DNA of 55,610 nucleotides from Bacteroidota bacterium (GTDB lineage: Bacteria > Bacteroidota > Bacteroidia > UBA8524), in assembly GCA_016124735.1 (NCBI GenBank), contig WGMZ01000022.1, positions 1 through 55,610 of the forward strand, in the 5' to 3' direction. Below, in pieces: positions 1-55,610 of the stretch. The notes beneath the pieces were generated by a model that did no database searches, was not told where the DNA came from, and worked only from the letters and a program-made list of their open reading frames with translations. A program made the position numbers and the translations under genes. Within the stretch, counting starts at the first letter, position 1; the number at the start of each line of letters is the position of its first letter.

Positions 1-68
1 GCTTCAATTTTCCCAACATAGTCTGCAAGATTTTCTTCTAATTTCCTCAAAACCTTGCAAATAATCAT
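1..68 (-). CDS. Possible 5' end of an unidentified gene cut by the window edge
   Basis: Read on the minus strand, an ATG at 68 opens a frame of 22 complete codons with no stop before the left edge (it begins MIICKVLRKLEENLADY). An in-frame TAG lies directly upstream of the ATG. The visible part is short, charged and helix-like. I do not recognise it, and no convincing promoter precedes it. It may be only a chance open frame. Confidence 0.18.
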   Translation of the reverse strand, partial: MIICKVLRKLEENLADYVGKIE

Positions 69-243
69 CTAACAAAATACATACTTTTCAACATAATATG
101 TTTATATTCAAGATGTTGTGTGTTATTAAGGAACGACTATATACTATTTTATTATAACCCGTTGTGCTATTAGAAAATTAGTTTAAAAATGTTGGTCATT
201 TTACTGAATATCAGTATTTTGTATTTGCAACATTCTAAAATCA
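69..243. other. AT-rich non-coding stretch
   Basis: This stretch is AT-rich and holds no gene. It would contain the left end of the IS982-type remnant that follows, perhaps near the ACCCGTTGTGC sequence around 158-168, but I could not find a matching inverted repeat on the right. Confidence 0.4.
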
Positions 244-705
244 ATGACCAACCTATTCAACAAGTTCTCCCTTATTTTGGACATGGCCAAAAACCATTTT
301 CAAGATTCTGTTTTCCCATGTGGAAATTTTAAACCGGGACCTGTTCCTTCTATGATGTCTGACTTAGAAGTAATTGCTCTTTCTTTAGTGTCTGAAGCAC
401 TTGGAATGGATTCTGAAAACCTGTTTTTCAAGAAGTTACTTTTCGAACATCCTACTGAGTTTCCGAATCTTATTGACCGAACACGGTTTAATCGCCGGAG
501 AAGGCAGTTGCTTGCTAAAACGATGGAGCTTAATAAGTTCATGGCTTCGCAAATGAATAAATACACCCACAAAAGGATCGTAGGCTCTATACCTTATCCG
601 ATTGTCATGCTCGCTATATAGAAAAGGTGTAAGATTTGTAAAGAACAAGACGTCTTGGCGCCAGCAAAGACTCCTCTTCCGTCTCAAAGTATCAGTGTCT
701 TTAAA
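244..705 (+). pseudogene. IS982-family transposase remnant (N-terminal half, nonsense-broken)
   Basis: The first 125 codons read like the N-terminal part of IS982-type DDE transposases: a segment SDLEVIALSLVSEALGMDS, then a stretch ending KRIVGSIPYPIVMLA. A TAG at 619-621 stops the frame. The same frame then continues with family-like sequence (KICKEQDVLAPAK, SQSISVF) to about 705 and dissolves. Intact members are close to 290 residues, so the catalytic DDE part is missing. With a nonsense codon and a truncation this is a dead relic. Its right end lies just before the LamG gene, so insertion or deletion here may have reshaped that gene's promoter. Family assignment is from remembered similarity. 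Confidence 0.72.
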
Positions 706-822
706 CCATCAACAAATCGGGCTCTGTTATCTGAAGTCTGTAATCGATTGCAGATTTTATCTCGAAACACCTACTACTACGCATTCTTTTCCGTAACTTT
801 TCTCTACCAAACCAAAGGAAAT

Positions 823-2964
823 ATGAAACGAATCAAACTATTGTTCAGCTTGCTGGGACTATTTGCAGCGATCGGACTTTCTGCTCAGAATGCGTTGGAT
901 TTTGATGGTACTGACGACAAAGTAAATTGTGGTACAAGCACGGCCTTCAATGTGGGTGGAACATCATTTTCTCTGGAAGCATGGATTTTGGCTCATTCCT
1001 GGCCGTCGAGTATTTTTCAGGGATCCATCATCTTAAAAGAAAATAATTCGAATAACGGAGGATATATGCTTCGAGCCGGAAGCAACGGCAACCTGGGTTT
1101 CGGAATGGGGGCCGGAACCAATGGCAGCTGGACAGAAATCAATACAAGTGGTTTAGGCATGGACACCGGTAAATGGTATCATGTGGCAGCCACATACGAT
1201 GGAAGTATGATGCGGGTTTACCTCAATGGAAATCAGGTGGATTCAAATTCCACCACCATTTCCGTAGGAACAAGTACCTCCACCCCTTTGACGATTGGAT
1301 ATCACCCGAGTTACGGTCGCTACTGGGATGGAAAAATTGATGAAGTACGGGTATGGAATGTGACGTTGACCCAAGCCCAGATTAAGGCACATAAAGATGC
1401 TGAATTTTGTTCGGCCCAATCGGGTTTGCGGGCCTATTATAAATTTAATCAGGGTTCTGCCGGAGGCTCCAATGGAAATGTGACTTCATTAACCGATTAT
1501 TCGGGCTATGGTAACAATGCAACCTTATCCAACTTTGCATTGTACGGAAGCACCTCAAATTGGGTAAGTGGCGCCACCCTGACACGGGATTCTACCGTGC
1601 AATATGACACAATTACACATTGCGGCGGCTATTTTGAACCGCTTTCGAACAATGTGGTGAGTAAATCAGGGGATTATGTATATCCTACGAAAACTCAGAT
1701 GGGTTGTGATTCCATTATTAAAAAACATGTTACCATCCTCCCATTGTCCTATTCCAGCATAACGATCGCTGTATGCGACAGTTTTGTTGGTCCTGCCGGA
1801 CAGGCCTACTATACCACAGGTACTTACCAGGATAAAATTCCGAATCATGCAGGGTGCGATAGCACCATCACCATCCATCTTACAGTCGGTGTCGATACCG
1901 GACATGTGGATACGACGGTTTGTTATAGCTATAAGAGTCCGTCGGGGAAAACGCTCACTTCTTCCGGACTGTCTTACGATGTTTTAACCAATGCAAGCAG
2001 CATAGGCTGCGATTCTGTCGTTGCAATTCAATTGTATGTGTTGGGATCAAGTACCTTCAGCATTCATCTTGAATACTGCGATTCGGTGAAAAGTCCATCC
2101 GGAAAATACTGGTACAGCTCTCCTGGAACCTATGCCGATACCCTAATCAGTTCTCTCGGTTGCGACAGCATTTTGTCTATCCAGGTGAATGGGAAGAAAT
2201 CTTTCAGTACCCTGACACATGCTCAATGCGATCCATGGATGAGTCCATCCGGTAAATGGTTAGATACCACGGGTACGTATCTGGATACACTTTTAAACCA
2301 CAAGTTTTGCGATAGCATTATTACCATCGACTTTACACGATACTATGCGGATTCTTCCACACTAAAACTTTTCGATTGCCATCAGGTCACTTCGGCCAAT
2401 GGTAAAGATGTGTTCACCCGGAGTGGTACCTATCAGACTACTTTGGTAAATCAGCATGGTTGCGACAGTGTCGTTACGATGGAGGTGACCATCCCACAAT
2501 TGAATAATGGGGTGCAAAATAATGGCAGCGAACTTTCAGCAGTTGCTACCGGGGTAGGATATCAATGGCTGAATTGCTCCGGCAATATGTCGGTCGTAAG
2601 TGGGGCACAATCGATGACTTTTGTTCCGTCAACGCATGGCTATTATGCAGTTGAAGTGAGCGATCGGGGCTGCAAGGATACTTCCAAATGTGTCTTCTTT
2701 CAAGGGACCGGCTTGACCCCAATTGAGAGCAATGGCCTGCGATTGAGCTATCTGGATGGATTCGGAAACTTTCAGTTGCATAGCGATGCACAACTTAATC
2801 AGGTAAAGCTCGAAGTTTATGATATGAATGGCCGTTTGGTTTATTCTACATTCAAAAAAGAGATGACAGAGATGAACCTCCATCTGGAACTGAATCCGGG
2901 TAATTATTTACTTAGAATAAATCATTCCGAAGGCAATTGGAATTCCTTGTTACAAATACATTAG
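823..2964 (+). CDS. T9SS-secreted LamG protein with Cys-paired repeats
   Basis: A 713-residue exported protein of unknown ligand. It has a Sec signal peptide (residues 1-22, ending GLSAQ) and a LamG/concanavalin-like domain at about 24-200 (LDFDGTDDKVNCG near the start, GKIDEVRVWN near the end). Next come about six repeats of 45-60 residues, each starting with a Cys motif, often followed by SPSGK, and ending in a GCDS-type motif (nt 1615-2490). A C-terminal T9SS type A sorting domain (VKLEVYDMNGRLVYS, then GNYLLRI) closes it. The start is the ATG at 823: the frame is open back to 655, but that part is decayed transposase sequence and would bury the signal peptide. It probably works outside the cell, in adhesion or polysaccharide binding. 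The same family architecture is also used for structural adhesins, so the role is inferred. Confidence 0.85.
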   Translation: MKRIKLLFSLLGLFAAIGLSAQNALDFDGTDDKVNCGTSTAFNVGGTSFSLEAWILAHSWPSSIFQGSIILKENNSNNGGYMLRAGSNGNLGFGMGAGTNGSWTEINTSGLGMDTGKWYHVAATYDGSMMRVYLNGNQVDSNSTTISVGTSTSTPLTIGYHPSYGRYWDGKIDEVRVWNVTLTQAQIKAHKDAEFCSAQSGLRAYYKFNQGSAGGSNGNVTSLTDYSGYGNNATLSNFALYGSTSNWVSGATLTRDSTVQYDTITHCGGYFEPLSNNVVSKSGDYVYPTKTQMGCDSIIKKHVTILPLSYSSITIAVCDSFVGPAGQAYYTTGTYQDKIPNHAGCDSTITIHLTVGVDTGHVDTTVCYSYKSPSGKTLTSSGLSYDVLTNASSIGCDSVVAIQLYVLGSSTFSIHLEYCDSVKSPSGKYWYSSPGTYADTLISSLGCDSILSIQVNGKKSFSTLTHAQCDPWMSPSGKWLDTTGTYLDTLLNHKFCDSIITIDFTRYYADSSTLKLFDCHQVTSANGKDVFTRSGTYQTTLVNQHGCDSVVTMEVTIPQLNNGVQNNGSELSAVATGVGYQWLNCSGNMSVVSGAQSMTFVPSTHGYYAVEVSDRGCKDTSKCVFFQGTGLTPIESNGLRLSYLDGFGNFQLHSDAQLNQVKLEVYDMNGRLVYSTFKKEMTEMNLHLELNPGNYLLRINHSEGNWNSLLQIH

Positions 2965-3186
2965 ATGATGAAATATTTATTCACTCTTGTTTTTTTTCTC
3001 TTCATGCAAAGGGCCTTTGCAGGTGGAGGAGCGGCCAGTTCGGATTCGGATTTGGGCCGGGTAATGCTCTTCCTGCTTGTTGCTGTGGTCGTGATTGGGA
3101 TAATTATGGCCTTTCCAGATTGGTTGAGGAGAATGGATGAATCCATGGAAGAGGAAATAGAACAGAATCAATCGGAATCGAGTTAG
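2965..3186 (+). CDS. Small membrane protein, function unknown
   Basis: A 73-residue protein, starting at the ATG directly after the LamG stop codon or at the next ATG at 2968. Residues 1-19 look like a signal peptide (cleavage after AFA), followed by a glycine-rich patch, one hydrophobic helix (about 33-51, VMLFLLVAVVVIGIIMAF) and an acidic tail. I do not recognise the family. The zero spacing suggests translation coupled to the LamG gene, so it could help in export or anchoring of that protein, but nothing in the sequence proves this. Confidence 0.6.
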   Translation: MMKYLFTLVFFLFMQRAFAGGGAASSDSDLGRVMLFLLVAVVVIGIIMAFPDWLRRMDESMEEEIEQNQSESS

Positions 3187-3251
3187 CACCCAGCTCGACG
3201 ACCGGTCAATCAACCAAAATAAATTCAGCGGGTCGTGTTTTCTTTCGGGTT

Positions 3252-4358
3252 CTATTTCGTTCGTTCGTAAATCAAAGTTGCAGTGCGTTCTGAAGCGCCT
3301 CCTTCTCCGAGTTTCTTCTTTAATTCGATATAAGCATCTTTCATCGGACGGCGTTTGAGTCCGCCGGGAAGGATGGCTTTTAACTCCTTTTTCAGGTTGA
3401 AATAGTTTAGATCGTCCTGAATCAATTCGCGAACTACTTCCTTGTCCATAATCAGGTTAACAAGAGAGATGTATTTTACTTTAACCAAGCGTTTGGCAAT
3501 GGCGTAAGAAATTGCACTTCCTTTGTAGCACACCACCTCCGGAACTTCAAACAAAGCAGTTTCTAAAGTGGCGGTTCCGGAAGTGACCAATGCGGCTTCG
3601 CTATGCAATAGCAATTGGTAAGTATCGTTTTGAACCACTTTCAACCGGGGGTTGGTGGTAAATTGTTGATAGTATTCCGGATCAATTCCCGGTGCGGCGG
3701 CCAACACAAATTGATGCTCTGGAAAATCATTCATCACAGAGATCATGATGGGAAGCTTAACCTTTATTTCCTGTTTCCGGCTTCCAGGTAACAGCGCAAT
3801 CATGTGCTCTTTGCCCAGGTGCCATTTATCCCGGAATCCCGAATGAGCCTCCACATCTTTGACGGCATCCAAAAGGGGATGCCCTACATATTCGACCTCG
3901 TAATCGTGCTTTTTGTAAAAATCCTTTTCAAAAGGGAGGATGGCATACAGATAATCAACTGATGCTTTGATTTTATTGATCCGGCCTTCTTTCCATGCCC
4001 AAATTTGGGGTGAAATGTAAAAGTGTACCGGTATCCCTGATTCATGGGCATATTCGGCAATACGGAGGTTGAATCCCGGGTAATCGATCAGGATGAGCGC
4101 ATCGGGGCGGTTTGCTTTGATGTCGGCCTTGCATTGTCGAATGAAGCCTGTTACTTTTCGCAGGTTCATCACCACTTCGGCAAATCCCATAAAGGCCCGT
4201 TCCTTGTAATGGCTCACATTGTATCCACCTTGCGCCTGCATCAGGTCTCCACCCCAGAAACGGAATTGTGCTTCTTTATCCAGCTTCTTTAACTCTTTCA
4301 TCAGATTCGACCCATGAAGGTCGCCAGAAGCTTCACCAGAAATCAGATAATATTTCAT
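3252..4358 (-). CDS. lpxB: Lipid-A-disaccharide synthase
   Basis: LpxB condenses UDP-2,3-diacylglucosamine with lipid X to make the lipid A disaccharide on the inner face of the cytoplasmic membrane. The 368-residue product opens with the family signature YLISGEASGDLHGSNLM and contains the GT-B sequences expected for the family (LLPGSRKQEI, then TSGTATLETALF). The start chosen is the ATG at 4358, which overlaps the stop of the upstream gene as ATGA; the frame is open 24 codons further, but that part lies inside the upstream gene and is not LpxB-like. It is the last gene of a four-gene operon with surE. Confidence 0.95.
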   Translation of the reverse strand: MKYYLISGEASGDLHGSNLMKELKKLDKEAQFRFWGGDLMQAQGGYNVSHYKERAFMGFAEVVMNLRKVTGFIRQCKADIKANRPDALILIDYPGFNLRIAEYAHESGIPVHFYISPQIWAWKEGRINKIKASVDYLYAILPFEKDFYKKHDYEVEYVGHPLLDAVKDVEAHSGFRDKWHLGKEHMIALLPGSRKQEIKVKLPIMISVMNDFPEHQFVLAAAPGIDPEYYQQFTTNPRLKVVQNDTYQLLLHSEAALVTSGTATLETALFEVPEVVCYKGSAISYAIAKRLVKVKYISLVNLIMDKEVVRELIQDDLNYFNLKKELKAILPGGLKRRPMKDAYIELKKKLGEGGASERTATLIYERTK

Positions 4359-4645
4359 GCGCCCATTTTGAAATAGAGCATTACACAGATATAAAGGAAG
4401 GTCGCCAGTATTACTCCGCGGGAAGCCCAAAGTCGGTCAAATTTTAAAAAAAGAAAGAAGAGGCCCAGGTTGCCCAATTGAGAAAGGGCAATGATGGCCG
4501 GAGCAATTCCCTGTCGAATCGATGCACTGACAAAACTGGTGAAACTACTTTCACTGAACTTGAAGGCATACATCATCAATATTAAAAAAGCAGGAACAAG
4601 CATTCCTACCACAAACCCTATGATTAGCTGTCGGTTATTGTACAT
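4355..4645 (-). CDS. Small three-helix membrane protein in the surE-lpxB operon
   Basis: A 96-residue hydrophobic protein with three predicted membrane helices (about 8-28, 46-66 and 74-92). It overlaps surE by 11 nt and lpxB by 4 nt, so the three are translationally coupled. I recall small membrane proteins at this spot in other Flavobacteriia, but no function. The position next to lpxB suggests a role in lipid A or envelope work, which is inference only. Confidence 0.75.
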   Translation of the reverse strand: MYNNRQLIIGFVVGMLVPAFLILMMYAFKFSESSFTSFVSASIRQGIAPAIIALSQLGNLGLFFLFLKFDRLWASRGVILATFLYICVMLYFKMGA

Positions 4646-5414
4646 GGAAATTCCAGCGATTGATAAAAGGAATCTGATGATGGTCGGTTAAGTCAAATTG
4701 CACCGGAACCACAGAAACGTAGCCATGTTTCAGCGCCCATTCGTCGGTATCATCTCCCTGATCGTCGTTTACAAAACGTCCGGTCATCCAATAATATTGG
4801 CGTCCGTTGGGATCGGTTCGTTCTACAAAATTTTCTTCCCATTTGGCAAGCGCCTGGCGGCAAACTCTTACCCCTTTGATGTCTTTAAACTTCTCTGCTT
4901 TTGGGAAATTAACATTCAGCAGTGTTCCCGCAGGCAATTGTTTTTCCAGCACCTCGGAAGCAATCTGCCGGATATAGGGTACCAGGGGTTTAAAGTTTGC
5001 GTGGTAGCTGTAATCCAACAAGGAAAAGCCGATGGAAGAAATACCCTCAATGGCACCTTCTACTGCAGCCGACATGGTTCCGGAATAAATAACATTGATC
5101 GAACTGTTCGACCCATGATTGATGCCGGAAACCAGCAAATCAGGTTTTCGGTCCAATACTATATCCACGGCCAGCTTCACGCAATCCACTGGCGTTCCGG
5201 AACTTTGAAAAGCACGGATGTCCGGATAGATATCCACTTCATCCAAACGAAGGGGCTGATGCAAGGTAACGGCGTGCCCCATGCCCGATTGCGGACTGTC
5301 AGGAGCAACCACTACCACCTCACCAAATTCTTTCATTGTTTCAATGAGCGTACGAATTCCTGGGGCTGTAATGCCGTCGTCGTTGGTAACTAATATCAGC
5401 GGCTTTTTCTTCAT
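4635..5414 (-). CDS. surE: 5'/3'-nucleotidase SurE
   Basis: SurE is a metal-dependent phosphatase that removes phosphate from nucleoside monophosphates and helps stationary-phase survival. The 259-residue product has the metal site at the N-terminus (VTNDDGITAPGI, with the Asp pair at 12-13), the conserved PDSPQSGMG loop and the SGINHGSN motif. It begins 2 nt after the DUF3467 gene and overlaps the next gene. Length and all motifs fit the family. Confidence 0.95.
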   Translation of the reverse strand: MKKKPLILVTNDDGITAPGIRTLIETMKEFGEVVVVAPDSPQSGMGHAVTLHQPLRLDEVDIYPDIRAFQSSGTPVDCVKLAVDIVLDRKPDLLVSGINHGSNSSINVIYSGTMSAAVEGAIEGISSIGFSLLDYSYHANFKPLVPYIRQIASEVLEKQLPAGTLLNVNFPKAEKFKDIKGVRVCRQALAKWEENFVERTDPNGRQYYWMTGRFVNDDQGDDTDEWALKHGYVSVVPVQFDLTDHHQIPFINRWNFHVQ

Positions 5415-5416
5415 GA

Positions 5417-5743
5417 TTAAGCCATTCCGGTTGGTCCGCCGAAATTCATTGGAATGGGAGGCACCTGAGAATCATTCAACTCAATCTGTCCGAAAGCTTC
5501 CTCGAAACGCGCAATGTTTTCCCCTAATGCCATCATTAATCGTTTGGCATGTTGCGGAGTCAGAATGACCCGTGATTGCACTTTTGCTTTGGGCATTCCG
5601 GGCATGATTCTTACGAAATCAACCACAAATTCAGTACTGCTATGGTTGATAATCGCAAGGTTGGAATAAGTTCCTTCTGCTACTTCCTCGTTCAATTCAA
5701 TTTGTAACTCGTTTCCCTGTGGGTTATTTCCTTGATTCTCCAT
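5417..5743 (-). CDS. DUF3467 domain protein
   Basis: A 108-residue acidic protein. The middle matches DUF3467 as I remember it: a VVDFVRIMPGMPKAKV segment followed by VILTPQHAKRLMMALGENI. It has no signal peptide or membrane helix, so it is cytoplasmic. The function of this family is not known to me. It is the first gene of the operon leading to surE and lpxB, with a 2-nt gap before surE. Confidence 0.85.
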   Translation of the reverse strand: MENQGNNPQGNELQIELNEEVAEGTYSNLAIINHSSTEFVVDFVRIMPGMPKAKVQSRVILTPQHAKRLMMALGENIARFEEAFGQIELNDSQVPPIPMNFGGPTGMA

Positions 5744-5810
5744 AATCTTAATTCTGCTGTAAAGCTAGGAAAAATGATGGATTCCAGCCTGCTTTCATCT
5801 TCAGGGAAAA

Positions 5811-5833
5811 GGAATTCTTTTTCTGAGAATTCC
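5811..5833. repeat. Inverted repeat GGAATTC-N9-GAATTCC
   Basis: A perfect 7-bp inverted repeat with a 9-nt loop in the divergent region between the DUF3467 operon and the histidine kinase gene. It lacks a T-run on either side, so it is not an intrinsic terminator. It could be an operator or a chance structure. Confidence 0.35.
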
Positions 5834-5882
5834 ATAGGTATTTCTGTTAATTGGGAAATAGTAATCAAAATTATCGTCAAAA

Positions 5883-5913
5883 TTGACGAAAAAACAAAAA
5901 CTGTGTATCTTAA
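5883..5913 (+). promoter_or_regulatory. Candidate histidine kinase promoter with overlapping palindrome
   Basis: A TTG at 5883-5885 lies 20 nt before TATCTTAA at 5906-5913, close to the Bacteroidota pattern although the -7 element lacks the full TTTG. The -33 half sits inside a small inverted repeat, CGTCAA-AA-TTGACG at 5875-5888, the right shape for an operator. Transcription would begin about 15 nt before the kinase start at 5935. Confidence 0.35.
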
Positions 5914-5934
5914 GAAGGCATATTAATGCGATGA

Positions 5935-7371
5935 ATGATCGTAGGCATTGCTGAATTTTGGAAACGGGTCTGTAAGTATGTTTGTGATGTCGGAATTACA
6001 GATCAAATTGAGGATAATCTGGCAAAAAGGATTCGGTTAACCAATCAGTTCACTGCCTTGATTATTCTGATAGCCAGTTCATATATTTTTACTTTCAGAA
6101 TTCTTGGATTCAAAGAATTATCTAATATTACCATTCTGGCCACTCTCAGTTTTTTGCTGATTTATTTTTTCAATTGGAAAAAGTGGTACCTGATTGCCCG
6201 AAATGGCTTCATCATTCTCATTAATTTATTGGTGCTTTATTACAGTTTCATCCTTGGTAAAGAAGCGCATATGCATATGATATTCTTTGCTTTGGCCTGT
6301 TGCCCCTGGTTGCTGTTTAATCCGCAGGAAAGGGTATCCATTGTTCTTGGAGTGGGGCTATCAATTGGGATTTTCTTTTTTTACCTGTTTCAGCAGGTTA
6401 CACCTTTCGTATCGATTCCTCCAGATGTATTAAAAACGATTTCAGCTACCCTGTATGTGGTGGTATTTCTTGTTTCCGGATTGAGTGTGGGTTTGCTTTC
6501 TGTATCCAATGGAAAAAGCGAGAAAAAATTAGAGTGGAATCACAAAGAGTTGCTTCAGCTTTATATCCAGGTTTCGGAATCGAATGAGAAACTGAAAAAA
6601 CAACAACGTTTGCAGGAATTAAATCTGGAACTGCAAAATACCCTGGAGCAAAAGGTTCGGGTCAATCAGAAATTGGAGCGATTTTCCTATGTCATGGCTC
6701 ACGACCTGAAATCACCTTTGTCGGGTTCTATTGGATTGATCCAGTTAATCGGTAGTGAATTGAAAGGATACCGATTGGAGAAAGCCGGCGAGTACCTCGC
6801 CACTGCAGAAGAAAACCTGATACGATTGGCAGAATTAATTGACTCGGTGTTGGAGTACAGCAAGAGCGAACACCAGGAACAAAATATTCAGGAGGTGGAT
6901 TCTGGTTTATTGGTGAAGGAGATTGTGGATGGACTTTTTCTTCCCTCTGAAATAAAAGTGTCGGTATCAAATTCATTACCCGTTCTGAAAACGAATCGCT
7001 TTAAACTGCACCAGGTATTTCAAAACCTGATTGGCAACGCGGTCAAATACAACGATAAGGTAAATGCGCATATTCAGGTGAACTGCGAAGAAAAGGACAG
7101 CTTTTATCTTTTTTCAGTCTCTGATAACGGACCAGGAATTCGTCCTGAGGACCAGGAGAGGCTTTTTGACCTGTTTGAAATATCGGATCGGTCAGCAACT
7201 CAAAGTCAAACCGGTATTGGACTCAATATTGTCAAAGTCCTGGTGGAAGAACAAGGTGGAAATGTACAAATGAAAGCCGAAATGGGGAAGGGTAGCACTT
7301 TCACTTTTGAATGGAAAGACTTATCAGGCTTCAGAAGTAAAATGCAGGAAACAATGGAAAAGAAGGGATAA
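5935..7371 (+). CDS. Membrane-bound sensor histidine kinase (orphan)
   Basis: A 478-residue sensor kinase that should autophosphorylate on His and pass phosphate to a response regulator. It has an N-terminal cytoplasmic segment, about six membrane helices (residues 36-190), a coiled coil (about 200-245), a HisKA domain with the H-box SYVMAHDLKSPLSG (His256), and a HATPase domain with N-box (QVFQNLIGNAVKYND), G1 (SDNGPGI) and G2 (TGIGLNIV). There is little sequence outside the membrane, so the signal is probably sensed within it. No response regulator is nearby and neighbours run the opposite way, so its partner is elsewhere. Confidence 0.9.
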   Translation: MIVGIAEFWKRVCKYVCDVGITDQIEDNLAKRIRLTNQFTALIILIASSYIFTFRILGFKELSNITILATLSFLLIYFFNWKKWYLIARNGFIILINLLVLYYSFILGKEAHMHMIFFALACCPWLLFNPQERVSIVLGVGLSIGIFFFYLFQQVTPFVSIPPDVLKTISATLYVVVFLVSGLSVGLLSVSNGKSEKKLEWNHKELLQLYIQVSESNEKLKKQQRLQELNLELQNTLEQKVRVNQKLERFSYVMAHDLKSPLSGSIGLIQLIGSELKGYRLEKAGEYLATAEENLIRLAELIDSVLEYSKSEHQEQNIQEVDSGLLVKEIVDGLFLPSEIKVSVSNSLPVLKTNRFKLHQVFQNLIGNAVKYNDKVNAHIQVNCEEKDSFYLFSVSDNGPGIRPEDQERLFDLFEISDRSATQSQTGIGLNIVKVLVEEQGGNVQMKAEMGKGSTFTFEWKDLSGFRSKMQETMEKKG

Positions 7372-7402
7372 GTGTAGTACCCCTTTTTCGCCATGCTGAA
7401 TA

Positions 7403-8692
7403 TCATGGCTCAGTTTGGAACGACTTGAATGCTGAAGAGAGTCTGTCGAGTTCCAAATCACCCACTGCAGCAGAAACAAACCATGTTTCGAAGGCACTTG
7501 GAGGCAGGTAGACTCCTTCGTTCAACAGATGATGAAATAGCTTGTTGAAAGTGGTATTATCGGCTTGTTGGGCTTCACTGTAATTCGAAACCTGTTTGCT
7601 GAAATGCAAACTAATCATCGAGCCCATGCGGTTCACGCAATAATTTTCCACTTTGTCTTTCATGTTTTCATGAATGATATTTTCGATGGATGCTGTCTGC
7701 GCGTCCAGATCACTGTAAACCTGCTTATTTTCATTCAGGTACCGCAAAGTAGCCAATCCACAACTGACCGCAATCGGGTTGCCACTCAAAGTGCCTGCCT
7801 GGTACACAGGGCCAATGGGCGCCAGATACTCCATCATTTGTTTTTTACCGCCAAAGGCACCTACTGGCATTCCTCCTCCAATTACTTTTCCGTAGCAATA
7901 CAGATCTGCATCGATTCCAAGTCTTTCGCTGGCACCACCTTGCGCCAATCGGAATCCGGTCATTACTTCATCAAAAATTAAAACGGCTCCATGCTCGGAA
8001 CATACTTTTCTGAGTCCTTCGAGAAATCCCTTTTCCGGAACAATGCATCCCATGTTTCCAGCTACAGGCTCTACTATAACAGCAGCCATTTCTTCACCAT
8101 ATTCCCGGAACAAAGCTTCGACAGTGGCCAGATCGTTGAATTCAGCAATCAGGGTATCTTGGGTCGCTCCGGTGGGTACCCCGGCACTTCCGGGAATGCC
8201 AAAACTCATCAATCCACTGCCCGCTTTTACCAAGAAAGGATCGGCGTGACCGTGATAACATCCGGCAAATTTGATGAACTTATTTTTTTTAGTGTACCCA
8301 CGCGCTAGGCGCAATGCACTCATGCAGGCTTCCGTTCCGGAACTAACCAAACGCACCATCTCGACTCCGGGAGCCATCTGGCAGATCATTTCGGCCATTT
8401 CTAATTCCTGCTCGGTAGGTGCCCCAAAGGAAAACCCTTTCTCCAATTGTTTGTTCACTGCTTCAACAATGGGTTCAAATGCATGGCCCAAAATCATGGG
8501 CCCCCAGCTATTGATAAAATCCACATACGACTGTCCATCTGCGTCGTACAGATATGCTCCCATGGCTTTCTCAATAAAGCGGGGATTACCACCAACGGAG
8601 CCAAAAGCCCGAACGGGAGAGTTTACTCCACCCGGAATGATGGCCCGTGATTTATCAAAAAGTCGTAAGCTTTGTGTTTGTGTCAGATTCAT
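7403..8692 (-). CDS. hemL: Glutamate-1-semialdehyde 2,1-aminomutase
   Basis: HemL converts glutamate-1-semialdehyde to 5-aminolevulinate, the second committed step of C5-pathway tetrapyrrole synthesis. The 429-residue product is a class III PLP enzyme: it has the GGVNSPVRAFG start typical of HemL, an FDEVMTGFR aspartate motif, and the PLP lysine in YGKVIGGGMPVGAFGG. It is the last gene of the minus-strand haem operon and overlaps hemB by 4 nt. A GCCATG/CATGGC inverted repeat at 7390-7409 spans its stop codon, but there is no T-run. Confidence 0.96.
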   Translation of the reverse strand: MNLTQTQSLRLFDKSRAIIPGGVNSPVRAFGSVGGNPRFIEKAMGAYLYDADGQSYVDFINSWGPMILGHAFEPIVEAVNKQLEKGFSFGAPTEQELEMAEMICQMAPGVEMVRLVSSGTEACMSALRLARGYTKKNKFIKFAGCYHGHADPFLVKAGSGLMSFGIPGSAGVPTGATQDTLIAEFNDLATVEALFREYGEEMAAVIVEPVAGNMGCIVPEKGFLEGLRKVCSEHGAVLIFDEVMTGFRLAQGGASERLGIDADLYCYGKVIGGGMPVGAFGGKKQMMEYLAPIGPVYQAGTLSGNPIAVSCGLATLRYLNENKQVYSDLDAQTASIENIIHENMKDKVENYCVNRMGSMISLHFSKQVSNYSEAQQADNTTFNKLFHHLLNEGVYLPPSAFETWFVSAAVGDLELDRLSSAFKSFQTEP

Positions 8693-9675
8693 GCGTTACT
8701 TTTTAAACTATTCGCAGCTTCTTTGGCAAAATAAGTCAGGATGATTTTTGCCCCGGCACGCTTGAAGGAAATCAGAGATTCCATCATGACGGCCTCCCGG
8801 TTAATCCATCCTTTTGCTCCGGCAGCCTGGATCATGGCATATTCGCCCGATACCTGATATACAGCAATTGGAAGTAAGCTGCTTTGTGCCATCCTTTGCA
8901 CAATATCAAGATAGAAAATTCCGGGCTTTACCATCAGCATATCCGCGCCTTCCGCACTGTCTTCCTGGGCTTCCAAAAGTGCTTCGCGGCTGTTTCTGAA
9001 ATCCATCTGATAGGTCTTTTTATCTCCGAAACCTGGAGCCGAGTCGAGGGCATCGCGGAAGGGACCGTATAGGTTACTGGCATATTTAGCAGTATAGGCC
9101 AAAATACCCTTGTTTTCATATCCGGCACGATTGAAAGCTTCGCGAATTGCTCCGATTCTTCCATCCATCATGTCGGAGGGTGCTACCCAGTCGGCGCCGG
9201 CTTGCACATGTGAAAGTGCCATTTTTACCAAGACCTCGACCGTTGCGTCGTTTACAATTTCCTCCTTCTCCACAATGCCATCATGGCCATAACTGGAATA
9301 AGGATCCAGCGCTACATCCGTCATCACAAGTAAAGGTGGAAACTCGGTTTTGATCATCCGGATACTCCGTTGCATCAACCCGTTTGGATTAAGGGCTTCC
9401 GTTCCGGCATTGTCTTTCAATTCATCTGGGACCTTTACAAATAGAAGCACACTCTGAATGCCAGCAGCTACCAATTCTTCGAGTTCTTGTTTTAATAAAT
9501 CAAGACTGAAGCGGTAATACCCGGGCATGGATGAAATTTCATCTTTTACTCCTTGTCCTTCCGTGATGAAAAGAGGTGCAATAAAATCAGAAGCACTTAG
9601 CTGTGTTTCTGCAACCAATTCACGAATGGCATGATTGGCTCTGTTGATACGGTTTCTACGCGTTGGATACGGCAT
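8689..9675 (-). CDS. hemB: Porphobilinogen synthase (Mg-type metal site)
   Basis: HemB joins two 5-aminolevulinate molecules into porphobilinogen. The 328-residue product has the two Schiff-base lysine regions (around SDMMDGRIGAIREAF and MVKPGIFYLD). The segment that carries three zinc-binding cysteines in E. coli-type enzymes reads DVALDPYSSYGHDG here, with Asp/Ala in place of Cys. This is the pattern of magnesium-dependent enzymes such as that of Pseudomonas. It overlaps hemF by 20 nt and hemL by 4 nt. Confidence 0.96.
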   Translation of the reverse strand: MPYPTRRNRINRANHAIRELVAETQLSASDFIAPLFITEGQGVKDEISSMPGYYRFSLDLLKQELEELVAAGIQSVLLFVKVPDELKDNAGTEALNPNGLMQRSIRMIKTEFPPLLVMTDVALDPYSSYGHDGIVEKEEIVNDATVEVLVKMALSHVQAGADWVAPSDMMDGRIGAIREAFNRAGYENKGILAYTAKYASNLYGPFRDALDSAPGFGDKKTYQMDFRNSREALLEAQEDSAEGADMLMVKPGIFYLDIVQRMAQSSLLPIAVYQVSGEYAMIQAAGAKGWINREAVMMESLISFKRAGAKIILTYFAKEAANSLKSNA

Positions 9676-10597
9676 TTTTTTCTAACCAGTTTACCGGGTT
9701 CATTAAAACGTTAACCAATTTTTCTTCTGCACTTCCAGGTTCGGGATGATGTTGGTATTCCCAACGTACCACAGCAGGCAAACTCATTAAAATGGACTCT
9801 GTTCTTCCATTGGTTTTTAATCCAAAGAGGGTTCCGCGGTCGTGGATGAGGTTAAATTCCACATAGCGTCCTCTTCTGATTTCCTGCCATTCCTTTTGTT
9901 CCGGTGTATATGGCAGCTCTTTGTTTTTGTGTACAATCGGAATATATGCCTTGATGAATGCTTGTCCGGCTGCCTGGGCAAAACGGAAAATATCCTCGCG
10001 GCTGTATAATTCATTTGGCCGAAAATGGTCGAAGATGATTCCTCCGATTCCGCGTCCTTCGCCACGATGGCTGTTAAAGAAATAGCGGTCGCATTCCTCT
10101 TTCATCCATTCATAGGTTGAAGGGGAAAGGGTGTCGCAGGCATCTTTATGCACCTGATGGAAGAACACAGCATCTTCTTCTACCAAATAATAGGGGGTGA
10201 GGTCTGCTCCTCCGCCGAACCAAAAATCGACTACCTCACCAGCTTCATTCTGAATTTCAAAATAACGGTAATTGGCGTGCGTGGTTGGAACCATTGGGCT
10301 TTCAGGATGGATAACCAGAGAAATTCCGCATGCAAAGAAACGGTGGGCATCTTTCGGGGCTTCTGCTGCAAGAATTTCAGGCATGTCGCCATAAACAACC
10401 GAGGCATTCACACCCGCTTTTTCAAATACGTTTCCTCCACGTAAAACGCGGGTTTTACCTCCGCCTCCGCCTGGTCTTTCCCAGGTGTCTTCCACAAAAA
10501 AGGCTTTCCCGTCTTCCTGTTCCAGGGCTGCACAGATTTGATCCTGTAGTCCATGGATGAAATTTTTAAATTCCTCTCTGTACGGCTGCATATTCAT
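9656..10597 (-). CDS. hemF: Oxygen-dependent coproporphyrinogen III oxidase
   Basis: HemF decarboxylates coproporphyrinogen III to protoporphyrinogen IX using O2. The 313-residue protein shows the family signatures ERPGGGGGKTRVLRGG near residue 42, FFNSHRGEGRGIGGIIFD in the middle and YVEFNLIHDRGTLFGL towards the C-terminus. It overlaps hemE by about 30 nt and hemB by 20 nt. No oxygen-independent HemN is present in this locus, so this operon by itself makes haem aerobically. The start could also be the Met two codons later. Confidence 0.96.
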   Translation of the reverse strand: MNMQPYREEFKNFIHGLQDQICAALEQEDGKAFFVEDTWERPGGGGGKTRVLRGGNVFEKAGVNASVVYGDMPEILAAEAPKDAHRFFACGISLVIHPESPMVPTTHANYRYFEIQNEAGEVVDFWFGGGADLTPYYLVEEDAVFFHQVHKDACDTLSPSTYEWMKEECDRYFFNSHRGEGRGIGGIIFDHFRPNELYSREDIFRFAQAAGQAFIKAYIPIVHKNKELPYTPEQKEWQEIRRGRYVEFNLIHDRGTLFGLKTNGRTESILMSLPAVVRWEYQHHPEPGSAEEKLVNVLMNPVNWLEKNAVSNA

Positions 10598-11612
10598 AAT
10601 TTTTTGCTGTTTCTACAAATGCTTTAGCTGAGTCGACCTGGGTTTGTGGCAAGACACCATGGCCCAAATTGACAATATGGTTTCCGCGACCAAAACGGTC
10701 GATCATTTTTTTTGTTTCCACTGCCACGGTTTTCCGATCGGCCAATAAAATGGATGGATCTAAATTCCCCTGCAATACGGTGTTTGGTCCGCAAACAGAA
10801 CGGGCATAAGATGCGGGTGTGGTCCAGTCAAGTCCCAAGGCAGAGGCCCCTATTTTGTTTAATTCTTCCAGGGCAAACCAGGCGCCCTTGGCGAATACAA
10901 TCACGGGAACTTCCTGGTTCACAGCATGAGCCATTTGTTTCAGGTATGGCAGTGAGAATTGATTGAACCAATCCGGACTTAGCAATCCGCCCCAGCTATC
11001 AAAAAGTTGCACCGCGTCGGCCCCGGCAGCAATTTGCATTTTCAGGTAACGAATGCTGGAGTCGGTAATCATCTGCAATAATTGATGGGCTGCTTCCGGT
11101 TGACGCGCACAGAACTCTTTGGCCAAAGAAAATTCTTTCGATCCTTTGCCTTCTACCATATAACACAGAAGCGTCCAGGGCGACCCGCAAAATCCAATTA
11201 AAGGAACGCGGTCGGCAATGGCACTTTTCACTGCTCGTATTGCAGGAGTTGCATAAGCCAGCTCTTCTTCTGTTCTTTCCACATCCAAATGGTCTAAATC
11301 ATTCAAATAACGAATTGGATTGGGCAACATGGGTCCCTTTCCTTCTTCCATTCGTACTTCCATCCCCAAAGCCTGCGCAATTACCAGAATATCGGAGAAG
11401 AGAATAGCAGCATCCACACCAACCTGATCAACAGGCATCACGGTTATTTCAGCAGCAAGTTCCGGTATTCTAACCCGATCAAAAAAACTGTATTTGGCTT
11501 TAAGTGTCATGTAGTCAGGAAGGTATCTGCCTGCCTGACGCATAAACCAAACCGGTGGGCGATGCGTGCTTTCTCCCTTAAGCATGCGAAGAAATAAATC
11601 GTTCTGTATCAT
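10566..11612 (-). CDS. hemE: Uroporphyrinogen decarboxylase
   Basis: HemE removes the four acetate carboxyls of uroporphyrinogen III to give coproporphyrinogen III. The 348-residue product starts MIQNDLFLRMLKGE and has the substrate-binding motif RPPVWFMRQAGRYLPDY. A further upstream TTG at 11624 keeps the frame open for four codons, but the ATG at 11612 matches the family start. It overlaps hemD by about 35 nt, an unusually deep overlap that suggests tight co-translation. Confidence 0.96.
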   Translation of the reverse strand: MIQNDLFLRMLKGESTHRPPVWFMRQAGRYLPDYMTLKAKYSFFDRVRIPELAAEITVMPVDQVGVDAAILFSDILVIAQALGMEVRMEEGKGPMLPNPIRYLNDLDHLDVERTEEELAYATPAIRAVKSAIADRVPLIGFCGSPWTLLCYMVEGKGSKEFSLAKEFCARQPEAAHQLLQMITDSSIRYLKMQIAAGADAVQLFDSWGGLLSPDWFNQFSLPYLKQMAHAVNQEVPVIVFAKGAWFALEELNKIGASALGLDWTTPASYARSVCGPNTVLQGNLDPSILLADRKTVAVETKKMIDRFGRGNHIVNLGHGVLPQTQVDSAKAFVETAKNYEYAAVQRGI

Positions 11613-12264
11613 GTAAACAATCAATGAGGAGCTGAATGAGCAGCTCTGTTTTAGGTTTTTTAGAAATATAAATGTGTTGAAACCCCCTTTGCCTTGCCTC
11701 TTCAGCTGTGCTTGGTCCGAGACAAAAGAGCGGTGTTTCGGTATTGAGATTATTTTGATGCAAAAGGTTTTGCAACGATCTGGGACTAAAAGCTAAAACG
11801 GCAGCCCAGTGCTCCTTCGGTAATTCAGGAAAAAGAGGAGTCGTTTGGTAGCAAGTGTGCATTTCCAAATGAAATTGAGGTCTGGAATGTATGCCTTTTT
11901 CTAATTCATCCCGATGGATGCTGCCACAGAAATAGTGCACTGTATTGGGAGTATGAGAAAGCAGAACAGGAAGCAACTCCCGAATGGAGTCAAATACCTC
12001 GATGCTGCCCTGATACCCAAGTTCCGCGATCGCTTTGGCTGAGCTTTCGCCAACAATAAACAGATGATTTGGAAGACGATGAATATGCTCCTTCATGGCA
12101 GAAAGTGCATTTTTACTGCTAATCACTCCATATCCTATAAATTCGTTTTGAGTCAGTTGAAGAGGAGTGATGGCTGAACTTGGCGCAATAAAGTAATCAA
12201 TGTTCGCTTTTTGCAGCGGCTCAAGTTGAGAAGGAAGTAAGTCTTTGCTTAATAGGACTTTCAT
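11578..12264 (-). CDS. hemD: Uroporphyrinogen-III synthase
   Basis: HemD closes and rearranges hydroxymethylbilane into uroporphyrinogen III. It is a poorly conserved family; the call rests on the 228-residue length, the two-lobed alternation of short motifs (YGVISSKNALSAM in lobe 1, AVLAFSPRSLQNLL and FCLGPSTAEEARQRGF in lobe 2) and its place between hemC and hemE. It overlaps hemC as ATGA. Confidence 0.88.
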   Translation of the reverse strand: MKVLLSKDLLPSQLEPLQKANIDYFIAPSSAITPLQLTQNEFIGYGVISSKNALSAMKEHIHRLPNHLFIVGESSAKAIAELGYQGSIEVFDSIRELLPVLLSHTPNTVHYFCGSIHRDELEKGIHSRPQFHLEMHTCYQTTPLFPELPKEHWAAVLAFSPRSLQNLLHQNNLNTETPLFCLGPSTAEEARQRGFQHIYISKKPKTELLIQLLIDCLHDTERFISSHA

Positions 12265-13157
12265 GCCTGTTCGCTTCTTAATTCATCCATGATGGCCTGA
12301 CCTCCGCGTTGCAAAACATCGTTTGCCAGTCGTTTTCCGGCATGTTGCCATTCGTCGGAAGGAAATTCATCTTCAATCTCCACGGCTTTTTTACCGTTGC
12401 TATTGGTTAATATTCCTTTAAAATTTATTCCCTGTTTGATGATGGATGCAAATGCCCCAAGGGGTGCAGAACAGCCGGCTTCCAGTGTTGCCATAAACTG
12501 GCGTTCTATATGGGAACAACGCCAGGTGCTTTCATGATTGATCTTTTGCACGATCTGGTACAATTCTTCATCTTCGGCACGTCCAACAATAGCCATTACT
12601 CCTTGTGCAGGGGCGGGAATCATCCAATTCAGAACCTCATGGTTGGGGGGAAGTATTCCGAGACGTTGCAATCCTGCCTGCGAAACAATGCCACCATCCA
12701 CTTCTTGCATTTTTTCCAGGCGGGTTCTCATATTTCCTCTGAGATTGATGAATTGATGGTGTGGGTAATGCCGCCACCATTGTGCTTTACGACGCGGACT
12801 TCCTGATGCAAGAGTGAGCTCTAAATTTGTTTCGTTTCTTTTCCCGGGGATGAAGACGTCGTGGTTGAAATCACGTTCCAGAACAGCAAATAATTTCAGT
12901 CCTTCCGGCTCAGAGCTGGGGTAGTCTTTCAGGGAATGGATAGCCAGGTCAATCTGATTTTCCAATAAGGCCGTATCAAGTGCCTTGGTAAAAACACCTT
13001 GTCCGCCCATTTGATACAAAGGCGTTTGCCGGTCCTGATCGCCCTGGGTACTAATCCCCACGACTTCGCTTTCAACCAGACCTTTTAATTTTTCTTCAAC
13101 CTGATGGGTTTGCCATAGCGCCAACTCACTGGTACGGCTACCTAACCTCACTTTCAT
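12261..13157 (-). CDS. hemC: Hydroxymethylbilane synthase (porphobilinogen deaminase)
   Basis: HemC polymerises four porphobilinogens into hydroxymethylbilane. The 298-residue product opens VRLGSRTSELALWQT, has the catalytic Asp segment AIHSLKDYPS, and carries the dipyrromethane cofactor cysteine in LEAGCSAPLGAFA. It overlaps hemA by 20 nt and hemD by 4 nt. Confidence 0.96.
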   Translation of the reverse strand: MKVRLGSRTSELALWQTHQVEEKLKGLVESEVVGISTQGDQDRQTPLYQMGGQGVFTKALDTALLENQIDLAIHSLKDYPSSEPEGLKLFAVLERDFNHDVFIPGKRNETNLELTLASGSPRRKAQWWRHYPHHQFINLRGNMRTRLEKMQEVDGGIVSQAGLQRLGILPPNHEVLNWMIPAPAQGVMAIVGRAEDEELYQIVQKINHESTWRCSHIERQFMATLEAGCSAPLGAFASIIKQGINFKGILTNSNGKKAVEIEDEFPSDEWQHAGKRLANDVLQRGGQAIMDELRSEQA

Positions 13158-14325
13158 GGCGCTCTATTTTATTTTGTATCCACTGATGGAGTCTTTCAAT
13201 CTCCAGATTCTCACTTTTCACCGATTCAAACAGGCGACTTTCCAAACGCTTGCGCCGGTAGGGCATTTCATAATTGGATTCTTTGTTCAGGTGTTTTTTC
13301 TCCAACTCTTCTCCGAGAATTTGGATGTATGGAGAGGCTTTACGGGCCGTTTGCCAGTTTTGAAATTCTTTCAGTTCTTCAGAAACAATCGCTTTGGCCC
13401 TGGGAATTTCATGCTTACGTTTTTCGAGGCTCCTGGCGATGGTTTCAGATATTTCATCCACCTGAAACACGCGTTTCCCTTCCCTGTCTTTCGGCAAAGC
13501 AGCAGGCATGGCTAAATCCAGAAAGAGTCGGGTATTTTGATTCTGATCAATTTGAACGGCAGTTAACAAAGGGAAAGGAGCCGCAGCTGCATTAATAATT
13601 GCGTCGAATTCTTCTGCATGATTTCCTATCTCTTCAAATGAAAGCTGAGAAACTCCATGCTTTGTCACCGCATCATCCGAACGCTTCTCGCTGCGGTTGC
13701 TCACACAGATGCTTTTCGCGTCTTTATGCTTGAGGCAATTTTCAAGCACCAGGCTACCAAGTTCTCCAAGTCCCACGATCAGGATACGAGCGGATTCAAA
13801 ATTGGGAAGATGATCTTTCAACATCCGAACACTGGCATAACTTACAGAGGAGGTGCCACTGCTTAAACCCGTCTCATTTTTAATCCGACGGCTGCAATAG
13901 GTAGCTAAATTGGTCAGACGTTCCATTTCGCCGCCAAGAATCCCTTCTTTTTTTGCCAGTATTGCTGCCTTCTTTAGCTGGCCGATGATTTCAAAATCAC
14001 CGATTATCTGAGAATCAAGACCGGCGGCCACCTCCAGAAAATGCCGGATGGCTTGATTGCCTTTGTAGCGATAAGAACTGGAGGTATACGTTTCGCTGCC
14101 TTTCATTTGGCTATAGTGCAATTCGATGGCATCCGGATTCTCTCCAAAAAGAAAGAAGGTGGTGCGATTGCAGGTGGAGAGAATGAATCCATGGCAATTG
14201 GCGGCAGGAAAAAGGTCGTGGTAGTATTCCAGAATCGACTCCTGATCTAAACTAAAATGCCCGCGTAAAGCGAAGTCCGCTTTTTTGTGACTAATACCGA
14301 AGGCATACCAATCGTGCTGCTGCAT
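13138..14325 (-). CDS. hemA: Glutamyl-tRNA reductase
   Basis: HemA reduces glutamyl-tRNA to glutamate-1-semialdehyde and is usually the controlled step of C5 haem synthesis. The 395-residue product has the catalytic cysteine in FILSTCNRTTFF, a Rossmann motif (ILIVGLGELGSLV) and the GSSVSYASVRM-like linker. Start chosen is the ATG at 14325; the frame is open to a TTG at 14334. It is the first gene of the seven-gene minus-strand haem operon, divergent from the AraC-type regulator gene. Confidence 0.95.
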   Translation of the reverse strand: MQQHDWYAFGISHKKADFALRGHFSLDQESILEYYHDLFPAANCHGFILSTCNRTTFFLFGENPDAIELHYSQMKGSETYTSSSYRYKGNQAIRHFLEVAAGLDSQIIGDFEIIGQLKKAAILAKKEGILGGEMERLTNLATYCSRRIKNETGLSSGTSSVSYASVRMLKDHLPNFESARILIVGLGELGSLVLENCLKHKDAKSICVSNRSEKRSDDAVTKHGVSQLSFEEIGNHAEEFDAIINAAAAPFPLLTAVQIDQNQNTRLFLDLAMPAALPKDREGKRVFQVDEISETIARSLEKRKHEIPRAKAIVSEELKEFQNWQTARKASPYIQILGEELEKKHLNKESNYEMPYRRKRLESRLFESVKSENLEIERLHQWIQNKIERHESEVR

Positions 14326-14339
14326 GGAATTCAACGATG

Positions 14340-14347
14340 CAAAACTA
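14340..14347 (-). promoter_or_regulatory. Possible -7 element for hemA
   Basis: On the minus strand TAGTTTTG matches the Bacteroidota -7 consensus TAnnTTTG. No good -33 TTTG is found at the right distance, and the inferred start of transcription would leave a leader of only about 8 nt before the hemA ATG. The 167-nt region 14326-14492 must contain the promoters of both haem arms. Confidence 0.25.
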
Positions 14348-14492
14348 GGCCTGTCGCAAACAATAAAATACCTCTAAAAGTAACTAAAGTGCCTTTATGC
14401 GTATTTTTAAAGCAATCCACGCATTTCCTTGTTATTATTGCAATGAAATTCGGAAATCAGTTCAGAGATTTTTCCGTGGAGTCTTCTGAAAA

Positions 14493-15383
14493 ATGAAAAT
14501 AATACCTGTAAAAGAAGAAAAAAATAGCGCCAAAAGCAGCCTGAAATTGCTGGTAGATGAAGCCGGCTTTCGGGTGTACCGGGGAGAAGAGACAGAAGGT
14601 CCCTTTCATATGAGGGGAGAAGTAGAGCAGGGTTTGATCCAGTTCTACTATGCTTTGGAGGGAAATTTCACCTATCATTTTGGCCCTCATTACCGGCAGT
14701 TTCTGAAAGAAGGACATTATTTCTTCTTTTATAATCCGGAAAAAGTGATGCAGTTTGAGATTCATGCAGAAGGCAATGTCAAGTGGGTTGCCTTTTTTAT
14801 CAGTATACAAAAACTACATTCCTTATTTACAGATTATGCTACGGAACTGCCTTTTTTAAGTGGAGATAATATTAACCGCACCATATATCAGGAACACGAG
14901 TATCATTCATCGATTCGTTTTGCTCTATTGCAGTTGTTCAGCATTCGCATGGCGCATCAGGCTTTCGGTGTTTTTGCTAAGGGAAAGATCTATGAAGTCC
15001 TTTCGCTCCATTTTGGCCAGGAAGAAACAGACATGGAAGCGTGTCCTTTTTTGAAGGATGAAAGCAATATGTCGCGAATTAAAAAGGCCAAGGAAATTTT
15101 GGTTGAACGCATGAATGAGCCTCCTTCCATTTCAGAGTTGAGCAAGGAAGTCGGTATCAACGAATACCGCCTCAAAACCGGATTCAAAGAAGTATATGGA
15201 AATACGGTGTATGGATTCTTATTGGATTATAAACTCGACCATGCACGCCATTTGCTCGATCTGGAACAACAACAGGTAAACGAAGTGGCCTATTCCATTG
15301 GATACAGCAATCCTTCGCATTTTATTTCCGCTTTTAAAAAGAAGTTCGGAATTACACCGAAAAAATACCTTCAGAATAAATGA
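14493..15383 (+). CDS. AraC-family regulator of the haem locus, with Cys-Pro motif
   Basis: A 296-residue transcription factor. Residues 1-175 form a divergent sensor domain; residues 195-296 are an AraC-type double helix-turn-helix (SISELSKEVGINEYRLKTGF, then VNEVAYSIGYSNPSHFISAF and the closing FGITPKKYL). Just before the DNA-binding domain lies MEACPFLKDE, with Cys184-Pro185. It is transcribed away from hemA and overlaps hemH as ATGA, so it very likely controls the haem genes on both sides. The family resembles PchR/YbtA-like siderophore regulators, and CP dipeptides bind haem in some proteins; direct haem sensing is my inference. Activator or repressor action cannot be read from the sequence. 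Confidence 0.88.
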   Translation: MKIIPVKEEKNSAKSSLKLLVDEAGFRVYRGEETEGPFHMRGEVEQGLIQFYYALEGNFTYHFGPHYRQFLKEGHYFFFYNPEKVMQFEIHAEGNVKWVAFFISIQKLHSLFTDYATELPFLSGDNINRTIYQEHEYHSSIRFALLQLFSIRMAHQAFGVFAKGKIYEVLSLHFGQEETDMEACPFLKDESNMSRIKKAKEILVERMNEPPSISELSKEVGINEYRLKTGFKEVYGNTVYGFLLDYKLDHARHLLDLEQQQVNEVAYSIGYSNPSHFISAFKKKFGITPKKYLQNK

Positions 15384-16399
15384 AACATGCTGCCCTGTTG
15401 ATTAATCTGGGTTCTCCGGAGTCGACGGATACCAAAGACGTTAAGAAATACCTGGGAGAATTTCTTATGGATGATCATGTCATTGATTTGCCTTATTTCG
15501 GCAGAATGCTATTGGTAAAAGGAATCATTCTGAATACCCGGCCGAAGAAATCGGCTGCGGCATATAAAAACATATGGTGGGAGGAAGGTTCTCCGCTCAT
15601 TGTGCTTTCCAAAAGGCTCAGGAAAAAGGTGCAGGAAGTTTCTGACTTTCCGGTCTATCTCGCAATGCGCTATGCCCAGCCATCTATTTCTGATACATTG
15701 AAGAAAATTAAAGCGGAAAACAATGATTTGGAAAAGATTTTTGTCATTCCGCTCTATCCGCATTTTGCCATGTCATCTTATGAAACGGTGATCGATCGGG
15801 TCAATGAAGTGATGAAATCTGAGCATCCGGATATCCGGATTGAATTTCAGGAGCCTTATTACAATGATGAGGAATACATAGAGGTATTGGCGGCTTCGAT
15901 CCGGAGGGAACTGCCGGAAGACCATCATCTTTTATTTAGTTACCATGGGATTCCGGTACGTCATTTACGCAAAAGTGATGAAACGCAAAGCCATTGCTGG
16001 CAGGTAGAAAACTGCTGTGCCATTGATTCACCGGCACACCAGACCTGTTACCGGCACCAAACCATAGAAACCACACGTTTGGTGAATGAAAAATTGGGGA
16101 TGGATAGGAAAAATAGCAGCCAGTCTTTTCAATCGCGATTGGGAAGAGATGAATGGCTTACGCCCTATACATCAGAAGTTTTTAAATTGTATCCGGAACA
16201 GGGAATCAAAAAATTGGCCGTGGTTTGTCCGGCTTTCGTGAGCGATTGCCTGGAAACCATGGAGGAAATCAACATCGAAGGCCGAAAGGAATTTCTCGAA
16301 TCCGGCGGGGAATCTTTTGTCAATATTCCGTGCTTAAACGACGATGAAGATTGGGCAAAATTGCTGGGAAGCTGGATCAATAAAAGACTGAAAGCATGA
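15380..16399 (+). CDS. hemH: Ferrochelatase
   Basis: HemH inserts Fe(II) into protoporphyrin IX. The 339-residue product starts LLINLGSPES and has the catalytic His motif SYHGIP (His189). Residues 206-223 hold four cysteines (C206, C212, C213, C223). Internal cysteine sets of this kind bind a [2Fe-2S] cluster in some bacterial ferrochelatases, so a cluster is possible here. It overlaps the AraC-type gene and hemG by 4 nt each, so all three are one transcript. Confidence 0.95.
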   Translation: MKHAALLINLGSPESTDTKDVKKYLGEFLMDDHVIDLPYFGRMLLVKGIILNTRPKKSAAAYKNIWWEEGSPLIVLSKRLRKKVQEVSDFPVYLAMRYAQPSISDTLKKIKAENNDLEKIFVIPLYPHFAMSSYETVIDRVNEVMKSEHPDIRIEFQEPYYNDEEYIEVLAASIRRELPEDHHLLFSYHGIPVRHLRKSDETQSHCWQVENCCAIDSPAHQTCYRHQTIETTRLVNEKLGMDRKNSSQSFQSRLGRDEWLTPYTSEVFKLYPEQGIKKLAVVCPAFVSDCLETMEEINIEGRKEFLESGGESFVNIPCLNDDEDWAKLLGSWINKRLKA

Positions 16400-17700
16400 G
16401 AAAGCAGGTAGACTATTTGGTGCTTGGGGCAGGCATTAGTGGAATGGGAGCGGCATGGGAGCTGGATACCAGAGGGAAAGAATTCCTTGTCGTCGAAAAA
16501 AACCTCCATCCCGGTGGAGTCCTTCAATCTAAATTAGAAGATGGATATCTGTATGAACTGGGCCCAAACACGGCAGCACTCAGTCCGGAATATGAAGGTT
16601 TTCTAAGCTACCTTGGATTGAATCCGTTAATGCCTGAATTGGCTTCTTCGAAAAGAATGCTTTGGCAGGAGAAAGGCTTGGTGGAGGTAAAAAATTCCCT
16701 GCCGGCATTACTCAAAGCCGATTGGCTGAGCTGGAAAGGAAAGCTGAGATTGCTTACGGAACCTTTTCGGAAGAAGGGAACCTCTCAGGATGAATCGGTT
16801 TATTCTTTTATTTCCCGTCGCCTGGGTGAAGAAGTTGCAGAAAAATTGGTCGATCCTGTTTTTCGGGGTATTTATGCTTCAGAAATTCGCGAGCTGTCTT
16901 CCTTTGCCGTTATCCCCGCACTGAAAAAAGGAGAGCAAAAATATGGTTCGCTGTTCCGCTATTTGATTAAAACCAAGCCAAAGATGAATCGCAAGATTTC
17001 TGCAATTTCCGGAGGGTTTAAGCAGATTGGAAAAGCCTTCGAGGAGAAAATGGGCGAGCGTTTCAAAGGTGGTATTGAAGTGACTCGAATAGATAAGCGG
17101 GATCACACATTCGTAATAGAAGCGAATTCTTCGGATGGTCCATTCACCATCGAATGTCAAAATTTGGTTTCCAGTCTTCCTGCCTATATAAGCGGTGAAT
17201 TGTTTAAAAATACATACCCTGATCTTGCCAGATTGCTTGCTTCTATTCCATACCATAGGCTAACAGTTGCACATATGGACATTGAGTCGGATAAAATTCA
17301 ACATATTCCGGCTGCCTTTGGCTTCCTGGTGCCGGGATACATGGGAAAAAGGATAGCAGGCGTGATGTTTAATTCGCATTTGTTCAGGGAGCGCAGCAAA
17401 GAAGGATTTCAGCTCTTGAGCGTATTTTGCGATGCGGTAGATGAGGATGAATTGAATGAAGTAAAAGCCGAGCTTGCAGATGCCCTGCGTATCAATTCAG
17501 AAAATATTCATTTGCGAAATTACCATGTATGGTCGGCTGCATTGCCGGCCTTTGGATTAGGTTATCCAAAAATTCAGCATGGTATCAAAGAGATTCTAAA
17601 GACCTCACCGGGTCTGGAAATGGCAGGGAATTATCTCGGAAAAGTTTCTCTGAGCGATAGCCTGGTTTCAGGGATGAATGCCGCCATTACCTTTCTGTAA
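16396..17700 (+). CDS. hemG: Protoporphyrinogen oxidase (FAD, HemY type)
   Basis: This 434-residue flavoprotein oxidises protoporphyrinogen IX to protoporphyrin IX. The N-terminal dinucleotide fold VLGAGISGMGAAWELD binds FAD, the RGIYASEIRELS segment fits the family's substrate domain, and the C-terminus (MAGNYLGKVSLSDSLVSGM) is the second FAD contact. It could in principle act on coproporphyrinogen III as HemY/CgoX does in Gram-positives, but hemF and a classical hemH order favour the protoporphyrin route. Confidence 0.92.
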   Translation: MRKQVDYLVLGAGISGMGAAWELDTRGKEFLVVEKNLHPGGVLQSKLEDGYLYELGPNTAALSPEYEGFLSYLGLNPLMPELASSKRMLWQEKGLVEVKNSLPALLKADWLSWKGKLRLLTEPFRKKGTSQDESVYSFISRRLGEEVAEKLVDPVFRGIYASEIRELSSFAVIPALKKGEQKYGSLFRYLIKTKPKMNRKISAISGGFKQIGKAFEEKMGERFKGGIEVTRIDKRDHTFVIEANSSDGPFTIECQNLVSSLPAYISGELFKNTYPDLARLLASIPYHRLTVAHMDIESDKIQHIPAAFGFLVPGYMGKRIAGVMFNSHLFRERSKEGFQLLSVFCDAVDEDELNEVKAELADALRINSENIHLRNYHVWSAALPAFGLGYPKIQHGIKEILKTSPGLEMAGNYLGKVSLSDSLVSGMNAAITFL

Positions 17701-17704
17701 GGCA

Positions 17705-17735
17705 TAAAAAAACCGCCGATCAAAGACCGGCGGTT
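17705..17735 (-). terminator. Intrinsic terminator of rpoC
   Basis: A perfect 8-bp stem, AACCGCCG at 17711-17718 and CGGCGGTT at 17728-17735, is flanked on the left by A-residues that read as a T-run on the minus strand. This ends the rplK-rpoC transcript. On the plus strand no T-run follows, so it would be a weak stop for hemG. Confidence 0.88.
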
Positions 17736-17756
17736 GACTAAAGTTATGAATTTCGC

Positions 17757-20700
17757 TTAGTGTGCGGCTACTGCTTCTTCCTCTTCTTTGGAAGCCATCA
17801 GCATCTCGTATTCTTCGCGTGATCCTACAACGAGTTTTTCGTACTCTCTCAATCCGGTACCAGCTGGGATCAGGTGACCAACAATAACATTTTCTTTCAA
17901 GCCTGTCATGTGATCAACTTTTCCGTTGATAGCCGCTTCGTTAAGTACTTTGGTTGTTTCCTGGAAGGAAGCAGCTGACATGAAGCTCTCGGTTCCCAAA
18001 GATGCTTTGGTGATACCCTGGATCATTGGACGGGAAGTAGCAGGAACAGCGTCGCGTGCTTCAACCAGTTTTAGATCTTTACGCTTCAACATTGAGTTTT
18101 CATCACGTAATTTCCGAACATTTACGATTTGTCCAACCTTGAGGTTGTTGGAATCGCCTGCATCGGTTACCACTTTTTTGTCATAGATCCAGTCGTTTTC
18201 TTCAAGGAAAGCAAGGCGGTTCACAGCTTCCAGTTCGAGGAAACGTGTATCACCAGAATCCGTGATTTCTACTTTCTGCATCATCTGACGAACGATGATT
18301 TCAATATGCTTGTCGTTGATTTTTACCCCTTGCAAACGATAAACTTCCTGGATACCATTCACGATATAACGTTGTACCGCACTTGGTCCCTGAATACGCA
18401 GGATATCCTGAGGCGTAATTGCTCCGTCGGAAAGTGGAGAACCCGCTTTCACGAAGTCATTGTCCTGAACCAGAATATGCTTAGACAGATTGACCATGTA
18501 TTTCTTCACTTCTCCGTCTTTGGATTCGATCAGAATTTCGCGGTTACCACGTTTGATTCCACCGTATTTTACAACACCATCAATCTCGGTAACAACCGCA
18601 GGGTTGGATGGGTTACGTGCCTCGAAAAGCTCGGTAACACGTGGAAGACCACCGGTGATATCCCGGGTTTTTCCAACTACACGAGGAATTTTTACCAGGA
18701 TAGCTCCTGCTTTTACTGCATCTTTATCGTCGACAATAATGTGAGCTCCAACCGGAATATTGTATTCTTTCAGCAAGTCACCTTTTTTATCAACAATCTT
18801 GATGGATGGAATCCGGGTTTTATCCTTGATATCCGTTGTTACTTTTTCACGGTGTCCGGTTTGTTCGTCGGACTCTTCCCTGAAAGTAACGCCTTCAATG
18901 ATGTTTTCAAACTGCACTTTACCGTCTAATTCAGAAAGAATAACAGCGTTGTATGGGTCCCATGCACAAAGTGCATCTCCTTTTTCAACAGTTTGACCAT
19001 CTTTCACCATCAGATGAGATCCGTAAGGAACGTTGTTGGAGATGATCATTTGTCCGGTTTTCGGATCCATGATTTTAATTTCTCCGGAACGACCCAATAC
19101 TACGTGTGCTTCGCCATTATCACCTTTTTGTACCACGGTACGGATGTCTTCGAATTCCACTTTTCCGCTGAATTTAGCGAAGAGGGTAGATTCAGAAGCA
19201 ATATTCGATGCGGTACCACCCACGTGGAAGGTACGCAGGGTCAACTGGGTTCCAGGTTCACCAATGGATTGTGCAGCAATAACACCGGTTGACTCCCCTT
19301 TCTGAACCATACGGCCTGTCGCCAGGTTACGTCCGTAGCATTTAGCACAAACGCCTGCTTTGGATTCACAGGTAAGTACAGAACGAATTTCGATGGTATC
19401 CAACGGAGATTCGTCAATTCGTTTTGCCAAATCTTCGTTTAGCTCAGTGCCTGCTTCTGCTATAACTTCTCTCGTAAGCGGATCAATTACATCATGCAGG
19501 GTAACACGTCCAAGAATACGCTCATACAGTGATTCAACGATTTCTTCGTTGTCTTTCAAGGCAGAAGTAGGAATACCACGTAAGGTACCACAATCTTCGT
19601 CTTTGATAATTACATCCTGAGCAACGTCGTGCAAACGACGGGTTAGGTAACCCGCATCTGCCGTTTTCAGGGCCGTATCCGCAAGCCCTTTTCGGGCACC
19701 GTGGGTTGAGATAAAGTATTCGAGTACCGAAAGTCCTTCTTTAAAGTTGGACAAGATCGGGTTCTCGATAATTTCACCTGTTCCGCCGCCGATATTCTTC
19801 TGAGGCTTGGCCATCAAACCACGCATACCGCCCAACTGACGAATTTGCTCTTTAGAACCCCGGGCACCGGAGTCAAGCATCATGTAAATTGGGTTGAAGC
19901 CCTGATCATCGGATGAAAGTTCTTTCATCAAAGTATCAGAGATACGTGAGTTGATACGTGTCCAAATATCAATTACCTGGTTATAACGCTCGTTATTGGT
20001 AATGAAACCGTTGTTATAATTATCCCAGATTTGTTCTACTTCTTCGCGTGCCTGTTGGATCAACTCTTCTTTAACCGTTGGAATCTTTACGTAGTTCAGG
20101 TTGAACGAAAGACCTCCCCGGAAGGAGAATTGGTAACCCAAATCTTTGATATCATCAAGGAACTTGGATGTTTTAGCAATACCACATTCTTTTACCATAT
20201 CACCGATGATGTCACGTAATGATTTTTTGGTCAGAAGTTGGTTTACATAGCCAAAGTCGCTTGGTACTACTTCGTTAAAGATAACACGCCCTACTGAAGT
20301 TTCGATCAATTGGTTTTCCAATTGACCACGGCCCACTTTAACCATGGTACGTACTTTAATTGGGGCATGCAGTTCTGCACGTTTTTCGTTGTAAGCAATG
20401 ATACATTCTTCGGAAGAGTAGAAGGTAAGTCCTTCACCTACCACTGGTCGTTCCGGAGTCCCTTTACGGATTTTGGTCATGTAGTACAATCCCAAAACCA
20501 TGTCCTGAGAAGGAACTGAAATTGGAGCTCCGTTGGCCGGGTTAAGAATGTTATGTGGCGCCAGCATCAGCATTTGAGCTTCCAGGATAGCCGGGTTGCC
20601 CAATGGCACGTGTACCGCCATCTGGTCACCGTCGAAGTCGGCGTTAAAACCTGTACACACAAGTGGGTGCAACTGGATTGCTTTTCCTTCGATCAGTTTT

Positions 20701-22058
20701 GGCTGAAAGGCCTGAATACCCAAGCGGTGAAGCGTAGGGGCACGGTTCAGAAGCACCGGGTGACCTTTCAAAATATGCTCGAGGATTTCCCAAATTACAG
20801 GATCCTTGCGATCAACGATTTTCTTCGCTGATTTCACAGTTTTTACAATACCTCTTTCAATGAGTTTACGGATGATAAACGGTTTGAACAGCTCGGCTGC
20901 CATCCCTTTTGGAATACCGCATTCATGAAGTTTCAAGGTAGGACCCACCACAATAACCGAACGACCGGAATAGTCGACACGCTTACCAAGAAGGTTCTGA
21001 CGGAAACGTCCTTGTTTACCTTTCAGCATATCGCTGAGAGATTTCAACGGACGGTTTCCTTCGGATTTTACCGCATTTGCACGACGGGTGTTGTCCAGAA
21101 GCGAATCAACCGCTTCCTGCAACATACGTTTCTCGTTACGAAGGATTACTTCCGGAGCTTTGATTTCCATCAAACGCTTCAAACGGTTATTCCGAATAAT
21201 CACACGACGATATAGGTCGTTCAAATCTGAGGTTGCAAAACGGCCACCTTCCAATGGAACAAGTGGACGAAGCTCCGGTGGGATCACAGGAAGAATCTTC
21301 ATGATCATCCACTCCGGACGGTTTTCGAAGCGCTCATTGGCAGAACGGAATGCTTCAATTACTTTCAAACGTTTCAGGGCTTCGTTTTTCCGTTGCTGAG
21401 AAGTTTCATTCGCAGCCTGGTGACGAAGTGAATAAGAAAGGTCGTCAAGTTTTGTCCGCTCCAACAAATCCCACAATGCTTCAGCACCCATTTTGGCAAT
21501 GAATTTGTTTGGATCGTTGTCGTCAAGGTATTGGTTTTCTTTTGGAATAGAATCCAGAATATCGAGGTATTCCTCTTCAGTAAGGAAATCGAGGTACTGA
21601 ACTCCGTCGGCTTCCTTCACACCCGCCTGAATTACTACATAACGTTCGTAGTAGATAATCATATCGAGCTTCTTGGTAGGAAGACCAAGCATATAACCGA
21701 TTTTGTTCGGGAGTGAACGGAAGTACCAGATATGTGCTACCGGAACCACCAAATTGATGTGTCCCATGCGCTCACGACGTACTTTTTTCTCGGTTACTTC
21801 CACACCACAACGGTCGCAGATAATGCCTTTGTAACGGATGCGTTTGTATTTACCGCAATGGCATTCGTAATCCTTCACCGGTCCAAAGATGCGCTCGCAG
21901 AATAGTCCGCCCATTTCAGGCTTATACGAACGGTAGTTAATGGTTTCCGGTTTGGTTACCTCACCGTAAGAGCGCTGAAGGATGGTTTCCGGAGAAGCCA
22001 ATCCAATACGCATGGTGGTGAAATTACTTTTAAATTTTATATCCTTTTTAGATGACAT
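17757..22058 (-). CDS. rpoC: RNA polymerase beta' subunit
   Basis: The catalytic subunit of RNA polymerase, 1433 residues. It has the N-terminal zinc site (CHCG, then [14 protein letters not shown]), the active-site NADFDGD motif that binds catalytic Mg, the bridge-helix and trigger-loop region ([20 protein letters not shown]), and the second zinc site ([14 protein letters not shown]). The start is the ATG at 22058; the frame is open 15 more codons into the rpoB-rpoC gap, but that part is not RpoC-like. It lies 19 nt after rpoB and ends at the terminator shared with the haem locus. Confidence 0.97.
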
Positions 22059-22077
22059 TTTTCTAATTATTAAGCGA

Positions 22078-25000
22078 TTAATCCAGTGATATTTCGAGAC
22101 CAAGTCCTCTCATCTCATGCAACAGTACGTTGAATGATTCTGGGATTCCGGGAGTCGGTAAATTATCACCCTTAACAATGGCTTCGTAGGTTTTGGCCCT
22201 TCCGATGATGTCATCAGATTTAATGGTCAAAATCTCCTGAAGGATATTCGATGCACCGAAGGCTTCAAGTGCCCAAACCTCCATCTCACCAAAACGCTGA
22301 CCACCGAACTGAGCTTTACCACCCAGAGGTTGCTGTGTAATGAGTGAGTACGGTCCAATAGAACGGGCGTGCATTTTATCGTCGACCATGTGACCCAATT
22401 TCAGCATGTAGATAATACCTACTGTTGTTGGGAAGTCGAAACGCTCGCCGGTCAGACCATTATAGAGATAGGTTTGTCCGTTGTGTGGAACACCAGCCTT
22501 GTTGGTGTAATGGTCAATTTCTTCCTGAGAAGCTCCGTCGAAGATCGGGGTCGCGAAGTTCATTCCGAGCTTCTTACCAGCCCACCCAAGTACGGTTTCA
22601 TAGATCTGACCCAGGTTCATACGCGAAGGTACACCCAGTGGGTTCAGAACGATGTCTACAGGAGTTCCATCTTCCATAAATGGCATATCCTCAGCACGTA
22701 CGATTCGGGCAACAATACCCTTGTTACCGTGACGGCCCGCCATCTTATCACCTACTTTCAGTTTACGTTTTTGAGCGATGCTCACTTTTGCCAATTTCAG
22801 GATACCGGTTGGCAGTTCATCACCCACAGTCAAAGTGAAGTGTTCACGTTTAAATTTGGTGATTTCTTCGTTGATGCGGATTTTGTAGTTCACCAAAATT
22901 TTAGTGATGAGCTCATTTTTGTCCTTATCGGTAGTCCAGTTGCTGGCGCTGATATGTGAATAATCCAGCTCATTCAGATTTTTGAGCGTAAACTTGGTTC
23001 CTTTCGGAATTAGTTCTTCGTTATACACATTGAACACACCCTGCGATGTTTTACCATTCACTACTGTGAATATCTTTTCAATCAGTTGTGATTTAATGGC
23101 AGCCAAGGTCTTTTCGTGATCCGCTTCCAGTTTGGCAACTTTGTTTTTGTCATCTGCCTTAGTGACTTTATCCTTCTTAATGCGGGCAAACAATTTTTTG
23201 TCGATTACCACACCATTGGTAGAAGGGGAGGCCTTCAAAGAAGCATCTTTTACGTCGCCGGCTTTATCACCGAAGATCGCACGCAGAAGTTTTTCTTCCG
23301 GAGAAGGCTCTGTTTCTCCTTTCGGAGTGATTTTACCAATCAGAATGTCTCCTTCGTTCACTTCCGCACCTACACGGATCAGACCGTTTTCGTCGAGCCA
23401 GCGAGTGGCCTCTTCCGAAACGTTCGGGATATCATTGGTCAATTCTTCTTCCCCACGTTTCGTGTCACGAACTTCAAGTTCGTATTCTGTCACGTGGATG
23501 GAAGTAAACCAGTCTTCACTTACTACTTTCTCAGAGATTACAATCGCATCTTCGAAGTTGTATCCTTGCCAGGGCATAAATGCCACCTGAAGGTTTCTTC
23601 CAAGTGCTAATTCTCCGCCTTGTGTTGCATACCCTTCACAGAGAACAGTTCCTTTGCTTACTTTTTGTCCTCTGTATACCAAAGGAGTCAAAGTAATGGA
23701 TGTATTCTGGTTGGTTCTGCGGAATTTAATCAGCGGATACGTTTTTGTATCACCAGTGAAAGAGGTCAGTTCAGACTCTTCATTCATATCGTATTTAATA
23801 CGAATCTCGCTTCCGTCAACATAGTCAACAACACCGTCTCCTTCTGCAATAAGAAGGGCGCGAGAATCGTGGGCCACACGTTTTTCAAGACCGGTTCCAA
23901 CAATCGGAGCTTCAGGGCGGAGCAATGGCACCGCCTGTCGCTGCATGTTGGATCCCATCAATGCACGGTTCGCGTCATCGTGTTCAAGGAACGGAATAAG
24001 CGAAGCTGCGATGGATACAATCTGGTTCGGAGCAACGTCCATGTAGTCCAGTTTTTCTGGCTCTACCTGAGGGAAGTCACCTTCGAAACGAGCTTTAACA
24101 CGTTCGTCTTTGAATGCACCATTTTCATCAAATTCGGCATTGGCCTGGGCGATAGTTTTCATGTCCTCTTCTTCAGCAGAAAGGTAAACAACCCCTTCTT
24201 TAACCTGAACTTTACCGTCTACAACCGGACGGTATGGAGTTTCAATGAAGCCCATGCTATTGATTTTCGCATGCACGCACAGTGAGGAAATCAAACCGAT
24301 ATTCGGCCCTTCGGGTGTTTCAATGGTACACAAACGCCCATAGTGGGTATAATGTACGTCACGCACTTCAAATCCGGCCCTTTCACGGGAAAGACCGCCA
24401 GGTCCGAGTGCAGACATTCTTCTTTTGTGGGTAATCTCTGCCAATGGATTCGTTTGATCCATAAACTGAGAAAGTTGGTTGGTACCGAAGAAGGAATTGA
24501 TTACAGACGAAAGGGTTCTTGCATTGATCAAATCGGTAGGAGTGAAGACTTCGTTATCACGAATGTTCATACGCTCGCGGATGGTACGGGCCATACGGGC
24601 CAGACCAACACCGAATTGAGAATATAATTGCTCTCCAACAGTACGTACACGACGGTTGGAAAGGTGATCGATATCATCGACATCCTGGCGGGAGTTCGAT
24701 AATTCAATCAGATATTTAATGATCGCAATGATATCTTCTTTGGTTAACACGCGGGTGTCCATGGAAATATCCATGTTCAATTTGCGGTTAATCCGGTAAC
24801 GACCTACTTCTCCAAGATCATAACGTTTGTCGGAGAAGAAAAGACGCTCGATGATACCACGGGCGGTTTCTTCATCGGGTGGATCGGTGTTACGCAACTG
24901 GCGATAAATGTGCTCTACAGCTTCTTTACCGCTGTTCGACGTATCCTTTTGCAAGGTGTTGTGGATGATTGCGAAGTCGTTGCTGGTGCTCTCATCTTTA

Positions 25001-25890
25001 TTGAGGATGATGCTTTTAACTCCAGCTTCGATGATCATTTCGACATTGTCTTCGTCGAGAACCACATCACGCTCTACAATTACCTCGTTTCTTTCGATAG
25101 ATACTACCTCTCCGGTATCTTCATCTACGAAATCTTCTACCCAGGTTTTAAGAACCCTGGCAGCAAGGCGACGGCCAATCAATTTTTTGAGTCCGGATTT
25201 GGACACTTTCACTTCTTCGGCCAGATCAAAAATATCAAGGATATCTTTGTCGCTTTCGTATCCAATAGAACGAAGCAATGTGGTTACCGGGAATTTCTTC
25301 TTACGGTCGATATAAGCGTACATCACATTGTTCACATCGGTAGCGAATTCAATCCAGGAACCTTTAAATGGGATGATTCTAGCGGAGTACAGTTTGGTAC
25401 CATTGGTATGGTATGACTGACCGAAGAATACACCCGGAGAACGATGAAGCTGAGATACAATAACACGTTCAGCACCGTTGATAACAAATGTTCCTTTTGG
25501 AGTCATGTAAGGAATGGTACCGAGATACACATCCTGTACGATGGTTTCAAAGTCTTCGTGTTCTTTGTCGTTACAAGACAAGCGCAATTTTGCCTTGAGT
25601 GGTACACTATAGGTCAATCCGCGTTCGATGCACTCATGAATGGTGTATCGGGGAGGATCTACGAAGTAGTCCAGAAATTCGAGAACGAATATGTTTCTGG
25701 TATCGGTAATGGGGAAATTCTCCTGAAAAACTTTGTAAAGGCCTTCATTTGCGCGGTTCTCAGAAGAGGTTTCGAGTTGAAAGAACTCTTTGAATGATTG
25801 CAGCTGTACATCCAGAAAGTCTGGGTAATCGAGTGCACTCTTAACGGATGCAAAGCTGATTCTTTCGTTTATGTTGTTTTGGGTCACCAA
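22078..25890 (-). CDS. rpoB: RNA polymerase beta subunit (non-ATG start)
   Basis: RpoB, about 1270 residues, forms the other half of the RNA polymerase cleft. The rifampicin region reads [19 protein letters not shown] then [20 protein letters not shown], wild-type at the main contact sites. The next conserved block reads [15 protein letters not shown], with Thr where E. coli has Pro564. No ATG lies in frame near the N-terminus. The frame opens after a TAA and offers TTG at 25890 or GTG at 25887, directly before the conserved start [16 protein letters not shown] is the likelier of the two. Confidence 0.96.
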
Positions 25891-25927
25891 TTTAGTAGGT
25901 ATTTAATTGATCAATTAAGTAAGGAGG

Positions 25928-25983
25928 AAGCCTATATAGGCTTTTAAACAGGAACAAGACCCTCGGTTTTCACCGGGGTCTTG
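25928..25983 (-). promoter_or_regulatory. Two hairpins in the rplL-rpoB gap (candidate attenuator/processing site)
   Basis: Read on the minus strand after rplL, a stem of CAAGACCC/GGGTCTTG (25955-25962 with 25976-25983) is followed by a perfect 16-nt palindrome AAGCCTATATAGGCTT (25928-25943). The first hairpin lacks a good T-run, so it is a partial stop or an RNase site rather than a full terminator. In E. coli the same gap holds an attenuator and an RNase III site that set the ribosomal protein to polymerase ratio. Confidence 0.6.
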
Positions 25984-26005
25984 GCAATCAGTTTAGAGAG
26001 GGTAA

Positions 26006-26386
26006 TTATTTTACCTCAACTTCAGCTCCAGCTTCAACAAGCTTAGCTTTGATAGACTCAGCTTCTTCTTTCGCAACCTTTTCTTTGATTGGTTTTGGAG
26101 CTCCGTCTACGAGTTCTTTCGCTTCTTTCAGTCCGAGGCCAGTGATATCTTTTACCACTTTTACCACGTTCAGCTTAGAACCACCAGCGCTGGTGAGGAT
26201 AACATCGAATTCGGTCTGACCTGCTCCAGCGTCTTCGCCAGCAGCAGCACCAGGACCAGCAACAGCAACTGCAGCAGCAGCTGCAGGCTCGATGCCATAT
26301 TCGTCTTTCAAGATTGTAGCCAATTCATTAACCTCTTTTACTGTCAGGTTAACTAATTGTTCTGCAAAAGCTTTCAAATCTGCCAT
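26006..26386 (-). CDS. rplL: Ribosomal protein L7/L12
   Basis: The multicopy stalk protein of the 50S subunit that recruits elongation factors. The 126-residue product has the N-terminal dimerisation domain, an Ala/Gly-rich hinge (residues 36-55) and the C-terminal factor-binding domain ([20 protein letters not shown]). It lies 48 nt after rplJ and before the hairpin-containing gap to rpoB. Confidence 0.97.
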
Positions 26387-26434
26387 TTGATTGTTTATTT
26401 AAAATTGTGTTGTTGACTAAAAAAATTGTTTTGA

Positions 26435-26956
26435 TTAAGCTTCCCTTTCGGAAAGTGTTTTTACGATGCCTGCGATTTTGTTTCCGCCTGATTTTAGCTG
26501 ACCCATTACCGTAGACATTGGAGATTGCAATAGCGTGATAACTTCTCCGATCATCTCTTCTTTCGATTTGATAGCGATCAAAGCGTCTAAAGATTCGTCG
26601 CCAAGGAATACGTCCGTGTCAATGTAAGCAGCCTTAAGGGCTGGAATCGCATTTTTCTTACGGAAGTCTTTAATGGCTTTTGCCGGAGATTTAGCATCTT
26701 CACTAAAGAGTAGTGAAGAGGAACCTTTCAACGCACCTACGAATGCACCATAATCCATTCCTGATTGCTCAATAGCTTTATTGATCAGGGTATTTTTGGC
26801 GACTTGCATTACGATGCCTTTCTTGAAAAGTTCTCTTCTCAAGCTATTGACACTGTTTGCTGACAGGCCGGATGTATCCGCCAGGTACACAAATTGGTAC
26901 CGGGAGATTTTCTCCGCCAGGTCATTCACGATTACTTCTTTTTCGGATTTGTTCAT
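26435..26956 (-). CDS. rplJ: Ribosomal protein L10
   Basis: L10 anchors L7/L12 dimers to the 50S stalk base; 173 residues. The N-terminal rRNA-binding domain (FVYLADTSGLSANSVNSLRR, KNTLINKAIEQ) and the C-terminal helix that binds L12 are in place. Only 2 nt separate it from rplA, so the long autoregulatory leader found before rplJ in E. coli has no room here. Confidence 0.97.
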   Translation of the reverse strand: MNKSEKEVIVNDLAEKISRYQFVYLADTSGLSANSVNSLRRELFKKGIVMQVAKNTLINKAIEQSGMDYGAFVGALKGSSSLLFSEDAKSPAKAIKDFRKKNAIPALKAAYIDTDVFLGDESLDALIAIKSKEEMIGEVITLLQSPMSTVMGQLKSGGNKIAGIVKTLSEREA

Positions 26957-26958
26957 GA

Positions 26959-27657
26959 TTAAATTCCTGGAATGGATTTCGTGTCAATGTTAATGCCCGG
27001 GCTCATGGTACTTGACAAGTAAATGCTCTTGAAGTAAGTTCCTTTTGCCGCAGCAGGCTTGAGTTTAGATAAAGTTTGAATAAGCTCCACTGTGTTGTCA
27101 TACAGCTGTTCGGGTGAGAAGGAAGCTTTCCCTACAGATGCGTGGATGATACCGGTTTTGTCAACTTTGAAGTCGATTTTTCCCGCTTTAACATCCGTCA
27201 CGGCTTTGCCTATATCGGTTGTAACAGTTCCTGATTTTGGGTTTGGCATCAAGTTACGAGGGCCAAGGATTTTACCCAGGCGTCCTAACTTAGCCATCAC
27301 AGCAGGCATAGTGATGATGATATCAATATCCGTCCATCCGCCTTCAATCTTGGCGATATACTCGTCAAGACCTACGTGATCTGCACCTGCAGCTTTCGCT
27401 TCCTCTTCTTTGTCGGGAGTACACAAAACCAAAACACGAACTGTTTTACCGGTTCCGTGTGGCAAAGTAGCAATGCCACGTACCATTTGGTTTGATTTTC
27501 TTGGGTCAACACCCAATCGTACGTCCACGTCGACAGAAGCGTCGAAGTTAACTGTGGTGATATCTTTTACGATGCTACTGGCCTCATTCAGGGTGTAGAC
27601 CTTATTCACATCGATTTTTTCTAAAATAGCTTTTCTTTTTTTGCTGATCCGTGCCAT
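26959..27657 (-). CDS. rplA: Ribosomal protein L1
   Basis: L1 forms the mobile L1 stalk by the ribosomal E site, and in many bacteria represses its own operon; 232 residues. Recognised by [20 protein letters not shown] near residue 42, [20 protein letters not shown] and [11 protein letters not shown]. It lies 8 nt after rplK. Confidence 0.97.
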
Positions 27658-27665
27658 TTCTTCAA

Positions 27666-28109
27666 CTATTTAGCTTCCGGAAATTCTCCGGTCACGTTCA
27701 ATCCCATACTACGCGCTGTACCAGCAACCATTTTCATCGCAGATTCTACGGTGAAGCAGTTTAGGTCAGGCATTTTTTCTTCTGCGATGGTGCGAATTTG
27801 ATCCCAGCTTACAGACCCAACTTTTTTACGGTTAGATTCACTGGAGCCTTTCTTCACCTTAGTAGCTTCCAACAAGGTAGCAGCTACCGGAGGGGTTTTG
27901 ATGATAAAGTCAAATGACTTGTCCGTGTAAACGGTAATCACCACAGGAAGTACTTTCCCTGGTTTGTCTTGGGTTCTTGCATTAAACTGCTTGCAAAACT
28001 CCATAATGTTCACGCCCTTGGCACCGAGTGCCGGACCGATTGGAGGAGCAGGATTGGCAGCGCCACCTCTTACTTGCAGCTTAACATACCCGAAAATTTC
28101 CTTAGCCAT
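27666..28109 (-). CDS. rplK: Ribosomal protein L11
   Basis: L11 binds the GTPase-associated rRNA centre; 147 residues. The N-terminal motif ([20 protein letters not shown]) and the C-terminal rRNA-binding domain ([20 protein letters not shown]) are typical. It follows nusG by 27 nt; any L1 feedback site would have to lie in or near that short gap. Confidence 0.97.
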
Positions 28110-28136
28110 TTTATTTGAATACTTAAATACGAGTGT

Positions 28137-28688
28137 TTATTCTTTTTCAACTTGGACATAGTTCAGTTCCAGCGGAGTTTTACGTCCGAAGATCTTCACC
28201 ATAACCTTTAATTTTTTCTTCTCTTCGTGGACCTCTTCAATCACGCCACTGAACCCGGAAAATGGACCATCGTTTACTTTGACAGTTTCGCCAACGATGA
28301 ATGGCTCCATCATGGTTTCCCCTTTTTCCGTTTGTTCATCAACCGTGCCCAGGATGCGGTTTACCTCGCTGGTCCGGAGTGGGGTAGGCATGTCTTTTGG
28401 TCCGAGGAATCCAACCACGCCGTTAATACCTGCGATTATCGAAGGAACCTCTCCGGTTAGGTTGGCATGAATTAATATGTATCCCGGAAAGAAGCTTCTT
28501 TCCTTGGAGGTTTTCTTACCATTTTTAATCTGGTAAACTTTCTCCATCGGAATCAATACTTCGGGCACATAATCACTCAAACCGGCCTTCAGCAGTTCGT
28601 TTTCGATATAGGTTTTCACCTTTTTCTCCTGACCGCTGATGGCGCGTACGACATACCATTTGTGTTCCATTTTCTTCTCCAAAGCCAT
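28137..28688 (-). CDS. nusG: Transcription termination/antitermination factor NusG
   Basis: NusG binds RNA polymerase and links it to Rho or the ribosome. The 183-residue product has the NGN domain (WYVVRAISGQEKKVKTYIE, then PGYILIHANL) and a C-terminal KOW domain (VKVNDGPFSGFSGVIEEV). The first ATG (28688) overlaps the secE stop by one base (TAATG); the Met at residue 7 (28670) is another possible start. Confidence 0.96.
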   Translation of the reverse strand: MALEKKMEHKWYVVRAISGQEKKVKTYIENELLKAGLSDYVPEVLIPMEKVYQIKNGKKTSKERSFFPGYILIHANLTGEVPSIIAGINGVVGFLGPKDMPTPLRTSEVNRILGTVDEQTEKGETMMEPFIVGETVKVNDGPFSGFSGVIEEVHEEKKKLKVMVKIFGRKTPLELNYVQVEKE

Positions 28689-28882
28689 TAGTTAAAAAGC
28701 CCGTAGATGAATTCTAAAATATTCTGGAAGCCCAGATCCATTGCGTATATGGCAACGGCAAAAATCAAAGTTGCTATTAGAACAATGATTGTGCTGCTGC
28801 GTAACTCATCCCAACTTGGCCAGGTAACTTTGTTAACCAACTCGTCGTAGGACGACATTAAATATGCTCTTACTTTTTCCAT
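28688..28882 (-). CDS. secE: Preprotein translocase subunit SecE
   Basis: SecE clamps the SecY channel in the cytoplasmic membrane. The 64-residue, single-helix form has the conserved amphipathic segment ELVNKVTWPSWDELRSS followed by one membrane helix (about 30-52). It sits directly upstream of nusG, its usual place, and 9 nt downstream of tRNA-Trp. Confidence 0.95.
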   Translation of the reverse strand: MEKVRAYLMSSYDELVNKVTWPSWDELRSSTIIVLIATLIFAVAIYAMDLGFQNILEFIYGLFN

Positions 28883-28891
28883 ATTTATCGC

Positions 28892-28961
28892 ACGGGTGCC
28901 TGGGCTCGAACCAAGATCAACGGTTTTGGAGACCGCTATTCTACCATTGAACTACACCCGT
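28892..28961 (-). tRNA. tRNA-Trp (CCA anticodon)
   Basis: Folds on the minus strand with a 7-bp acceptor (ACGGGTG/CACCCGT), a D-arm, an anticodon stem GCGGT/ACCGT around the loop CTCCAAA (anticodon CCA) and a T-arm CTTGG-TTCGAGC-CCAGG. The 3' CCA is not encoded. It lies between the tuf terminator and secE, so it is either read through from tuf or has a promoter in the last bases of that region. Confidence 0.96.
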
Positions 28962-28982
28962 TTTTTTTTAATCGCTATTGAC

Positions 28983-29016
28983 AAAAAATCAACCCCGGTC
29001 AAAAACCGGGATTGAT
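28983..29016 (-). terminator. Intrinsic terminator after tuf
   Basis: On the minus strand a 12-nt arm (ATCAATCCCGGT) pairs with ACCGGGGTTGAT across a 5-nt loop (28988-28999 with 29005-29016; one G-T pair), followed by a run of six T. This should end most of the tRNA-tuf transcript before tRNA-Trp. Confidence 0.9.
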
Positions 29017-29041
29017 CTCAATCAGTTTATATGCGAAATGA

Positions 29042-30229
29042 TTACTTAACAATCTCGGTAACCTGACCTGCACCAATGGTACGACCGCCTTCACGCATAG
29101 CGAAACGAAGACCTTTTTCCATTGCGATTTCAGAGATCAGTTTTACGTTGATCGTTACGTTATCACCAGGCATTACCATTTCTGTTCCTTCCGGAAGAGT
29201 TACCTCACCGGTAACGTCTGTGGTACGGAAGTAGAACTGTGGACGGTATTTGTTAAAGAATGGAGTGTGACGTCCACCTTCTTCTTTGCTCAGGATATAC
29301 ACCTCACCTTTGAATTCAGTGTGTGGAGTTACAGAACCTGGTTTGCAGATAACCATACCACGTTTGATATCGGTTTTCTCAATACCACGAAGCAACAAAC
29401 CAGCATTATCACCAGCTTCACCACGGTCAAGGATTTTACGGAACATCTCGATACCAGTAACAGTAGAAGTCATTTTCTCTGCACCCATACCGATGATTTC
29501 AACAGGATCACCAGAGTTGATCACACCGCGTTCGATACGACCGGTAGCCACTGTTCCACGACCTGTGATAGAGAATACGTCCTCTACAGGCATAAGGAAT
29601 GGTTGGTCAATCAAACGTGGAGGAAGTGGAATCCAGCTATCAACTGCATCCATCAACGCTTTAACGGTATCAACCCATTTAGGCTCTCCATTCAAAGCAC
29701 CCAAAGCTGATCCCTGGATTACAGGAATATTGTCGCCATCGAATTCATAGAAGCTAAGAAGCTCACGAATATCCATTTCAACAAGTTCCAACAATTCTGG
29801 ATCATCCACCATGTCGGCTTTGTTCATGAATACAACAATCTGAGGTACACCTACCTGACGAGCAAGAAGGATGTGCTCGCGGGTTTGTGGCATTGCGCCA
29901 TCGGTAGCCGCAACTACCAGGATAGCACCGTCCATCTGAGCAGCACCGGTAACCATGTTTTTAACGTAGTCAGCGTGACCTGGACAGTCAACGTGAGCGT
30001 AGTGACGGTTAACAGTTTGGTACTCAACGTGTGCAGTGTTGATTGTGATACCTCTTTCTTTTTCTTCAGGAGCGGAGTCAATTGTGTCGAAAGACTTAGC
30101 CTCAGCCATTCCTGCATCAGCCAATACTTTTGTAATGGCGGCAGTCAGGGTAGTTTTACCGTGGTCAACGTGGCCAATAGTACCAATGTTAACGTGCGGT
30201 TTCGAACGGTCGAAATTCTCTTTTGCCAT
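29042..30229 (-). CDS. tuf: Elongation factor Tu
   Basis: EF-Tu delivers aminoacyl-tRNA to the ribosome using GTP. The 395-residue product has the P-loop [10 protein letters not shown], the switch II motif [12 protein letters not shown], the NKAD base-recognition motif, and the two beta-barrel domains (ending [16 protein letters not shown]). It follows tRNA-Thr(GGU) by about 40 nt and is followed by a strong terminator. Confidence 0.98.
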
Positions 30230-30272
30230 TTTATTTCTCGTTAATACTAATTTTAAAACTCATTCAGTTTTG

Positions 30273-30345
<73 letters not shown>

Positions 30346-30449
30346 TTATGCATATTTAGGTTGCCCTCCATCAGTTTCCCTCCGGAAGCAACGCTAAATC
30401 AGGATTCTCACCTGACACAAAACCATTTCTGGCCCTGCGATTTAAACAG

Positions 30450-30522
30450 AGCGGGAGACGAGGCTCGAACCCGCGACCTACAGCTTGGAAGGCTGTCGCT
30501 CTACCAACTGAGCTACTCCCGC
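30450..30522 (-). tRNA. tRNA-Gly (TCC anticodon)
   Basis: Minus strand; acceptor GCGGGAG/CTCCCGC, anticodon stem ACAGC/GCTGT around loop CTTCCAA giving anticodon TCC. CCA not encoded. It sits where glyT sits in E. coli. The 104-nt gap to the next tRNA holds no gene. Confidence 0.97.
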
Positions 30523-30601
30523 TTTTTTCAACCCATACTTGCGCAAGGATTGATTGGTTTTTGTACGCCTTTGCAAAGCTATCGCAGTGCGATGGAATAC
30601 A

Positions 30602-30685
30602 TGGTGGGGAGAACAGGATTCGAACCTGTGAAGCTTTCGCAACGGATTTACAGTCCGTCCCATTTGGCCACTCTGGAATCTCCCC
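30602..30685 (-). tRNA. tRNA-Tyr (GTA anticodon)
   Basis: Minus strand; acceptor GGGGAGA/TCTCCCC, anticodon stem ACGGA/TCCGT around loop CTGTAAA giving anticodon GTA, and a long class II variable arm. Unlike its neighbours, the trailing CCA appears to be encoded (30602-30604). Confidence 0.97.
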
Positions 30686-30711
30686 AGAATACACTACAAT
30701 AAGAGTATTTG

Positions 30712-30784
30712 AGCCGCCTATCGGATTCGAACCAACGACCTACTGATTACAAATCAGTTGCTCTACCAACTGAGCTAAGGCGGC
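30712..30784 (-). tRNA. tRNA-Thr (TGT anticodon)
   Basis: Minus strand; acceptor GCCGCCT/AGGCGGC, anticodon stem ACTGA/TCAGT around loop TTTGTAA giving anticodon TGT. It is the first tRNA of the tRNA-tuf transcript, the place of thrU in E. coli. Confidence 0.97.
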
Positions 30785-30805
30785 ATTCTGTCTCTTAAAA
30801 GAACT

Positions 30806-30835
30806 GTCCTCAAAAACACTGTGGATTTTGAGGAC
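30806..30835 (-). repeat. Perfect 10-bp hairpin at the start of the tRNA-tuf transcript
   Basis: GTCCTCAAAA (30806-30815) and TTTTGAGGAC (30826-30835) form a perfect stem with a 10-nt loop. It lies just downstream of the -7 box, so the transcript would begin inside or beside it. It could also serve as the stop for hpf, although the following T content is poor. Confidence 0.65.
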
Positions 30836-30837
30836 TG

Positions 30838-30868
30838 CAAAAGTATCTCTTTTTTACAAATCTGCAAA
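30838..30868 (-). promoter_or_regulatory. Promoter of the tRNA-tuf operon
   Basis: On the minus strand TTTG (30865-30868) is 19 nt before TACTTTTG (30838-30845), a perfect match to the Bacteroidota consensus TTTG-N19-TAnnTTTG. It lies between hpf and the first tRNA. Confidence 0.82.
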
Positions 30869-30885
30869 CAGAGTGAGAAAAAAAT

Positions 30886-31185
30886 TTACATAGCCAAACT
30901 CTTCTCTTTGTACTTCTTTAACTGGACTTTCAGGCTTTCAAAAGCAAGGTCAATCGCGCATTCAAATGTTCGGCATTGTTCGGCACAAAAAAGCGTCTGA
31001 TGAAAGACATTCAATTTGACTTCCAGTATTTTGTTATTGTTGCTAGATACATTCTCTAATTTCAGGTACACATTAGCGTCAACAATGCCGTCGTAAAAGG
31101 TTGTTAGCTTGGTCAGACGTTTGGTAATGTAGTCTATCAACTTTTGATCGGCTGTGAAATGAATAGATTGAATGTTGATTTCCAT
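30886..31185 (-). CDS. hpf: Ribosome hibernation/translation inhibition factor
   Basis: A 99-residue short-form HPF/RaiA protein, which binds the 30S decoding site in idle ribosomes. It has the beta-alpha-beta-beta-beta-alpha pattern, starting INIQSIHFTADQKLIDYITK and with the closing helix CAIDLAFESLKVQLKKYKEK. It lacks the C-terminal extension that dimerises ribosomes in long-form HPF. It follows xerC by 18 nt in the rpsU-xerC-hpf operon. Confidence 0.9.
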   Translation of the reverse strand: MEINIQSIHFTADQKLIDYITKRLTKLTTFYDGIVDANVYLKLENVSSNNNKILEVKLNVFHQTLFCAEQCRTFECAIDLAFESLKVQLKKYKEKSLAM

Positions 31186-31203
31186 AAGCGTTAATAAATT
31201 AGG

Positions 31204-32097
31204 TTAAGATTTAGGGTGAGCTTTGCGGTACACCTCCTTCAAACGATCAATGGAATTGTGCGTATACACCTGGGTAGCTGCCAAATTGCTGTGTCCAAGC
31301 AACTCTTTAATAGCATTCAGCTCCGCACCATTGTCGAGTAAATGGGTTGCGTAGCTGTGTCTTAATACGTGTGGGCTGCGTTTCTTCAGTGTGCTAACTG
31401 CTCCCAGCTGCTGTCGTACAATACTGTAGATCATCTTGGGGTAGGCTGGCTTGCCTTTGTCGGTTACCAATAGCTGTTCCTCATCAAAGCCTTCCCTTTG
31501 TTTCATTTGAATATATTGTCTCAACAAGTCGGCCAAATCCGGGGTTATTGGGACGAGTCTTTCCTTGTTTCTTTTTCCAAGTACCTTAATGGTTCGGGCT
31601 TCCAGATGGAGGTCTTGTTCCTTTAGTCCTATCGATTCAGACAATCGAATTCCTGTTCCGTATAGGAGCTCTAAAACAACAAAGTCGCGCCAGATCGAAA
31701 AGGAGTCTTCTGTATCAGGTTTTAACGCCAAAAGGTCTTGCATTTTTGTCTGCTCCACAAAAACGGGAAGACGTTTCGATACCTTTGGCGCCACCACCTT
31801 CTTCATGGGGTTCTCCTGAATTCTTTCCAAACGTAGGTTGTACCTGAATAATGATTTAAGGGCAGAAATTTTTCTGTTGACACTTCGGGCCTGAATGCCT
31901 TCCTGAAGCAATTCAGCTATAAAGCTTCTTACCATGGAAGACTGAATGTCTTCTATATTTTTAATGGTGTATTCCCGAAGCAGATATTCGGCGAACTGCA
32001 ATAAATCAGTTCGATATGCAGTAAGGGTGTGTTGCGAATATTTCTTTTCTCTTTCGAGGTAAAACAGGAAGTCGCTAAAAAAGAAATCTGTACCCAT
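31204..32097 (-). CDS. xerC: Tyrosine recombinase XerC-type
   Basis: A 297-residue site-specific recombinase that resolves chromosome dimers at dif. It has the N-terminal SAM-like core-binding domain (FLFYLEREKKYSQHTLTAY) and the catalytic residues of the family: Arg in LYGTGIRLSE, the His/Arg pair in HVLRHSYATHLL, His in LGHSNLAATQVY and its Tyr. Lying between rpsU and hpf, it is a core gene and not an integrase of a mobile element. XerC against XerD cannot be settled by eye. Confidence 0.9.
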   Translation of the reverse strand: MGTDFFFSDFLFYLEREKKYSQHTLTAYRTDLLQFAEYLLREYTIKNIEDIQSSMVRSFIAELLQEGIQARSVNRKISALKSLFRYNLRLERIQENPMKKVVAPKVSKRLPVFVEQTKMQDLLALKPDTEDSFSIWRDFVVLELLYGTGIRLSESIGLKEQDLHLEARTIKVLGKRNKERLVPITPDLADLLRQYIQMKQREGFDEEQLLVTDKGKPAYPKMIYSIVRQQLGAVSTLKKRSPHVLRHSYATHLLDNGAELNAIKELLGHSNLAATQVYTHNSIDRLKEVYRKAHPKS

Positions 32098-32153
32098 ACC
32101 GTGAAGGTAAAGATACAGATTTCAGTATATATTTTGGCAATTAAAAGAGAATC

Positions 32154-32345
32154 TTATTCTCCTTTGATTTGCATGTGTTGCTTGTAGCGAGCACGGATCA
32201 CTTCGTGTCTTCTTTTTACAGAAGGCTTAACGAAAGCTTGTCTTGCTCTGAGCTCCTTCAATACGCCTGTTTTCTCGTATTTCTTTTTGAATTTCTTCAG
32301 CGCTTTCTCCAGCGACTCGTTTTCTTTTACGTTAACTATAATCAT
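32154..32345 (-). CDS. rpsU: Ribosomal protein S21
   Basis: A 63-residue basic protein of the 30S subunit, involved in initiation. Recognised by VKENESLEKALKKFKKKYEK at the N-terminus and the basic tail (KPSVKRRHEVIRARYK). First gene of rpsU-xerC-hpf, 56 nt before xerC. Confidence 0.95.
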   Translation of the reverse strand: MIIVNVKENESLEKALKKFKKKYEKTGVLKELRARQAFVKPSVKRRHEVIRARYKQHMQIKGE

Positions 32346-32364
32346 CGTTTTATTGAATGGGATG

Positions 32365-32396
32365 CAAAGGTAATAAATGCAGGATTAAAAATGCAA
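32365..32396 (-). promoter_or_regulatory. Promoter of rpsU-xerC-hpf
   Basis: On the minus strand TTGC begins at 32396, 20 nt before TACCTTTG (32365-32372), a clear Bacteroidota-type promoter. Transcription should start about 12-15 nt before the rpsU ATG. Confidence 0.75.
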
Positions 32397-32412
32397 GGGT
32401 TTGTTGAATTTA

Positions 32413-32494
32413 GTCCATGGACCATTGTCCATAGACCATAGAATATGCTTTTTTGTTTTTATTTATCCATGGTCGATTTTCCATGGTCTATCAT
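32413..32494. repeat. CCATGG-rich inverted repeat block
   Basis: The gap between rpsU and the acyl-CoA dehydrogenase gene holds several near-copies of TCCATGGTC/GACCATGGA in both orientations. Pairs such as TCTATGGAC/GTCCATGGA can fold as a 9-bp stem on the minus strand. Similar short ATGGACC-type repeats occur between genes in other Bacteroidota, from memory. It may serve as the transcription end of the dehydrogenase gene. Confidence 0.6.
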
Positions 32495-33637
32495 CTAATC
32501 TTTCAGGATTGACCGCGCAATCACTAGTTTCTGTATTTCTGAGGTTCCTTCTCCAATGGTGCAGAGCTTGGAGTCTCTGTAGAATTTTTCAACCGGAAAG
32601 TCCTTGGTATATCCGTAACCTCCAAAAACCTGTATGGCTTCAGTGGACACCTTAACAGCGGCTTCGGAGGTGTAATATTTAGCCATGGCAGAAACGCGTG
32701 TAACAGGCTTACCATTGTTTTTCAAATAAGCAGCCTCCATGGTCAGGAGTTCACCGGCTTCAATCTGCATTTTCATATCGGCCAGTTTGAACGCAATGGC
32801 CTGAAAATTAGAAATGGGTTGTCCAAACTGCTCTCTTTCCTTTGAATATTTCAAGGCAGCTTCGTAAGCGCCATATGCAGTGCCCAATCCAAGGGCAGCA
32901 ATGGAAATGCGGCCTCCATCCAATACCTTCATGGCTTGAATAAAACCTTCACCAACTTTGCCTAAAATATTTGCTTTTGGAACACGGCAGTCTTCAAAGA
33001 TCATTTCTGCAGTTTCACTGCAACGCATTCCAAGTTTGTTTTCTTTTTTTCCGCCCCTGAATCCGGAAGTACCTCTCTCAACCACAAATGCGGTGATGCC
33101 GTGCGAATCCAGTAAATCGCCGGTTCGGGCAAGAACAACCGCCACATCGCCGCTGATTCCATGGGTAATCCAGTTTTTACTTCCATTTAGTATGTAATGG
33201 TCGCCGTCTTCTTTGGCCACACAGCGCATGCGCATCGCGTCTGATCCGGTATTGGCTTCGGTGAGACCCCAGGCTCCAATCCATTGTCCACTGGCGAGCT
33301 TTGGCAACCAACGCTGCTTCTGCTCTTCGTTTGCGAATTGGAGTATATGTCCGGTACAAAGTGAATTATGTGCGGCCACAGAAAGGGCGAGTGAGGAATC
33401 AATCTTGGCGAGTTCAACAATGGCCGTTACATATTCGAAATAACCAAATCCTGAGCCGCCGTAATTTTCCGGAACCAATACTCCGAGTAAGCCCATTTCA
33501 CCCAATGCGTGCATGGTGTCTTTTGGGAATATTTGTTCTTCGTCCCATTGCATCATGTAGGGACGAATATTTTTCTCGGCAAAGTCTTGAATCATCTGAC
33601 GAATCATCATCTGATTCTCTGTTTCCTCAAAATGCAT
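32495..33637 (-). CDS. Acyl-CoA dehydrogenase
   Basis: A 380-residue FAD enzyme that makes the alpha-beta double bond in an acyl-CoA. It shows the FAD-binding motif WGLTEANTGSDA, the C-terminal family signatures (QVFGGYGYTKDFPVEKFYRD) and a catalytic-base region IGEGTSEIQ in the expected place, which fits short-chain or branched-chain enzymes. The start is the ATG at 33637; the frame stays open another 66 codons, but that part is not family-like and covers the upstream terminator. It stands alone, with a -7-like TATTTTTG at 33676-33683. The exact substrate cannot be read. Confidence 0.93.
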   Translation of the reverse strand: MHFEETENQMMIRQMIQDFAEKNIRPYMMQWDEEQIFPKDTMHALGEMGLLGVLVPENYGGSGFGYFEYVTAIVELAKIDSSLALSVAAHNSLCTGHILQFANEEQKQRWLPKLASGQWIGAWGLTEANTGSDAMRMRCVAKEDGDHYILNGSKNWITHGISGDVAVVLARTGDLLDSHGITAFVVERGTSGFRGGKKENKLGMRCSETAEMIFEDCRVPKANILGKVGEGFIQAMKVLDGGRISIAALGLGTAYGAYEAALKYSKEREQFGQPISNFQAIAFKLADMKMQIEAGELLTMEAAYLKNNGKPVTRVSAMAKYYTSEAAVKVSTEAIQVFGGYGYTKDFPVEKFYRDSKLCTIGEGTSEIQKLVIARSILKD

Positions 33638-33740
33638 TTTATCTACTTGTGAATTAATCTCCGTATAAGTGCGGGCAAAAATAGTAGAATGTTTGATATA
33701 AGGCGTACTTTTCGGTGACTTGGTATTGTTTTTAAATACA

Positions 33741-33763
33741 AACAGGGGCACGAAACCCCTGTT
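33741..33763 (-). terminator. Terminator after the penicillin-binding protein gene
   Basis: AACAGGGG (33741-33748) and CCCCTGTT (33756-33763) form a perfect 8-bp stem with a 7-nt loop, followed on the minus strand by the T-rich TGTATTT. It should end the porW-pbp1A transcript. The rest of 33638-33878 holds no gene I can recognise. Confidence 0.65.
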
Positions 33764-33878
33764 ATGCAAACGCTGATCAACAAGTTGGAACCAAGACCTT
33801 ATGGTACCGCTATGGAATGGCCTTGTTGCCGCCATTCATCATAGTGACGAATGAGTCTTAGAATATGTTGCATGTCGT

Positions 33879-36083
33879 TCATCGAGAACCTAAAGGTCCG
33901 TCGCGGCCCACATCTTGATGCGGCTGCTGATACCGGTCGCAATCGACTTCGATGGTAAGTGGTTTTGAAGGCTCTTCAAATGGGCCATCATACAGATTAA
34001 TGGATTTGTCAGCGTATACCTTTTGCATATAAAAGGCCCAGATGGGCATCGACATAGCCGAACCTCCTCCGAGACCCAATGTTTTAAAATGCACGGCACG
34101 ATGGTCGTTACCTACCCATCCGCCGGAGACCAGATTCGGTGTTACACCAATAAACCACCCATCCGATTGATTTTGCGTGGTCCCTGTTTTACAGGCAATG
34201 GGGTTGGTGAGGTTGTACACATAACGCAATCGTGCAGCCGTTCCGAAAGTGGCTCTTTCCATCATCTTTAACATAACATAGGCCGTCTGTTCGCTCATGG
34301 CTTGCTGTGTTTCGGGAAGGGAAGAGTAAACTACAACCCCGTTTTTGTCTTCAATTCGCTTAATATAGAATGGACGAACGAATACCCCTTTATTGGCAAA
34401 GGTTCCAAAAGCTCCAATCATTTCATACACCGACAAACTCATGGTTCCAAGGCAAATGGATGGATAAGCTTCCAATGTTCCTTTGATACCCATTTTTCTG
34501 GCCAGGTCAATGACATTTCGCGGACCGTTCGGCCCCAATTGTTTCATCAGATAGGCCGAAATGCTGTTTACAGAAAGCGCGAGTGCTTTTCTTAATTGCA
34601 TGGTGCCGCCATACTTCCCGTCGGCATTTTTTGGTGTCCAATTATCATAATCTTCGAACACCACCGGCTCGTTGGGAGCCTCAAAACATGGTGAATAACC
34701 ATTATCTACCGCCATGGTGTAGACAAAAGGTTTAAATGTGGACCCTACTTGACGGGTACTGTTGATGTTGACATGATCGTATTTGAAGTAGCGGTGATCA
34801 ATGCCGCCCACCCAGGCCTTGATTTCTCCCGTATGCGGGTCGAATGACATGAACCCGGTCTGAAGAAAATACTGGTAATATTTCACTGAATCCAGGGGAG
34901 TCATGGTGGTGTCTTTTTCCTGATGAGGACTGTCCCATGAGAATACGGTCATCTTTACCGGGGTATTGAAGTTCTTTTCAATCTCTTTGTCGGTATAATC
35001 GGCTTCCTTGAGCATCTGGTACCTCGGAGATTTTTTCATCGCCTCTTCTATAATGATTGTATGTTCTCCCCAGGGCTCCTGGTTCTTCCATTGAGCAAAG
35101 AATTTTTTCTGGTGGACGCTGAGGTGCTTTTTCACAGCCTCTTCTGCATAATTTTGCATGCGGCTATCCAGAGTGACGTAAATTTTAAGACCATCTCTGT
35201 AAAGATCGTAGCCATTTTCTTCACACCAGTCTTTGAGTTCCAGTCGCAATTGCTCACGGAAATAGGTGGCAATTCCCAGATTATGATCTTCCCGCTGAAA
35301 ATGCAGTTTTGTTTCGGATAGAATCAAGGAGTCTTTTTGTTCCGGACTCAGATAGCCGTTTCTTTCCATCTGCTGAAAAACCACATTTCTCCTCTCCAGA
35401 TTGTTTTCTTCGTTTAAAACCGGATTGAACAAAACCGGGTTTTTTGCCATTCCTACCAAGGTGGCAGCCTGATCGAGTGTCAGTTTATCGGGAGTAGTTT
35501 TGAAGTAAATTTTCGCCGCAGAATTGATGCCAACTGCCTGGTAGAGAAAGTCGAATTTGTTGAAATACATGGCGATGATTTCTTCTTTTGTGTAGCGTCT
35601 TTCAAGTTGAACCGCTATGACCCATTCTTTCAGCTTTTGCTTTATGCGGTCGACAATATTATCTGACGGCTTTTCCGTAAAAAGCATTTTTGCCAACTGC
35701 TGTGTAATGGTACTTCCCCCGCCGGCTTTTCCCAATTTAATAACGGCTCTGGCCAATGAGCGAATATCGATTCCCGAATGTTCAAAGAAGCGCTCATCTT
35801 CCGTCGCTACCAATGCCTGAATCAAATAAGGCGATAGCTCTTTGTATTTTACCGGAGTGCGGTTTTCAATAAAAAATTTCCCGATAATTTCTTCATCGGA
35901 GCTGATGATTTCAGTGGCCACATTATTCTTTGGGTTTTCCAGTTCCTTCACATCAGGTAAATTCCCAAATAGACCATTGCTGATCAGAAAGAATAAGAAA
36001 ACAACCAAAAGTATCCCGCTGAAAAACAGTCCCCAAAACCAAAATAGCAGTCGGGTAAATCTGTTCTTTTTAGACTTCGTCAT
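33879..36083 (-). CDS. mrcA: Class A penicillin-binding protein (PBP1a-like)
   Basis: A 734-residue bifunctional peptidoglycan synthase with an N-terminal membrane anchor (about 12-34). The GT51 glycosyltransferase domain has its catalytic Glu95 in VATEDERFFEHSGID and the GGGSTITQQLAK motif. The transpeptidase domain has SxxK in GSTFKPF, SxN in ALSVNSISAYL and KTG in CKTGTTQNQSDGWFIG. It overlaps porW as ATGA, so cell-wall synthesis is translationally coupled to a T9SS component. The C-terminus is short, without extra domains. Confidence 0.95.
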   Translation of the reverse strand: MTKSKKNRFTRLLFWFWGLFFSGILLVVFLFFLISNGLFGNLPDVKELENPKNNVATEIISSDEEIIGKFFIENRTPVKYKELSPYLIQALVATEDERFFEHSGIDIRSLARAVIKLGKAGGGSTITQQLAKMLFTEKPSDNIVDRIKQKLKEWVIAVQLERRYTKEEIIAMYFNKFDFLYQAVGINSAAKIYFKTTPDKLTLDQAATLVGMAKNPVLFNPVLNEENNLERRNVVFQQMERNGYLSPEQKDSLILSETKLHFQREDHNLGIATYFREQLRLELKDWCEENGYDLYRDGLKIYVTLDSRMQNYAEEAVKKHLSVHQKKFFAQWKNQEPWGEHTIIIEEAMKKSPRYQMLKEADYTDKEIEKNFNTPVKMTVFSWDSPHQEKDTTMTPLDSVKYYQYFLQTGFMSFDPHTGEIKAWVGGIDHRYFKYDHVNINSTRQVGSTFKPFVYTMAVDNGYSPCFEAPNEPVVFEDYDNWTPKNADGKYGGTMQLRKALALSVNSISAYLMKQLGPNGPRNVIDLARKMGIKGTLEAYPSICLGTMSLSVYEMIGAFGTFANKGVFVRPFYIKRIEDKNGVVVYSSLPETQQAMSEQTAYVMLKMMERATFGTAARLRYVYNLTNPIACKTGTTQNQSDGWFIGVTPNLVSGGWVGNDHRAVHFKTLGLGGGSAMSMPIWAFYMQKVYADKSINLYDGPFEEPSKPLTIEVDCDRYQQPHQDVGRDGPLGSR

Positions 36084-38695
36084 TTTTTGGAGTAGTAAGT
36101 TGATAGAAAGGTGATAAAACCTTTCAGGTCCGAATTTACAATCATCAGACCAAGATTCTTCGGATCTGTTATTAAAAATTCGGCATTGGGCACCGCCAGA
36201 CTTTTTAAGAACCGCGGGTCACTTTCCACCAGGGTCTTATAGGAATCTGCTTTTTCGCGGTTTTCAAATTCTTTCACCACAATCAATTGACGGTCTCCTA
36301 CCAATAAATCATCTATGCTAAAACTTTGTCCGGGCAATTGCCGCTTGTTGAAATCGGCGAAACGTGCCTTCAGTTGATTGATGGAAACACTTTTTCCTTC
36401 GGGAACCAGCATGATAAAATAATGTTTCCCCGTTGGGTTGAAGGCATAGGGGACGGAAGTTGCTTCCTTCACCGTGTTTTGAGCATTGAGGCGCTCGTAA
36501 GAATTGATAATTTTTTGAGCCTGCAAGGATTCTTCAGTCCCGCTGTAGTTTGCTACCAACTGCCGAAGTTTTTTGATACAAAGATCAACACTGTCCATGC
36601 GACCGTATGCCAATGCTTCAAGCAGATCAAATTTGGGTTGAATTACACTGCCAAAATGTTTTTTGTCGAATTCATTTTTCAGATTGACAACCTGTCCGTA
36701 CAATCCTTGCTTATATAGATTGTAAGCCAGCTCATACTGTTGTTTGATTTCAGGGTCCAGTCCTTCATGCCGGTTGGTGTTTCCCTGGGCACCTTGGGTT
36801 AAATACACGGCAAACGGACTATCCGGAAATTCAGTGACCAACCGTGCCTTATATATATTGGCCTGATCTGTCTTATTATTGTCAGAATTGATCTTATACA
36901 TATAATATAAGGCCTTGGGAATTGCTTCGTCTTTTCCAAAACGATTGATAAAAGTTGAAAAGGCTTTTTCTGCTTCAGGCAAGTCCTTGAGCTGTTCGTA
37001 ATAAATTTCTCCTATATTCAGGTATGCCTGTGCAATCCGTTCCAATGCCGATTTCTTCGCTTCCTGAGAAAAGGGAATGTCTTTGGTATATTGTTGTTTA
37101 AGCAATCCGAGGGAATCGTTTCCAAAATCGGGCGTGGTGCTGGAATCGGCTTCTTCACCTTCCTGATCTTGCTTGTCCGGATCTCCATCCTGATTCTCCG
37201 GCTGAGAGACATCTTTGCCAGCAATAGATTGAAATTGCCAATTATCCACATTTTCCCTTCGACCATAGCGGGATACAAAATCACTGTACCCCCGGGCCAC
37301 CTGTACCGGATCGTTGAAGTAGAACTCCGTGCTGCTGGATTGGTTTTGCTGAAACGGAGTGTTTGGGATGTTCGGATTTATTCCGGCCTGTTTTTTTTCT
37401 GCCGCTTTTCGTTTCTCTTCTTCTTGTTTTTTTTGTTCTGCCTCAATGGCTTGCTCCACCAGCTTGTCTATTTCTTTTTGAGGCAAGGCAGCCACCTTAA
37501 GCAGACTGTCTTCTCTTTGGATCAGAATGAGGCTTTTGATTAATTCACTGAGAACTTCCTGTTTTGCTTTCAGTTTTTCGTATTCCGGAAACTCTGGTTT
37601 AATAAAGTAGAATGCGCTGTCGTAGTATACCTGTGCATTCTTGTAATCGGGTCTGGCAAAATAAATATCGGCCATGGCAAGGAAACACTTTGCTTTTTGG
37701 TCAAGGTTTCCTTTGTTATTGTCATTCGACTGGGTGAAGTATTCCAGTGCCTGTGAGTTATTTGCTTCTTTCTGAGCAATTACCCCCAGTTCATAATAGA
37801 TTTGGCCGAAATAGGAAATGTTTTTGTCGTCGCGCAACATGCTTTTCAGGTAGCGCTTGGCATCTTTTACTTCCTCCGGGTTTTTGGGATCGTAATTACG
37901 TGCCAGATTGATTTTGGCATTGAAGGCCATTTCATAGGGCGGTGTTCCTTTGGTAACGATTCTGAATTGGGTTCTTGCTTTGTTCCTTTCTCCCAGTTTG
38001 TCGTAAAGCTGGCCTAATATATAATGGTATCTTGCCTTTTGATAGGCTCCCTTTGCCAGTGGCAGAGCTTTTTCCATGTTTACTGCGGCGATTTTGTATT
38101 TCTGTTCTTTGATCTGAACATAAGCACTCACCTCATGCAATTTAGGCTTCAGCTTTACCGGGAAATTTTTGTCATTATTCAGCAAACCAATAATAGCTTC
38201 CGCATCTTTCGATTTACCCAGCATCATATAACACCGGATAATCCACAAGGTGGCTTCGTACGAGATTTTGGAACCTTTGTATTGTGAATTCAGGAACTGA
38301 AAAGTTTCAATTGCAGCAAAATAATCGGCTTTAAAAAAGTAGGCTTGCCCCATCATAAAATAGGCATCATCTACCCATTTACTGATCGGGCGTTCAGAAA
38401 TCACACGGGATGCCTTTTTAATCACCTCATCCATCTGTCCGGCCAAAGCTTTCCTGTTTGCCTCCGTTCCATACGGATACACGTCGAGTACCTGGCTGTA
38501 ATCGTCTACATGTCCCTTTTCCAGAGAATAGCGCGCATCCAGGAGTTTTTGCTCTCCGTTGAAGTAGATATTAAAATGCGCCACCATATTCTGATAATTC
38601 CGATTCAGAAAGGTGTTGCGATTTTTATCACAGGAAGCTAAACTCAGAACAATGAGCAGAATAGAAAAAATTCTTGCGGCAGAAGTCGCTTTCAA
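36080..38695 (-). CDS. porW: T9SS-associated TPR lipoprotein PorW/SprE
   Basis: An 871-residue outer-membrane lipoprotein that in Flavobacterium (SprE) and Porphyromonas (PorW) supports the type IX secretion machine. It has a lipoprotein signal (lipobox LASC, Cys23), the N-terminal block NRNTFLNRNYQNMVAHFNIY, many TPR-like helical pairs (about 60-410), a Lys/Glu-rich low-complexity stretch and acidic linker (about 430-530), more TPRs, and a C-terminal domain with FMILVPEG-like strands. The start is TTG at 38695: an in-frame TAA lies just upstream and no ATG gives the signal peptide. It fits with the T9SS-sorted protein at 823-2964. Confidence 0.88.
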   Translation of the reverse strand: MKATSAARIFSILLIVLSLASCDKNRNTFLNRNYQNMVAHFNIYFNGEQKLLDARYSLEKGHVDDYSQVLDVYPYGTEANRKALAGQMDEVIKKASRVISERPISKWVDDAYFMMGQAYFFKADYFAAIETFQFLNSQYKGSKISYEATLWIIRCYMMLGKSKDAEAIIGLLNNDKNFPVKLKPKLHEVSAYVQIKEQKYKIAAVNMEKALPLAKGAYQKARYHYILGQLYDKLGERNKARTQFRIVTKGTPPYEMAFNAKINLARNYDPKNPEEVKDAKRYLKSMLRDDKNISYFGQIYYELGVIAQKEANNSQALEYFTQSNDNNKGNLDQKAKCFLAMADIYFARPDYKNAQVYYDSAFYFIKPEFPEYEKLKAKQEVLSELIKSLILIQREDSLLKVAALPQKEIDKLVEQAIEAEQKKQEEEKRKAAEKKQAGINPNIPNTPFQQNQSSSTEFYFNDPVQVARGYSDFVSRYGRRENVDNWQFQSIAGKDVSQPENQDGDPDKQDQEGEEADSSTTPDFGNDSLGLLKQQYTKDIPFSQEAKKSALERIAQAYLNIGEIYYEQLKDLPEAEKAFSTFINRFGKDEAIPKALYYMYKINSDNNKTDQANIYKARLVTEFPDSPFAVYLTQGAQGNTNRHEGLDPEIKQQYELAYNLYKQGLYGQVVNLKNEFDKKHFGSVIQPKFDLLEALAYGRMDSVDLCIKKLRQLVANYSGTEESLQAQKIINSYERLNAQNTVKEATSVPYAFNPTGKHYFIMLVPEGKSVSINQLKARFADFNKRQLPGQSFSIDDLLVGDRQLIVVKEFENREKADSYKTLVESDPRFLKSLAVPNAEFLITDPKNLGLMIVNSDLKGFITFLSTYYSKK

Positions 38696-38717
38696 AAGGT
38701 TTCCTTTTTAAATACAA

Positions 38718-38725
38718 TAACTTTG
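38718..38725 (+). promoter_or_regulatory. Candidate -7 element of the M23-bactofilin-atp operon
   Basis: TAACTTTG matches TAnnTTTG exactly, about 50 nt before the M23 ATG at 38776 in the divergent gap with porW. The -33 half is not clear. Confidence 0.38.
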
Positions 38726-38775
38726 AAGCAGCGAAAATATTATTTAATACGCAATATTCTTGGCCTCCGAGACAA

Positions 38776-39627
38776 ATGGAACAGAAAAAACGACTTATCC
38801 ATCGATTACGCAATAAATACAGGCTGGTAATCATGAACGACGCGACTTTTGAAGAAAAAGCGTCTCTTACCCTGACACGTTTGAATGTTTTTATGGCGGT
38901 GAGCAGCTTGTTGGTTGTCTTTTTCGGACTGACCTATCTTGCACTGGGTTATACTCCGCTGAAGGTATATTTACCCGGCCAAATCAGCCAGGATCAAAAC
39001 CAGCTTTTATTAGAGCTTACCTATAAGATTGATTCCCTCGAGCATGTGCTCAATGCGAACGACGATATGCTTGAAAACAATATGCGTATTCTGAGAGATG
39101 ATCCGGATACAGGCATGGAACAAGCAGGGGATGATTCGTTGTTTGGTGAGGTGTTCCTGGATCCGAGTGATGAGGAGCTTGCACTTCGGGAGAAAATCAA
39201 CAGCAATAAGGATTATTCTTTGCAGGCAGGAACAAACCAAACAGGTAATGTTCTGTTTGCCCCATTCTATACGCCAATTAACGGGTTGGTATCCGCACGT
39301 TTTGATCCCATGATAGATCATTTGGCGACCGATATTGTGGCTACCGAAGATCAGACGGTGAAGTCGGTTTTGGAAGGAACCGTTGTGCTCAGTTCCTGGA
39401 CGCCGGAAACTGGAAATGTATTGGCGGTTCAGCATGCAAACAACCTCCTTTCCATCTATAAGCACAATTCGGTATTATTGAAAAAAGTCGGTAATTTCGT
39501 GGACGCGGGAGAAGCCATAGCCATAGTGGGGAATTCCGGAGAATACTCAAGTGGACCTCATTTGCACTTTGAATTATGGCATAAAGGGGTTGCTTTGAAT
39601 GCGGAAGACTATATGGTTTTTAAGTAG
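38776..39627 (+). CDS. M23 family metallopeptidase, membrane-anchored
   Basis: A 283-residue LytM-type endopeptidase that would cut peptidoglycan cross-links or act as an amidase activator. It has a short basic N-terminus, one membrane helix (about 33-55), a coiled-coil-like linker (QNQLLLELTYKIDSLEHVLN) and the M23 domain with zinc ligands HxxxD (HLATD) and HxH (HLHFELW). All zinc ligands are present, so it is probably active. The start is the ATG at 38776, since the frame upstream is not protein-like. It lies 6 nt from the bactofilin gene, a pairing seen in cell-shape loci. Confidence 0.9.
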   Translation: MEQKKRLIHRLRNKYRLVIMNDATFEEKASLTLTRLNVFMAVSSLLVVFFGLTYLALGYTPLKVYLPGQISQDQNQLLLELTYKIDSLEHVLNANDDMLENNMRILRDDPDTGMEQAGDDSLFGEVFLDPSDEELALREKINSNKDYSLQAGTNQTGNVLFAPFYTPINGLVSARFDPMIDHLATDIVATEDQTVKSVLEGTVVLSSWTPETGNVLAVQHANNLLSIYKHNSVLLKKVGNFVDAGEAIAIVGNSGEYSSGPHLHFELWHKGVALNAEDYMVFK

Positions 39628-39633
39628 AAGAAG

Positions 39634-40074
39634 ATGTTCGGAAATAACGAAGATACAAAGAAGAAAAGTAAGGGAATGGAAGGGGTAGGAACCGACCTGA
39701 ACCTGATTGGAGTGGGAACTTCTATTACGGGTGATATCAATTCCGGAGGCGACTTACGTGTCGATGGAAATATTCGGGGTAATGTGCAAACAAAAGCCCG
39801 GCTTGTGTTGGGACCGAATGGGAAGATTGAAGGAGATATTCATGCTCAAAATGCCGAGATTCAAGGCAATGTAAAAGGCAAATTGATGATTGGCGAAATT
39901 CTGTTCCTGAAGTCAACGGCGCAAATCAATGGAGACATTGTGACCAACAAACTGGTGGTAGAAAGTGGTGCGGAATTTAATGGAAACTGCATCATGAAGT
40001 CTGGTACCCGCATTGTCGAAGAAACCGGTACCAATGAAATCCGAAAAGCGAAAGCCGAACAGGCAACCCTTTGA
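39634..40074 (+). CDS. Bactofilin (polymer-forming cytoskeletal protein)
   Basis: A 146-residue bactofilin, a beta-helical protein that polymerises without nucleotide and positions wall enzymes. The core (about 22-125) shows short glycine-spaced beta-rungs such as SGGDLRVDGNIRGNV, GKIEGDIHAQNAEIQGNVKG and AQINGDIVTNKL. Flanking tails are charged. It overlaps atpZ by 41 nt, so wall and ATP synthase genes share one transcript. Confidence 0.92.
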   Translation: MFGNNEDTKKKSKGMEGVGTDLNLIGVGTSITGDINSGGDLRVDGNIRGNVQTKARLVLGPNGKIEGDIHAQNAEIQGNVKGKLMIGEILFLKSTAQINGDIVTNKLVVESGAEFNGNCIMKSGTRIVEETGTNEIRKAKAEQATL

Positions 40075-40255
40075 TTTTCTAAAACTTTGGTCGATAACCC
40101 TCCCGCTTATTATTGGCGTGGGTTTGATAGGCTATTTGGGGCATTTATTGGATGCAGCCCTGCATTTTGATTTCCCTATATTCACTTTGCTTGGTATTTT
40201 TGCCGGTCTAACAGGTGCGGTAATTCAAATTTTGCGCACCTTAAATAAGAAGTAA
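40034..40255 (+). CDS. atpZ: AtpZ/AtpI-type ATP synthase assembly protein
   Basis: A 73-residue protein with two membrane helices (about 17-37 and 46-65). AtpZ/AtpI proteins help assemble the c-ring or handle Mg during F1Fo assembly. The ATG at 40034 is chosen; a TTG at 40013 would lengthen it by seven residues. Its start lies inside the bactofilin gene. Confidence 0.8.
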   Translation: MKSEKRKPNRQPFDFLKLWSITLPLIIGVGLIGYLGHLLDAALHFDFPIFTLLGIFAGLTGAVIQILRTLNKK

Positions 40256-40256
40256 C

Positions 40257-40637
40257 ATGACATTCGGGAGATTTACACTCAGATTGGCAGCTTTCTCTGC
40301 GTTAATAGCAGTAATCATGCAACTCATCTTTACTTATACCGAGTTATTGCCCCAATCTCTCTGGTGGGCTTTTGCTTTTATGGTCTTCCTGACCCTGTTG
40401 ATCTATTATGTGTCTGTTTATTCTTTAAAGATGAGTGTGAAAAACTCCATGAGTTTGATTTTTGGATCCATGGGTTTCAGACTTTTTACATCCCTTATTT
40501 TTGTCATTTCTTACCTGGTAATCACGGGAGAACGAGACATACCTTACGTGGTCGGTTTCATGCTTCTATTTCTTTTATTTCAGGTATTTGAAATTTATCA
40601 TTTAGTAGCTAACTTGCGCCCCGATTTAAAAAAGTAG
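40257..40637 (+). CDS. Four-helix membrane protein at the head of the atp operon
   Basis: A 126-residue integral membrane protein with four helices (about 8-28, 35-57, 68-90, 96-114). It lies 1 nt after atpZ and just before atpB. It has the size and place of AtpI-like assembly factors, but I see no diagnostic motif. I recall similar proteins at this site in other Bacteroidota. Function inferred from context only. Confidence 0.78.
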   Translation: MTFGRFTLRLAAFSALIAVIMQLIFTYTELLPQSLWWAFAFMVFLTLLIYYVSVYSLKMSVKNSMSLIFGSMGFRLFTSLIFVISYLVITGERDIPYVVGFMLLFLLFQVFEIYHLVANLRPDLKK

Positions 40638-40647
40638 TCAATCCTTG

Positions 40648-41811
40648 ATGAGGCACGTAAAATCAGGCGTTCGCGGTTTTTGGAGAGTGAAAAATTTCGC
40701 CTTTCTTCTCGCGTTTATGACGTTTTCATGGTCATTTGCTAATGCAAACGGACACGAAGCGGAACATGACAGCACCCAAAATGAGGTAGCAGGTCATGAA
40801 AATCAAAATCATCATGCGGATGCGCATGAAGAAGAAGGTTTCACAGCTGCTAACATGAGCAGTACCATTTTGCATCACATCAGTGACGCACATGAATGGC
40901 ATTTCTTTTCTGTGGGAGGAACTCATTTTAGCCTGCCTCTTCCAGTCATTGTTTATTCTGAACAATATGGCTTGGATATGTTCCTTTCATCCAGTTTCGA
41001 TCATCACACACATATATATAAGAACTACAAAGAAGAACATGGACATATTGTGCTCCTCAATGAGGATGGTTCTGAGATGATGCGGGATGGGAATCCGGTT
41101 CATCCAACCGATTTGTCTGTTACCAAAAACGTGGCTTCCATGTTGTTGGCCTTCATTATTCTGTTGCTGATTTTTACTTCTGTTGCAAAAGGATACCGCA
41201 AACGTCCGGGACAAGCACCAAAAGGAATTCAATCTTTTATGGAGCCTTTGATTCTGTTTGTACGCGATGAGATTGCCAAGCCAAACCTGGGACATAATTA
41301 TGCCCGTTTTACTCCTTATCTGTTGACCTTGTTTTTCTTTATCTGGGTAAACAACATGTTGGGTCTTTTGCCAGGGGCGGCGAACGTAACCGGTAATATT
41401 GCCGTTACGATGATGCTTGCGCTCCTTTCCCTGATTATTACCAATGTAAATGGAAATAAATCATACTGGATGCATATCCTCTGGCCTCCGGGAATTCCGA
41501 CACCAGTGAAATTCATTCTCATTCCGGTGGAGATTATTTCCATCTTTACCAAGCCTTTCGCTCTGATGATTCGTTTGTTCGCTAACATTACTGCCGGACA
41601 CATTATCATCATGAGTATTCTGAGCCTTATCTTCCTTTTCTCAGAAAATGGGATGAACATGGGAGCAGGATTCGGGGTTTCATTTGCCTCTGTGCCTTTT
41701 GCCATCTTCCTTTATACCCTGGAATTGTTGGTTGCTGCCATTCAGGCATTTATCTTTACCATGCTGACCGCTCTGTTTATTGGACAGGCCATGCCGGCAG
41801 AACATCATTAA
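40648..41811 (+). CDS. atpB: ATP synthase Fo subunit a with His-rich extension
   Basis: Subunit a forms the proton half-channels next to the c-ring. The 387-residue product has a signal peptide (to about residue 33), then about 110 periplasmic residues with roughly 17 histidines (NHHADAHEEE, DHHTHIY), then the usual five-helix core with the essential Arg in MIRLFANITAGH. The total is well above the 250-270 residues of E. coli-like subunits; the extension is a feature I associate with Bacteroidota. Start at ATG 40648; a TTG one codon before is less likely. Confidence 0.95.
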   Translation: MRHVKSGVRGFWRVKNFAFLLAFMTFSWSFANANGHEAEHDSTQNEVAGHENQNHHADAHEEEGFTAANMSSTILHHISDAHEWHFFSVGGTHFSLPLPVIVYSEQYGLDMFLSSSFDHHTHIYKNYKEEHGHIVLLNEDGSEMMRDGNPVHPTDLSVTKNVASMLLAFIILLLIFTSVAKGYRKRPGQAPKGIQSFMEPLILFVRDEIAKPNLGHNYARFTPYLLTLFFFIWVNNMLGLLPGAANVTGNIAVTMMLALLSLIITNVNGNKSYWMHILWPPGIPTPVKFILIPVEIISIFTKPFALMIRLFANITAGHIIIMSILSLIFLFSENGMNMGAGFGVSFASVPFAIFLYTLELLVAAIQAFIFTMLTALFIGQAMPAEHH

Positions 41812-41835
41812 TAAGCAAATAATCAATCACAATAA

Positions 41836-42108
<273 letters not shown>

Positions 42109-42122
42109 TAAAGAAAATTCGA

Positions 42123-42158
42123 CGGGCTGCTTCCTTCATTTTCGGAGGAAGTAACCCG
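42123..42158 (+). promoter_or_regulatory. Hairpin between atpE and atpF
   Basis: CTTCCT (42130-42135) pairs with AGGAAG (42146-42151) and outer CGGG pairs with CCCG (42123-42126, 42155-42158). No T-run follows, so it is not a terminator. It could protect the 3' end of the atpE message and raise subunit c levels, or reduce atpF translation. Confidence 0.5.
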
Positions 42159-42189
42159 TTATGTCCAAAACACTTTACACAAGAAGAAA

Positions 42190-42681
42190 ATGGAGTTATT
42201 AACCCCTGCTTTAGGTTTATTCTTCTGGACGCTGGTGGTGTTCCTGGTAATCGTGTTCCTGCTTAAGAAATTAGCATGGAAACCGATCCTGAAGGCCATC
42301 AAAGATCGCGAAGATTCGATCGAAGAAGCTCTGAACGCTGCTGAGAAAGCACGCACGGAGATGAACCAACTTCAATCCGGGATTGCCGAAGCGAAGAAAG
42401 AAGCTGCTTCCGAGCGTGAGCGTATCATGAAAGAAGCCAACGAGATGAAAAGTTCGATTCTCGATCAGGCGAAGAAAGATGCCCAGGCCGAAGCGCAACG
42501 AATCGTAGCGGATGCCCGCGAAGCAATTCAGAAAGAAAAGGCAGCAGCCATGACGGATATTAAATCCCAGGTAGCTTCACTTTCTCTCGAAATTGCGGAG
42601 AAGGTTCTCACGAAAAAATTCGAAGACAAAAGTGCTCAGGAAGCGCTGGTGCAGGAATATTTGGAAACCGTATCGCTCTAA
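42190..42681 (+). CDS. atpF: ATP synthase Fo subunit b
   Basis: A 163-residue peripheral stalk subunit: one N-terminal membrane helix (about 5-25, LGLFFWTLVVFLVIVFLL) and a long charged coiled coil of Ala/Glu/Lys repeats to the end. Only one b-type gene is present, so it should form a homodimer. It lies 3 nt before atpH. Confidence 0.95.
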   Translation: MELLTPALGLFFWTLVVFLVIVFLLKKLAWKPILKAIKDREDSIEEALNAAEKARTEMNQLQSGIAEAKKEAASERERIMKEANEMKSSILDQAKKDAQAEAQRIVADAREAIQKEKAAAMTDIKSQVASLSLEIAEKVLTKKFEDKSAQEALVQEYLETVSL

Positions 42682-42684
42682 GCT

Positions 42685-43221
42685 ATGTCAGAAATCAGAA
42701 TCGCATCGAGATATGCCAAGTCGCTGATTGAACTGGCAAATGAGCAGAAATCTGTGGAAGCAGTTCATGCCGACATGGAATTGCTTTCTGCTACCTGCAA
42801 GGCAAGCAAGGAATTGGTAATCATGCTGAAAAGCCCAATCATCCATGGCGATAAAAAACGTCAGGTGCTTGAAAACAGCTTTACCGATTTCAACAAACTA
42901 ACCCGTCTCTTTGTTGAGACAGTGATTCGCAAAGGGCGTGAGGCCTATTTGCCACTTATCGCCAAAGAGGCTATTCGTATGTACAATGAAGAGCATAACA
43001 TTGCCTCGGCAACAGTTACCACTGCCTCTCCAATGGATGCGAAGATGATGGGTGAGATTCGGAAGACATTGGAACAGAAAACAGGTAAGAAAATCGTTCT
43101 GGAAAGCGAAGTAGACCCCAATCTGATTGGAGGTTTGGTAGTGCGTCTGGGTGATAGCCTTTTTGATGCCAGTATCTCGAAGCAATTGAAAAATATTAAA
43201 AAAGAACTCGTTTTAAATTAG
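42685..43221 (+). CDS. atpH: ATP synthase F1 subunit delta
   Basis: A 178-residue subunit linking the peripheral stalk to the top of F1. It starts [16 protein letters not shown] and has the C-terminal family segment [20 protein letters not shown]. It lies 8 nt before atpA. Confidence 0.95.
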
Positions 43222-43229
43222 AAACTAAT

Positions 43230-44807
43230 ATGGCTAATATCAGACCTGACGAGGTTTCAGCGATCATTCGCGAACAACTCTCCAGCCTTAAGTCGGAAGC
43301 CGAACTTGAAGAAGTAGGTACAGTACTCCAGGTGGGTGACGGTATCGCACGTATTTATGGATTGTCTAAAGTGCAGTCCGGTGAATTGATTGAATTCCAG
43401 AATGGTTCTGAGGGTATCGCCCTTAACCTCGAGGAAGACAACGTAGGTGCGGTATTGCTCGGCGATCCTGAATCTGTTCGCGAAGGCGACGTAGTGAAAA
43501 GAACCCGCCGTATTGCTTCCCTGAAAGTGGGAGAAGGCATGCTCGGACGTGTTGTTAATACATTGGGTCAACCAATTGATGGCGAAGGTGCTATCACGGG
43601 TGATCTGTATGAAATGCCAATCGAAAGAAAGGCGCCAGGGGTAATTTACCGTGAACCGGTAACTGAACCTTTGCAAACAGGTATCAAAGCGATTGACGCA
43701 ATGATTCCTATCGGACGTGGTCAGCGTGAGTTGATTATTGGTGATCGGCAGACTGGTAAAACCGCGATTGCGATTGACACCATTCTGAACCAGAAAGAGT
43801 TCTACGACAGAGGAGAGCCTGTATACTGTATCTATGTAGCTGTGGGCCAAAAAGGTTCTACCGTTGCTCAGGTGGTTAAATCCCTGAAAGATGCCGGTGC
43901 TATGGCATATACCGTTGTTGTTGCAGCGACTGCTTCTGATCCGGCTCCATTGCAGTTCTACGCTCCTATGGCCGGTGCGGCAATCGGTGAGTTCTTCCGT
44001 GATACCGGTCGTCCGGCACTGATCATTTATGATGACCTTTCAAAACAGGCGGTAGCCTATCGTGAGGTGTCTTTGCTCCTCCGTCGTCCACCAGGCCGTG
44101 AGGCTTATCCTGGAGACGTGTTTTACCTGCACAGTCGCTTGCTGGAAAGAGCTGCTAAAATCAATTCTTCCGATGCCATCGCTCAGGACATGAACGATTT
44201 GCCGGATTCTATCCGTCCTTTGGTAAAAGGAGGAGGTTCTTTGACCGCCCTTCCGATTATCGAAACTCAGGCTGGAGACGTATCCGCTTATATCCCTACC
44301 AACGTAATTTCCATTACAGATGGTCAGATCTTCCTCGAATCGAATTTGTTTAACTCTGGTGTTCGTCCGGCAATCAACGTAGGTATTTCCGTATCGCGTG
44401 TGGGTGGTAATGCTCAGATTAAATCCATGAAAAAAGTGGCCGGTACCCTGAAACTTGATCAGGCCCAGTACCGCGAACTCGAGGCTTTTTCCAAATTTGG
44501 TTCTGACCTGGATTCGGCGACTAAAGCGGTTCTTGACAAAGGTTCTCGCAACGTGGAAATCCTGAAACAAGGACAATATTCTCCGGTAAGTGTGGGCAAT
44601 CAGGTTGCAATTATTTACCTGGGAACCAAAGGACTCCTGAACAAGGTTCCGGTAAATAAAGTGCGTGAGTTTGAATCTGAATTCACTCAGTATATGAACC
44701 AGAAACATGCGGATGTAATGAAAAGTCTGGCTGCTGGTAAGTACGATGAAAGTCTTACTTCCGTGCTTGAAAACGTGGCCAAAGACTTAATGTCTAATTA
44801 CAATTAA
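43230..44807 (+). CDS. atpA: ATP synthase F1 subunit alpha
   Basis: A 525-residue non-catalytic nucleotide-binding subunit. Walker A is [11 protein letters not shown], the family signature around [14 protein letters not shown] is intact, and length is normal. Followed by a small hairpin before atpG. Confidence 0.97.
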
Positions 44808-44819
44808 TATTGGAAACGG

Positions 44820-44838
44820 AGGGGGTGAATAACCCCCT
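44820..44838 (+). promoter_or_regulatory. Hairpin between atpA and atpG
   Basis: AGGGGGT (44820-44826) pairs perfectly with ACCCCCT (44832-44838) over a 5-nt loop. Only TTT follows before ATA, so it is at most a leaky terminator. It sits 14 nt before the atpG ATG and could lower gamma relative to alpha, matching their 1:3 ratio. Confidence 0.55.
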
Positions 44839-44852
44839 TTATAAACACCAGG

Positions 44853-45731
44853 ATGGCGAACTTAAAAGAAACAAGAACCCGGATTACCTCGGTAACTTCT
44901 ACCCAGCAAATTACCAAAGCCATGAAATTGGTTTCGGCAACAAAGCTGCGGAAGGCACAAGGTGCCATCACCCAAATGCGCCCCTATGCGGAGAAGCTAA
45001 AAGCCATGTTGGGTAACCTTTCCGGAAGCATTGAAGATACCTCTCTGGCGAAGTACTTCGAAGAGCGCGAAGTGAAAAAAGTGCTGATCGTGGTATTGAC
45101 TTCCGACAGAGGACTTTGCGGTGCTTTCAATTCCAATGTGGTGAAACGTACCAAGCTGATCCTGAATACAAAATACAAGGATCTTCCAAAGGAGAATATT
45201 ACCCTTTTGTTTTGTGGGAAGAAAGGATTTGACTTACTTTCCAAATTGGGATACAAGAATGATACGACCTTCCGCGATATGTTCCAACGTTTGGAGGCAA
45301 ACGAGGTATTTACTTTCGCTCAGTCATTGTTGGATCGATTTACCAATCAGGAATTCGACCGGGTAGAAATCATCTACAACCATTTCCGCAACGCTGCGAC
45401 CCAAATTATTACCGAAGAACAATTTCTACCGGTAGATTCTGAGGAGTTCAGCGGCAATGGTGGAATGAACAACGATTATATTTTTGAACCTTCCAAAGTA
45501 GAAATTTTAGGAGATTTGGTTCCTCGTAGCTTAAAAACGCAGGTTTATAAAGCGCTACTGGATTCTTTTGCTTCCGAACATGGTGCACGTATGGTGGCCA
45601 TGGACAAAGCGACCGACAATGCCGGCGAATTGCTGAAATCCCTGCGTTTGGCCTATAACCAGGCACGTCAGGCAGCAATTACTACTGAACTTTCCGAGAT
45701 TGTGGGTGGCGCTGCCGCTCTCAACGGATAA
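44853..45731 (+). CDS. atpG: ATP synthase F1 subunit gamma
   Basis: A 292-residue central shaft subunit. It has the N-terminal helix ITSVTSTQQITKAMKLVSA, the LTSDRGLCGAFNSNV motif and the C-terminal helix (KATDNAGELLKSLRLAYNQA). Last gene of the operon. The beta and epsilon genes do not follow; in many Bacteroidota they form a separate atpDC locus. Confidence 0.96.
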   Translation: MANLKETRTRITSVTSTQQITKAMKLVSATKLRKAQGAITQMRPYAEKLKAMLGNLSGSIEDTSLAKYFEEREVKKVLIVVLTSDRGLCGAFNSNVVKRTKLILNTKYKDLPKENITLLFCGKKGFDLLSKLGYKNDTTFRDMFQRLEANEVFTFAQSLLDRFTNQEFDRVEIIYNHFRNAATQIITEEQFLPVDSEEFSGNGGMNNDYIFEPSKVEILGDLVPRSLKTQVYKALLDSFASEHGARMVAMDKATDNAGELLKSLRLAYNQARQAAITTELSEIVGGAAALNG

Positions 45732-45754
45732 ACACAACTCTTTTGCTATAAAGA

Positions 45755-45783
45755 AAATCCGGCCCCAACAGGTCGGATTTTTT
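45755..45783 (+). terminator. Intrinsic terminator of the atp operon
   Basis: AAATCCGGCC (45755-45764) pairs with GGTCGGATTT (45771-45780) over a 6-nt loop with one G-T pair, then a run of T continues to 45783. A strong classical terminator 23 nt after atpG. Confidence 0.92.
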
Positions 45784-45940
45784 CTTTGTCCGCCGTAGCG
45801 GCGCCGAAGGTGGGTAGTTAAGGTCAAGGCTGTGGCTGCGATGGATCAGCTCAAAGGTACAAATTCCGTCCCTATGCTTTCATCCGAGTCTTCTTGCCTG
45901 TAGCCTGTTCCCAGTCCTATCCCCAGATGAATCGATGGAA
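45784..45940. other. Intergenic stretch between convergent terminators
   Basis: No gene seen. The left part has a GC-rich stretch with CCGC/GCGG pairing around 45790-45815. The rest is unremarkable. Confidence 0.5.
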
Positions 45941-45974
45941 GAAAAAAATGCCGCCAGACAAGTCCGACGGCATT
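45941..45974 (-). terminator. Intrinsic terminator of the DUF2202 gene
   Basis: On the minus strand AATGCCGTC (45966-45974) pairs with GGCGGCATT (45947-45955), one G-T pair, and is followed by a seven-T run. Confidence 0.9.
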
Positions 45975-46000
45975 CCACCTTAATAGATACCAGAACAAAT

Positions 46001-46639
46001 TTAATGTCCACCACCACAATTTTCTTTTTCATTTTCAATGATGCTCTTGTATTTCTCCGGAGAAACATACTGAGGCGTGTAGCTTCCTCCGCTGGTTTCA
46101 ATCTGGCTGCTGAATGCACGCATATGATTCCTTGACCCACAATTCAAATCACTGTACACGGTAATCAGGTCGGGATTGCTGGTGTGAGTGAGCAATTTGT
46201 CGATATCATTGATGTCCAGGTCTTCAATGGTTGCTCCGACAATCAAAGCATCCAATTCAGATTGATTGGTTTTAGATAGCAGTTGATTGTACAATACCTG
46301 TAGATTAGGGTTATTAAACACACCTCGCTCTGAAATGGCCGGATCGGTCAATCCATATTTGTGAATCAAATCAAGGGCTCTGTCCATGTGGGTTTGTTCG
46401 CTGTTGCTGATGTGATCAAATGTCATGTGCTTGTATTTTTCCCAGGCGTGCAAATAGATGTCGCGTGCCAATTTTTCTTCTTCTCGCAGGAAGAGCAGAT
46501 CAGATTTTTCCTGTTCTGTCAGGGTGAGGGTAGTGGCATTTTGTATCGGAGCAACATCAGACTTGCTACAGCCGGTGCAGGAGATAAAGCAGGTGGTCAT
46601 ACCGAAGATGAAACTGCTGATTAAAATGAAGTTTTTCAT
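46001..46639 (-). CDS. DUF2202 ferritin-like lipoprotein
   Basis: A 212-residue exported protein. The N-terminus is hydrophobic with a lipobox-like FISC (Cys21). The core matches DUF2202, a ferritin-like helical family, with FLREEEKLARDIYLHAWEKY and SNSEQTHMDRALDLIHKYG; the Glu and His residues could bind a di-metal centre. The C-terminus is NCGGGH. The family has no firmly known role that I can recall; metal or oxidative-stress work is inference. It is a single-gene unit with its own terminator and a CRP/FNR-like palindrome about 80 nt upstream. Confidence 0.85.
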   Translation of the reverse strand: MKNFILISSFIFGMTTCFISCTGCSKSDVAPIQNATTLTLTEQEKSDLLFLREEEKLARDIYLHAWEKYKHMTFDHISNSEQTHMDRALDLIHKYGLTDPAISERGVFNNPNLQVLYNQLLSKTNQSELDALIVGATIEDLDINDIDKLLTHTSNPDLITVYSDLNCGSRNHMRAFSSQIETSGGSYTPQYVSPEKYKSIIENEKENCGGGH

Positions 46640-46715
46640 GGTGTGGATGTTTAGATTTCAAGTGCATTCCTTTCGGAATCCACTACTAAGTTCGCCAGAT
46701 AACAGATGGATTAAA

Positions 46716-46729
46716 GTGATATAAATCAC
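46716..46729. promoter_or_regulatory. CRP/FNR-like palindrome upstream of the DUF2202 gene
   Basis: GTGATATAAATCAC has half-sites GTGA and TCAC separated by 6 nt, flanked by A on each side, which resembles the TGTGA-N6-TCACA pattern of CRP/FNR-family sites. It lies 77-90 nt before the DUF2202 start, a usual operator distance. Confidence 0.42.
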
Positions 46730-46886
46730 AATGGGCAATAAACTCTCGATGCTCAACCATTCGGGCGTCTTCTGGTCTTTGGTTTCAAACAAACGCTGAG
46801 TCACTTGGTGAGGGCACCAGGCGATATTCGCCTTTTCTCTGATATATAATTGGCTAATAAAGATTGAATAATTATCTGTATTCCTG

Positions 46887-47039
46887 GTAGCTGCACAATA
46901 CATTGCGCAGCTACCGGAGGTAATTTTCTGGCGTTTCCAAAGCATCTGAATCACTCGGCTCGGAATGCCTGAGTGACAGTAAATTTTATGAAGGCCCCTC
47001 AACATCAAACCATCTCAAGTACTCTTGTACCCAGTACTT
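46887..47039. repeat. Cluster of three hairpins in a gene-free region
   Basis: Within the gene-free gap 46640-47128 there are three stems: GGTAGCTGC/GCAGCTACC (46887-46916, perfect, 12-nt loop), TCACTCGGC/GCC-T-GAGTGA (46951-46976, one bulge) and AAGTACT/AGTACTT (47017-47039, perfect). None has a proper T-run except weakly the last. An open frame on the minus strand across this region does not look like a protein. Confidence 0.5.
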
Positions 47040-47059
47040 TTCTACTTTGTTTTCTGGCA

Positions 47060-47091
47060 TCTGGTGTCTGGATTCTGGTGTCTGGATTCTG
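47060..47091 (+). repeat. 14-bp tandem repeat
   Basis: TCTGGTGTCTGGAT is present in two perfect tandem copies plus four bases of a third, directly upstream of the arginine operon promoter. Further TCTGG words occur just to the left. Confidence 0.8.
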
Positions 47092-47128
47092 TCATCTCTT
47101 AAAACTTAACACGTAAAACTTAAAACCC

Positions 47129-47158
47129 TTTGCGTATTTCCAATTTCTATTACATTTG
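47129..47158 (+). promoter_or_regulatory. Promoter of the arginine operon leader
   Basis: TTTG (47129-47132) is 18 nt before TACATTTG (47151-47158), a strong Bacteroidota-type promoter. Transcription should begin about 47163-47166. Confidence 0.78.
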
Positions 47159-47164
47159 CATCCG

Positions 47165-47257
47165 CAAAATGACAACGATTCTTCTGAACTTAAGATCACC
47201 TAGACGTCAGCCAAATACGGCAGGCTAGAGGTGTGTTCAGAGCATATAACATACTTG
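47165..47257 (+). ncRNA. Structured leader RNA upstream of the arginine operon
   Basis: The first 90 or so nt of the transcript fold as nested stems: P1 TCTGAAC/GTTCAGA (47183-47189 with 47235-47241), inside it CACCT/AGGTG (47197-47201 with 47229-47233), then a CTAG pairing and a small GCC/GGC hairpin. Directly behind it is an intrinsic terminator. The order promoter, structured domain, terminator, operon is that of a riboswitch or other attenuator; a free-standing small RNA is the alternative. I cannot match it to a class I know. Confidence 0.55.
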
Positions 47258-47285
47258 AAGGCTTGCCACTTGGCAGGCCTTTTTT
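47258..47285 (+). terminator. Intrinsic terminator inside the arginine operon leader
   Basis: AAGGCTTGCC (47258-47267) pairs with GGCAGGCCTT (47272-47281) over the loop ACTT, followed by a six-T run (47280-47285). It lies 15 nt before a small ORF and 126 nt before the first enzyme gene, so transcripts reaching the operon must escape it. Confidence 0.88.
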
Positions 47286-47299
47286 ATTTAATAACAAAA

Positions 47300-47398
47300 A
47301 TGAACACTACGCTTTATACGAATGTCCGAACTCCGCGTCTGGGAAGACGCCATTTCGAATCCATCCAATCGATAGCCGACATGTTAAACTACACCTAG
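47300..47398 (+). CDS. Putative arginine leader peptide (32 residues)
   Basis: ATG at 47300 to TAG at 47396-47398. The peptide contains VRTPRLGRRH: four arginines within eight residues, encoded by four different codons (CGA, CGT, AGA, CGC). The Arg codons overlap a perfect hairpin GCGTCT-GGGA-AGACGC (47335-47350). The stop codon is followed by GC and a six-T run (47400-47405), then the first enzyme gene 12 nt on. Arg enrichment just upstream of an arginine operon is the hallmark of ribosome-mediated control. The C-terminal half (HFESIQSIADML) looks protein-like too, so a functional micro-protein is possible. Confidence 0.6.
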   Translation: MNTTLYTNVRTPRLGRRHFESIQSIADMLNYT

Positions 47399-47410
47399 CT
47401 TTTTTAGTCA

Positions 47411-48082
47411 TTGAAAAATAAATTCGTCATTAAGGTAGCGGAAGAGAAACACCTTCCCTACGCACAAACCATCGTCGATGAGATGGAGACGTCCGCCAAA
47501 ATGCGTGGAACCGGAATCGCGAAACGCAGTCCGGAATTCATCGAGAAAAAAATGATGGAAGGCAAAGCCGTCATCGCTTTGACCACTTCAGGGGAATGGG
47601 CCGGATTCTGCTACATCGAATCCTGGAGTCATGGCCAGTTTGTTGCCAACTCCGGCCTTATCGTCAATCCGCAATTCAGAAAAAGCGGACTGGCCAAAGA
47701 AATTAAAGAGCGCATCTTTCAACTTTCGCGCAACCGCTATCCTAAGGCTAAAATATTCGGACTCACCACAGGTCTCGCCGTGATGAAGATCAATTCCGAT
47801 CTCGGCTATGAGCCAGTGACCTATCAGGAGCTCACCACCGATGAAGAATTTTGGAGTGGCTGCAAGAGTTGTATCAACTACGATATCCTGATGGCGAAGG
47901 AGCGGAAGAACTGCATGTGCACAGCCATGCTCTATGATCCGGAAGAAAGTGTGATGAAAAAACTCAAAGGTCGCCGACTGGATTTCTCAAAGAACTCTAA
48001 ACTCTACGAACGCTATATGCGCATCAAGAAAAGCCGCTTGATACGCCTCTTTGTTAAACCTCAAAATCCTGTCATTAAGTAA
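47411..48082 (+). CDS. GNAT acyltransferase, probable N-acylglutamate synthase, with CxxC/CxC motif
   Basis: A 223-residue GNAT-fold protein as first enzyme of the arginine operon, where it should acylate glutamate (acetyl or, more likely here, succinyl). It has an acyl-CoA pyrophosphate loop near QFRKSGLAKEI. Residues 151-170 carry CKSC and NCMC (Cys151, 154, 168, 170), a likely metal-binding set outside the usual GNAT core. The start is TTG at 47411; an in-frame stop lies two codons upstream and the next ATG would remove 24 conserved-looking residues. Placement before argG matches the gene order I recall in Bacteroides, where canonical argA or argJ is absent. Confidence 0.8.
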   Translation: MKNKFVIKVAEEKHLPYAQTIVDEMETSAKMRGTGIAKRSPEFIEKKMMEGKAVIALTTSGEWAGFCYIESWSHGQFVANSGLIVNPQFRKSGLAKEIKERIFQLSRNRYPKAKIFGLTTGLAVMKINSDLGYEPVTYQELTTDEEFWSGCKSCINYDILMAKERKNCMCTAMLYDPEESVMKKLKGRRLDFSKNSKLYERYMRIKKSRLIRLFVKPQNPVIK

Positions 48083-48083
48083 G

Positions 48084-49295
48084 ATGAAAAAAGTATTGTT
48101 AGCCTACAGCGGCGGACTTGATACCAGCTATTGTGCGGTTCATTTGTCCAAAGAACTCGGATACGAGGTACATGCCGTGACCATCAATACAGGTGGGTTT
48201 ACTTCCGTTGAATTGGATGCGATTCAAAAGCGTGCTTTGGATGCGGGTGTGGCCTCCTTTGAAGCTCTGGAGGAAACGGAACGTTATTACGATAAAGTTG
48301 TTCGTTACCTGCTTTTTGGTAATGTACTGAAGAACGATACCTATCCATTATCGGTCAGTGCAGAGCGCATCGCCCAAGCTTCTGCTCTTGCCGCATATGC
48401 ACGTAAAATCAATGCGGATGCGGTAGCACATGGAAGTACAGGTGCAGGGAATGATCAGATTCGTTTCGATATGATCTTGCAAAACCTCCTGCCCGGGATC
48501 GAAATCATTACTCCCATTCGAGACCAGAAGCTGAGTCGCGAAGAGGAGATTGCTTATTTGGCCGCTCATGGTTTCGATTTCAATCCCGAGAAGGCTGCCT
48601 ATAGCATCAACCAGGGATTATGGGGCACTTCGGTGGGAGGAAGGGAAACCTTGAACTCCATGGGGGCTCTGCCGGAATCCGCCTGGCCGATTCAAGCAAC
48701 TGAAAAGGGCGAGAAAAGCATTGAGATTGAATTTGAACAGGGCGCACCGGTGAAACTGAATGGTAAAAGTTCCGGACACCCGGTTGAGCTTATCCGCGCA
48801 CTCCACGAACTAGCGGCACCATATGGAATAGGAAGAGATATTCATGTGGGCGATACTATTTTGGGCATCAAAGGCCGCGTGGGTTTTGAAGCGGCGGTTC
48901 CGATGATTCTGATAAAAGCACATCATCTGCTGGAAAAACATGTACTCACCCGAAGCCAGCTGAATTGGAAAGATCAAATAGCGCAATTCTATGGCAATAA
49001 TCTGCACGAAGGTCTGTTCCTCGATCCGGTGATGCGCAACATGGAAGCTTTTCTGCGCGACAGCCAGAAAATGGTTTCCGGCAAAGTGCGGGTAAAGCTG
49101 TTTCCGTACCGTTTTGAACTGGAGGGAATCGAATCGCCACACGACCTGATGTCGTCCAAATTCGGTACCTACGGGGAAATGAACAAAGCCTGGTCGGGAG
49201 AGGATGTTAAAGGCTTCATCCGGATTTACGGAAACCAAAACAGCATGTATTATCAAATTAATCAGGAGGAGAACCCTTACCATGAATACAATTAA
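48084..49295 (+). CDS. argG: Argininosuccinate synthase
   Basis: Joins citrulline and aspartate using ATP. The 403-residue product starts KKVLLAYSGGLDTSYC with the PP-loop SGGLDTS and has the HGSTGAGNDQIRFD substrate motif. The ATG at 48084 follows the previous stop by 1 nt; the frame open from 48051 lies inside the acyltransferase gene. Overlaps argC by 14 nt. Confidence 0.96.
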   Translation: MKKVLLAYSGGLDTSYCAVHLSKELGYEVHAVTINTGGFTSVELDAIQKRALDAGVASFEALEETERYYDKVVRYLLFGNVLKNDTYPLSVSAERIAQASALAAYARKINADAVAHGSTGAGNDQIRFDMILQNLLPGIEIITPIRDQKLSREEEIAYLAAHGFDFNPEKAAYSINQGLWGTSVGGRETLNSMGALPESAWPIQATEKGEKSIEIEFEQGAPVKLNGKSSGHPVELIRALHELAAPYGIGRDIHVGDTILGIKGRVGFEAAVPMILIKAHHLLEKHVLTRSQLNWKDQIAQFYGNNLHEGLFLDPVMRNMEAFLRDSQKMVSGKVRVKLFPYRFELEGIESPHDLMSSKFGTYGEMNKAWSGEDVKGFIRIYGNQNSMYYQINQEENPYHEYN

Positions 49296-50262
49296 AGTTG
49301 GAATAATCGGGGCAGCTGGATATACCGGTGGAGAATTGATGCGTTTATTGATTTCTCATCCTAATGTTGACATTGCCTTCGCGTACAGCAAAAGTTCTGC
49401 AGGCAAGAAATGGTATGAAGTGCATCACGACCTGCTTGGACTTACTGATCGGGGCTTTACCGTGGGGTTCTCTCAGGATATCGACGTCTTGTTTTTATGT
49501 TCCGGTCATGGAGAAAGTCGCCGTTTTCTGGAAAATAATCCACTCAATCCATCCATCCGCATCATCGATCTGAGCACAGACTTTCGTCACCGGGAGGACG
49601 CAGATTTTCAGAACAGGACTTTTATTTACGGACTTCCTGAACTCAACCGGGACAAAATTGCCAACGCAAGAAACATCGCCAATCCGGGCTGTTTTGCTAC
49701 GGCTATTCAACTGGCATTGTTGCCCCTGGCAAATGCAAAGATGGATTTGTCAGCTGTCCATGTGAATGCGACGACTGGCTCAACGGGCGCCGGACAAAAA
49801 CCCACAGAGACAACACATTTCAGCTGGAGAGACAATAATCTGTCCATCTACAAAGCCTTCACGCATCAGCATTTGCAGGAGATTGAGGAGAGTGTAAAAA
49901 GTCTGAACCCTGATTTTCCGTCCATCTCCTTTGTTCCGCAACGGGGAAATTTCAGCCGGGGAATATTGGCGGCAGCCATGGTAGAAACAGAGAAATCCAT
50001 CGAAGAGATAAACGCGCTGTTTACCGAATATTATAAAGGGCATCCATTTACACAGGTTGCACCTTTTGAGGTGGCACTGAAACAGGTAGTGAATACCAAT
50101 TTCTGTTACCTCGGAATTCAAAAAGAAGGCAATCAGCTTTTGATTGTTTCCGTGATTGATAACCTGCTGAAAGGCGCTTCCGGACAAGCCGTTCAAAACA
50201 TGAATCTCATGTTTGGCTTACCGGAAACGGCCGGACTTCAGCTCAAAGCCTCCGCATTCTGA
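49282..50262 (+). CDS. argC: N-acyl-gamma-glutamyl-phosphate reductase
   Basis: NADPH-dependent reduction of the acylglutamyl phosphate to the semialdehyde. The 326-residue product has GIIGAAGYTGGELMRLL for NADP binding and the catalytic Cys in NPGCFATAIQLALLPL. A strong Shine-Dalgarno-like AGGAGGAG at 49264-49271 lies before the ATG at 49282, which is rare in this window and fixes the start inside the argG tail. Confidence 0.96.
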   Translation: MNTIKVGIIGAAGYTGGELMRLLISHPNVDIAFAYSKSSAGKKWYEVHHDLLGLTDRGFTVGFSQDIDVLFLCSGHGESRRFLENNPLNPSIRIIDLSTDFRHREDADFQNRTFIYGLPELNRDKIANARNIANPGCFATAIQLALLPLANAKMDLSAVHVNATTGSTGAGQKPTETTHFSWRDNNLSIYKAFTHQHLQEIEESVKSLNPDFPSISFVPQRGNFSRGILAAAMVETEKSIEEINALFTEYYKGHPFTQVAPFEVALKQVVNTNFCYLGIQKEGNQLLIVSVIDNLLKGASGQAVQNMNLMFGLPETAGLQLKASAF

Positions 50263-51401
50263 TGAAATTATTTGATGTATATCCGTTGTATAATATCACC
50301 CCTGTAAAGGCGAAAGGTTCCCGCTTATGGGATAAAAACGGAGAAGAATACCTCGACCTTTACGGAGGGCATGCGGTTATTTCCGTGGGGCATTCTCATC
50401 CGCATTATGTGAAAAGATTGGAGGAGCAATTGGAGCAAATTGCATTTTACAGCAATGCCGTGAAAATTCCCCAGCAAGAGGAATTGGCAGCTTTGCTCGG
50501 TGCTATTTCTGGCTATACGGACTATCAGCTCTTCCTTTCCAACTCAGGAGCGGAAGCCAATGAGAATGCCTTGAAAATGGCCTCTTTTCATACCGGAAGA
50601 AAAAAGCTCATTGTGATGAAGGGCTCCTTCCATGGGCGTACTTCACTAGCCGTTGCGGCTACCGATAACCCATCGATTGTGGCCTCGATGAATGCGGTCG
50701 ATTTTATCGAATTCATTCCGCTCAATGACCTGGAAGCACTGGAGAATGCTATGAACGAAGAAGTGGCAGCTGTGATGATCGAAGGTATCCAGGGAGTAGC
50801 GGGTATTTATACGCCAACAGCCGAATACCTGCGGTTGGTTCGTCGCTTGTGTGATGCCAATGGAGCCGTGATGATTTTAGATGAGGTCCAATCAGGATAT
50901 GGTCGCAGCGGTGCATTTTTCGCGCATCAATTGAGCGGGGTAAAACCAGACATCATCTCCATTGCTAAGGGAATGGGGAATGGGTTCCCGGTGGCAGGCA
51001 CACTATTGTCTCCAAAATTTCAGGCTAAACATGGTTTGCTGGGAACAACTTTCGGAGGGAACTATCTGGCTTGTGCTGCGGCATTGGCCGTTCTGGAAAT
51101 CATCCGGGAAGAGAAACTGGTGGAACGTGCAAAAATCCTGGGAGAGAAATTGATACCTGAACTCAAAGCCATTCCGGGAGTCGAAGAAGTGCGGGGTACC
51201 GGATTGATGCTTGGAATTCAGACACCTTACCCTGCCGCACAAATACGGAAGATGCTATTAAGCGATTCAAAAATATTTACCGGCTCCGCATCCCAGCCCA
51301 ATACCGTTCGCCTGTTGCCTGCACTGAATGTTCAGGAAAACGAATTGCAGCAATTTGTGGATGGATTGAAAAAGGCATTGAATAAGGAGGTCCGGGCATG
51401 A
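50262..51401 (+). CDS. argD: N-acylornithine aminotransferase
   Basis: PLP enzyme making N-acylornithine from the semialdehyde and glutamate. The 379-residue product has the aspartate motif MILDEVQSGYGRSG and the PLP lysine in SIAKGMGNGFPVAG. It shares one base with argC (TGATG) and overlaps the transcarbamylase gene by 4 nt. In this operon its product is probably N-succinylornithine. Confidence 0.95.
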   Translation: MKLFDVYPLYNITPVKAKGSRLWDKNGEEYLDLYGGHAVISVGHSHPHYVKRLEEQLEQIAFYSNAVKIPQQEELAALLGAISGYTDYQLFLSNSGAEANENALKMASFHTGRKKLIVMKGSFHGRTSLAVAATDNPSIVASMNAVDFIEFIPLNDLEALENAMNEEVAAVMIEGIQGVAGIYTPTAEYLRLVRRLCDANGAVMILDEVQSGYGRSGAFFAHQLSGVKPDIISIAKGMGNGFPVAGTLLSPKFQAKHGLLGTTFGGNYLACAAALAVLEIIREEKLVERAKILGEKLIPELKAIPGVEEVRGTGLMLGIQTPYPAAQIRKMLLSDSKIFTGSASQPNTVRLLPALNVQENELQQFVDGLKKALNKEVRA

Positions 51402-52375
51402 AGCAGTTCTTAAGTGTGGCGGATGTTTCGTCAATTCCTCAATTGGTGGAGGAAGCCCTGGAGATGAAAAACGGACATGTGCAGTTCAACGAATTCGGAC
51501 AAGGCCTCAAGCTGGGAATGGTCTTTCTGAATCCGAGTTTGCGTACCCGCTTAAGTACGGAGATGGCAGCCAAAAATTTAGGGATGGAGGTTCAGGTACT
51601 CAATATGGGCTCCGATACCTGGGGACTGGAATTCGGCGAAGGGGCTGTGATGAATCAGGATAAACCGGAACATGTAAAAGAAGCGGCCGGAGTAATCGGT
51701 CGTTACTTTGACATCGTTGGGCTGCGCAGCTTCCCCGGATTGATGAGCAAAGTAGAAGATGATGCGGAAACGGTATTTCGCTCTTTTGGCAAATACGTGG
51801 ACAAGCCTTTACTGAGCATGGAAAGTGCCACACGGCATCCGTTGCAAAGTCTGGCGGATCTCATTACGATTGCCGAACACAGCAAAAAGAAACGACCAAA
51901 GATTGCTTTGACCTGGGCACCCCATGTGAAGGCATTGCCGCAGGCGGTTCCGCATTCTTTTGCAGAATGGATGCTCGCTACCGGGCATGAATTGCATATT
52001 GCTCATCCGGCAGGCCTGGAACTGGACCCTTCCTTTACCGATGGCGCTTTTATCACCCATAATCAACAGGAGGCATTGGAGGATGCCGACTTCATCTACG
52101 TGAAAAACTGGTCGATGCGCGAACCTTATGGGAAAACATATAATGGAGGTGGAGAATGGATGTTGCGGGAAGACAGTCTGAAAGGAGCTTCCGAGGCGAA
52201 AATTATGCATTGCCTGCCGGTACGCCGGAATATTGAGTTGAGTGATGAACTTCTGGACTCGCCTCGTTCCATGGTATTGAACCAGGCGGAAAACCGGCTT
52301 TGGTCGGCACAGGTGGTTTTGAAAAAGATGATTGAATCAATCCATGAAAAACGGAAAGAAACTGTGGGTCATTAA
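51398..52375 (+). CDS. argF': N-succinylornithine carbamoyltransferase (ArgF')
   Basis: Transfers the carbamoyl group to an N-acylated ornithine, giving N-acylcitrulline. The 325-residue product has the carbamoyl phosphate motif FLNPSLRTRLSTE, ATRHPLQSLADL, and HCLPVRRNIELSDE. Residue 90 is Pro (in NQDKPEH). From memory the succinyl-specific Bacteroides fragilis enzyme has Pro90 here, and the acetyl-specific Xanthomonas enzyme has Glu in the matching place, so succinylornithine is the likelier substrate. It is not a classical ornithine transcarbamylase. Confidence 0.88.
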   Translation: MKQFLSVADVSSIPQLVEEALEMKNGHVQFNEFGQGLKLGMVFLNPSLRTRLSTEMAAKNLGMEVQVLNMGSDTWGLEFGEGAVMNQDKPEHVKEAAGVIGRYFDIVGLRSFPGLMSKVEDDAETVFRSFGKYVDKPLLSMESATRHPLQSLADLITIAEHSKKKRPKIALTWAPHVKALPQAVPHSFAEWMLATGHELHIAHPAGLELDPSFTDGAFITHNQQEALEDADFIYVKNWSMREPYGKTYNGGGEWMLREDSLKGASEAKIMHCLPVRRNIELSDELLDSPRSMVLNQAENRLWSAQVVLKKMIESIHEKRKETVGH

Positions 52376-53147
52376 GATTGGCGGCAAAGTGCTCGACCAG
52401 GAACAGGCGCTGAAGGCCGTATTGAAGGAACTGACAGGCATTCAGGAACCCCTTATTCTGGTGCATGGTGGAGGCAAACGTGCCACTGAATTGGCTGAGG
52501 CACTGAATGTGCCACAACGCATGGTGGACGGCCGTCGCATCACCGACAGCGAAACGCTCAATATCGCTTTGATGGCCTATGCGGGCGAGTTGAATAAAAA
52601 AGTAGTGGCTCGTCTTCAGTCAAATGGTTGCAACGCCATTGGCCTGACCGGAGCAGACGGAAATGTGCTCAAAGCAGATAAACGTTCTCCCGAACCTGTT
52701 GAATTTGGCTGGGTGGGCGACCCGAAAAAGGAATACCTCGACAGTTCCTTCCTTGAGCTCATATTAGAGAAGAAGATGATACCGGTGTTTTGCGCCTTAA
52801 CCCATGATGGAGATGGACATATGCTCAATACCAACGCCGATACAATGGCTTCTGTTATTGCTTCTGGTATGGCGGAAAAATATGAAGTCAATCTGGTGTA
52901 CCTCTTTGAAAAGAAAGGGGTGATGAAAGATGTGGAAGAGGAGGATAGTTTAATTCCCCTCGTTCATCTTAATGATATTTCCAGTCTTCAGGAACAAGGG
53001 ATTATTAACGCAGGAATGTTGCCCAAATTGAAGAATGCGGCCGAGGCCGTTGAAGCCGGCGTGTCGCTTGTTCTTATTGGCTCGGCATCAAATCTTCAGG
53101 ATATCCTAAACGAAAAACCACAATCAGCCACCTATGTTGTCGCCTGA
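52344..53147 (+). CDS. argB: N-acylglutamate kinase
   Basis: Phosphorylates N-acylglutamate. The 267-residue amino-acid-kinase-fold protein has WVIKIGGKVL, the LVHGGGKRATEL loop and NINADTMAS-like TNADTMASVIASGMAE. Start at ATG 52344; a TTG four codons upstream is less likely. It overlaps argF' by 32 nt and the deacylase gene by 14 nt. Confidence 0.94.
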   Translation: MKNGKKLWVIKIGGKVLDQEQALKAVLKELTGIQEPLILVHGGGKRATELAEALNVPQRMVDGRRITDSETLNIALMAYAGELNKKVVARLQSNGCNAIGLTGADGNVLKADKRSPEPVEFGWVGDPKKEYLDSSFLELILEKKMIPVFCALTHDGDGHMLNTNADTMASVIASGMAEKYEVNLVYLFEKKGVMKDVEEEDSLIPLVHLNDISSLQEQGIINAGMLPKLKNAAEAVEAGVSLVLIGSASNLQDILNEKPQSATYVVA

Positions 53148-54210
53148 GAATACCATACAGGAATCTTTGGAGTTGCTGGAGGCTTTGCTCTGTGTACAAG
53201 CCTATTCCGGAGAGGAACAAGACAAAGCCGATTTGCTGATGAAAACCCTTCAATCCTGGGGCTATACTCCAAAGCGACAGGGGAACAATGTATGGCTGGA
53301 ACATCATCCGGAAAATACGTCGAAAACTCTTTGGTTCCATTCCCATATCGACACGGTGAAACCTGCGGAGGGCTGGATCAGCAATCCTTTTGGTGGGCAA
53401 TGGAACAAGAAAAAACTCACCGCGTTAGGTAGCAATGACGCCGGTGCATCGGTGGTTTCCATGTTGGCGGCTTTCCGGATTCTTGTTCAGGAAGAAGTGC
53501 CACTGAACCTCATCTGGGTAGCCGGCGCAGAGGAGGAAAATTCAGGTAAGGGAGGAGTGGATTCCATGCTCGCTAGCTTGCCTGAAGCAGACCTGGTGCT
53601 GGTAGGAGAGCCCACAGGAATGCAAGCAGCAGTGGCAGAACGCGGGTTGATAGTGATCGATGGAGTAGTGAAAGGAATTGCAGGACATGCGGCACGAAAT
53701 GAAGGGATTAATGCGATTTATGAAGCATTGGAGGATATTCGGTTCTTTCAGAATTACCGTTTTGAAAAAGTTTCAGATACCCTGGGTCCGGTGAGTATGA
53801 ATCTTACCGTGATTGAGGCCGGCGAAAAGCACAATAGCGTGCCGGATGCCTGCCGCTACACGGTGGATATTCGTCTTAACGAGCACTACACACATCACGA
53901 AGTGCTGGAAGAATTGCAGTCCCATTGCAAGGGAACGTTGAAGGTGCGAAGCGAACGTCTGAAGGCGAGTGGGACGCCGACAAATCATGCAGTATTCAAG
54001 GTGTTGGATAAAATGGGAATTTCAAGTTACGGCTCACCGACATTGTCTGACTGGAGTCTGATACCGTATCCCGCAGTTAAGATTGGACCCGGTGATTCGG
54101 CCCGTTCACATACCGCCGAAGAATATATTTTACAGAATGAAATCGAAGATGCAGTTCCTCTCTATGTGGAGCTGATTAAAACCTGGATAGATGAAGAAAC
54201 TATGGAGTAA
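53134..54210 (+). CDS. M20 deacylase, probable N-acylcitrulline deacylase
   Basis: A 358-residue zinc-dependent M20 peptidase-like enzyme. Metal ligands appear in HSHIDTV, SNDAGAS and GAEEENSGKGG, with GEPT and the C-terminal ARSHTAEEYI also typical. In a pathway where carbamoylation happens on the acylated form, the substrate must be N-acylcitrulline, giving citrulline for argG. It plays the ArgE role but on a different substrate. It overlaps argH by 20 nt. Confidence 0.87.
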   Translation: MLSPENTIQESLELLEALLCVQAYSGEEQDKADLLMKTLQSWGYTPKRQGNNVWLEHHPENTSKTLWFHSHIDTVKPAEGWISNPFGGQWNKKKLTALGSNDAGASVVSMLAAFRILVQEEVPLNLIWVAGAEEENSGKGGVDSMLASLPEADLVLVGEPTGMQAAVAERGLIVIDGVVKGIAGHAARNEGINAIYEALEDIRFFQNYRFEKVSDTLGPVSMNLTVIEAGEKHNSVPDACRYTVDIRLNEHYTHHEVLEELQSHCKGTLKVRSERLKASGTPTNHAVFKVLDKMGISSYGSPTLSDWSLIPYPAVKIGPGDSARSHTAEEYILQNEIEDAVPLYVELIKTWIDEETME

Positions 54211-55561
54211 GACTCAAGGAGAGGAATCGGATATAAGCCGTCTCATTCATGAATTCACGGCTGGAGAAGATCGCCATTGGGACCTTCGATTGGCCGAGTT
54301 CGATATCCGAGGCAGCATCGCCCACGTCAATATGTTGGCGAAAACCGGATTGATATCAGAGGAAGACCGCAGGGTGCTGCTACCAGAGATGGAAGCTTTA
54401 CTGGAAAAAGTCAAAGCCGGCGAATTCAGCATAGAAGAAGGGATGGAAGACGTACATTCTCAGGTCGAATTTCTCCTGACTGAAAAGCTGGGTGAAAGCG
54501 GAAAGAAAATTCATGCGGCTCGGTCCCGTAACGACCAGGTATTGGTGGATATGAAGCTTTATCTCAAATCCGAGTTATTGGCGATTCATCAAATGGTACA
54601 GGAATTTGCAACTCTGTTGTTGGAATTGAGCGAGAAGAATAAGGAAGTTTTGCTTCCGGGATACACCCATTATCAGGTGGCTATGCCATCTTCTTTTGGG
54701 TTGTGGTTTGCTTCCTGGAGTGAATGTCTGGCAGAAGATTTATGGAATGTCCATGCGGCAGTAAAACTCATCGATAAGAATCCATTGGGATCTGCTGCAG
54801 GATATGGATCCAGCTTTCCTATTGATCGGGAGATGACGACCAAAGAACTGGGTTTTTCCGACCTCCACTGGAATGTTGTCAATGCCCAAATGAGTCGCGG
54901 AAGGAGTGAAAAAGCAATGGCTGTAGCTATGTCGGCATTGGCTTTTACTCTGGGCAAAATGAGCCAGGATATGGTTTTATACTTGAGTCAGAATTTTGCT
55001 TTTGTCAGATTTCCTGACACCTATACCACCGGGTCCAGTATTATGCCGCACAAGAAAAATCCCGATGTGTTCGAGTTGATTCGTGCCCGTTGCAACCGTC
55101 TGATCAATCTCCCCAATCAGCTCAGTTTGATTCAGGCAAACCTCTCTTCAGGTTATCACCGCGACTGGCAATTATTCAAAGAGGCATTATTTCCCGCAAT
55201 AGATGATATCAAGGCGTGCTTTCAAATGGCTACTGAGATGATGAAGGCAATTGAGGTTCAGGACAATCTGACCGGGAACGAATTGTATCGCTATCTGTTT
55301 ACGGTGGAAGCGGTGAATCAAAAAGTCTTGGACGGATTCTCCTTCCGCGAGGCCTACCGCGAGGTGGGAATGGATGTAGAAGCTGGAAAATTTGAATGGA
55401 ACGAGGCGCTAAATCACACCCACCAGGGGAGCATTGGAAATTTACGGAATGAGGAGATTGTTCGTCAGTTGAGAGAAGTAAGAGATGCAATTGGTCAAAT
55501 TCAAAATCTGGAATCGCTCGGCCCGGAAGGCCCGAGCGATATTTTATCGCGGTCAAAATAA
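54191..55561 (+). CDS. argH: Argininosuccinate lyase
   Basis: Splits argininosuccinate to arginine and fumarate. The 456-residue product has the fumarase-superfamily signature GSSIMPHKKNPD, DVHSQVEFLLTEKLGE and RSRNDQVLVDMKLYL. The last gene of the operon; its 3' end contains one hairpin and a terminator follows directly. Confidence 0.96.
   Translation: MKKLWSKTQGEESDISRLIHEFTAGEDRHWDLRLAEFDIRGSIAHVNMLAKTGLISEEDRRVLLPEMEALLEKVKAGEFSIEEGMEDVHSQVEFLLTEKLGESGKKIHAARSRNDQVLVDMKLYLKSELLAIHQMVQEFATLLLELSEKNKEVLLPGYTHYQVAMPSSFGLWFASWSECLAEDLWNVHAAVKLIDKNPLGSAAGYGSSFPIDREMTTKELGFSDLHWNVVNAQMSRGRSEKAMAVAMSALAFTLGKMSQDMVLYLSQNFAFVRFPDTYTTGSSIMPHKKNPDVFELIRARCNRLINLPNQLSLIQANLSSGYHRDWQLFKEALFPAIDDIKACFQMATEMMKAIEVQDNLTGNELYRYLFTVEAVNQKVLDGFSFREAYREVGMDVEAGKFEWNEALNHTHQGSIGNLRNEEIVRQLREVRDAIGQIQNLESLGPEGPSDILSRSK
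55513..55540 (+). terminator. Hairpin in the 3' end of argH
   Basis: ATCGCTCGG (55513-55521) pairs with CCGAGCGAT (55532-55540), then ATTTTAT follows. It lies in the coding end of argH and may act as the first of two tandem stops. Confidence 0.6.
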
Positions 55562-55569
55562 GATCTGAT

Positions 55570-55602
55570 AGCACTCAGGCCGTCCCGGCCGAGTGCTTTT
55601 TT
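55570..55602 (+). terminator. Intrinsic terminator of the arginine operon
   Basis: AGCACTC and GGCCG (55570-55582, one bulged A) pair with CGGCC and GAGTGCT (55586-55597), followed by a run of T. A strong stop 9 nt after argH. Confidence 0.93.
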
Positions 55603-55610
55603 AGCGAAAC

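Follow-up and report, generated by a model that had tools for sequence, protein, structure and literature searches.

The window, i.e. the whole analysed stretch of 55,610 nucleotides, is contig 36 of genome G000 (3.11 Mb, 98.6% complete); among named organisms, its close relatives belong to Chitinophagales and other Bacteroidia. It contains a complete arginine operon in the order GNAT-argG-C-D-F'-B-E-H, preceded by a promoter, a short leader ORF, a set of alternative RNA pairings ending in an intrinsic terminator, and a second short ORF (Table 1). The operon, before which the earlier note had placed a structured element, was confirmed by Pfam and NCBIfam, the names argD, argF' and argE being given at the family level, since some NCBIfam scores are under the equivalog cut-offs. 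The product of the first gene plausibly catalyses the N-acylation that opens the pathway, possibly as an N-acylglutamate synthase. A Cys-rich stretch (GCKSCINYDILMAKERKNCMCTAM) is present in this protein. In two genomes from the genus of the window genome (G001, 97% complete, and G002), neither a GNAT of the operon's family nor argG was detected, which suggests that arginine synthesis was lost within this genus.

Table 1. Features of the arginine operon and of its upstream region in the window.
Feature	Position	Strand	Details
Bacteroidota housekeeping promoter	47129..47158	+	-33 TTTG 47129-47132; 18-nt spacer; -7 TACATTTG 47151-47158
Leader peptide ORF	47169..47228	+	MTTILLNLRSPRRQPNTAG; 19 codons, TAG stop; conserved in L018
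Control codons	47193..47207	+	AGA 47193-47195, AGA 47202-47204, CGT 47205-47207; kept in L018
1:2 (protector) pairing	47182..47242	+	P1 47182-47189/47235-47242, P2 47197-47201/47229-47233, inner hairpin; from folding; the P1/P2 of the earlier note
2:3 (antiterminator) pairing	47219..47267	+	47219-47226 GGCAGGCU with 47260-47267 GGCUUGCC; 47229-47237 AGGUGUGUU with 47248-47256 AACAUACUU; from ribosome-occlusion folding
3:4 intrinsic terminator	47257..47285	+	stem 47257-47267/47272-47282, 11 bp; TTTTTT 47280-47285
Second short ORF	47300..47398	+	MNTTLYTNVRTPRLGRRHFESIQSIADMLNYT; between the terminator and the GNAT gene
First operon gene, GNAT acetyltransferase	47411..48082	+	TTG start; PF00583 20.4 bits, just below the cut-off; no NCBIfam match
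Arginine operon	48084..55561	+	argG, argC, argD-type transaminase, N-acetylornithine carbamoyltransferase-like, argB, ArgE/DapE-type deacylase, argH; Pfam and NCBIfam

The promoter fits the published Bacteroidota consensus (-33 TTTG, -7 TAnnTTTG; PMC7366714, PMC9723704) exactly, while a scan for E. coli sigma-70-type promoters yielded nothing useful at the element, as expected. The near-consensus promoter of the earlier note is thus found where it had been placed, but it is a Bacteroidota promoter and not an E. coli one. As the -7 box is known to occupy positions -12 to -5 relative to the start (PMC9723704), the transcript is predicted to begin near 47163. The box is kept, at an equal distance to the leader ATG, in L018 (the same locus as L002) of genome G004, where the GNAT protein is 85% identical to that of the window. 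Just 5' of the promoter there is a short direct repeat (47060-47097, copies of TCTGGTGTCTGGAT), situated in the gap that follows an oppositely oriented DUF2202 gene (46001-46639).

The leader ORF lies between the promoter and the first gene, starts approximately 6 nt 3' of the predicted transcript start and has no Shine-Dalgarno sequence. It reads ATG ACA ACG ATT CTT CTG AAC TTA AGA TCA CCT AGA CGT CAG CCA AAT ACG GCA GGC TAG, with Arg at codons 9, 12 and 13. The L018 leader (MKQVLLNYRSLRRRPYAAG) is identical to it in length, frame, start and stop, with no indels; the three Arg residues, the AG codons and the stop are kept, eight other codons differ non-synonymously, and the peptides share the pattern LLN.RS.RR.P..AG. 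The control codons in L018 are AGA, AGA and CGC, plus an extra AGG; in 12 genes of the window, AGA and AGG together account for 22 of the 172 Arg codons. Three Arg in 19 codons are weak evidence if taken alone (p ~0.05), and three within six consecutive codons have a probability of 0.0015 for a stated six, the stretch here having been picked post hoc.

The region 47165-47290 folds at -39.0 kcal/mol, compared to -25.0 +/- 3.1 for shuffled sequences (z = -4.5; 0 of 200 shuffles as stable); this excess of stability owes much to the terminator, the upstream domain alone having z = -2.7. Both the nested stems (P1 and the inner ones) and the terminator with six T, claimed previously, are present, the terminator stem being measured as 11 bp. 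What had been missed is that these stems overlap the leader ORF with its Arg codons. In L018, the inner P2 is UUAG/CUAA in place of CUAG/CUAG of the window, and the terminator stem is practically identical, with a different loop. Two segments could take part in alternative pairings. GGCAGGCU, which comprises the last codons of the leader and its stop, repeats the terminator 3' arm GGCAGGCC and is therefore able to pair with the terminator 5' arm, whereas AGGUGUGUU has two partners, either back in the ORF (P1/P2) or forward, with AACAUACUU.

Stable nested stems ahead of a terminator and an arginine operon might be regarded as an aptamer for arginine, ornithine or a related metabolite, with the terminator as the expression platform. 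The stems, however, coincide with a conserved ORF bearing the relevant codons and are the 1:2 pairing made by the leader coding sequence. Moreover, Rfam searches of the window and of related loci, at both gathering and permissive thresholds, gave sub-threshold terminator-like matches only, and no conserved aptamer was seen before homologous operons. The stems are kept in L018 and in no other examined genome; the remaining relatives carry unrelated Arg-coding ORFs. Hence we consider the riboswitch layout suggested in the earlier note very improbable, and, as the structure occurs in just one other genome while the relatives share Arg-ending short ORFs instead, the proposed new class of structured RNA is not borne out. 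A T-box leader was rejected as well, with no Rfam match in the window or in 20 related loci.

To follow the pairings during translation, the ribosome was modelled as a block covering 18 nt behind and 12 nt ahead from the A-site codon (an assumed footprint) and stepped codon by codon. In full-length equilibrium folding of the window, the terminator wins at every ribosome position and switching is not reproduced; L018 does switch under these conditions. Occlusion folding was hence performed on the RNA ending at the terminator loop. Because the outcome of attenuation is settled while the RNA is still being made, it is the truncated fold that matters, though this is still a model, and the switch in the window, where the full-length terminator always wins at equilibrium, must be kinetic. 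In the truncated RNA, the antiterminator probability is 0.96-0.97 at every A-site position up to and including the last Arg codon, then 0.84 one codon past it, 0.18 two codons past, and 0.00 from the third codon through the stop. For L018, the respective values are 0.99, 0.99, 0.99 and 0.86 on the four Arg codons, followed by 0.23 and 0.00, and thus the boundary of the switch, counted from the last Arg codon of each leader, is the same. When shuffled leaders were placed before the unchanged terminator (n = 1000), the energy contrast between the last-Arg and stop positions, 18.3 kcal/mol, was equalled in none of them, and the sequestration contrast was reached by four. Thus, in silico, the antiterminator excludes the terminator, the choice being made by the position of the ribosome at the control codons. 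The truncated RNA without a ribosome also prefers the antiterminator, so that it is uncertain which structure would prevail on an untranslated leader.

The locus therefore combines a short ORF, clustered Arg codons, an intrinsic terminator and, in silico, an exclusive antiterminator, i.e. the structural features of a leader-peptide attenuator. We consider it highly likely that the element controls the arginine operon as a ribosome-mediated transcription attenuator and senses charged tRNA-Arg; of the roles offered by the earlier note, it is the attenuator of an arginine pathway that is supported by the Arg-codon ORF, the exclusive structures and the operon downstream. The leader ORF is presumably translated, with RNA polymerase transcribing it and a ribosome following close behind. 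If charged tRNA-Arg were scarce, the ribosome would stall on AGA/AGA/CGT and cover region 1, leaving region 2 (GGCAGGCU...AGGUGUGUU, the last codons and the stop) free to pair with region 3 (AACAUACUU...GGCUUGCC); this 2:3 pairing would block the terminator, and the operon would be transcribed. Vice versa, if arginine were plentiful, the ribosome would reach the stop and cover region 2, so that 3:4 would pair and transcription in the cell would end at approximately 47285. If the leader were not translated, the 1:2 stems might be expected to form first, leaving the terminator free, although this case is uncertain. On this model, the cell very probably produces arginine only in times of shortage.

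A terminated transcript of ~120 nt, expected under repressing conditions, would also be the product of an independent small RNA gene that has a promoter and terminator of its own and whose RNA acts in trans, the read-through into the operon being incidental. The element is, however, on the operon's strand and immediately upstream of it, and neither the alternative structure nor the conserved Arg-coding ORF would have a role there; we regard such a small RNA, also put forward previously, as very improbable.

Between the terminator and the operon, the second short ORF contains four Arg codons (VRTPRLGRR). In its last 16 codons, there are five synonymous and two non-synonymous differences from L018, and the C-terminus HFExIQSIxDMLNYT, followed by the stop, is kept in G004 mainly via synonymous changes. 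This ORF, found in G000 and G004 only, could be a second leader or regulatory ORF, or a small protein. When additional copies of the element or of this ORF were sought, both at the DNA level and among short ORFs, G004 alone came up.

Although the element itself is narrowly distributed, Arg-rich leader ORFs stand before this operon in many other Bacteroidota. Among 80 named Bacteroidota loci, 77 have, before the homologous GNAT gene, an ORF with RR at most 10 codons from the stop; since the test (RR or three Arg) was devised after the peptides had been seen, these counts are descriptive. In a survey of 88 ArgR-less genomes drawn evenly from the class, largely independent of the named loci but overlapping with them in some genomes, a strict ORF call, with a false-positive rate near 17%, was positive in 59 genomes, compared to 22 for the reverse strand and a mean of 14.8 (maximum 21) for shuffles. 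Arg ranked first among all twenty residues, the next being L with 34. An earlier enrichment test, which asked for four or more copies of any single residue among the 12 final codons, gave a weak signal (R, 12 of 95; 1.0 in shuffles). Some genomes failing the strict test carry spaced Arg codons (SFTRSSRPSSRP).

The leaders form several unrelated families (...PRRGC/PRPRRGF, ...RRPRI, ...SVRPIPFWVRR, ...FFRRR and others), and in the named relatives 50% of the leader Arg codons are CGA, as opposed to 8% in the GNAT gene. These data bear on another possibility, that the nascent chain senses free arginine or ornithine rather than charged tRNA-Arg. Arrest peptides such as SpeFL and the fungal arginine attenuator peptide sense via the nascent chain, and both the pattern LLN.RS.RR.P..AG, common to the leaders of the two genomes, and the ends PRRGC/PRPRRGF, recurrent in Chitinophagaceae, could be expected of such a peptide. 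Yet the leader families share little except Arg codons, CGA is strongly preferred in the relatives' leaders, the recurrent Chitinophagaceae ends overlap an RNA hairpin, and stalling on the Arg codons predicts an outcome that fits induction by starvation. An arrest peptide thus seems quite improbable, and charged tRNA-Arg remains the signal that we favour.

The hairpin in question (CUGAUAGG...CCUAUCAG), seen in many Chitinophagaceae (L021, 2888-2943, with 34 similar loci in alignment A2), adjoins the Arg codons, includes the stop of the Arg leader (PRRGC/PRPRRGF) and has neither a U tract nor an Rfam match. In the alignment, 97% of the cells are paired, 7 of the 8 outer pairs are invariant, and a few two-sided changes are seen in the inner helix; it is possibly a new regulatory element of arg operons. 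Since the hairpin lacks a U tract, any read-out in Chitinophagaceae would have to be by Rho, pausing or translation. Leaders followed by a strong U-tract terminator were found in the window and G004 only, and any terminator-like hairpin in 13 of the 96 regions, several of these lying inside the leader ORF. In L104, L144 (G111, G047) and L004 (G003), we observed long Arg-ending peptides (...FFIRR, ...FFPRR and ...YISRR before the stop) with a hairpin directly after the stop; leaders of this type also have a CTATTCC..GGAATAG TTTTT hairpin inside the coding region. It is conceivable, though we would put it at somewhat below even, that control by Arg leaders is general in ArgR-less Bacteroidia, in most lineages without an intrinsic terminator, the terminator version in the window being a local conversion of this wider system to the textbook design.

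The arginine repressor itself is rare in the class: PF02863 is absent from 283 of 295 genomes, with positive controls working. Control of the window operon by ArgR was rejected, as this domain was not detected in G000 (98.6% complete). In seven genomes argR is directly before the GNAT gene, and an Arg-clustered ORF precedes argR in one of them, consistent with chance (Fisher p = 0.009 against ArgR-less genomes, comparative p-values being optimistic, as the genomes are not phylogenetically independent). This position directly 5' of the GNAT-arg operon is seen in most ArgR-bearing genomes of the class (L101 in G036, L174, L175, L179, L180, L181, L148). The protein repressor was apparently swapped for a leader peptide across the class, and this exchange is directly testable.

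Regulation of arginine synthesis in ArgR-less Bacteroidota is largely undescribed in the searchable literature. If our interpretation is true, the classical mechanism extends to arginine, an amino acid for which Rfam has no leader family, and reaches a phylum without Shine-Dalgarno initiation; how the first ribosome would couple to RNA polymerase when the leader has a 5' UTR of ~6 nt is then a real mechanistic question. A 2010 comparative-genomics study of attenuation by Lopatovskaya et al., cited in PMC4833913, may list related predictions. We found no arginine-specific leader attenuator in Rfam or, for bacteria, in the searchable literature, and claim no priority. A statement from 2010 limits the demonstrated cases of such systems to Proteobacteria and Actinobacteria, to which Firmicutes were then added (PMC2965389).

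Two published cases share with the window the phylum and the proposed mechanism, namely the leader-peptide attenuation predicted for amino acid operons of Flavobacterium psychrophilum (PMC9723704) and, in Bacteroides thetaiotaomicron, sORFs located within long 5' UTRs (PMC7366714). The main texts of these papers name 5' elements of pheA and hisG and BT_4401, not arginine. The speF leader of Salmonella (PMC6386406) is also a case of leader control in an arginine-linked pathway, but it concerns ornithine decarboxylase rather than arginine biosynthesis, in another organism and with another architecture. The cysS leader uORFC-8-2 of Rhodobacterales (PMC8632094) was predicted by comparative genomics to be a ribosome-mediated attenuator and has tandem control codons and a U-run terminator; it differs in that its codons are for cysteine and the gene encodes an aminoacyl-tRNA synthetase. 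The element belongs to no Rfam leader family and has no sequence relation to the enterobacterial trp, his, thr, leu and phe attenuators (Trp_leader, His_leader, Thr_leader, Leu_leader, Phe_leader), the best score being 23.6 bits for Phe_leader (cut-off 55), mostly due to the terminator hairpin. It differs from them in the Arg codons, the Bacteroidota promoter, the ORF placed almost at the 5' end and the lack of a Shine-Dalgarno sequence. Nevertheless, the proposed mechanism is of an already known, textbook kind, as the enterobacterial attenuators likewise have a short ORF with codons for the amino acid produced, 1:2, 2:3 and 3:4 pairings, and a U-tract terminator before a biosynthetic operon.
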